Origin: Planctomycetota bacterium
GTDB taxonomy: Bacteria > Planctomycetota > UBA8742 > UBA2392
DNA length: 32,766 nt
Direction: 5' to 3'
Assembly (NCBI GenBank): GCA_020425695.1
Contig: JAGQRE010000033.1
Coordinates: 1-32,766 of the forward strand
Shown: in pieces, positions 1 through 32,766 of the stretch
Layout of the letters: every line of letters starts with the position of its first letter
Numbering within the stretch: the first letter of the stretch is position 1
Position numbers and translations under genes: made by a program
The notes under the pieces: generated by a model
Databases searched by the model: none
What the model was told of the DNA's origin: nothing
What the model saw: only the letters and a program-made list of their open reading frames with translations

Positions 1-1
1 A

Positions 2-1153
2 GAAGCACGCACCAAGCTGGCTGAGGTGGCCGAGATGTCACCCGAAGAAGCCCGCCGCGAGTTGCTTGAACGCATCGACGCTCAGATCGTCACAGAGAAG
101 GCCGAGCGAATTAAGAAGATGCTCGAAACGGTCGAGGAGACCGTCGACGAGAAGGCCAAGTGGGTTATCAGCCAGTCGATCTGCCGCCTGGCCAGCGAAC
201 ACACCGGCGAAACCACCACCAGCACGGTCGAGATCCCCAGCGACGAAGTGAAGGGGCGCATCATCGGGCGGGAAGGGCGCAACATCAGGCACTTCGAGAA
301 GGTGACCGGCGTTGACGTAATCGTCGACGACACACCGGGCCTCGTTGTGGTCAGTTGCTTCGATTCGGTGAGACGCGAAGTGGCTCGCCGGACGCTCGAG
401 AAGTTGATCCAAGACGGGCGGATTCACCCGGCGCGCATTGAGGAAATTCACGAGCTCTGCGTCAAAGAAGTCGACAAAGAGATCATCGAGGCCGGCAAAC
501 AGATCCAGTTCGACGCCGACGTCCACAACATCCACCCGAAGGCGCAGCGCCTGCTGGGTCGCCTGAAGTGGCGCAGCAGTTACGGCCAGAACAACTACAA
601 GCACAGCGTCGAAGTGGCCCACATCATGGGCATGCTGGCTGCCGAGCTTGGGCTGGACGTCAAACTGGCGCGTCGTTGCGGTCTGATGCACGACATCGGT
701 AAAGCCATCGACCATGAGAAGGAAGGCGGGCACCCGCTCGTTGGCAAGGAGTTTCTGATCAGTATCGGCGAGCGCCCGGAAGTCATCGAAAGCGCTGGCG
801 GACACCACGACCAGCCAATGCATCACAAGTATCCGTACGTCAGTCTGGCCGCCGCAGCCGACGCGATCAGCGCTTCACGCCCGGGTGCACGCCGGGAATC
901 GATGGACCGCTACGTGCAGCGTCTGACAGCGCTGGAGGCCGTCGCCAAGAGCTTTGAGGGAGTTTCGGAAGCCTTCGCCATGCAGGCAGGCCGCGAACTG
1001 CGCGTGCTGGTCAACAGCAAAAAGGTAACAGACGACGAAGCCCTGCTGATCTGCCGCCAGATGGCCGAGAAGATCGAGGACGAGTTGACCTACCCCGGAG
1101 AAATCCGCGTAACCCTGATGCGCGAAACCCGAGTAACCGAATACGCCAGATAG
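2..1153 (+). CDS. rny: Ribonuclease Y, 5'-truncated by the window edge
   Basis: Endoribonuclease that starts mRNA decay, normally anchored to the inner membrane by an N-terminal helix. The reading frame is open from base 2, so the membrane segment and most of the coiled coil lie outside the window. What is visible starts in the end of the coiled coil (MSPEEARRELL), followed by a KH RNA-binding domain with the GRIIGREGRNIRHFE signature (about nt 225-440). The HD domain follows, with the metal-binding HDIGKA motif near nt 689 and a downstream GHHD. The C-terminal segment ends in the EIRVTLMRETR pattern typical of the family. A GTG at 26 is an internal codon, not the start. The gene is convergent with the large STAND gene and is followed by a strong hairpin. 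Identification is secure. Confidence 0.96.
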   Translation, partial: EARTKLAEVAEMSPEEARRELLERIDAQIVTEKAERIKKMLETVEETVDEKAKWVISQSICRLASEHTGETTTSTVEIPSDEVKGRIIGREGRNIRHFEKVTGVDVIVDDTPGLVVVSCFDSVRREVARRTLEKLIQDGRIHPARIEEIHELCVKEVDKEIIEAGKQIQFDADVHNIHPKAQRLLGRLKWRSSYGQNNYKHSVEVAHIMGMLAAELGLDVKLARRCGLMHDIGKAIDHEKEGGHPLVGKEFLISIGERPEVIESAGGHHDQPMHHKYPYVSLAAAADAISASRPGARRESMDRYVQRLTALEAVAKSFEGVSEAFAMQAGRELRVLVNSKKVTDDEALLICRQMAEKIEDELTYPGEIRVTLMRETRVTEYAR

Positions 1154-1195
1154 AGAACGCTTGTGGTCAGTCTGTCGCATACCGTAATGGGGTTA

Positions 1196-1233
1196 TACCC
1201 ACCCGCGCCGTCTGATGACGGCGCGGGTGGGTA
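1196..1233. terminator. Long GC-rich hairpin between convergent genes
   Basis: A perfect 17-bp inverted repeat (arms 1196-1212 and 1217-1233, TGAT loop) lies 43 bases after the rny stop and 54 bases before the stop of the convergent STAND gene. No U-tract follows on either strand. It may be an intrinsic terminator of atypical form, or an mRNA 3'-end stabilising structure shared by both genes. Confidence 0.6.
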
Positions 1234-1286
1234 ACGAGAGATGCACAAGCCGCTCGAATCCGCTTTGCACTGGCCGCGCGTAGTAT

Positions 1287-4200
1287 TCAGGATGACTTGC
1301 GTCTTTTGGACTTCTCCTTGTTGCTTGGTGTACCCGACTCTCGTGGCCGGCCAGGCAGCTTGGCGTCGAGAACGAATGCGTGCAGAGTGATGCCGCCGAC
1401 GCTTAGACACTCGGCTTGTTTGGCGAACCTCTGTAGCGCCTGATCACGCGTTTCACCTTTGACCTTCTGATAGAACCAGCCGACGACGTAGATGCCGTGG
1501 GTGAACGTGTGGTTCTTCATGTAGCGGTTGCGAAGCTGGGTCTCCATTGCGGTCTTGACTTCCTTGTGCCGGCAACCTTTGACCTCAACGATGACACCGA
1601 CTTCCGAGTCGTCGTCGACCACCCTGACTCTCACTTCAATATCGGTGTGCCCCTCGTTACCTTTCCGACCTGGCATGCCGACAACGATTTCACGAGCGAT
1701 AATGACTCCGCTCTCAACCAATTCGCGACGGAGTTGATCCTCTAGCCAAGCTGAGATCTCCACTTCAGGTTTCGGCTTGTCCCCGTCCCAAAGATCACCA
1801 ACTCGCGGATTCTGGCGCTGTGTCAGTCTCGTGTTGATACGCGCAAGCGCTTCCATGACTGCGTCGCAAAGCTCGCGCTCGCCGCGTACAAGCCGACTCT
1901 TTGCTTCGGCAACGTGTCGCCACAGGTCGCGCGGTTTGACGGGCAGGTAGCCTGCACGCCGCACGTTTGCGCGGGCTTGAATGATCAAGGTGTGGAACCA
2001 CGGGTCATTGATTTGGTCCTGAATTCGCTCAAGCTGCGCAATCGCCGCATCCGTCCCGCGCGCGGCCAACGTGCTCAGGGTTGTCTCCCGCAATTCCAGT
2101 AACTGTTCCGGGACGCCAACGGTGTGAAATCCTCTGGGGCGTCCTTGCAGGCTGCGCGGGCGGAGCCATAGATAGAGGTCGGCTAACTGTGTTTCCGTGA
2201 GGCGTTCGAGGAAGGTACTACTTTGGGCCGAGTGTCGATCGCGTCCAAGTATCCGTTTTGCGTGTTCTTCGTTTTGAATCAATAAGGGCCACAGGTCGGA
2301 CCACTCTTCGGGTGTTGGTGCGTTGCTCAATAAGGCAATAATGGCTGGTCCTTGAGTGCTTGCGTCTGAAAGGTGCTCCATACACCACTCGCGCGCGAGT
2401 TGATGGTCGTGATGAAGCAGAAGCGTCAAAGCCTGTTCAAGCACTGCGGCCGAGCAACGCCCTTTGCAGACGACCTTGAACACTACTTCGCCAATGGTGC
2501 TATCCCAAACTGGCTCAACGCGTGATAACACAGCAGCCCAGTGCTCATTCTGCGCTTCTGCGTGAAAGAGGCGCTCAACGGCCCTTTGGAAAGCTTCGGG
2601 GGCTTTATGGTAGCCGGCCTCTACCAGGGTTTCACCGCGCTCGCGGTCGTCGTCATGGCCATGTTGGAGTACAATATGTGGCCAACGCGCCCAAGTATCA
2701 CCTGGCAGCTGGTCGAAGACGTCACGCTGTTCGTGATACAACAGAATCAACGCAGACAGACCTGCGATGGACGGTAGGTGAAGTTTGTCTGCGCCCACCC
2801 ACTCGTCCGGGCTTTCCTGAGAGGAACCAAGATACTTTTCGGCGGCAGCAATCAGTCGCACGTGGGTTTCTGGCGTGGTGTTCTTCCAGCCGATGGTCTT
2901 GCGCGGATCGAAGTCGAGTATGCCAAAATGTCGGCGGCCGTATTCATCTCGGTCAGCCCAATCTAGAACTCGCCAGAACGCACCCACGTCGCCCTTTTCG
3001 AAATCGTCCAAGAGTTCCACGATTCGTCGGGCGGGTGGAGGATCAAGTAACTTCAATTTCGCGTTCCGCTTCTCCGTGATCGCTTGTAACTCACGTTCAT
3101 GCCGCTCCCACTCTTCGCGTTGAGCGACCGACTCCGGCGAGTTGGGGTCCAGCAGTGCGATAGGCACGCGGAAGGCTTCACGGATGTCTTCGCTTTGAGC
3201 CTCAAGATTGCGGATCACTGCCACTTGTTCTTGTGCACCGCGCCATGCTGCCCAGTGTTTCGTAGCAAGTTCAAGCCAAAGTGCGCGCTGGGCTTCATGC
3301 TTGGCGGCCAGATGTTGCTCAAGCAACCACTCAAAGTCGGCCGGTTGGGCCAACTGAATGTAGTGCGCAATTGCAAAGGCGCCCGTCTGACCTTTCTTCT
3401 TCGGCCTCCCTGCCATTGTCAACACCATCGTCTGACACAGCGTGCGTCGCTTGCGTGCCACTTCTGGGTCGTTGCTTGTCAACTCGCTGGGCTTGTCGGT
3501 TCCGCGTAGGTTGTAGCGGTCGTAGTCATCTTCGCCGTCGTAGTCCAACCGCACGCTTTCGTAGTGTTCAGTGCGAACTGCCAAGGCGTTGGCCAGCGCC
3601 TCTAGCACATCGGGCGCATCAAGATTCAGCCACGCCAGATTGAACACCCGCTGCATGAGCCGGCGGAAATCGGGCGACATGTCATGGACGCGTGGCTGCT
3701 TCGCCGCCCAATCAAGTCCAGCGGTCAGATGCTGCACCTCGAGGCTCCGCATAAGCGCTTGGCTAAACATCCAATATGCGCCAGAGTAGGAAGCGTTGCG
3801 CGGAGGAGTGAGCAGAGCAAACAACGCTTCGGGTTCCAAAGTGCGCCACAGTGTGTAGAGCGCGTTACCGCGCAAGGTGTCATTAGGGTCGTCCGCGGGC
3901 GTAGTGCGCAGCAGTGGCGCAAGTCGTGCCTTGGCCTTGGCGAAGGCTTCGGGGGTGTCAGGCGCGTGGGCGATGGCATGGGCACTCAGCCTTCGCACGA
4001 CTTCTGATCGCCTAGTGTCCAGTGCGAGGTCGGCCAGCTTGTCGTAAACCTCGGCAACCTCATTCTTGGCGGCCAAGTCAATAGCAAGCCGGTGCAACTC
4101 TTCATGCAGACGTGTGTCTGACAGAATTTTCTGCAACTCGCTGGCAATACCTTCAAAGTTCAGGCCACGCAGGGTTCTCCAGCGCCACTCGCCGGCAGAG

Positions 4201-5579
4201 ATTTCGCGCTTTCGCAGACCATTGCAAAGTGCTTCGAACAGTTTGCGCTGGGTGGCGTCGTCCTGTCGAGCAACGTCGCTGTGCAGCACGGCAACGGGGT
4301 CCGCCTCAAGCAGGGCAGCGCGGAACTTCCCGTTCATCGCGGCCAGCCACGCAGCCGTTTCCAATAGTTGCGGCACGATGCGCTTGTCGTTGCTGTTGGG
4401 GTTGAGAAACAGCGTCAGTACCTTTGGAAGCGGCATAGGTGATGTTGGTAGTGTCATTTGCTCGTGCAGGAACAGCGCCGCCAGAAACTCCTGAAACGTG
4501 CGGTGGCCAAAGTGGTAGAGATGAGGCACTGCGTCGCCGGACATCAGGGCTGTGTGGGCTACGTTTTCGACGTCCTGAATCGAAGGCGCCCTCGGAATGT
4601 CTTCGGAGCTGGACGACGCGGTTCCAATCTCGCGCGAATGTACCGCGCCGTCGGCGGTTTCGTCTTCACCGCCTCTACAGTCCAGCTTGTCGCGACCATA
4701 GAAGGTCATCGCCGCAGCGACGCGCTGAGCGGTCTGAAAACGGCTCTCGGCGTCGTCGTTGGCCGACCTAACCTGTTCTCGCCGGTGGTCGGCCCATTCG
4801 TCGACAAGACGCCTGCACCCCGACTCGTACAACGCCACTTGCGAGTCGGGCAGTGCACCGTGGTTGTCTTTGAATTCGCGCAGGAGGAAGTTTAGCAGTG
4901 TGACCGGCTTAGCGGCCAACGGGCCGGCTTTGGCGGCGAACACGGCCTCCATAAAGGCCTGGGCACTGAGACCATGAGCTTTTGCAGCAGCCTTGACGTC
5001 CTCACGGCGCAGCGGCTCGAGTTGGATAGTCTGGCAGTATTCGCCGCCCCAAACCTCCCGGATCGCACCTTCCAGCGAGGGCAGCCAATCGGCGACTCGA
5101 CAGGCAATGCGCAAGCGCAGACCGCGCACAGCTTGTTTGAGTTTTCGAAGTTCGGCCTTTAGAGCTTTGACGATGTTGGCAACGTCAGCAAGAGCTTCAT
5201 CGAGGCTGTCCAGCCACAGCGTGGGTGCTTGGGGCTTGTCCTGTTGCCACTTCATGACGGTCGGGTTGCCCGACAGCTTCGCGTGAAGGTCGCTGTCGCT
5301 GGTCACGTCACCGAGATTTATGGATAACCTGGGGCCAGTGTCACTAGCATACGCTGTCTCAATTTCGGTAGTTTTGCCCATGCCGGGCGGGCCAAGCAGT
5401 ATTAGGCAAGGCGCGGCCAAATGGTCGGGAAGTGGCTTGGCGTCCGGGCTGTAGAAGTCCTCTTCGCCGATGCTGGCCTTGACGAGAAAGCCTTGCTCGT
5501 CGATGTGGACCGTCCCCTCGCGCGGGCACCACAGGCGCGTCCATTGGATATGCCTCTGGTTGTCGGCGTTGTTATCCAT
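1287..5579 (-). CDS. Large NACHT/STAND-type NTPase with C-terminal PD-(D/E)XK-like nuclease signature
   Basis: A 1430-residue protein, probably a signal-transducing P-loop NTPase. The P-loop GPPGMGKTT is at residues 63-71 and an extended Walker B, LWLDSLDEA, at about 121-129. A sensor-type Arg follows in RIACR (about 157-161). A winged-helix signature at 356-371 (HFGHRTFQEFLAALFL) is characteristic of NACHT proteins. Residues about 380-1280 are a long, mostly helical region without confident repeats, the usual place for a sensor. Residues about 1290-1400 hold an acidic/beta pattern with Asp1313, Glu1332-Val-Lys1334 and Gln1348, which fits a PD-(D/E)XK nuclease core; the tail is Lys/Arg-rich. 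Only about 55 residues precede the NTPase, so no N-terminal effector fits. The gene stands alone between housekeeping genes. A TATACT hexamer ends six bases before the ATG, suggesting a very short or absent 5' leader. A role in anti-phage defence is inference. Confidence 0.8.
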   Translation of the reverse strand: MDNNADNQRHIQWTRLWCPREGTVHIDEQGFLVKASIGEEDFYSPDAKPLPDHLAAPCLILLGPPGMGKTTEIETAYASDTGPRLSINLGDVTSDSDLHAKLSGNPTVMKWQQDKPQAPTLWLDSLDEALADVANIVKALKAELRKLKQAVRGLRLRIACRVADWLPSLEGAIREVWGGEYCQTIQLEPLRREDVKAAAKAHGLSAQAFMEAVFAAKAGPLAAKPVTLLNFLLREFKDNHGALPDSQVALYESGCRRLVDEWADHRREQVRSANDDAESRFQTAQRVAAAMTFYGRDKLDCRGGEDETADGAVHSREIGTASSSSEDIPRAPSIQDVENVAHTALMSGDAVPHLYHFGHRTFQEFLAALFLHEQMTLPTSPMPLPKVLTLFLNPNSNDKRIVPQLLETAAWLAAMNGKFRAALLEADPVAVLHSDVARQDDATQRKLFEALCNGLRKREISAGEWRWRTLRGLNFEGIASELQKILSDTRLHEELHRLAIDLAAKNEVAEVYDKLADLALDTRRSEVVRRLSAHAIAHAPDTPEAFAKAKARLAPLLRTTPADDPNDTLRGNALYTLWRTLEPEALFALLTPPRNASYSGAYWMFSQALMRSLEVQHLTAGLDWAAKQPRVHDMSPDFRRLMQRVFNLAWLNLDAPDVLEALANALAVRTEHYESVRLDYDGEDDYDRYNLRGTDKPSELTSNDPEVARKRRTLCQTMVLTMAGRPKKKGQTGAFAIAHYIQLAQPADFEWLLEQHLAAKHEAQRALWLELATKHWAAWRGAQEQVAVIRNLEAQSEDIREAFRVPIALLDPNSPESVAQREEWERHERELQAITEKRNAKLKLLDPPPARRIVELLDDFEKGDVGAFWRVLDWADRDEYGRRHFGILDFDPRKTIGWKNTTPETHVRLIAAAEKYLGSSQESPDEWVGADKLHLPSIAGLSALILLYHEQRDVFDQLPGDTWARWPHIVLQHGHDDDRERGETLVEAGYHKAPEAFQRAVERLFHAEAQNEHWAAVLSRVEPVWDSTIGEVVFKVVCKGRCSAAVLEQALTLLLHHDHQLAREWCMEHLSDASTQGPAIIALLSNAPTPEEWSDLWPLLIQNEEHAKRILGRDRHSAQSSTFLERLTETQLADLYLWLRPRSLQGRPRGFHTVGVPEQLLELRETTLSTLAARGTDAAIAQLERIQDQINDPWFHTLIIQARANVRRAGYLPVKPRDLWRHVAEAKSRLVRGERELCDAVMEALARINTRLTQRQNPRVGDLWDGDKPKPEVEISAWLEDQLRRELVESGVIIAREIVVGMPGRKGNEGHTDIEVRVRVVDDDSEVGVIVEVKGCRHKEVKTAMETQLRNRYMKNHTFTHGIYVVGWFYQKVKGETRDQALQRFAKQAECLSVGGITLHAFVLDAKLPGRPRESGTPSNKEKSKRRKSS

Positions 5580-5761
5580 GGGCCAAGTATAACCTGCCCC
5601 TCGACAAAGACGCGGCAGTCTTAGTCAACAACATCAAGCGATACTCCGCTTTGGTTACTAGGTTGAGCTGAGAAAGGACTGACTATGCGATGGGTCCGAT
5701 GGTTGCGCGGCAGTGTTGGTCATTGTTGATTGGCCGCTAGACACCTGAGCGGAGACGAAAC

Positions 5762-6148
5762 ATGCCGACCATTTTCAGCAAGATCATCAACGGTGAAATT
5801 CCCTGCCACAAGGTGTGGGAAGACGACAAACACTTCGCGTTCCTTGATATCAACCCGTGGGTCGAGGGGCACACGCTGGTGATACCGAAGCTTGAGCATG
5901 ACTACTTGTTCGATATGGACGACGACGCCTACGCCGGGTTACACCTGGCGGCGAAAGATGTCGCGGCGCTGCTGAAAGAAAAGCTCGGCTGCGCGCGCGT
6001 CTGCACCACCGTGATCGGCTATGAGGTTCCGCACGTGCATATCCACCTGCTGCCGACGAACCAGATGAGCGACTTCGCAGACCCGGGTGCTTTCCAGATG
6101 AAAGAGAAGCCGGACCTCGCTGCACTTGCGAAACGCATCACTGGCTAG
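5762..6148 (+). CDS. HIT (histidine triad) family nucleotide hydrolase/transferase
   Basis: A 128-residue cytosolic HIT protein of the HINT/Fhit-like type, acting on nucleoside phosphoramidates or dinucleoside polyphosphates. The triad HVHIHLLP is at residues 91-98 with His93 as the expected nucleophile. The N-terminus (TIFSKIINGEIPCHKVWED) and GHTLVIPK near residues 36-43 are classic for the family, and the length is normal. A GGAGA Shine-Dalgarno lies 7 bases before the ATG. The gene is divergent from the STAND gene. The substrate cannot be told from sequence. Confidence 0.95.
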   Translation: MPTIFSKIINGEIPCHKVWEDDKHFAFLDINPWVEGHTLVIPKLEHDYLFDMDDDAYAGLHLAAKDVAALLKEKLGCARVCTTVIGYEVPHVHIHLLPTNQMSDFADPGAFQMKEKPDLAALAKRITG

Positions 6149-6207
6149 CAGCTTTCCACACAGTCCTCACGAAACCGCTAACACCGGTTTGTCGCTAGGA
6201 TGCCCGT

Positions 6208-8433
6208 TTGCAACCAATGAAAGCAGACTTGGCCCAGGACGCGACAACTTCACAACGTAATATCGGGCTCATCGGCGCCACCATGATTGGCGTTGGAGCG
6301 ATCGTCGGCGGCGGTGTTCTGGCGCTGGCTGGCACGGCCTTCGCTTCGGCAGGCCCGGCGGCGTTGGTGGCATTCGCGCTGAACGGCGTCATTGCGTTCA
6401 TGACGGCGCGCAGCTTCGCGAGCATGGCGTCAGCGTTTCCGCAGTCAGGCGGTTCGTACAATTTTGCGAAGATGGTGCTGACAGTTCGCGCGGCGTTTGC
6501 TGTCGGCTGGGTTGTCTGGTTCGCGAGCATCGTCGCGGGCGTGCTGTATGCGCTCGGCTTTGCCGTCTACGCCGTCATCATCATTCGTGAGATATACGCC
6601 GAGCTTGGCAAAGATGCCCCGGCATGGCTGAACAGCCATGCGTTTGTCGTTGTGCTCGCGGCAGGCGCCACGCTGATGTACACGCTGAATCTGCTGCGGA
6701 AGTCAGCCGGCGGCGGGAACCTTGAGACCATCGGTAAGGTCATCATTTTCATTCTGTTCATTCTGTTCGGTCTGTGGGCTCTCTCATTCGGCGAAGGAGT
6801 CGAGTCGAAGCCGGTTCAGTTCTTTCATCGAGGCACGTTCGGCTTGATTGAAGCCATGGGTTTCACATTTATCGCCCTGCAGGGCTTTGACCTGATTGCG
6901 GCAGTCGGCGGCGAGGTGAAGGAGCCCAAACGGAACATACCGCGTGCGATGTACCTGTCGCTTGCCATTGCGTTGCTGATTTATCTGCCGTTGCTGACCG
7001 TTGTAATGACGGTCGGCGTCGGTGAAGGGGGCAGCATCGTCGAATTGGCTGAAGGCGAACCGGACGCGGTCGTGGCAGTTGCTGCCAAGAACATTCTGGG
7101 CAAGCCCGGTTTCTGGATGATTGCCGTTGCGGCACTGCTTTCCATGTTGTCGGCATTGCAGGCAAATCTGTTCGCAGCCTCGCGTATTGCCAAGGCGATG
7201 GCGCGCGACCGGACCTTGCCGTGGGCTGTCGGCAAGGTGAGTGAAAAACGCGACACGCCCGTTGGGGGCGTGCTGGCCAGCGCCGGCTTGTTGGTGACGA
7301 TCCTGCTGGTCATTCCAGATGTTGCGTCTGCCGGCGCGGCGGCCAGTTTGATCTTTCTGATCACGTTTGCCCTGGTGCACTGGACAAACCTGCTGGCGCA
7401 GAAACGCGGTGCAGTTGAGCGCAGACGTATGTCGCGGACGCTGCCGGTGATCGGCGGGTTGTTGTGTGTTGCCCTAGCCTTGTTCCAGGGTGTGGCCGTG
7501 CCGTCGGCCGGCGCAATTACGCTGATCTGGGTTGCTATTGGTGCGAGCATCTATCTGACGCTGTTCTCGCGGAGGGCGGAGGCTATTGACGCGGCTGATG
7601 TTGCACGCAACCCCATGCGCTCGCAGGCTCGGGGCGAGAACCCGCTTGTGTTGCTGCCGATTGCCAACCCGGCCAGTGCGGCAGGTTTGGTCTCTGTGGC
7701 GCATGCATTGATTCCGCCATCGATTGGTCGCGTGCTGCTGTTGTTCGTGATTCGCCAGCCGGAAGGCGATACTGCGGACCAGGCGCTCAAGAACACTCAG
7801 GAGTTGATTGGCCAGACGTTGTCGGCCTCGTTTAAATCTTCCCTGTACCCGGAGGCACTGACGACGGTGGCACGCGAGCCGTGGCCAGAGATTGCGCGGG
7901 TGGCGCGCACTCGTGGCTGCCAAAGCCTGCTGATGGGCATGAGCAAGCTGACCGAGACAGAGCACGGAGAGCATCTTGAGCAACTCATGTCAGGGGTCGA
8001 CTCGGATGTCGTGGTGCTTCGCGCAAAACCTGAGTGGAACGTCGACAGCGCAAAGCGGATTCTGGTACCTGTCGGCGGGAAGGGCGCGCAGGACGAATTG
8101 CGTGCGAGACTTTTGGGCAGCCTTTCCCGCACGGCTGATCGCGAGGTCATCTATATGCGCGTGATAGGGCTGAGCGTATCGGACCCGGAAGCCATGAAGA
8201 TCGAAGAAGAACTTGAGCGTGTTGCGATGGGAGAAGCTCCCGGCTTCGGGCGCGTCAGAATCATCCGCAGTAACAATGCCATCAGTGAAGTGATCAGTCA
8301 GTGTGAAGATGCCGACCTGACGATTATCGGCGTTCAGCGAATGGGTAAACGCAAGAAGCACTTCGGGCGATTCGCCATGCGGGTTGTGCAGGAAACGACG
8401 TCAGCCGTCATGCTCATCAGCCGACGGGGATAA
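6208..8433 (+). CDS. APC-family amino acid permease fused to two universal stress protein domains
   Basis: An inner-membrane transporter. The N-terminal ~460 residues carry about 12 hydrophobic segments and the APC helix-1 signature (IGATMIGVGAIVGGGVLAL), followed by the SGGSYNFAK region, so it is most likely an amino acid/H+ symporter. Residues about 480-740 are soluble and resemble two consecutive Usp folds: the first starts near NPLVLLPIANPASAAGL, the second near KRILVPVGGKGAQDEL and ends with the typical TIIGVQ and SAVMLISR strands. A TTG at 6208 has AGGA seven bases upstream and is used here. The ATG at 6217 (three residues shorter) is the alternative but sits 16 bases from that site. 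The C-terminal Usp pair probably senses nucleotide or energy state; the exact substrate is unknown. Confidence 0.88.
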   Translation: MQPMKADLAQDATTSQRNIGLIGATMIGVGAIVGGGVLALAGTAFASAGPAALVAFALNGVIAFMTARSFASMASAFPQSGGSYNFAKMVLTVRAAFAVGWVVWFASIVAGVLYALGFAVYAVIIIREIYAELGKDAPAWLNSHAFVVVLAAGATLMYTLNLLRKSAGGGNLETIGKVIIFILFILFGLWALSFGEGVESKPVQFFHRGTFGLIEAMGFTFIALQGFDLIAAVGGEVKEPKRNIPRAMYLSLAIALLIYLPLLTVVMTVGVGEGGSIVELAEGEPDAVVAVAAKNILGKPGFWMIAVAALLSMLSALQANLFAASRIAKAMARDRTLPWAVGKVSEKRDTPVGGVLASAGLLVTILLVIPDVASAGAAASLIFLITFALVHWTNLLAQKRGAVERRRMSRTLPVIGGLLCVALALFQGVAVPSAGAITLIWVAIGASIYLTLFSRRAEAIDAADVARNPMRSQARGENPLVLLPIANPASAAGLVSVAHALIPPSIGRVLLLFVIRQPEGDTADQALKNTQELIGQTLSASFKSSLYPEALTTVAREPWPEIARVARTRGCQSLLMGMSKLTETEHGEHLEQLMSGVDSDVVVLRAKPEWNVDSAKRILVPVGGKGAQDELRARLLGSLSRTADREVIYMRVIGLSVSDPEAMKIEEELERVAMGEAPGFGRVRIIRSNNAISEVISQCEDADLTIIGVQRMGKRKKHFGRFAMRVVQETTSAVMLISRRG

Positions 8434-8437
8434 GCAA

Positions 8438-8466
8438 ACGTGCCCGGACGAAAGGTCTGGGCACGT
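8438..8466. terminator. Hairpin between convergent permease and repeat lipoprotein genes
   Basis: Arms ACGTGCCC (8438-8445) and GGGCACGT (8459-8466) form an 8-bp stem just after the permease stop and 28 bases before the stop of the convergent gene. Only a short T-rich stretch (TTGTAAACTT) follows on the plus strand. Probably a shared, possibly bidirectional terminator. Confidence 0.6.
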
Positions 8467-8493
8467 TGTAAACTTCGGCTTGGCTACTAAGTC

Positions 8494-11301
8494 TTAGCCT
8501 TCTTCCGGTGTTTCCTCGGGTGTGTCTTCCGGCTGCTCGGGATCGTGCTTGACTTCGGACTTCACGCTGCCGTCCGGGTTCCATTCTTTCCACGTGCCGA
8601 TCTTCTTGCCTTCCGCATCGTAGTGGTACTCGAACTTCTTTGTGCCGTCTTCGTACCAGCCGGACCAGTCACCAGTGTTTACACCCTTCGCGTAGCTGGA
8701 TTCTGACTTGAGTTGCCCGCCCGGATACCACTCCTTCTGCGCACCGTCGCGGGCCCCTTGATCGTCGTAGTTCAGTTCATAGAGCAACTCTCCGTCCGCA
8801 CCCCACTGCGTGTAGCTGCCGACACGCTGGCCTTCCTTGAATGTGGCCTTGACCGACTGTGTGCCGTCCTCGAACCAGGACTCATAGCTGCCGTCCAGCC
8901 TTCCTTCAGCGTAGTTCGCGTCACTGTGCCGCGACCCATTTGTATGCCAGGTTCGGCTGGTACCGTGCTGAATACCGTCCTTGTAGAATTTTTCGGACAG
9001 CATCTGTCCTGCGTCATTCCATGTACGTAGTGCGCCTTCGTATTTTCCATCCGCATTGTAGTTGGTTTCGGACACGACAAGTGTGCCGTCGACGGCGAAC
9101 GTTTTCCAACTGCCGGTCTTGTTCCCGCTTGTGTACGACCCGCTCTGCGCCAGCGTTCCGTCTTCGCGATACTTGCTGTAGTCACCGTTGAGGACGTTGG
9201 CGGTAAAAGTTGCGGTCTCTTTCAACGTCCCATCGGCGTAGTAATACGACCAAAGGCCTTCCCGTGAAGTGTCGTACACTTCACCCTTCGCACCGAGTGT
9301 GCCGTCGGAATAGAACTGTTCGTACAGGCCTGCGCCTTTGCCGTTGATAACTCTCATGCGCTGCGTGTGAGTTGTCGCGCCGACCGGAAAGCCGAGCCAG
9401 ATGCCGTTGGGTTGCAGTGGGTCGATCTCGACGTCTGAGGGAACATCTGTGAGTGCTGACTCGCGCGTGACCTTGCCCTTGTAGTTGCCGCTTGAGTCAT
9501 AGGTTTCGCGGATGATCAACTCCCCGGACTCACTGTAAAAGTCGACGTCTCCCGTCCTTTTCGACAAGCTGTACACGATCTTGTAGACGCCATGCTCCTT
9601 GATGGTGCCGTCGCTGTAGAATCGCTTGTATTCGCCGGACAGCCGTTCGTTCTGGTAGTTGTAGATGGACACGCGTGTGCCGTCAGCGTCGAAGGTTTCC
9701 CAAGTGCCATGACGACTACCTTTGTCGTACTGGCCCACAGCGCCGAGTGTCCCGTCGAGCTCGTAGTAGCTCCAGGTGCCGGTCATCAGACCGTTGGCGT
9801 AGGAGCCCTCAGCGATCAACGTTCCATCGATACTCCACTTCCAGGGACCCGACCTGCTGCCATTTTCAAACTTGCCTTCACCGATTATCTGCTTCTGAAG
9901 AACTGGGGGCCAATGTGAGAGCATCACGCCGCCGTTGGATAAGGTCTTCCAGGTCCCGACGGCTTTGCCTTCTTCGTAGGTACCCGACGTCGTGATGTTG
10001 CCGTCTTTGTCCTCAATCGTGTACTTACCGTGCAGGAGACCACTCTTGTTGTAGGTTGTGATCGTTTTGGCCCCGGCAGGTGAGACATATAGCCACTCGC
10101 CGACCAGTTTGCCGTTCTGGTAGTTGCCCTTTGAAACAACATTGCCACTTGGATCGCGTGAGACATACAGCCCGTGGTACCCGCCTTCTGGCCCCTTCGG
10201 TCCGTATCCGTATTCGTACTCGTAGCCCGAAGTGCTCCATTCTTTCCAACGTCCGGTGTCGGTGCCGTCTGTCTTCTGGCCTTCGCGGATCTTCCTGCCG
10301 TCCCGGTTGTACTGAATGAACGGACCAGTCTGGGCTCCATGTTCGTACCACGTGTCGAACACGCGGTAGCCCTCTGTTCTTGAATAAAGGCTCTGCCAGC
10401 CGTGTGACTTGTTGTCAGAGTCGTACGACTTGATTTCAAGGCGCCCAACCGAACTTTCGTTCGTCAGCTTGCCATCATCGTCGTATCTGGGCTCTACCCA
10501 GGTGACGGCGTCCCCCGCGCGGTTGCCGTTTTCGTACTTGTAGAAATAGGTGAGTTGCCCGTCCTTGTTATAGCCTCGTGCCCACATTCGATACGATGTA
10601 CTGCCTTGCGCAGTGTACTCCGAGCGATCAATGATCCACCCGCTTGCGTCCCAGGTGTTCCAAACACCGGTGGCTGGCCCGTTGCTGTATTGACCAGCAC
10701 CCTTGACGTTGCCCTCGTCGAACAACGCATAGGGACCATCCAGAGAGCCCATGTTGTAGCAGCTGATCGACAGCAGGCTGCCGTCTTCGTTGTAATAGAT
10801 TGCGGGGCCGTGAAGCTGGCCGTCGCGAAAGTAGCACTTGGCGTACAGAGCGCCGTTGCTGTTGTACGTGGCAGTCCCGTATCCGTGAGCCTTCCAGCCC
10901 CCGTTTGACAGCGTTGTGCTTTCGACTTTCAAAGACGCCTTGCCGTTCGACCACGACTCGCTGGTCTTTACGTTCTGCATGGCGTGGGGTTTGCCAGGGA
11001 CGAACGCCGGCGAAAGGTTGTTTCGCCACTTTGCCACCGGGCCATCCATGAACTCGCCGAATGTCGGGCGCTGGTAATCTGCCTGATCAATGGACTCGCG
11101 TTCCATCGCCTGCCAGACGCGCTCGGGTGGTTTGGACTTGTCGAGTTGGGGAGGAACCGCTTCCGGTTCCGGGTCAGGCTCCGGCTCCGGTTGGTACTGC
11201 GGCTCCGGTTCGGGTTCCGGTTCGTAGCGTTTTGGCGTGGATTCACACGCTGCGAGCGCCAGAACTGAACTTGCCAGCATGCCGATAATCAATCGATTCA
11301 T
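8494..11301 (-). CDS. Giant MORN/YwqK-like repeat lipoprotein
   Basis: A 935-residue protein with a lipoprotein signal (lipobox LAAC, Cys19), followed by a Glu-Pro-rich spacer (residues about 26-50) likely to span periplasm or cell wall. Almost the whole remainder is tandem beta-hairpin repeats of the MORN_2/YwqK type: units with Y.DGTL or NGAL, then G.W..Y or GTWK, e.g. SYTSGNKTGSWKTFAVDGTL. Some units share near-identical hinges (GTWKTL, GTWETF, GTWKEW). The C-terminus is acidic (PEQPEDTPEETPEEG). Database entries often call such proteins 'toxin-antitoxin YwqK family antitoxin', but there is no toxin neighbour and the signal is for export. It likely acts as a surface or periplasmic scaffold; function is unknown. 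A 62-base gap separates it from the methyltransferase gene upstream. Confidence 0.85.
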   Translation of the reverse strand: MNRLIIGMLASSVLALAACESTPKRYEPEPEPEPQYQPEPEPDPEPEAVPPQLDKSKPPERVWQAMERESIDQADYQRPTFGEFMDGPVAKWRNNLSPAFVPGKPHAMQNVKTSESWSNGKASLKVESTTLSNGGWKAHGYGTATYNSNGALYAKCYFRDGQLHGPAIYYNEDGSLLSISCYNMGSLDGPYALFDEGNVKGAGQYSNGPATGVWNTWDASGWIIDRSEYTAQGSTSYRMWARGYNKDGQLTYFYKYENGNRAGDAVTWVEPRYDDDGKLTNESSVGRLEIKSYDSDNKSHGWQSLYSRTEGYRVFDTWYEHGAQTGPFIQYNRDGRKIREGQKTDGTDTGRWKEWSTSGYEYEYGYGPKGPEGGYHGLYVSRDPSGNVVSKGNYQNGKLVGEWLYVSPAGAKTITTYNKSGLLHGKYTIEDKDGNITTSGTYEEGKAVGTWKTLSNGGVMLSHWPPVLQKQIIGEGKFENGSRSGPWKWSIDGTLIAEGSYANGLMTGTWSYYELDGTLGAVGQYDKGSRHGTWETFDADGTRVSIYNYQNERLSGEYKRFYSDGTIKEHGVYKIVYSLSKRTGDVDFYSESGELIIRETYDSSGNYKGKVTRESALTDVPSDVEIDPLQPNGIWLGFPVGATTHTQRMRVINGKGAGLYEQFYSDGTLGAKGEVYDTSREGLWSYYYADGTLKETATFTANVLNGDYSKYREDGTLAQSGSYTSGNKTGSWKTFAVDGTLVVSETNYNADGKYEGALRTWNDAGQMLSEKFYKDGIQHGTSRTWHTNGSRHSDANYAEGRLDGSYESWFEDGTQSVKATFKEGQRVGSYTQWGADGELLYELNYDDQGARDGAQKEWYPGGQLKSESSYAKGVNTGDWSGWYEDGTKKFEYHYDAEGKKIGTWKEWNPDGSVKSEVKHDPEQPEDTPEETPEEG

Positions 11302-11363
11302 GATCTTCCCTTGTGCGTTCGCGGCAGTTTACGAACACCAAAACTGGGAAGCAATAAAATGGG

Positions 11364-12161
11364 CTATTGGCCATGCCCGGCCTGGTAGCGGTATGCGATG
11401 AGGATACTGGCGGCCACGGCTGCGTTCAGACTCTCGACTTTGTCGGTTTGCGGGATGCCAACCTGGATGACTTCATGGTCTTTCCAGAAGGGCTGTACGC
11501 CTTCGCTTTCGCCGCCGATGATGAAGGCCGTCTTCGGTGGGTAGCTGATCGTGAATGCGTTCTGCCCCTGGGTGCCTGTCACGTAAGGCCAGACACCTGC
11601 GTCCGTCAATTTCCGCATCGCGTCTTCGGGTGTCAGGTCATCAAACACGGGGACATGAAATATGCCGCCCATGCTGGCGCGGACGCCCTTGTGGTTGTAG
11701 GCATCGACGCAGCCCTTCAGAAGCAGCAATCCGCCGCAATCAAAGGCTGCCGCCTGGCGCACGATCGTTCCGAGGTTTCCGGGGTCGCGCAGGTTGTCGA
11801 GAACCAGCAGTGTGAGTTGCGGCTTCTGAAGCAACGGCTCAAGCTCGTAGGCCGGGATCCCGAACACGGCGAGAATGCCTTGGCTGTTTACGGTGTCGCT
11901 GGCGGTCATGAATTCGCCGCTGTCGGTCTCGAAGACTTCGACTCCTTCCTGACGGCAGCGCTCAAGCAGCGCTTCGACTTTCTCACGTGTGCTGTCGATC
12001 AGGTCCGGGCAGTACATGACGTAGCGCGGGAAGACGTCGGCCTTGAAGCCTTCTTCGATCAGCAAAGGGCCTTCGGCGACGAACAGCCCTTGCTCTTCTC
12101 GGGACTTACGCAGTTTCAGCGCACGGAGTTGTTTGGCGCGGGATTTCGGCAGCGCATTCAT
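11364..12161 (-). CDS. TrmH/SpoU-family RNA 2'-O-ribose methyltransferase
   Basis: SAM-dependent 2'-O-methylation of rRNA or tRNA by a trefoil-knot SPOUT enzyme. Numbered from the ATG used here (265 residues): N-terminal substrate-binding domain with REEQGLFVAEGPLLIEE (21-37); motif 1 LDNLRDPGNLGTIVR (121-135) with Asn123 and Arg135; motif 2 IIGGESEG (214-221); motif 3 IPQTDKVESLNAAVAAS (236-252). The frame extends 12 codons upstream to a TTG at 12197, but the ATG gives the normal family N-terminus (SKAKQLRALK-type). No clear Shine-Dalgarno precedes it. It is the last gene of a three-gene minus-strand operon. It resembles RlmB/TsnR-like enzymes; the target nucleotide cannot be assigned. Confidence 0.92.
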   Translation of the reverse strand: MNALPKSRAKQLRALKLRKSREEQGLFVAEGPLLIEEGFKADVFPRYVMYCPDLIDSTREKVEALLERCRQEGVEVFETDSGEFMTASDTVNSQGILAVFGIPAYELEPLLQKPQLTLLVLDNLRDPGNLGTIVRQAAAFDCGGLLLLKGCVDAYNHKGVRASMGGIFHVPVFDDLTPEDAMRKLTDAGVWPYVTGTQGQNAFTISYPPKTAFIIGGESEGVQPFWKDHEVIQVGIPQTDKVESLNAAVAASILIAYRYQAGHGQ

Positions 12162-12209
12162 ACAGGCGGTATCTATCAGGCGTGGGGGATGCGGCAAGTG
12201 TGCGGCGAG

Positions 12210-12674
12210 CTAGCTTGTTTCGTCGTTCGCGGAGTCCGCCACGACGTTCTCTTCTTCTGTGTCGTCCGACTTCGGCTTTGGATGCTCACCGGTGATCGGC
12301 TGCGGCGTCATTTCCGGCTCAGCATGGAGAATGATCTCAAGCGCACGACGAATGTCTTCCACCTGATCCAGCAGAAGTTTCGGGTGGGCGAGGGTTGGTT
12401 CAAGGGGCAGTTTTTCGTCCCAAAGGCGCTTGGTCATCATGGCCATGTGTGCGCACAGAACGGTCTCAAGCGAGTTTAGCCAGGCGATCACCCAAGCTCG
12501 AAAGGCCTGCTGGTCATATTCGGCGTTCAGCTTGCCACGTGGGTTCACGATGTGATCAAGGCGAACCATCTTCAGGGTTTCGATGGTCTCTTCGGCAACC
12601 AACCCTCTAAGCTTCAGGATATGCTGCCTGAGCTCTTCGTCGTCGATTTCAGGAATGGGCAGCCGGTCACTCAT
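12210..12674 (-). CDS. Conserved-looking hypothetical protein in methyltransferase operon
   Basis: A 154-residue soluble, helix-rich protein that I do not recognise. No signal peptide or membrane segment. The central part is hydrophobic-helical with conserved-type residues (AFRAWVIAWLNSLETVLCAHMAMMTKRLWDEKLP), and a second helix follows (LLLDQVEDIRRALEIILH). The acidic C-terminal tail (DDTEEENVVADSANDETS) is likely disordered. Its ATG lies 8 bases beyond the stop of the HTH gene upstream, with GAGGA 12 bases before the start, so translation is probably coupled. It may be a partner of the HTH protein; that is inference from position only. Confidence 0.75.
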   Translation of the reverse strand: MSDRLPIPEIDDEELRQHILKLRGLVAEETIETLKMVRLDHIVNPRGKLNAEYDQQAFRAWVIAWLNSLETVLCAHMAMMTKRLWDEKLPLEPTLAHPKLLLDQVEDIRRALEIILHAEPEMTPQPITGEHPKPKSDDTEEENVVADSANDETS

Positions 12675-12682
12675 GTGTCGCG

Positions 12683-13300
12683 TTATTCCTCTTCTTCTGC
12701 CTTGCCGCGCTTCTTGCCATTCGATTCTTTGTCGGTTTTCTCGATGTCGTAGGCGCCTTCTTCACAGGCCACGATAAAGTGTTCCAGGCGTCCTTTCAGG
12801 CGGTCCCAGTCCTTGCGCAGGTTCTTTGCTTCTGATTCGTCAATCCGTCCGTCGTCCGTCAGTGACTTTTCGGCAAGTTGCATCAGGTCGGCGAACTCGT
12901 TTAACGCACCAACGGTTGCCGTCACGAAGCTATGCCCGACTTTACCTTGCAGCATTGGGTTGGACGTGTAGTAGCCTCGGGCAATCCGGCACAGGAACTG
13001 GATGACTTCGATATCTTCACTCAGGTGGAAGATTGTAACGAGCTTGTCTAGTGGGTTGCGGGCACCACTGGCGGCAGGGTTCTTCTTTGTGCGCGGTGGC
13101 TGGGTCCACTTGTAGACCAGGCTCAGGCTTACATCCAATGCCCTGGCAACGCGTTTGGGCCCTGCGCGATCGACCGCTTGTTTCAGGATTTTGTGCGTGT
13201 CGTCAAGCAGGTCTTCAAGGACCTGTTCGTCGGCCTGCATTTCTTCTGCGAGCAGTTCTTGCTCAGACGACGTATCTTTGCTGGCGCTTGACTTGGCCAT
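12683..13300 (-). CDS. Helix-turn-helix protein resembling YdaS/CII-type regulators
   Basis: A 205-residue cytosolic protein. An acidic helical N-terminus (residues 1-38) is followed by a helix-turn-helix at about 40-68 (AVDRAGPKRVARALDVSLSLVYKW) of the YdaS/phage-CII kind, in which the second helix recognises DNA. The middle (about 85-125) is a conserved-looking helical block (LDKLVTIFHLSEDIEVIQFLCRIARGYY). The C-terminal half contains KNLRKDWDRLKGRLEHFIVACEEGAYDIEK and ends in a Lys/Glu tail. It is first in the operon with the unknown protein and the RNA methyltransferase, and divergent from mtnA, so autoregulation from the shared 76-base gap is plausible. No phage genes are nearby. Confidence 0.75.
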   Translation of the reverse strand: MAKSSASKDTSSEQELLAEEMQADEQVLEDLLDDTHKILKQAVDRAGPKRVARALDVSLSLVYKWTQPPRTKKNPAASGARNPLDKLVTIFHLSEDIEVIQFLCRIARGYYTSNPMLQGKVGHSFVTATVGALNEFADLMQLAEKSLTDDGRIDESEAKNLRKDWDRLKGRLEHFIVACEEGAYDIEKTDKESNGKKRGKAEEEE

Positions 13301-13376
13301 ATGCGTACCCTGCCCGAGTTATACAAAGTGACTTACACAATATAGTTTCCGGGCCGGCAAAACACAGGACAGGCAA
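13301..13376. promoter_or_regulatory. AT-rich divergent promoter region between HTH gene and mtnA
   Basis: The 76-base gap contains a locally AT-rich stretch (13319-13349). It holds a TATAGT hexamer at 13341-13346 usable as a -10 for mtnA and a TATAAC hexamer (complement of 13318-13323) usable for the minus-strand operon. No convincing -35 boxes are seen at 16-18 base spacing, so the assignment rests on position and composition. Confidence 0.35.
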
Positions 13377-14366
13377 ATGGCACTACCAAAGACCGTAGAC
13401 TGGCAGGGTGACGCGCTTACCGGGCGGATGGTCATCATTGAGCAAACCAAGCTGCCCCACAAGCTTGAGCTGCTTGAGTTGACCGAGCTGGACCCGACGA
13501 TTGAAGCCATCGCGCGTCTGGCGGTACGTGGCGCCCCGGCGCTCGGGGTTGCAGGTGCGTACGGCGCGGTGCTGGCGCTGCGCACAGGACAGGGCAATGC
13601 AGGGTTGGACCGCTTGGCAAACGCACGACCTACAGCGGTGAACCTTGGCTGGGCCGTTGATCGTGTTAGTCGCGCGGCTGAGGGTGACCCTGAACGGGCA
13701 TTGATTGAAGCCAAAGCAATTCACGCCGATGATGTCAGAACCTGCCGTGCCATTGGCGAGCACGGGGCTGCCTTGATTGAGGAAGGCTTCGGCGTGTTGA
13801 CGCACTGCAACGCAGGCGCATTGGCGACCGGCGGCATGGGGACGGCCTTGGCGCCTATGTACGTCGCTCATGAGCAAGGGCGCAAATTTCGTGTGTTTGC
13901 GGACGAAACCCGACCGCTGCTCCAGGGGGCGCGGTTGACCAGCTTCGAGCTTTCAGAGAACGGCGTCGATGTGACCGTGATTGCCGATTCCATGTCGCCG
14001 GTCGTTATGCGTGAAGGGAAGCTGAATCTCGTGATTACCGGAGCCGACCGTGTGGCGCGAAATGGCGACGCGGCGAACAAGATCGGGACCTACGGCGTGG
14101 CGTTGCATGCCCGTACGCACGGGCTGCCGTTTTACATCGCAGCCCCCAAGAGTACGTTTGATGCCAATCTCGAAAGCGGCGCGGGCATACCTATTGAAGA
14201 ACGAAATCCGGATGAACTCCGTTTGCTGGGTGACTCGCAGACAGCGCCACCGGGGGTCAAGGTTTACAACCCGGCCTTTGACGTCACACCGGCAGAGTTG
14301 ATCGCAGGGTACATCACCGAAGACGGCATCCTGAACTCAGACGAGCTGGCGGACTGGCTGAAATAG
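13377..14366 (+). CDS. mtnA: S-methyl-5-thioribose-1-phosphate isomerase
   Basis: Methionine salvage: converts 5-methylthioribose-1-phosphate to 5-methylthioribulose-1-phosphate. The 329-residue protein has the full set of MtnA signatures of the eIF-2B-alpha/beta/delta fold: RGAPALGVAGAYG (51-63), HCNAGALATGG with catalytic Cys144 (143-153), ADETRPLLQGARLTS (175-189), and GADRVARNGDAANKIGTYG (222-240) with catalytic Asp224. The IAAPKSTFD substrate loop comes later. AGGACAGG lies just before the ATG. No other methionine-salvage gene is adjacent. A 6-bp hairpin at 14374-14389 follows the stop and abuts the tRNA promoter. Confidence 0.96.
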   Translation: MALPKTVDWQGDALTGRMVIIEQTKLPHKLELLELTELDPTIEAIARLAVRGAPALGVAGAYGAVLALRTGQGNAGLDRLANARPTAVNLGWAVDRVSRAAEGDPERALIEAKAIHADDVRTCRAIGEHGAALIEEGFGVLTHCNAGALATGGMGTALAPMYVAHEQGRKFRVFADETRPLLQGARLTSFELSENGVDVTVIADSMSPVVMREGKLNLVITGADRVARNGDAANKIGTYGVALHARTHGLPFYIAAPKSTFDANLESGAGIPIEERNPDELRLLGDSQTAPPGVKVYNPAFDVTPAELIAGYITEDGILNSDELADWLK

Positions 14367-14389
14367 CTTAGATGGACGCTCTCGCGTCC

Positions 14390-14418
14390 TTGACGCTGCA
14401 ACAGCGGTGCGTTAGCTT
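14390..14418 (+). promoter_or_regulatory. Probable sigma-70-type promoter of tRNA-Pro
   Basis: TTGACG (14390-14395) is followed after 16 bases by TTAGCT (14412-14417), or after 17 by TAGCTT. The tRNA begins 11 bases after the -10 region, so transcription would start almost at its 5' end. The -35 is good and the -10 is weak. Confidence 0.5.
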
Positions 14419-14428
14419 TCCGACGGAT

Positions 14429-14505
14429 CGGGGCGTAGCGCAGACTGGTAGCGCGCTTCCTTGGGGTGGAAGAGGTCGTGAGTTCAAATCTCATCGCCCC
14501 GACCA
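14429..14505 (+). tRNA. tRNA-Pro (anticodon GGG)
   Basis: A complete 77-base cloverleaf. The acceptor stem CGGGGCG pairs with CGCCCCG, then discriminator A and an encoded CCA. The D arm is GCGC...GCGC. The anticodon stem CTTCC/GGAAG encloses loop TTGGGGT, with GGG at 14463-14465 and G37 as expected for proline. The T arm is GTGAG-TTCAAAT-CTCAT. The 3' end also forms part of the inverted repeat at 14499-14546. Confidence 0.96.
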
Positions 14506-14546
14506 ATGAGAAAGCTCGGCGAAAGCCGAGCTTTCTCATTGGTCGG
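14499..14546 (+). terminator. 22-bp perfect inverted repeat overlapping the tRNA-Pro 3' end
   Basis: Arms 14499-14520 and 14525-14546 are perfectly complementary around a GAAA tetraloop. The left arm begins inside the tRNA acceptor stem (CCGACCA) and continues through the trailer, so the right arm is antisense to the mature 3' end. No U-tract follows. It most likely ends tRNA transcription or blocks 3' trimming, but the overlap means the hairpin competes with the acceptor stem in the precursor. Confidence 0.7.
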
Positions 14547-14591
14547 TCGCAAGGAACCTCAGTCCGGTGGACTGGGGTAACGCGCCAGCAC
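14518..14591 (+). repeat. Structured 74-bp direct repeat, copy 1
   Basis: Starts in the loop region of the tRNA trailer hairpin and runs GGCGAAAGCC - GAGCTTTCTCATTGG - TCGGTCGCAAGG - hairpin CAGTCC-GGT-GGACTG - ACGCGCCAGCAC. It is repeated 112 bases later with 64 of 74 positions identical. No open frame crosses both copies convincingly. Confidence 0.8.
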
Positions 14592-14629
14592 GTGGAAGTT
14601 GCGCTACGCAAGTGGGCTCCGGGGAGACA

Positions 14630-14703
14630 GGCGAAAGCCGAGCTTTCTTATTGGTCGGTCGCAAGAAGTTCCAGTCCTGTGGACTGGAGCGACGCGCCAG
14701 CAC
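14630..14703 (+). repeat. Structured 74-bp direct repeat, copy 2
   Basis: Same length and module order as copy 1. Most differences cluster in and around the second hairpin, which is kept as CCAGTCC-TGT-GGACTGG (7 bp) by paired changes. This copy keeps the segment complementary to the tRNA-Pro trailer but lacks the left arm of the long palindrome. The 38-base spacer between copies contains a small TTGCG-CTA-CGCAA hairpin. Confidence 0.8.
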
Positions 14704-14776
14704 CAACACGAACGTCTTCCGGTCTGGTTGATCTTCTCTATCCTTAGGACCTCGGGACATGTTGAGAGAATTTGCC

Positions 14777-15352
14777 ATGAAGCCAGTCATCGTCAGCCTG
14801 CTTCTCTGTGTATCACTGCTCGCGGCAGCGTGCGGCGGTGGGAACAACACCGCTGATAACTCGGGAGGGGAAGCGAAATTCATTCCAGACATCAGCACTC
14901 CGGAAGGTGCGACTGAGGTTTACGCCCGGGGCATTGAAACCAGCAACATGTCGTTGATCGAGATGGTCGTCCTTGACGACGAGCGTGAGTTTGTGATCGA
15001 GCAGTTCCAGAAGAACTTCGCTGAGACCGCGAAGCGCGGGATTGAATGGAAGCTGGAGTTCAAAGACGCCACCATGCTTGATGACAACACAGTCTACTCG
15101 CACGCCACCTACATCATGTTGAAGGACGGGAAGCCGACGGGAGAACGTCAGGTCGGCTGGGTCGTTTTCATCAAGGGCGAGGATGGTAACTGGCGCTTCA
15201 GCCGCAGGCGCTCGAAGGTCCTGACGGACGAGATGAACAAGGCCGAAACACCCGGCGGGAACGGCGAATCAACACCCGGCGATGGTGAGAAAAGCCCCGG
15301 CAACCAGCCGGACGAGGCGCTCGCCAATGAGCCATCTGGCTCGGACGGTTAG
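14777..15352 (+). CDS. Lipoprotein with NTF2/DUF4878-like pattern
   Basis: A 191-residue predicted lipoprotein: hydrophobic signal with lipobox LAAAC (Cys19), then GGGNN spacer. The folded part (about 35-155) opens with STPEGATEVYARGIETSNMSLIEM and contains a helix-then-beta pattern (VVFIKGEDGNWRFSRRR), resembling lumazine-binding/NTF2-like domains of the DUF4878 type. This is a weak fold-level match. The C-terminal ~40 residues are Gly/Ser/Pro/Glu-rich and disordered. An upstream in-frame ATG at 14759 would add six residues ahead of the signal. The ATG at 14777 with GAGAG about 10 bases upstream is preferred. Confidence 0.8.
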   Translation: MKPVIVSLLLCVSLLAAACGGGNNTADNSGGEAKFIPDISTPEGATEVYARGIETSNMSLIEMVVLDDEREFVIEQFQKNFAETAKRGIEWKLEFKDATMLDDNTVYSHATYIMLKDGKPTGERQVGWVVFIKGEDGNWRFSRRRSKVLTDEMNKAETPGGNGESTPGDGEKSPGNQPDEALANEPSGSDG

Positions 15353-15445
15353 AAGCACAAATGTGTCGCGACTGCCAGCTACCGCAGGACCCTGATTTCC
15401 AGTGGTCTGGCAGAATTTCCAATCAAAAACTCCCATGTCGGGAAC

Positions 15446-15466
15446 ACGCGGGCCATGGGCTCGCGT
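15446..15466 (+). terminator. Weak hairpin downstream of lipoprotein gene
   Basis: A 9-bp stem with one G-U pair (arms 15446-15454 and 15458-15466, loop ATG) lies about 95 bases after the lipoprotein stop, without a U-tract. An overlapping alternative pairs CCCATG (15432) with CATGGG (15454). The rest of the 282-base gap 15353-15634 shows no gene. Confidence 0.3.
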
Positions 15467-15634
15467 TGATTCGATCATTCGAGTCTTGAAACCAACTAAC
15501 GGGGGCAGCATGGAGTGCTGGACTGTGTGGGATAGGAATTTCGATTCCCTTTCCGCAGTGGGGTGTTCACATGCACCAGGTTGCAGCCTAGAAGCAGCTA
15601 CCACGACACGAGAGAACTTACGGAGAGGACACTG

Positions 15635-16675
15635 ATGCGAATTCTGTTTTGCCTGCTGGCGCTGTTGCTGCTGGCTGCACCACTTGCAGCCGACGAGCTG
15701 ACCACGACCGACGGAGACAAACTGGTCGGCAAGTTCGTGAAGCTGGAGGGCGGCGAAGTCTACTTCAACACGAACTCGGCCGGTGAAGTGAAGGTCCCCG
15801 CGGGTAAGGTTGCCGGCGTTGTTCTTGATGAAGAACGTGATGCCAGACTGCGCCGAGAGGGAGACATCAAGAGCCAGGAGGACGTGAAAATCCTGAGCAT
15901 CGACGGCAAGCTCTACTTCCGCGACAAGGACGGCGAGCAGCTGGTTGATTTGGCGACTGTGCAAGGCATCGACGAAACCGTTCCTGATGAGCGTCCGCTG
16001 TGGGACGTCAGCGCACTCGCGGTCTTCAGTTGGACGGAAGGAAACACTCGCACCTACAGTTTGGGCTACCGCTTCGATATCAAGCGAACGACCAAGCACA
16101 ATTTCATGACGCTTTTCGGACGCGGCAGCTACTTTCAGGACCGCGAGTTGCCGGAAGACTCGGTTCGTGAACGCAAGCACCACTTCGGCTATCACTATCG
16201 CTACATCTTCGATTTCAATCTGACGATCGACGCAACAGAAGATCTGTATTTCAACGAGTTCGCCGGTTACCACTGGCGTAGCATCACAGGCGTCGGCCCC
16301 GGTTACTATCTCCTGCGCCAGGAGAAGCTGACCTGGCACGTGGGCGCCCATCTGACTTACACGTACGAAGACCAGATCGCAGGTGCGGAAGACCGAGGTT
16401 ACTTCGGCGCACGAGTGATGACTGAGTTCGACTGGAAGAGCGCCAACGACATGTTCCACGTGAACTACAAAGGCGAGCTGCTGTTTGACTTTGATGAGTC
16501 GAAGAACGTCACCGGAAACCAGTCACTGCTGCTTGAGCACAAGTTCCTGAGCTACTTCACGGCCGGGTTGTTGATTGAACACGCATGGGACAACCTGCCG
16601 CCGCCAAAGTTCAAGCATCATGATTTCCGGTTCTCGCTCGCCATCGGCTTCAGTTGGGGTGCAAGAGGCTTCTAG
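15635..16675 (+). CDS. DUF481 (YdiY-like) outer membrane beta-barrel protein
   Basis: A 346-residue exported protein: signal peptide MRILFCLLALLLLAAPLAADE, with cleavage likely after AADE or ALAA. An N-terminal beta domain follows (about 22-110) with two TTDGDKLVGKFVKLEGGEVYF/SIDGKLYFRDKDGEQL units that resemble the periplasmic part of such proteins. The C-terminal DUF481 barrel has alternating aromatic strands (SALAVFSWTEGNTRTYSLGYRF; HHFGYHYRYIFDFN; GPGYYLLR) and ends in an aromatic residue (GARGF), typical of BamA-dependent outer membrane proteins. The ATG at 15635 with GGAGAGG upstream is chosen; the frame extends 24 codons further but without a signal peptide. The substrate is unknown. 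Confidence 0.85.
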   Translation: MRILFCLLALLLLAAPLAADELTTTDGDKLVGKFVKLEGGEVYFNTNSAGEVKVPAGKVAGVVLDEERDARLRREGDIKSQEDVKILSIDGKLYFRDKDGEQLVDLATVQGIDETVPDERPLWDVSALAVFSWTEGNTRTYSLGYRFDIKRTTKHNFMTLFGRGSYFQDRELPEDSVRERKHHFGYHYRYIFDFNLTIDATEDLYFNEFAGYHWRSITGVGPGYYLLRQEKLTWHVGAHLTYTYEDQIAGAEDRGYFGARVMTEFDWKSANDMFHVNYKGELLFDFDESKNVTGNQSLLLEHKFLSYFTAGLLIEHAWDNLPPPKFKHHDFRFSLAIGFSWGARGF

Positions 16676-16702
16676 CCGGTTGCTTTGGCCACTTGTGTTA
16701 GA

Positions 16703-16730
16703 CGCGCCCGCCTCATCAGTGGCGGGCGCG
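16703..16730 (+). terminator. Intrinsic-type terminator after the DUF481 gene
   Basis: A perfect 10-bp stem, CGCGCCCGCC (16703-16712) with GGCGGGCGCG (16721-16730), loop TCATCAGT, lies 27 bases after the DUF481 stop; the tail CTCGTATTTG is only weakly T-rich. It lies inside the TTG-extended frame of the kinase, which supports the downstream ATG as the kinase start. Confidence 0.65.
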
Positions 16731-16756
16731 CTCGTATTTGGTCAAACTGTCTGCCT

Positions 16757-18544
16757 ATGGCAGAACCATCAATCACACAACTGCGTCGCAAGCTTGGGTG
16801 GTACTTCGCCTTCACGCTGGGTGCCGCTACGGCGTTTGCCGTGCTGGTCGGCGTCATGGCATTCGTTCCGGGCGCAGGCAACAACCTTGTGGTCTGGGGT
16901 ACGGTGTTCGGCTTCTGCGTTTTAGTGGTCGCGATCTTTGCTGCGATTGCAGTCCGCCTGCGAAGCGTCGAGAAGGCCTTCATCGATAACAAGAACGTCC
17001 GAAACACCGGGCAACTGCTGGCTGAACAAGTTCAGAAGCGCGAGAAGGCTGAGGCCAGTCTTCGTGAAGAGGCGCTGTTGCCGGACTTTAGCCCCGGCCC
17101 GGTGCTGCGTTTTGACACTCACGGGCGCATTACGCGGTTCAACTCCGCTGCACAGGAGTTGATCACTGACGAGCCGCTGGACGGTAAGACCGTGCAGGAG
17201 TTGCTGCCGGACTTGAGCGACGAAGATGTCGAGAACTGTGTCCGCGCCGGCGTCATTGAGCCCAGAGAGGTCAAGTGGCGCAACCAATGGTTCATCTGCC
17301 ATCTGCGCGGTGTGCCCGAGTTGTCTGTCGGCCTGCTATATGCGTCGGACAACACGCAGGGCAAAGAAACAGAAATTGAGCTTCGCCACATGGAGCGGCG
17401 CGCCCGCGCCATCCTCGACGGCGCTGCGGATTCGATCATCATTGTCGTCGTGGGTGGCATCGTGCAAGCCATCAACCCAGCCACAACCAAACTGTTTGGC
17501 TGGGAGTACGACGATATCGTGGGTCGCAACATCGACCTGCTGATGCCCGACTTCTTTGAGCATCGCGGCGGCGACAGGCTCTGGATCCTGGCTGAGTACG
17601 CACGCCGCAGGTCTACCGGGCCCGTCGAGCGTCTTTACTACGGCGTGCGCAAAGACGGTTCGCGCTTCCCGATATCCTTGACCGTCAGCATGTATGACTA
17701 TGAGGGCACGCCGCGGGTCAGTTGCATTGTGCGCGACATATCCGATCGCGTGCGAGCGATTGAACTTGAGAAAGAGCAGGCCGAGCGCTTGCAGTCGCAG
17801 AACCTCGAACTTGAGGCATTGGTGACTGAGTTGAACGAGTTCAACTACGTCGCCAGTCACGACCTGCAGGAACCGCTTCGGACCATGAGTACATACTGCG
17901 GGCTGCTGAAAGTGGACCTCGGCGGCGAATTGCCGAAGCGGGCCGAGGAAGACGTCAACGCAATTCTGGACGCCAGCCTGCGAATGCAGCGACTGATTAC
18001 CGACCTGTTGGAGTACTCAAGATCCGGGCACCGCGAACTGAAGATGCTGGATGTCGATCTGCACGAAGTGATGGATCGAGTCGCGGGTGATCTGAAGGCG
18101 AGACTCGTCGAAACCGGTGGCAAAATCGACTACAACGGGCTGCCAGCGGTTCGCGGCGACGACATGCAACTGGGGCGGGTTCTACAGAATCTGGTCGCCA
18201 ACGGGCTAAAATTCCGACGTCCGGGAGTTCCTCCTGAGGTAAAGGTTACAGCCCGCGAAGATGGTGATCAGGTCGCGGTAACCGTTCAGGACAACGGGAT
18301 TGGCATACCTGAGCAGTACCTGGGCCAGATTTTCAAGCCATTTAAACGACTTCATGGGGTTGGGAAGTACGAAGGCTCTGGCATCGGACTGTCAGTATGC
18401 CGTAAGATAGTTGAGAGACACGGGGGGCGTATCGATGTTACGTCAACGCCCGAACAAGGAAGTTGCTTTACAGTCATGCTGCCCGCGGTAGACAAAGCGG
18501 GTAAGGTGTCCGGCGAAGCAGCTACGGAGTCAGGCGGTTCATGA
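16757..18544 (+). CDS. Membrane-bound PAS sensor histidine kinase
   Basis: A 595-residue kinase from the ATG at 16757. Two hydrophobic helices (about 15-36 and 43-65) anchor it, followed by a short coiled coil (about 85-105). Then come a degenerate PAS-like domain (115-205), a clear PAS domain (214-335; ILDGAADSIIIV, VSCIVRDISDR) and a HisKA dimerisation helix with the phospho-acceptor His368 in SHDLQEPLR. The HATPase_c domain has N-box NLVANGLKF (478-486), G1 DNGIGIP (512-518) and G2 GSGIGLS (540-546). The SHDLQEPL H-box is the phytochrome-related type, usually paired with Rcp1-like single-domain regulators, which is what follows. Stop and next start overlap as ATGA. Confidence 0.93.
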   Translation: MAEPSITQLRRKLGWYFAFTLGAATAFAVLVGVMAFVPGAGNNLVVWGTVFGFCVLVVAIFAAIAVRLRSVEKAFIDNKNVRNTGQLLAEQVQKREKAEASLREEALLPDFSPGPVLRFDTHGRITRFNSAAQELITDEPLDGKTVQELLPDLSDEDVENCVRAGVIEPREVKWRNQWFICHLRGVPELSVGLLYASDNTQGKETEIELRHMERRARAILDGAADSIIIVVVGGIVQAINPATTKLFGWEYDDIVGRNIDLLMPDFFEHRGGDRLWILAEYARRRSTGPVERLYYGVRKDGSRFPISLTVSMYDYEGTPRVSCIVRDISDRVRAIELEKEQAERLQSQNLELEALVTELNEFNYVASHDLQEPLRTMSTYCGLLKVDLGGELPKRAEEDVNAILDASLRMQRLITDLLEYSRSGHRELKMLDVDLHEVMDRVAGDLKARLVETGGKIDYNGLPAVRGDDMQLGRVLQNLVANGLKFRRPGVPPEVKVTAREDGDQVAVTVQDNGIGIPEQYLGQIFKPFKRLHGVGKYEGSGIGLSVCRKIVERHGGRIDVTSTPEQGSCFTVMLPAVDKAGKVSGEAATESGGS

Positions 18545-19008
18545 GCGACAGTTCAACGCAAACACGCAGTTTCACGATCCTGCTGGTTGAGGACAGCCCG
18601 GTCCAGCAGGCGTTGACGCGTCGTGCACTTGAAGACTCTTCGCTTGACGCGGACCTGCATGTCGTCGAGGACGGCGTTTCGGCGCTGCAGTACCTGAACC
18701 GTGAAGGCGAGTTTGCTGACGAGGGAGCATCGCCGCGTCCTGACATCATCCTGCTTGACCTCAACATGCCTCGCATGGATGGGCACGAGTTTCTGGACAG
18801 GCTGAAGTCGAACGAAAAGCTGGCACAGATACCGGTAACCGTTCTGACCACCAGCACAGCAGACAGCGACGTAACCGCCAGTTACGCACGCGGTGCCAAC
18901 GCGTTCGTGACCAAGCCGGCCGAGTACGACAAGTTCGTCGATCTGCTGAACGCACTTGGCCAGTTCTGGGCGCACTTCGTCAAAACCCCACCAGCCACCA
19001 GCAACTAG
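18541..19008 (+). CDS. Rcp1-like single-domain response regulator
   Basis: A 155-residue CheY-like receiver with no output domain. Acidic pocket Glu17-Asp18 (LLVEDSP), phospho-acceptor Asp73 in LLDLNMPRMDG, Thr103/104 (VLTTST), Lys125 (FVTKPAE). The alpha1 region (SPVQQALTRRALED) and the 13-residue insert near 55-67 are typical of Rcp1/phytochrome-associated regulators. Its ATG overlaps the kinase stop by four bases, so the pair is co-translated and very likely a cognate phosphorelay. The stop codon overlaps the stop of the convergent NuoEF gene in a shared CTAG. Confidence 0.94.
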   Translation: MSDSSTQTRSFTILLVEDSPVQQALTRRALEDSSLDADLHVVEDGVSALQYLNREGEFADEGASPRPDIILLDLNMPRMDGHEFLDRLKSNEKLAQIPVTVLTTSTADSDVTASYARGANAFVTKPAEYDKFVDLLNALGQFWAHFVKTPPATSN

Positions 19009-20516
19009 CGCTTCTCAAACGCTTGCGGGAAATACTGCATGGCGTTTTCGAGTGGTTTGGCGGCTACCATGCCGAGCCCGCAGATGCTGCCTTCTTCCAT
19101 TTCCCAGCCTACATCATTGGCGTGCTTCAGCGCCGTCGGATCGCCTGTCTCGAGGTATTTGCTGACCTGGTTGTGCAGGTAGCGCGTGCCGATGCGGCAC
19201 GGTGCGCATTGCCCGCAGCTTTCGTCTTCAAAGAACTCGAGCTGCCACTGCGCGGCCTTGGCCATGTCCACCGTGTCGTTCAACACGACCACGCCGGCAC
19301 TGCCAAGCATGCTGCCTTCCTTCTGTAAACCCTTGAAGTCCAGCGGCACGTCGCGCTTGGCAATCGGCAAAAAGCCGCTGCTTGCGCCGCCCGGACTGAA
19401 GGCCATCGGCGTACCTTCATAGCCGCCGGCCGCCTCTACCAGTTCGTCAAGAGTCGCGCCAAGCGGCAACTCATACACGCCCGGCTTGTTGATGTGCCCG
19501 CTGATGCAGTAGAGCTTGCTGCCGGGCTCGGTCTTGCCCCAGTCTTTGAAGGCCTTGCCGCCGTTCAGCAGAATGTACGGCACGCAGGCGAAGGTCTCGA
19601 CATTGCTGACCAGCGTGGGCTTGCCGCGGAAGCCGAACTCGAACGGGAACGGCGGCTTCAGGCGGGGCATGCCGCGCTTGCCTTCCATGCTTTCCAGCAG
19701 CGCGGTTTCTTCGCCGCAGATGTATGCCCCGTGCCCGCGGTGGAAGTGCCAGTTCCAGTCCTTCACATGGTCGCCGGCGCGTTTCAACGCTTCCTGCACG
19801 GCGGCGGCCTCAGCGTTGAATTCGCCGCGTATGTAGAAGTAGATGTCCTTCGCGCCGACCACCAGCGCGGCGATCGCCATGCCCTCGATCATCTTGTCGC
19901 TGCGCCGCAGCATGGTCTCGCGGTCCTTGAACGTCGCCGGCTCAGCCTCATCGGCGTTGCAGACCACGTAACGGACGGAGTCTTTCTGCCCGGCCACACC
20001 GCGCCACTTGATGAATGCTGGGAAGCCGGCGCCGCCGCGACCCTGCAGGCCGGATTCTTCAAGCAACTTGATGATGCCGTCTTTCCCCAGTTCGCGCGCC
20101 TTGGCCAGCGCCGCAAAGCCGTAGTCCTGCTCGCCGGCGAGGTTCAGGGGCAGCTTGTCGTCGGGGGGCGTGATGCTGCGCTGCTGCCTGCTGGTGTCGA
20201 AGACGTTCATGCTTTCGTCCAATGCAGCGGGCGCGCGGTCGCACTGGCCGAGGCAGCTTACTTCCTCGACTTCCTTGCCCTTGGCGCGCAGGTCGGCCAC
20301 GAGCTGGTCGCTGCCCTGGATGCGGCACGACAGGCCGTTGCAGACGCGAATGCGCGGCCCGCCCTTGAGCAGCGTGTAGAATGTTCCAGCCCCCCAGATC
20401 TCGGCTTCGGGTACACCGGTCTGTTCGCTGACGCGCCTGACGTTCTCCTCGGTAACGCCGCCAAGTTCCTCAAGCAACGGCAAAACGTGTTCGCGGTCGG
20501 CAGATTTTTTGAGCAT
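19005..20516 (-). CDS. NuoE-NuoF fusion: NADH-binding flavoprotein/diaphorase subunit
   Basis: A 503-residue NADH:acceptor module as in soluble formate dehydrogenases and hydrogenases (FdsB/HoxF/HndC-like). The N-terminal thioredoxin-like NuoE domain (about 1-105) keeps four [2Fe-2S] cysteines: Cys59, Cys64, Cys88, Cys92. The NuoF part starts near residue 130 with the NADH/FMN loop GRGGAGFP (159-166) and CNADEAEPATFKDR (186-199). GAYICGEETALLESMEG and SPGGASSGFLP follow. The [4Fe-4S] cysteines are Cys434, Cys437, Cys440 and Cys479. A GAAGG site lies 9 bases before the ATG. No Complex I genes flank it. A formate dehydrogenase alpha subunit lies 4 kb away on the other strand, and a shared complex is plausible but inferred. 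Confidence 0.93.
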   Translation of the reverse strand: MLKKSADREHVLPLLEELGGVTEENVRRVSEQTGVPEAEIWGAGTFYTLLKGGPRIRVCNGLSCRIQGSDQLVADLRAKGKEVEEVSCLGQCDRAPAALDESMNVFDTSRQQRSITPPDDKLPLNLAGEQDYGFAALAKARELGKDGIIKLLEESGLQGRGGAGFPAFIKWRGVAGQKDSVRYVVCNADEAEPATFKDRETMLRRSDKMIEGMAIAALVVGAKDIYFYIRGEFNAEAAAVQEALKRAGDHVKDWNWHFHRGHGAYICGEETALLESMEGKRGMPRLKPPFPFEFGFRGKPTLVSNVETFACVPYILLNGGKAFKDWGKTEPGSKLYCISGHINKPGVYELPLGATLDELVEAAGGYEGTPMAFSPGGASSGFLPIAKRDVPLDFKGLQKEGSMLGSAGVVVLNDTVDMAKAAQWQLEFFEDESCGQCAPCRIGTRYLHNQVSKYLETGDPTALKHANDVGWEMEEGSICGLGMVAAKPLENAMQYFPQAFEKR

Positions 20517-20828
20517 GTCGAGGCCTTCGGTCAGACTGGAAACTTTTCGGCATCATAACTCACAGATGCCCGGATTCGCCATTCCTCGTGGCCAAATCGG
20601 CAAGTTAAAGCGTGTTCAGGCCAGTACTTGCGCCACAGGGCCACGGAAATTGAGCGAACGGGAAGCCAATGGGCCCGTGGAACAATTGTGGATTAACTGC
20701 GCTGGCAACGGATAATCCCACCACAACGATGACGAGATTATCAAGCGGTCTTGATGCCCTTGCGACGTAGTACTTGGGCTTCCACAATCGCACCTTCTGT
20801 TTCGCGGTGCGGCGCTAGAGAGTGAACT
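20517..20828. other. 312-base divergent intergenic region
   Basis: Lies between the divergently transcribed NuoEF gene and a secreted-protein gene. I see no gene. It holds an inverted pair GATAATC (20711-20717) / GATTATC (20736-20742) and a 6-bp CGCACC/GGTGCG hairpin close to the downstream start; either might be regulatory. No confident -35/-10 pair was found. Confidence 0.5.
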
Positions 20829-21863
20829 ATGCGCAAAACTATGACTTTGATGCTACTCGTTGCGGCGTTGCTGGCCGTTCACGTGCCCGCGGAGGCGAGA
20901 GAAGCACCGGAAACTGAGAAGGACTTCTTCCAGTTGTACCGGATTGCGGGACGTACGTGGCTTCAAAAGCGCACGCCTGCACCGGGACAGGAAGGTGGCG
21001 ATGTTTCCGAGTCGTACTTCCGTTACGAGATCCTGAACGTTTACGAGAAGCACGCCGACATGGCTGAAACCACTCTTGATCAAGGCAAGCAGCCGGTTGA
21101 GGGTGACCCGTTCGTCATGAAAGTTGAGTTCGACGAAGAGGGCCTGTTTTTCACCGACCCAGTGGGTTTCAAGAAGAGCAAGCTGGAGAAAGTCAAAACG
21201 CCGGCTGGTACGTTTGAATGCGTTCTCTGGACCAGCAGCAACCAGCGCGATGACGGCGACGCCAAGCTTTGGCGCAGTGTGGATTTTCCCGGGCTGACAG
21301 TGAAACAGTCGGATCGTTTTGGGACACGCGAGATCATTGAGTTTACGTGGATCGACGGCGATCCCGGCTACAAGTCCAAGGGTAAAAAGAAGAAGAACGA
21401 CGACGAAGAAACTGAGATTGACCCGAAACGCTTGTTCACGACCAAGGGTGCCCTTTGGGTTCACCAGACGGAAATCGTGAAGGGCGAACGGGGCTTCAAA
21501 AGCTTCTCCACGGTCCAGTACGAAGTTGAAAAGGTCAGCGACGAAGAGTGTGAAATCGAGGTCACCAAGCTGACGCAGTTGCTGCAGAAATTGAAGGGGG
21601 AAGACCCGGAAACTCGTGTCATCAAGTTTGATGACACCTTCAACGAAAACCTCGAACCCCAAGAGCGCTCACGCGAAGAACGCACCGAGAAGAGACTTAC
21701 TGAAGTAGGCTTGTTCGAATGCACTGTTTACGCATTCAAAGACGCCGAGGGCCGCGAAGGTCACGCCTGGTATGCCAAGGAGTGGCCGGGGCTGATGGTC
21801 CGACGTGTCATCAAGGGTGAGTTGTACAAGGAAGTCACGAATCTGGTGAAGTTCGAAGAATAG
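20829..21863 (+). CDS. Secreted protein with two copies of an unrecognised domain
   Basis: A 344-residue protein with a signal peptide (cleavage near EAREA, about residue 24). Two similar domains can be seen: residues about 36-173 and 204-344. Each ends in the same pattern: a Gly-x-Phe-Glu-Cys strand (AGTFECVLW, VGLFECTVY), then a Trp and (F/W)PGL (RSVDFPGLTVK, AKEWPGLMVRRV), then an E-F/K-F-E strand. The linker 178-200 is Lys/Glu/Asp-rich. The same domain forms the C-terminus of the next gene product, so the two genes look like one functional unit (gap 29 bases). I do not know this family. One Cys per domain suggests an intermolecular or inter-domain contact, but that is speculative. Confidence 0.8.
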   Translation: MRKTMTLMLLVAALLAVHVPAEAREAPETEKDFFQLYRIAGRTWLQKRTPAPGQEGGDVSESYFRYEILNVYEKHADMAETTLDQGKQPVEGDPFVMKVEFDEEGLFFTDPVGFKKSKLEKVKTPAGTFECVLWTSSNQRDDGDAKLWRSVDFPGLTVKQSDRFGTREIIEFTWIDGDPGYKSKGKKKKNDDEETEIDPKRLFTTKGALWVHQTEIVKGERGFKSFSTVQYEVEKVSDEECEIEVTKLTQLLQKLKGEDPETRVIKFDDTFNENLEPQERSREERTEKRLTEVGLFECTVYAFKDAEGREGHAWYAKEWPGLMVRRVIKGELYKEVTNLVKFEE

Positions 21864-21892
21864 CCCATGAATCGGGCAACTCAGGAGAATGT

Positions 21893-23440
21893 ATGAATTG
21901 GAAGATGATGATGTGCGCCCTCGCAGTTTCGCTGCTGGGCACTTCACTGTCGGCCCAAATGGGCGGCATGGAAGAAGACGAAGAGGGCGACGAGTGGAGC
22001 TACATCCTCGAATCCCATGACCATGACAAGGATGGCAAAGTTACTCTCGCGGAAGTCAAGAAGACCGCAGAGACGGACTCTGAGGGCGCCGAACCCAAGG
22101 ATGTCATCGAAACATACGGTTACTACCTGATGGACTTCCTTGCCATGGACGGCAACGACGATGAAGTCCTGACCAAGGACGACTACGCAGCCTACAACAA
22201 ACGAATCAATGAGGGCAAGAACGCCAAGTTCTCGGCCAAGGATTGGAAGAAGCTCGAGTCCGAGTACCTGGACCCGCTGCTCGCCCTTGACCTGAAGAAG
22301 TATGACAAGGACGCCGACAAGGCTATCAGTAAAGAAGAAGCCAAGGCCATGGAAGACTTCGACACCGAAGACTTCGATGAACTGGACGGAAACAAGGACG
22401 GCAAGGTAACCACCGACGAGTTCAAAACCGCATACAAAGGCTTCATGAAGCAGATGTACGACATCGAAGACGGCGCGGAAGCCGTTGAAGAACCGGAAGA
22501 CAAAGAACCTGAAGTCAGCCCGGAGGTAATGGAGAAGGCCAAAGCAGCCTTCGGTGAGTGGGACACCGACGGCGATGGCTTCGCCACCAAGGCTGAAATG
22601 AACGCCGCCAGCGAGGTAAAGACCGGCGCAAACTGGTGGGGGCAGTACATCGCGTTCCTTGCGATGGACACAGACGACGACCTGAAGGTTTCCTTTGACG
22701 AGTTCCTCAAGGCTGGTCTCGCCAGCCGTGCCGGCGAAAAGGGCAAGCTGTACCCAGTCGACGAGAAGGAAGCCTGCAAGGAAGTATGGCTGGGCCTCGA
22801 CGGCGACGAAGACGGCAAGGTCACGGAAGCTGAGTGGAAGAAGGCCTTCCCGCAGTCCGACGAGTTTGCCGGCGCCGACGCCGACAAGAGCGGAGACGTC
22901 AGCAAGAAGGAGTTCTGGAACCTGCTGAAGCCGTCGCTGGAGGACTCGTTCGAGTTTGTCGACAAGGACAAGCCTTCAAAGACAACCAGCGGCGCAGGCG
23001 ATACCGAAGACAAGCCGGCCGATGATGAATCAAACGCAGCCGATGGCTCGAACGATCCGTACAATCTTTATCGCAAGAAGGGGCGCAACTGGACCCTGAA
23101 GTCATCAGCCGGTGGCATGAACATCTACATCAAGACCGAAGTGATCGAAGTTGGTGAGGATTTTGCCAAGATCCAGACCTCCATGCTCGACAAGGACGGT
23201 AAGCCCTTCATGGGCATGCAGCCGACCGAAAGCAAGATTGACTTCGTCAAGTCCGACGGCAACACCGAAGAGCCCGCCGACGTTGAGAAGGTTGAGAAGA
23301 CCATCACGGTCGAAGCAGGTGAAATTGAGTGCATCGGCTACAAGATGGGCGACCAGGAAGTTCAGGCTTGGGTGCACAAGAAGTATCCCAGCCTGCTGGT
23401 GAAGGCCGAAAGCTTAGAGCTCGTTGAATTCAACGAGTAG
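21893..23440 (+). CDS. Secreted protein with eight EF-hands and a C-terminal copy of the neighbour's domain
   Basis: A 515-residue protein with signal peptide MNWKMMMCALAVSLLGTSLSAQ. Eight 12-residue EF-hand loops start at about residues 43, 86, 138, 165, 224, 259, 303 and 329. Canonical examples are DKDG-type DHDKDGKVTLAE, DGNKDGKVTTDE, DTDGDGFATKAE and DGDEDGKVTEAE. Loops 2, 3 and 6 have fewer oxygen ligands or lack the Gly at position 6. A Glu/Asp/Ser/Pro linker (355-387) joins a C-terminal domain (388-515) matching the domain duplicated in the preceding gene: NLYRKKGRNW, AGEIECIGYK, YPSLLVKAE, LVEFNE. AGGAG lies 6 bases before the ATG. Likely an extracytoplasmic Ca2+-binding protein; partner unknown. 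An intrinsic terminator follows. Confidence 0.88.
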   Translation: MNWKMMMCALAVSLLGTSLSAQMGGMEEDEEGDEWSYILESHDHDKDGKVTLAEVKKTAETDSEGAEPKDVIETYGYYLMDFLAMDGNDDEVLTKDDYAAYNKRINEGKNAKFSAKDWKKLESEYLDPLLALDLKKYDKDADKAISKEEAKAMEDFDTEDFDELDGNKDGKVTTDEFKTAYKGFMKQMYDIEDGAEAVEEPEDKEPEVSPEVMEKAKAAFGEWDTDGDGFATKAEMNAASEVKTGANWWGQYIAFLAMDTDDDLKVSFDEFLKAGLASRAGEKGKLYPVDEKEACKEVWLGLDGDEDGKVTEAEWKKAFPQSDEFAGADADKSGDVSKKEFWNLLKPSLEDSFEFVDKDKPSKTTSGAGDTEDKPADDESNAADGSNDPYNLYRKKGRNWTLKSSAGGMNIYIKTEVIEVGEDFAKIQTSMLDKDGKPFMGMQPTESKIDFVKSDGNTEEPADVEKVEKTITVEAGEIECIGYKMGDQEVQAWVHKKYPSLLVKAESLELVEFNE

Positions 23441-23457
23441 CAGAATGAGACAGCTAT

Positions 23458-23487
23458 AAAAAGGGCGGCGCTTGCGCCGCCCTTTTT
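23458..23487 (+). terminator. Rho-independent terminator of the EF-hand operon
   Basis: Perfect 13-bp stem (23458-23470 / 23475-23487, loop CTTG) with an A-rich left flank and T5 at the right end, 17 bases after the stop codon. Strong textbook form; the A-run and T-run could also serve the reverse strand. Confidence 0.92.
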
Positions 23488-23682
23488 GTTTGCACCGTCG
23501 CGAACGCACGCAATGCGCCCGCTGCAACGTCCGGTAACGCGTCGATTTCGCCCCGTACCGCATTTTCTCCAAAGTCCCAAATGCCGCACTGCCGAAATCA
23601 GGACTACTGCCCGGACCCGTGGTCCGCGGCGCACACATGCAACCAAACGTCCTGAGGACGATGCTGACGAAGGAGAACTACA

Positions 23683-24444
23683 ATGACCAAAAGCCGCATT
23701 TCAATGGTAGTCGCCGCGGCCGGTCTCGTACTGGTCGGTCTGCTGGCGGCGGTATTGTTCACGCCCAGTGATGACGACACCACGAACGAGGATACCGCGA
23801 AGGGCGAAGAAGAAGTCACGCCAGTCGAGCCGAAGTCTGTCCCGATGAAGAGCGTGCTGGACTACGAACTGACCGTCCCGCCGATTCCCACCGGCCCAAC
23901 CGTGGAAACCGAACAGCCAAAGCCGGAAGTCAAACCAGAGCCGAAGCAGCCGGAGCCAGAGGCCAAGGGCGGCGTGATTGAATACAAGATCCAGCCCGGC
24001 GACATGATCAGCAAGCTAGCGGTCAAGTACGGCTGCAAAAGCGAAGATATCTACAAGCTCAATGACGGGCTGAACAAAGAAACGGCCGCCAAGATTCGCG
24101 TCGGCCAGACGGTCAGGATTCCCGTCGGCAAAGAAGGCGCCGCTGCGGTTGCCAACGCAGGTACCAGCACGACAAAGTCCAGCGCGGACTACCAGCCCGA
24201 GCGCACCATCACGGCCGAGCCCGGCGACACCGCCTTCAGCCTCGCCATCGAGTACTACGGGGCACGCAACCTGTTCCGCAAGATCATCGACGCGAACCCG
24301 GAACTTCCGTGGAGCGATCGCCTGAAGGGCGGCGAACAGGTAATGCTGCCGGCGCACGGCACGGCACCAAGCACCGCAAGCATTGAGCCGAAGCCGGCCG
24401 ATGACACGGTCGAGCGCACCAGCATCATCCCGCCCCGCAAGTAG
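23683..24444 (+). CDS. Membrane-anchored protein with two LysM domains
   Basis: A 253-residue protein: one N-terminal hydrophobic helix (about 7-27) without a clear cleavage site, so probably a type II membrane anchor. An acidic/Pro-Glu-Lys spacer (30-96) follows. LysM 1 is at about 99-147 (IEYKIQPGDMISKLAVKYG...VGQTVRIPV). LysM 2 is at about 174-223 (RTITAEPGDTAFSLAIEYYGARNLFRKIIDANPEL). The second LysM is the LPXTG-free, XkdP-like type. It should bind peptidoglycan in the periplasm. AAGGAG lies 8 bases before the ATG. It forms its own unit between two strong terminators. Confidence 0.9.
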   Translation: MTKSRISMVVAAAGLVLVGLLAAVLFTPSDDDTTNEDTAKGEEEVTPVEPKSVPMKSVLDYELTVPPIPTGPTVETEQPKPEVKPEPKQPEPEAKGGVIEYKIQPGDMISKLAVKYGCKSEDIYKLNDGLNKETAAKIRVGQTVRIPVGKEGAAAVANAGTSTTKSSADYQPERTITAEPGDTAFSLAIEYYGARNLFRKIIDANPELPWSDRLKGGEQVMLPAHGTAPSTASIEPKPADDTVERTSIIPPRK

Positions 24445-24463
24445 TGGCGAAGCAGCAAGCACG

Positions 24464-24490
24464 AAGGCCCCTGTCATCGACAGGGGCCTT
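24464..24490 (+). terminator. Rho-independent terminator of the LysM gene
   Basis: Perfect 12-bp stem AAGGCCCCTGTC/GACAGGGGCCTT with 3-base loop ATC, followed by TTCAATTT. It sits 19 bases after the stop codon. Confidence 0.88.
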
Positions 24491-24529
24491 TTCAATTTGG
24501 TCTCGCGATGGATGTCGGTGAGCCACTTC

Positions 24530-24560
24530 TTGATGCACAACCAATGTGCTTTGCTATACT
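24530..24560 (+). promoter_or_regulatory. Extended -10 promoter of the formate dehydrogenase gene
   Basis: TATACT at 24555-24560 preceded by TGC gives an extended -10 element; TTGATG (24530-24535) may be the -35 at a long 19-base spacing. It lies 24 bases ahead of the ATG, giving a short leader with AAGGA. Confidence 0.6.
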
Positions 24561-24584
24561 TGCGGAGTCACATCAAGGAATGAA

Positions 24585-27359
24585 ATGAGCGAGACCTTCA
24601 CAATCAAGATTGACGGCAAGGACTGTACCGCGCTTCAGGGCGAGACAGTGCTACAGGTTGCCCGTCGTGAAGGCATTGAGATTCCTACCCTTTGCGACGA
24701 CAAGCGGCTTGACCCGGCCGGCGCGTGCCGTGCTTGCCTTGTTGAAATTGACGGGCAACGGCGCCTGCAGCCGTCATGCGCCTGGAAGGCCGCTGACGGC
24801 CAGGACGTCAAAACACACAAAGCCAGCGAGCGTGTGCAGCGCCATCAGGATGTGCTGGTCAGCCTGTACATGGCCGACCACAAGCTTGATTGCGAAGGGC
24901 TGCCGATCGAAACCGGCAACGGCAACGACTTGCGCGCCTGGGCCAAGGATTGCAGCACGCTGAAGCTTGATCCGGTGAACGCACCGCGCGTCGCGCGTCC
25001 CGGCGACAAGAACCCCTACATCGAATTCGACCCGGAACTCTGTGTGCTGTGCGCACGCTGCACTCGCTACTGCGACGAAGTCGAGGCCGTAAATGCTATC
25101 GCGCTTACAGGTCGAGGCAGCGAAACGACGATCGGTACCGCGGGCATGCGCGGGCTGCTTGACACAAGCTGTGAGCTGTGTGGCGGCTGCATCGACACCT
25201 GCCCGACGGGTGCACTCATTGAGAAGAAGGCGGCCAAGACGCTGCCCGAAGAAGTCGAGAAGGTCCGCACCACCTGCAACTACTGCGGCGTCGGCTGCCA
25301 GATGGACCTGAATATCAAGGATGACGAGATCGTCCGCGTTACCAGCCCGGACCCCGGCACGACGGTGAACGACGGCAACCTCTGCATCAAAGGGCGCTTC
25401 GCCTACGACTTCGTGCACCACAAAGACCGCTTCACCGAGCCCATGATCCGCGGTGAAGACGGCCAGTTGCACCCCACAACCTGGGAGAAAGCCATCGCCT
25501 TCGCCGCTGAAGGCATGAAGAAAGTGGCCCAGCGCCACGGCCCCGAAGCCTTGGGCTTCGTATCATCGAGCCGCTGCACCGGTGAGGAAAATTACCTGAT
25601 GCAGAAGGTCGCCCGCGCGGCCTTCAAGACGGGTAACATCCACCAGTGCAGCGCCACGTGACATGCCCCAACCGTGGCCGGTCTGGTCAAAATGTTCGGT
25701 GCAGGCGCCATGACGAACTCAATCCCGGAAATTCGGGATACCGAGGTCATGTTCGTCATTGGCAGTAACACCACCGAAGCGCACCCGATTATCGCGATGG
25801 AAATGAAGGTCGCGCGTCAGCGCGGCGCCAAGCTCATCGTCGCGGACCCACGTAAAATCTGGCTGGCGGAGCACGCGGACATTCACATGCAGCTCAAGCC
25901 GGGCACCGACGTGTTCCTGCTGAACGCGATGGCGAAGGTCATCGTCGATGAAGGGCTCGTCGACAAAGATTTCATCGAGAAACACACCGAGGGTTGGCCG
26001 GCTCTGCGCGATAACCTAGCCAAGTTCACGCTGGAAGAAGCCGAGAAAGTCACCAAGGTTCCCGCAGCGTTGATTCGCGAAGCGGCGATCATCTATGCGA
26101 GTCACAAGCGCGCCGGTATTTACTACACGCTCGGCATTACCGAACACACGCACGGTACCGACAACGTTTACTCGTTGGCGAATCTCGTGCTGATGACAGG
26201 CCATCTCGGCGTGCGCAGCGCAGGCATGAATCCGTTGCGCGGGCAGAACAACGTGCAGGGTGCAAACGATTCCGGCTGCAGCCCGGTGTTCTACCCGGGC
26301 TACCAGTACTGCAACGACGAAAGCGTGCGCAAGAAGTTCGGCGAGGCGTGGGGGATCGGCGAAGGCCCGGGCCCCGGCAAGAACCTCAACGAAATGATGA
26401 AGCTGGTTGAGCACGGTGAAATGCACGCTCTCTACATCATGGGCGAAGACATCGTGATCTCTGAGCCGAACTGCAGCGTGCTTGAGGAATCACTCAAGAA
26501 CATCGAGTTCCTGGTCTGTCAGGACATCTTCCCGAACATGACCACGCCGTTCGCCCACGTGATTTTGCCGGGCGCAAGCTTCGCCGAGAAAGACGGCGTG
26601 TTCACCAATAGCGACCGTCGCGTGCAGCGCGTACGCAAGGCCGTCAGCTCACCCGGCAACGCCCGACCCGACTGGGAGATCTTGGGCGACTTCGCCCGAG
26701 AATGCGGCTACGACATGCCGAAATATGAACACCCCGGCGAGATCTACGCCGAGATGGCGGCGCTTAGCCCCAAGTTTTCGGGCATCAGCTACGAGCGTCT
26801 TGAGAAAAACCCGCGCGGCCTGCAATGGCCCTGCACAACGCCGGATGACCCAGGCGCCGAGTACCTGCATCAGGGTGCACCCCTGCGCGGCAAGGGCGAA
26901 TTCTCGACGGTTGACTACCGCGAAAGCGCCGAATTGCCGGACGACGACTACCCGCTGATCCTCAGCACCGGGCGCGTCTTGTACCAGTACAACAGTGCAA
27001 CACAGACGCGCCGCGACGAGGGTACCAACGCCAAGGCCGGCGAGAACTTCATTGAAGTACACCCGGACGACGCCGAGAGAATCGGCATCGTCGATGGCGA
27101 GCAGGTTAAGATCGTGAGTCGGCGTGGCGGCATCAAGGCGAAGGTCTGGCTGTCCGGGCGCGTGCAACTGGGCTGTGTGTGGATGCCGATGCACTTTGCC
27201 GAAGAGGCTGCGAACCGGCTGACCAACGACGCCGGCGACATCGTGACCGGCACCGGCGAGTACAAGGTCTGCGCCGTGAACCTGATCCCGTTGAAAGATG
27301 CTCGGAAGTCGTCGGGTAGCGCGGCTTTGGCGGCGGCGCGATCACCGAAATCAGCCTAG
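24585..27359 (+). CDS. fdhA: Formate dehydrogenase alpha subunit, selenoprotein with in-frame TGA (Sec359)
   Basis: Oxidises formate to CO2 (or the reverse) at a bis-molybdopterin-guanine-dinucleotide Mo/W centre. The frame is continuous over 924 residues except for TGA at 25659-25661, which sits exactly at the catalytic Cys/Sec position: ...HQCSAT-U-HAPTVAGL, matching the U-H-G-P-S-V-A-G-L of E. coli FdhF. Order: N-terminal [2Fe-2S] domain (Cys37, 48, 51, 65); a remnant of the NuoG-type His-Cys cluster (His99, Cys103, partner cysteines absent); two [4Fe-4S] (Cys153/156/159/163 and 196/199/202/206); the molybdoenzyme [4Fe-4S] (Cys231, 234, 238, 267); Sec359-His360; molybdopterin domains; C-terminal binding domain ending near residue 905. 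The ATG at 24585 has AAGGA 5 bases upstream. The diaphorase-like partner is probably the NuoEF gene 4 kb upstream on the other strand. Gene finders will split it at the TGA. No sel genes are in the window. Confidence 0.93.
25659..25700 (+). promoter_or_regulatory. Candidate bacterial SECIS element
   Basis: Starting at the UGA, the RNA can form a 5-bp upper stem (25675-25679 with 25685-25689, one G-U) with apical loop GGUCU at bases 22-26 counted from the U of UGA. As I recall it, E. coli fdhF has GGUCU at the same distance and U17 is also shared. Caution: GGU-CUG also encodes the conserved Gly-Leu, so the match is partly forced by protein sequence. Confidence 0.65.
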
Positions 27360-27394
27360 AGTCACTCAAACTCGAAGTCCGAACAGGAACCACC

Positions 27395-28333
27395 ATGAAG
27401 AAGTGGATCGCGGTCAGTTTAGTCGCCCTCATGCTTACGGCATGCGGCAGCAGTCAGAAGCAGGTTGATCAGGAAGACGACGGCGCCTACACGCAGGACG
27501 ACCTCGAGCGCGAGACCAGCGACGTGTACCGCCCGTCGAATCCGGGTGAAGATGACGACGGTGTGGAAAAGGGCTCGAAGCCCGAGAAGTCACGAGACGC
27601 CACCGTAGAGAACACGAGCGACCCGAAGACGGAGCCCACCTCCGAGCCTAAGAAAGAAACTCCGAGGGAAGCCCCCAAAGAAACGCCGCGCACAGAACCG
27701 AAGTCTGAACCAAAGAAAGAATCAGACCCTACCGTCGAAGAACCTAGAAAAGACACCACGCCGAAGTCCGAACCGAAGAAGGATGAGGCCGTCGGGCGCC
27801 GCATATTGATGGGCGAGTTTATTCGCAGCGTCAGCGACAACATGGACGCATTGGAGGAATCGAAAGGCTGGAAAGAATTCCTGAAAGCCAAAGAGAAATT
27901 CACTGACCGCCTCGACAAAGCGCTCGAAAAGGGCAACGACGAGCGCGGCAAGTCTGCCGAAAGCGCATGGGCCGAGGCCATCAAGGCCTGGTACGAAGTC
28001 CGCTTCGCGCGCGAGGCATTCATGCACGTTAACCGCAACTCAGGTTCCGACTTTGAGCCGGGCGCGGGGCTGAACTATGAAGAACTCGAAGCCTACACGA
28101 CCGAGCAACTTAGCTCAGAGGCGTGCATGAGGACGACCGCAGCCTACGAGCTGACTGAGCCCGAAATGAAAGACGTCCGCAAGTTCCAGACGGATGTACT
28201 GAAGTATGACCTCGTGGCCGGCAAGGTCTTTCAGGACGAGGATTACGCCAAGAAGTGGAAAGACGAGAAGCAGAAGTGGCAGGATGCAACAAACGGCGAG
28301 TTCGATGACAAGGACTTGAAGAAATATCGCTAG
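27395..28333 (+). CDS. Lipoprotein with long Pro/Glu/Lys/Ser-rich spacer
   Basis: A 312-residue predicted lipoprotein: signal with lipobox LTAC (Cys17). Residues about 20-140 are low-complexity and charged (repeated EPK, PKK, SEPKKE motifs), the sort of spacer that spans the periplasm. The C-terminal half (about 145-312) is a Lys/Glu-rich helical domain (MGEFIRSVSDNMDALEESKGWKEFLKAKEKF; AWAEAIKAWYEVRFAREAFMHVN). I do not recognise the family. AGGAACC lies just upstream of the ATG, and only 35 bases separate it from the formate dehydrogenase stop, so it may be co-transcribed, though a functional link is not evident. Confidence 0.8.
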   Translation: MKKWIAVSLVALMLTACGSSQKQVDQEDDGAYTQDDLERETSDVYRPSNPGEDDDGVEKGSKPEKSRDATVENTSDPKTEPTSEPKKETPREAPKETPRTEPKSEPKKESDPTVEEPRKDTTPKSEPKKDEAVGRRILMGEFIRSVSDNMDALEESKGWKEFLKAKEKFTDRLDKALEKGNDERGKSAESAWAEAIKAWYEVRFAREAFMHVNRNSGSDFEPGAGLNYEELEAYTTEQLSSEACMRTTAAYELTEPEMKDVRKFQTDVLKYDLVAGKVFQDEDYAKKWKDEKQKWQDATNGEFDDKDLKKYR

Positions 28334-28338
28334 CCCGC

Positions 28339-28367
28339 TTGACTCGTCAACATGCAGTCGCCATACT
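28339..28367 (+). promoter_or_regulatory. Strong sigma-70-type promoter of a mini transcription unit
   Basis: TTGACT (28339-28344), 17-base spacer, CATACT (28362-28367): close to consensus at ideal spacing. Transcription would start at about 28372-28375, just ahead of a Shine-Dalgarno and an 11-codon frame. Confidence 0.7.
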
Positions 28368-28395
28368 TGTCATGTCAACACTAACGGAGGTCTCG

Positions 28396-28431
28396 ATGTC
28401 GGTCACTGCTCACAACCACAAGGCACGCTAA
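28396..28431 (+). CDS. Candidate 11-residue leader peptide (MSVTAHNHKAR)
   Basis: ATG at 28396 follows the strong Shine-Dalgarno ACGGAGG by 5 bases; TAA at 28429. An in-frame ATG at 28372, close to the predicted transcription start, could give a 19-residue leaderless version. The peptide lies between a strong promoter and a terminator. Alternative pairing of GGTCTCG (28389-28395), CGAGACC (28433-28439) and GGTCTCG (28469-28475) would link its translation to termination. Two His and one Lys/Arg pair are the only notable residues. Whether it is translated is unknown. Confidence 0.45.
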   Translation: MSVTAHNHKAR

Positions 28432-28462
28432 ACGAGACCCGTTACCTTCAGATAACTCTGCA

Positions 28463-28486
28463 AAGGCCGGTCTCGCGACCGGCCTT
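28463..28486 (+). terminator. Terminator/attenuator upstream of the RIO kinase
   Basis: Perfect 10-bp stem AAGGCCGGTC/GACCGGCCTT with TCGC loop and a T-rich tail (GTTCATTTG), 31 bases after the candidate leader peptide stop. No other promoter was found between here and the RIO kinase start. Confidence 0.75.
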
Positions 28487-28512
28487 GTTCATTTGCCCCA
28501 GAGGCGATGGTG

Positions 28513-28534
28513 GCACAGACATTCCTGTCTGTGC
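28513..28534. repeat. REP-like palindrome (GCACAGACA-TTCC-TGTCTGTGC)
   Basis: A perfect 9-bp inverted repeat with a 4-base loop. From memory, this palindrome is a dispersed element in some planctomycete and related genomes, where its translations turn up as spurious AQTFLSV, GTDIPVC or TDRNVCA peptides, as they do here on both strands. Only one copy lies in this window, so repeat status is not shown by the window itself. Confidence 0.55.
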
Positions 28535-28596
28535 GGTTACGGCCAGGCCGTGCCCGAGCCGCTGTCGCTCGACTGGTGCAAGAAAGGAGACGTGCC

Positions 28597-28725
28597 ATGA
28601 GAAAGCACAATTCAAAACGACTGATCCACGCACAGGCCGAAATGCCCGTGCCTCTGAAGGAAACGAACCAGCAATGGAACCTGAAACCAAAGAAGCACTC
28701 GACAACTTCGTCGATATGTCATTGA
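28597..28725 (+). CDS. Small 42-codon frame overlapping the RIO kinase start
   Basis: ATG at 28597 has the best Shine-Dalgarno of the region (AAAGGAG, 7 bases upstream) and opens a basic 42-residue frame (MRKHNSKRLIHAQ...) that ends at 28725, overlapping the first ~50 bases of the kinase in another frame. It may be a translational-coupling leader, or the true N-terminus of the kinase displaced by a frameshift. It has no recognisable domain. Confidence 0.3.
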   Translation: MRKHNSKRLIHAQAEMPVPLKETNQQWNLKPKKHSTTSSICH

Positions 28726-29417
28726 TAACCGAAGTTCTGTACCCCGTAAAAAGTGGGAAAGAGGCCACTGTCTATGCGTGCCGCGCGCACCCGGACACCG
28801 GCGCCGAATTCCTTGCAGCGAAGGTCTACAAACACATCCGCGACCGCAACTTCAAGAACGACGCCGTCTATCAGGAAGGCCGCCTGTACGGCAACTCGCG
28901 CGAGCGTCGCGCCTACGAAACCGGCACCGAGTTCGGGCTCGACGTCCACTTCATGCTTTGGGTAGGCCAGGAGTGGGAACATCTGAAGAAGCTATATAAG
29001 GCAGGCGTCTACGTACCCGTGCCGATAAAGAACGTCGGTCGCGCCATCCTGATGGAGTTCTACGGCACCGAGGACGGCCCATGCCCGATCCTGCAGCAGG
29101 CCAAAGTCCCGCCCGATCGCGCCCCCGAGTTGTGGAAGCTGCTGAAGGCCAACATCGAAATGATGCTGCAGGCCGACTTCGTTCACGGTGACTTAAGCCC
29201 CTACAACATCCTGGTCGATCTTGAGGACACCAGCGACCCGCTACGCATCATCGACTTGCCCCAGGCCGTGGACGCCCGGTTCAACCCAAACGCCCGCGAC
29301 ATGCTGGAACGCGACGTAGCCATCACCTACCGCTACTTCGAAAAACGAGGCGTGCAGGACAACCCAAAAGCGTTCGTAGCCGACCTATGGAGAAAATGGA
29401 AACGCGCCGAACTGTAG
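28674..29417 (+). CDS. RIO1-family atypical protein kinase
   Basis: A 247-residue cytosolic RIO-type Ser kinase/ATPase. From the ATG at 28674: nucleotide loop KSGKEATVY (26-34), Lys50 in AAKVYK, hinge ILMEFYG (125-131), catalytic loop HGDLSPYNIL with Asp173 and Asn178 (171-180), and metal-binding Asp194 in RIIDLPQAVD (191-200). This is the IDxPQ motif that replaces DFG in RIO kinases. No activation segment or APE motif, as expected. Bacterial RIO proteins are little studied; a role in ribosome assembly is known only for archaeal and eukaryotic homologues. The frame opens at 28485, but the upstream part is non-conserved and crosses the palindrome. Its likely promoter is the attenuator-type one at 28339. 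Confidence 0.92.
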   Translation: MEPETKEALDNFVDMSLITEVLYPVKSGKEATVYACRAHPDTGAEFLAAKVYKHIRDRNFKNDAVYQEGRLYGNSRERRAYETGTEFGLDVHFMLWVGQEWEHLKKLYKAGVYVPVPIKNVGRAILMEFYGTEDGPCPILQQAKVPPDRAPELWKLLKANIEMMLQADFVHGDLSPYNILVDLEDTSDPLRIIDLPQAVDARFNPNARDMLERDVAITYRYFEKRGVQDNPKAFVADLWRKWKRAEL

Positions 29418-29480
29418 GAACACGCGCCCGCGTGTCTCCCGCAACCCAAGGAGAAGCCGTCACAAACAACCAAAAACACA

Positions 29481-29503
29481 GGGGCGGGCTCTAAACCCGC
29501 CCC
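29481..29503 (+). terminator. Rho-independent terminator of the RIO kinase
   Basis: 8-bp stem GGGGCGGG/CCCGCCCC with a 7-base loop, followed by ATTTGTTTT, 63 bases after the stop codon. Confidence 0.85.
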
Positions 29504-29636
29504 ATTTGTTTTAGAGAATGAAGCATGAGGGAGGTAGTCCTTTCATAACGCACTGGTCCTGTGTGCGCGCGAATTCTGTGTGAAAGGTTTCGCTGCTGTG
29601 CTGTCGAAGGTGGCAACTGTTGCGTAGACTAATGAA

Positions 29637-30167
29637 ATGCGAACTTCTGTTTCTATTTCCCTTGTAAGCGCTTGCCTGTTCTTGCTCACGTCATGTGGCG
29701 GCAGTCCGGGCATCGATATGGCTGTGCCAAGCAGCTATCAATCGATGCTCAATGACTTTGACAAGGCAACATTTTTCACGCTTACAAGCGGAACGGACAA
29801 GGAGATGGGGTTGAAGCCCGACGACTTCGACTCTCTGCCTGAATTCAAACATGCAGACGTTCGCATCGTCGACAAGGTCGAGCTCACGGAGAGCGAAGCC
29901 AGGCTGCTCATTGAGAAGTTTATCTGGGCCCTAGAGAACGGTGAGGCAAACGTCGGAACAGCGTGCTTCTTCCCGCACCACGCAATTCGGCTAGAAAAAG
30001 GCGAGCGGAAGCTCGACATCTTGGTCTGTTTTATGTGCCACAACTACCATGTCTATCCGGATGGCGGGCGCAACAACGCAAGATTGAACTTCTCAGGTGG
30101 GATTGAGATTGCTTGGCGAGACATCGTTGCGAGACACAGCCTACGAGACGTCTCAGCCGAGAGTTGA
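29637..30167 (+). CDS. Small lipoprotein, family unknown
   Basis: A 176-residue predicted lipoprotein with lipobox LTSC (Cys20) and GGSPG spacer. The folded part has a helix rich in acidic residues (VELTESEARLLIEKFIWALENG) and a beta/Cys segment (LDILVCFMCHNYHVYPDGG) that resembles the Cys-containing strand of small exported proteins of unknown function with an xxCFxCxxxxV core. The pattern near RLEKGERKLDILVCFMC may bind metal or form a disulphide, but only two Cys are within it. No convincing Shine-Dalgarno precedes the ATG; TAGACT 7 bases upstream could be a -10, implying a short leader. Convergent with the next lipoprotein. Confidence 0.7.
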   Translation: MRTSVSISLVSACLFLLTSCGGSPGIDMAVPSSYQSMLNDFDKATFFTLTSGTDKEMGLKPDDFDSLPEFKHADVRIVDKVELTESEARLLIEKFIWALENGEANVGTACFFPHHAIRLEKGERKLDILVCFMCHNYHVYPDGGRNNARLNFSGGIEIAWRDIVARHSLRDVSAES

Positions 30168-30208
30168 CCGCAAGACCGTCTGCTTGCCTTTACGTGGCTG
30201 GATTAGAG

Positions 30209-30709
30209 CTACTTTGTCGCGTCTAGGTAGACTGACAGCGCACGGAAGAACTCTGAAGTCTGGTCCAGATAGTCGTTTCGTGCCTTTGAGAAAGCAGAGT
30301 AATCATCGCTGGGTATGGACCGCTTCGGGAACCTGGGTTGAGATTCGCGAATGCTTTTGATTGCGTCAGCGGCGGTGTCTGTACTAGTGCGATGAGCTTT
30401 CCGGCTAAAGTTGTTGACGTGGTAAGCGAACTCGTAGCACATAATTAACAGAGTCTGAAGCTCCCGTTCGTCTTCGCGAAGTTTTGCCAACTCTTCGCTG
30501 TCCGATTGAACCCCGTCGTCTTGCAGTGCAACTGAGACCGTAGCATTCGCCACCACATACTCTTCAAACAGGCTGAGCATGACCTGATACTCGTCTTGGA
30601 GTTTGCTCTCTGGATGCGCAGGCGGGCTGGTCTTGCCAGAAGAAGAGTTGCCGCCGCCGCACGCTGCGATGGAGACGGCGAACAAACACATCATCAACGT
30701 TACTCGCAT
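30209..30709 (-). CDS. Small lipoprotein, family unknown
   Basis: A 166-residue predicted lipoprotein from the ATG at 30709 (MRVTLMMCLFAVSIAACGGG, lipobox IAAC, Cys17); the frame extends 20 codons further but only with a non-signal sequence. AAGGTGG lies 5 bases before the ATG. The mature part is a helical, Lys/Glu/Asp-rich domain (QVMLSLFEEYVVANATVSVALQDD; LAKLREDERELQTLLIMCYEFAYHVNNFS; FSKARNDYLDQTSEFFRALSVYLD), likely a small helical bundle. It follows the gluzincin gene on the same strand (76-base gap). Confidence 0.72.
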   Translation of the reverse strand: MRVTLMMCLFAVSIAACGGGNSSSGKTSPPAHPESKLQDEYQVMLSLFEEYVVANATVSVALQDDGVQSDSEELAKLREDERELQTLLIMCYEFAYHVNNFSRKAHRTSTDTAADAIKSIRESQPRFPKRSIPSDDYSAFSKARNDYLDQTSEFFRALSVYLDATK

Positions 30710-30785
30710 ACGCACCACCTTAACCAAGCGCGCTCCTAGGTCAAAAGTTTGTGCGACGGAGCGGGACAACCACCCATCACCGTGC

Positions 30786-32159
30786 TCATGTTGTCTTCCA
30801 ATACTTCAGCCAGGCTTCTTCGTAGCGTTTTAGTTTGTCTTCGGGGAAGAGTTCGTCGACGATTTCGTCGACCGGGCGGCCTTTGCTTAGTTCCCAGAAC
30901 AGCTTGCTGTAGTCTTTGCGGAAGCCTGAATCTGTGCCTTGCAGCGCGAAGTAGGCGATGCTCCAGGCCTGCGCGTAGTGGATGTTTACGTCGCCGCTGT
31001 TCCAGTCGCGGCTGGTGAAACGGAAGAACTTGCTGAACGGGATGTAGCTGCCCTCGGTTATGCACTCGCGAATTCGTTCATAGCGCGTGTAGTGTTCACC
31101 GCGAACCCGAACCAGCAGCCCCAACTCAATCTTTGCACCCTTGTTCTTTACGTCCGCGTAGCCGACGAATTCCGCCAATCCTTCGTCAAACCAGACCGGC
31201 GTCTGCTCGGTGATCATGTCGAAGAACTGGTGCCAGCCTTCGTGAAAGAAGGTGTCGATCGTGTCGCGCGCCAGCCCGCATACCTGCGATTTCGCACCCG
31301 GCTGGCTGTAAAGCTGCAGGTACTTGAGCGTCGGGTCGTAGAAGCCGAGCGTGTTTTCCGTGTCGCCGTCGCCGCCGCAATCCATGGCGTAGCTGTGGAA
31401 ATCGCTTTCATTGGTGAAGAAGAACACCTTCGAGATCTTGCCCTTCGGGATGCTCTTTGACTTCGCGCCCGTGAAACGCATGTACTCGTCGCGTGAAAGC
31501 TCGGCCAGGTTCGCAAGCGACACAAGGTCGTCGTGCGGCTTCAGCAGCTTCTCAAGACGCCGCTGGTCGGGCTTCGAAGTCAGGTCGTAGGTCGCGGCCT
31601 CGGCTTCCAGTGCGTCCATCTCTTCGGGCGTGACGCCGACGTCGCTGACTACCAGGTAGTTGCCTCGTTTGCTCTTCAGCTCAAGTTTCTTGTGGGTAAG
31701 CGGCCAGCGCTCTTTGAACGGCCCGTTAATCACGGCCTTCATCGCCCGGACGCTCTCGGCGTACTCGCGGTCAATCTCTTTGTCGAGCTCGACCAGCGCT
31801 TCGTCCCAACGTCCGTATTCGTGCAGCAGGCGGCAATACGAAAACCGGAACCAGCAGTCAGGCTGCAGCTTCACGGCCTGCTCGTAGTGTTCCAGAGCTT
31901 TGTCGTCCTGTCGCAGGTCGCGATAGCAATGCCCGGTGTTTCCCCACCACAACCATTCGTCTTCGGCATCGAGGGTGCCTTTGGCAGCCTCCATTACTTC
32001 AAGGGCTTCGGCGGGCTTGCCGGCTTCAAGCAGATCCAGCGCTGCATTGCAGGCTTTGATGCCACGCAGCACCGGCTTGTCTTGCGCGTCAATGGTGCGC
32101 TGGCTCGCGGTCAGAAGCAGCAGGATCACGAGGCTGAGTGTGGGTACAAGTTTCCGCAT
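30786..32159 (-). CDS. Secreted TPR protein with HExxH gluzincin domain (DUF1570-like)
   Basis: A 457-residue exported protein: signal peptide to about residue 25 (MRKLVPTLSLVILLLLTASQ). TPR-like helical pairs follow at about 32-130 (GNTGHCYRDLRQDDKALEHYEQAVKLQPD), then a linker. The zinc metallopeptidase core has FFHEGWHQFF, the HExxH motif at residues 306-310, and WFDEGLAEF (323-331), supplying the usual third Glu ligand. Such peptidase-MA-like/DUF1570 proteins are common in planctomycetes; substrates are unknown. AGGGAAAC precedes the ATG. Divergent from clpB. Confidence 0.85.
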   Translation of the reverse strand: MRKLVPTLSLVILLLLTASQRTIDAQDKPVLRGIKACNAALDLLEAGKPAEALEVMEAAKGTLDAEDEWLWWGNTGHCYRDLRQDDKALEHYEQAVKLQPDCWFRFSYCRLLHEYGRWDEALVELDKEIDREYAESVRAMKAVINGPFKERWPLTHKKLELKSKRGNYLVVSDVGVTPEEMDALEAEAATYDLTSKPDQRRLEKLLKPHDDLVSLANLAELSRDEYMRFTGAKSKSIPKGKISKVFFFTNESDFHSYAMDCGGDGDTENTLGFYDPTLKYLQLYSQPGAKSQVCGLARDTIDTFFHEGWHQFFDMITEQTPVWFDEGLAEFVGYADVKNKGAKIELGLLVRVRGEHYTRYERIRECITEGSYIPFSKFFRFTSRDWNSGDVNIHYAQAWSIAYFALQGTDSGFRKDYSKLFWELSKGRPVDEIVDELFPEDKLKRYEEAWLKYWKTT

Positions 32160-32327
32160 GGTTTCCCTAACCGGTCGGGCCTGAATCTAAAACGCGAGCA
32201 TAGTATCATAAACGATGCGGCTCGATTACAGTGAAAGCCAGGCTTTGTAATAAGCTTGCGTAAGGCGTTCGGCCATTTTGACAGTGGCGCCACAAGTTAG
32301 GCCGGCGGCTTGTCTTGCGCTGTCATA

Positions 32328-32343
32328 TTGGCACTGGAAAGGC
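32328..32343 (+). promoter_or_regulatory. Second, weaker sigma-54-like site
   Basis: TTGGCACTGGAAAGGC keeps the invariant GG (32330-32331) and GC (32342-32343) at the required 10-base separation, but its -12 box is AGGC rather than TTGC. It is 29 bases upstream of the strong site and in the same orientation. Confidence 0.3.
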
Positions 32344-32356
32344 TCGCAAAGCGCCC

Positions 32357-32373
32357 TTGGCACGACCGTTGCA
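32357..32373 (+). promoter_or_regulatory. Consensus sigma-54 promoter upstream of clpB
   Basis: TTGGCACGACCGTTGCA matches the RpoN consensus YTGGCACG-N4-TTGCW at all positions. The -24 GG is at 32359-32360 and the -12 GC at 32371-32372, exactly 10 bases apart. Predicted start about 32384, leaving a ~32-base leader before the clpB ATG. No CIRCE or sigma-32-type element was found. Confidence 0.7.
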
Positions 32374-32415
32374 GTAGTTTGGGTGGCAGTAGTTGTAGCA
32401 AGGCTGGAGACCCCT

Positions 32416-32766
32416 ATGCGACTCGACAAACTTACCGTGAAGACCCAGGAGGCCGTGCAGGACGCGGTCGAGATCGCGCGCAAGCGCAACAACCAGGCCC
32501 TTGAACCTGAACACGTAACCCTTGCATTGCTCAAGCAGGACGACGGCGTCGTGCGCCCGATGTTGCAGAAGGTCGGCGCAAACGTTGACCATGTCGCGAG
32601 CAAGCTGGAAGCCGAGATTGAGAAATTCCCGCAAGTGACGGGCTCCGCGCAGCCTTTTGCCAGCGGTTCGTTCAACGACGTGTTGCAGAAGTCGTTCGAT
32701 GAGGCCGACAAACTGAAGGACGAATACGTCAGCGGCGACCACTGGTTGCTGGCTGTGCTGGACCAC
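32416..32766 (+). CDS. clpB: ClpB disaggregase, N-terminal part (cut by window end)
   Basis: AAA+ chaperone that, with DnaK, rescues aggregated proteins. Only the first 117 codons are inside the window, and they form the Clp N-domain double repeat: MRLDKLTVKTQEAVQDAVEIA, then QALEPEHVTLALLKQDDGVV (repeat 1). Repeat 2 begins with SGSFNDVLQKSFDEADKL and ends DEYVSGDHWLLAVLDH, all typical for ClpB. GGAG precedes the ATG by 8 bases. A sigma-54-type promoter lies 43 bases upstream. The family call is based on the N-domain alone. Confidence 0.9.
   Translation, partial: MRLDKLTVKTQEAVQDAVEIARKRNNQALEPEHVTLALLKQDDGVVRPMLQKVGANVDHVASKLEAEIEKFPQVTGSAQPFASGSFNDVLQKSFDEADKLKDEYVSGDHWLLAVLDH

Follow-up and report, generated by a model that had tools for sequence, protein, structure and literature searches.

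A formate dehydrogenase gene with a predicted in-frame selenocysteine codon in an uncultured planctomycete

Does the TGA codon at position 25659 end a gene, or is it read as selenocysteine (Sec) inside a longer one? The window, i.e. the whole analysed stretch of 32,766 nucleotides, belongs to a Planctomycetota metagenome-assembled genome (MAG) of 4.14 Mb in 341 contigs with a completeness of 88.7%. An earlier note, made from the sequence alone, proposed a formate dehydrogenase (FDH) gene with a Sec codon in its active site. The gene product is almost certainly the catalytic alpha subunit of an NAD-type FDH, with UGA 25659 decoded as Sec and not as a stop. The features of the locus are as follows.

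24585..27359, plus strand: fdhA, predicted Sec-containing formate dehydrogenase alpha subunit (TIGR01591; Pfam domains; ATG preceded by AAGGA)
fdhA residues ~3-211: N-terminal 2Fe-2S / NuoG-like Fe-S part (Pfam Fer2_4, Fer4_Nqo3)
fdhA residues 226-279: Fe4S4 motif (Pfam Molybdop_Fe4S4)
fdhA residues 282-897: molybdopterin domains (Pfam Molybdopterin, Molydop_binding)
25659..25661, plus strand: UGA codon, predicted catalytic Sec, residue 359 of fdhA (column with TGA in 71 and TGC/TGT in 35 of 106 aligned homologues, known duplicates removed)
25674..25690, plus strand: SECIS upper stem and GGUCU apical loop, positions 16-32 from the U of UGA (loop conservation and covariation)
24555..24560, plus strand: candidate -10 element TATACT of a possible fdhA promoter (conservation among genus-mates)
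19005..20516, minus strand: NuoE-NuoF fusion, probable NAD-binding beta subunit of FDH (Pfam 2Fe-2S_thioredx, Complex1_51K, SLBB, NADH_4Fe-4S)

The fdhA reading frame

The gene forms one frame from the ATG at 24585 to the TAG at 27357-27359 and codes for 924 amino acids if the TGA is read as Sec. This TGA is the sole internal stop of the frame (context NIHQCSAT-U-HAPTVAGLV), and mechanical ORF calling breaks the gene into 24546-25661 (371 aa) and 25674-27359 (561 aa). The earlier note had placed the TGA at the catalytic Cys/Sec codon, followed by the motif H-x-P-x-V-A-G-L and by 565 codons with full molybdopterin domains. Alignment with Sec- and Cys-type FDHs indeed puts it on the catalytic column, the motif (HAPTVAGLV) and the coordinates are right, and both the codon count (25662-27356) and the Pfam domains were recovered. 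Against TIGR01591 (cut-off 666.25), the full product with Sec at the TGA reaches 785.8 bits and covers model positions 1-671 of 672. An in-frame UGA at a column that is Cys in other family members, the mark by which we recognise a selenoprotein, is thus present in fdhA.

In a fragmented MAG, a TGA of this kind could have arisen by a sequencing error, or by a nonsense mutation that turned a Cys-type fdhA into a pseudogene. We regard this as highly improbable, since the TGA column is shared with relatives from several phyla, including near ones at 95% and 89% amino acid identity, and the half downstream of the TGA is conserved (FDHc 82-96% in genus-mates with the canonical site). The SECIS is conserved as well, and all sel genes are present in the genome (see below). 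The view that a frameshift or stop would hardly fall on this codon by chance is likewise upheld, as relatives at 66-95% identity share the TGA column and both halves of the protein are conserved.

The GGUCU hairpin downstream of the UGA

Bacterial SECIS elements have an apical loop of 3-9 nt with a G in its first two positions, located 16-37 nt from the UGA, and an upper stem of 4 bp or more (PMC13188914). The window features a 5-nt GGUCU loop at 18 nt and a stem in which five of six pairs form, the outermost (G-A) being unpaired. That the loop sits at the same distance as in E. coli fdhF, as noted earlier, was borne out: GGTCT follows 18 nt after the TGA in both genes, the E. coli stretch compared matching the annotated fdhF of E. 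coli genomes letter for letter. The register of the window stem is presumably one position off the published E. coli hairpin.

The minimum free energy of the local fold (48 nt, -13.0 kcal/mol) lies below the bSECIS limit of ≤ -7.5 kcal/mol, though it is no better than that of shuffled sequences (z = +0.34). Folding energy was rejected as proof of a SECIS, as the window and most relatives fold no better than their shuffled versions. An Rfam search of the window at gathering thresholds returned a tRNA-Pro alone and no SECIS. The case for the element is carried by comparison and not by energy, and comparison with the Cys homologues backs the candidate proposed in the earlier note.

Among genes with Gly-Leu at the loop position, the loop reads GGTCT in 61 of 65 Sec genes vs 2 of 25 Cys genes (Fisher p = 3e-15). 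Both groups encode identical residues here, so the difference is one at the RNA level. The upper stem joins positions 16-21 to 27-32 (numbered from the U of UGA). In 29 Sec genes, 97.1% of its cells are paired, with 20 double changes; in these stem and loop counts the sequences are related and the events not independent. Such a level of pairing was reached by 0 of 500 shuffles, and it falls to 23-61% when the partner strand is slid by 1-3 nt. The corresponding value for 19 Cys genes is 69.3% vs a shuffled mean of 64.0%; the weak signal left here may come from remnants of the element or from coding.

These comparisons also bear on a reading with two proteins, in which translation would stop at the TGA to give a 358-residue Fe-S protein and restart at GTG 25674 to give a 561-residue molybdopterin protein. 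An in-frame GTG does exist at this position, but the active site would be halved, and the loop codons GGT-CTG are fixed in Sec genes but vary freely in Cys genes, a pattern not expected from a restart. We give this reading as little credence as a sequencing error or pseudogene.

Sec machinery of the genome and the NAD-binding partner

Decoding of UGA as Sec calls for SelA, SelB, SelC and SelD, as the earlier note pointed out, and a genome without selB or tRNA-Sec would have spoken against its claim. All four were found, including these two, and the claim stands. Contig C272 carries SelA (549 bits) and, less than 1 kb from selA, the tRNA-Sec (72.3 bits; anticodon TCA by ARAGORN), while SelB (341.6 bits) is encoded on C285 and SelD (397.7 bits) on C99; all hits are above cut-off. 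The presence of selA, selB, selC and selD, by which a Sec-decoding organism is recognised, thus applies to this genome. The sel genes are located on contigs other than that of fdhA, and genus-mates carry sel genes too. An FdhD was found on contig C270. Among the family relatives searched, SelA and SelD were above cut-off in 15 of 15 and SelB in all but one. SelD has its own in-frame TGA at the active site (HGAG-U-GCK) in 16 of 16 family genomes; in that of the window genome, a possible SECIS (GACCU-loop-AGGUC) follows about 26 nt past the TGA.

That UGA is reassigned in general (e.g. to Trp or Gly) is even less probable than the two readings above: the neighbouring genes are ordinary ORFs under table 11, the fdhA frame has one TGA, every non-TGA homologue compared has Cys on this column, and tRNA-Sec and SelB are present.

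The second-best RF01852 match in the genome is a tRNA-Leu by ARAGORN, and neither it nor the other weaker ones are counted here as further tRNA-Sec genes. A 2-selenouridine synthase (TIGR03167) was not found in the genome, and for this reason selenium use appears to be restricted to Sec, as far as an 89% complete genome can show. Four relatives (G007, G010, G013 and G015; loci L108, L109, L110 and L111) have only a Cys-type FDH (CHSPTAYGL) above cut-off and have kept SelA, SelB and SelD. In the segment G000:C285:16569-21469, a nitrate-reductase-like molybdoenzyme gene of the NapA/NasC type in Cys form lies within 1 kb after selB. It was considered as a second FDH gene; its product falls below the TIGR01591 cut-off, has Cys in the context RLCMASAA and is probably not an FDH. 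It resembles NapA/NasC nitrate reductases, yet is below those cut-offs too.

The best PDB match of the NuoE-NuoF fusion is the beta subunit of a tungsten FDH (7e5z_B, 326 bits). In the window, its gene is found 4 kb from fdhA on the opposite strand, whereas in most relatives it lies 5' of fdhA in the same orientation. A NuoF-like FMN/NAD subunit linked to fdhA, as expected for an NAD-dependent FDH complex, is thus present, and the fusion at 19005-20516 is likely the NAD-binding partner of the FDH.

The gene order in the genomes G002, G003 and G004 is SK-RR (+), LysM (-), DUF3108 (-), NuoEF (+) and fdhA (+); in G003 and G004, LysM and DUF3108 are separated by an EF-hand gene (-). Compared to these, the window is inverted in place from ~19005 to between 24444 and 24585 (~5.5 kb), with both flanks collinear. 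The inverted block contains the NuoEF, DUF3108-like, EF-hand and LysM genes, and fdhA is thereby parted from NuoEF. The left breakpoint coincides with a CTAG common to the ends of the RR and NuoEF genes in G004; no convincing inverted repeats were found at the two breakpoints as a cause of the inversion, which might also be an assembly error. Directly 5' of fdhA, the window and G001-G004 have TATACT or TATAGT. The element at 24555..24560 was missed by a sigma-70 consensus scan; fdhA may nonetheless have its own promoter, as a TATACT-like element is kept in genus-mates and stayed with fdhA in the inversion. Extra DNA is found between NuoEF and fdhA in G002 and G003 (~0.7 and ~1.2 kb; L207, L209); by eye, it resembles a REP-associated transposase-like ORF in G002 and a MazF/PemK-like ORF in G003.

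Taken together, the enzyme would be a cytoplasmic, NAD-dependent FDH that presumably requires Mo or W. SelA would convert Ser-tRNA-Sec (anticodon UCA) to Sec-tRNA-Sec with selenophosphate from SelD. SelB would bind the GGUCU hairpin, which starts 12 nt past the UGA in the coding region, and deliver Sec-tRNA-Sec to the ribosome for Sec insertion at UGA 25659. SelB-driven insertion at an in-gene SECIS is established in E. coli FDHs and inferred in many FdhA genes (PMC13188914, PMC1794560). The Sec side chain would be a ligand of Mo or W in the bis-MGD cofactor, and electrons would pass from the N-terminal Fe-S clusters to the beta subunit encoded at 19005-20516 (NuoE/F type, minus strand) and on to NAD+, if the complex forms and the reaction runs in this direction as predicted.

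Relatives of the enzyme and a variant Sec site

The closest solved relatives of the window FdhA are NAD-type FDHs. FdsABG (6tg9_A, 716 bits) and the Methylorubrum-type W-FDH (7e5z_A, 624 bits; also 7vw6) have the same alpha-subunit architecture, and the beta subunit of 7e5z is a NuoE-NuoF fusion as in the window. Where the window has Sec, we take these enzymes (7e5z, 7vw6 and 6tg9) to have Cys. The Sec-type, NAD(P)-linked FdhA of Moorella mulderi shares the N-terminal Fe-S extension and has Sec at the same column (47% identity over 903 aligned positions), but comes from another lineage and differs in about half of its residues. E. coli FdhF (1aa6_A, 522 bits) shares the Sec column, the motif U-H-x-P-x-V-A-G-L and the GGUCU loop; however, it lacks the N-terminal NuoG-like Fe-S part, so that the match spans only residues 225-909 of the window protein, and to our knowledge it does not work with an NAD subunit.

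Six family members (L021, L022, L033, L120, L121 and L124) read U-HFPTEQALV at the Sec site, vs UHAPTVAGLV in the window. Their variant sites are located as follows.

L021:7090, L022:7090 and L033:7090: variant Sec site
L121:1903 and L124:1903: variant Sec site
L120, minus strand: variant Sec site

In all six, the GGUCU stem is gone (0-1 of 6 pairs), and in each the bases at positions 22-36, 5 nt further downstream, could pair as GCUCU-N5-AGAGC around a GGUCA or CGUGA loop. This hairpin fits the bacterial SECIS rules quoted in PMC13188914. Five pairs at the same place are also found in four Cys rows, and the stem is invariant among the six, so that no covariation signal can be obtained. In the tree, the variants form one clade (100/100 support) with G008 (UHAPTEAGLA) as sister (94/92). 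A relocated SECIS in the six variants is plausible.

L120 belongs to G003, a member of the window's genus. Over the first ~300 alignment columns it is 92-100% identical to the genus-mate G002; beyond these, from before the Sec column, it is more similar to the variants from other genera. Its fdhA is probably a recombinant gene with a genus-like N-terminal third and a variant-like remainder that includes the Sec site. The fuller scenario, in which the SECIS moved 5 nt downstream as VAGL became EQAL and G003 acquired the variant by recombination within the gene, is put forward tentatively, as somewhat short of an even chance. If true, it would provide a natural example of how a recoding signal can shift its place inside a coding sequence, and the import into L120 would have brought the signal along with the active site. 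A further locus, L140 (G005:C70:1083-3097), has an fdhA match broken past the Sec codon, with model positions 307 and 324 in different open frames, from either an assembly error or decay.

Among bacterial selenoprotein families, FdhA has the widest distribution (PMC13188914). For Planctomycetes, a Sec-type fdhA was described in 2016 in planctomycete P1 of another genus, which has the full Sec machinery and an fdhA apart from its sel genes; going by the published description, it resembles the window's genome in these respects (PMC4807772). The window fdhA is therefore a typical representative of the commonest selenoprotein family in bacteria, of a known kind already reported in this group. Reading it as one gene would set right a likely split annotation and extend the list of Sec-decoding bacteria that have an NAD-type FDH by a genus of uncultured planctomycetes. 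Of broader interest are the related loci in which the SECIS and the protein residues it overlaps appear to have changed together.
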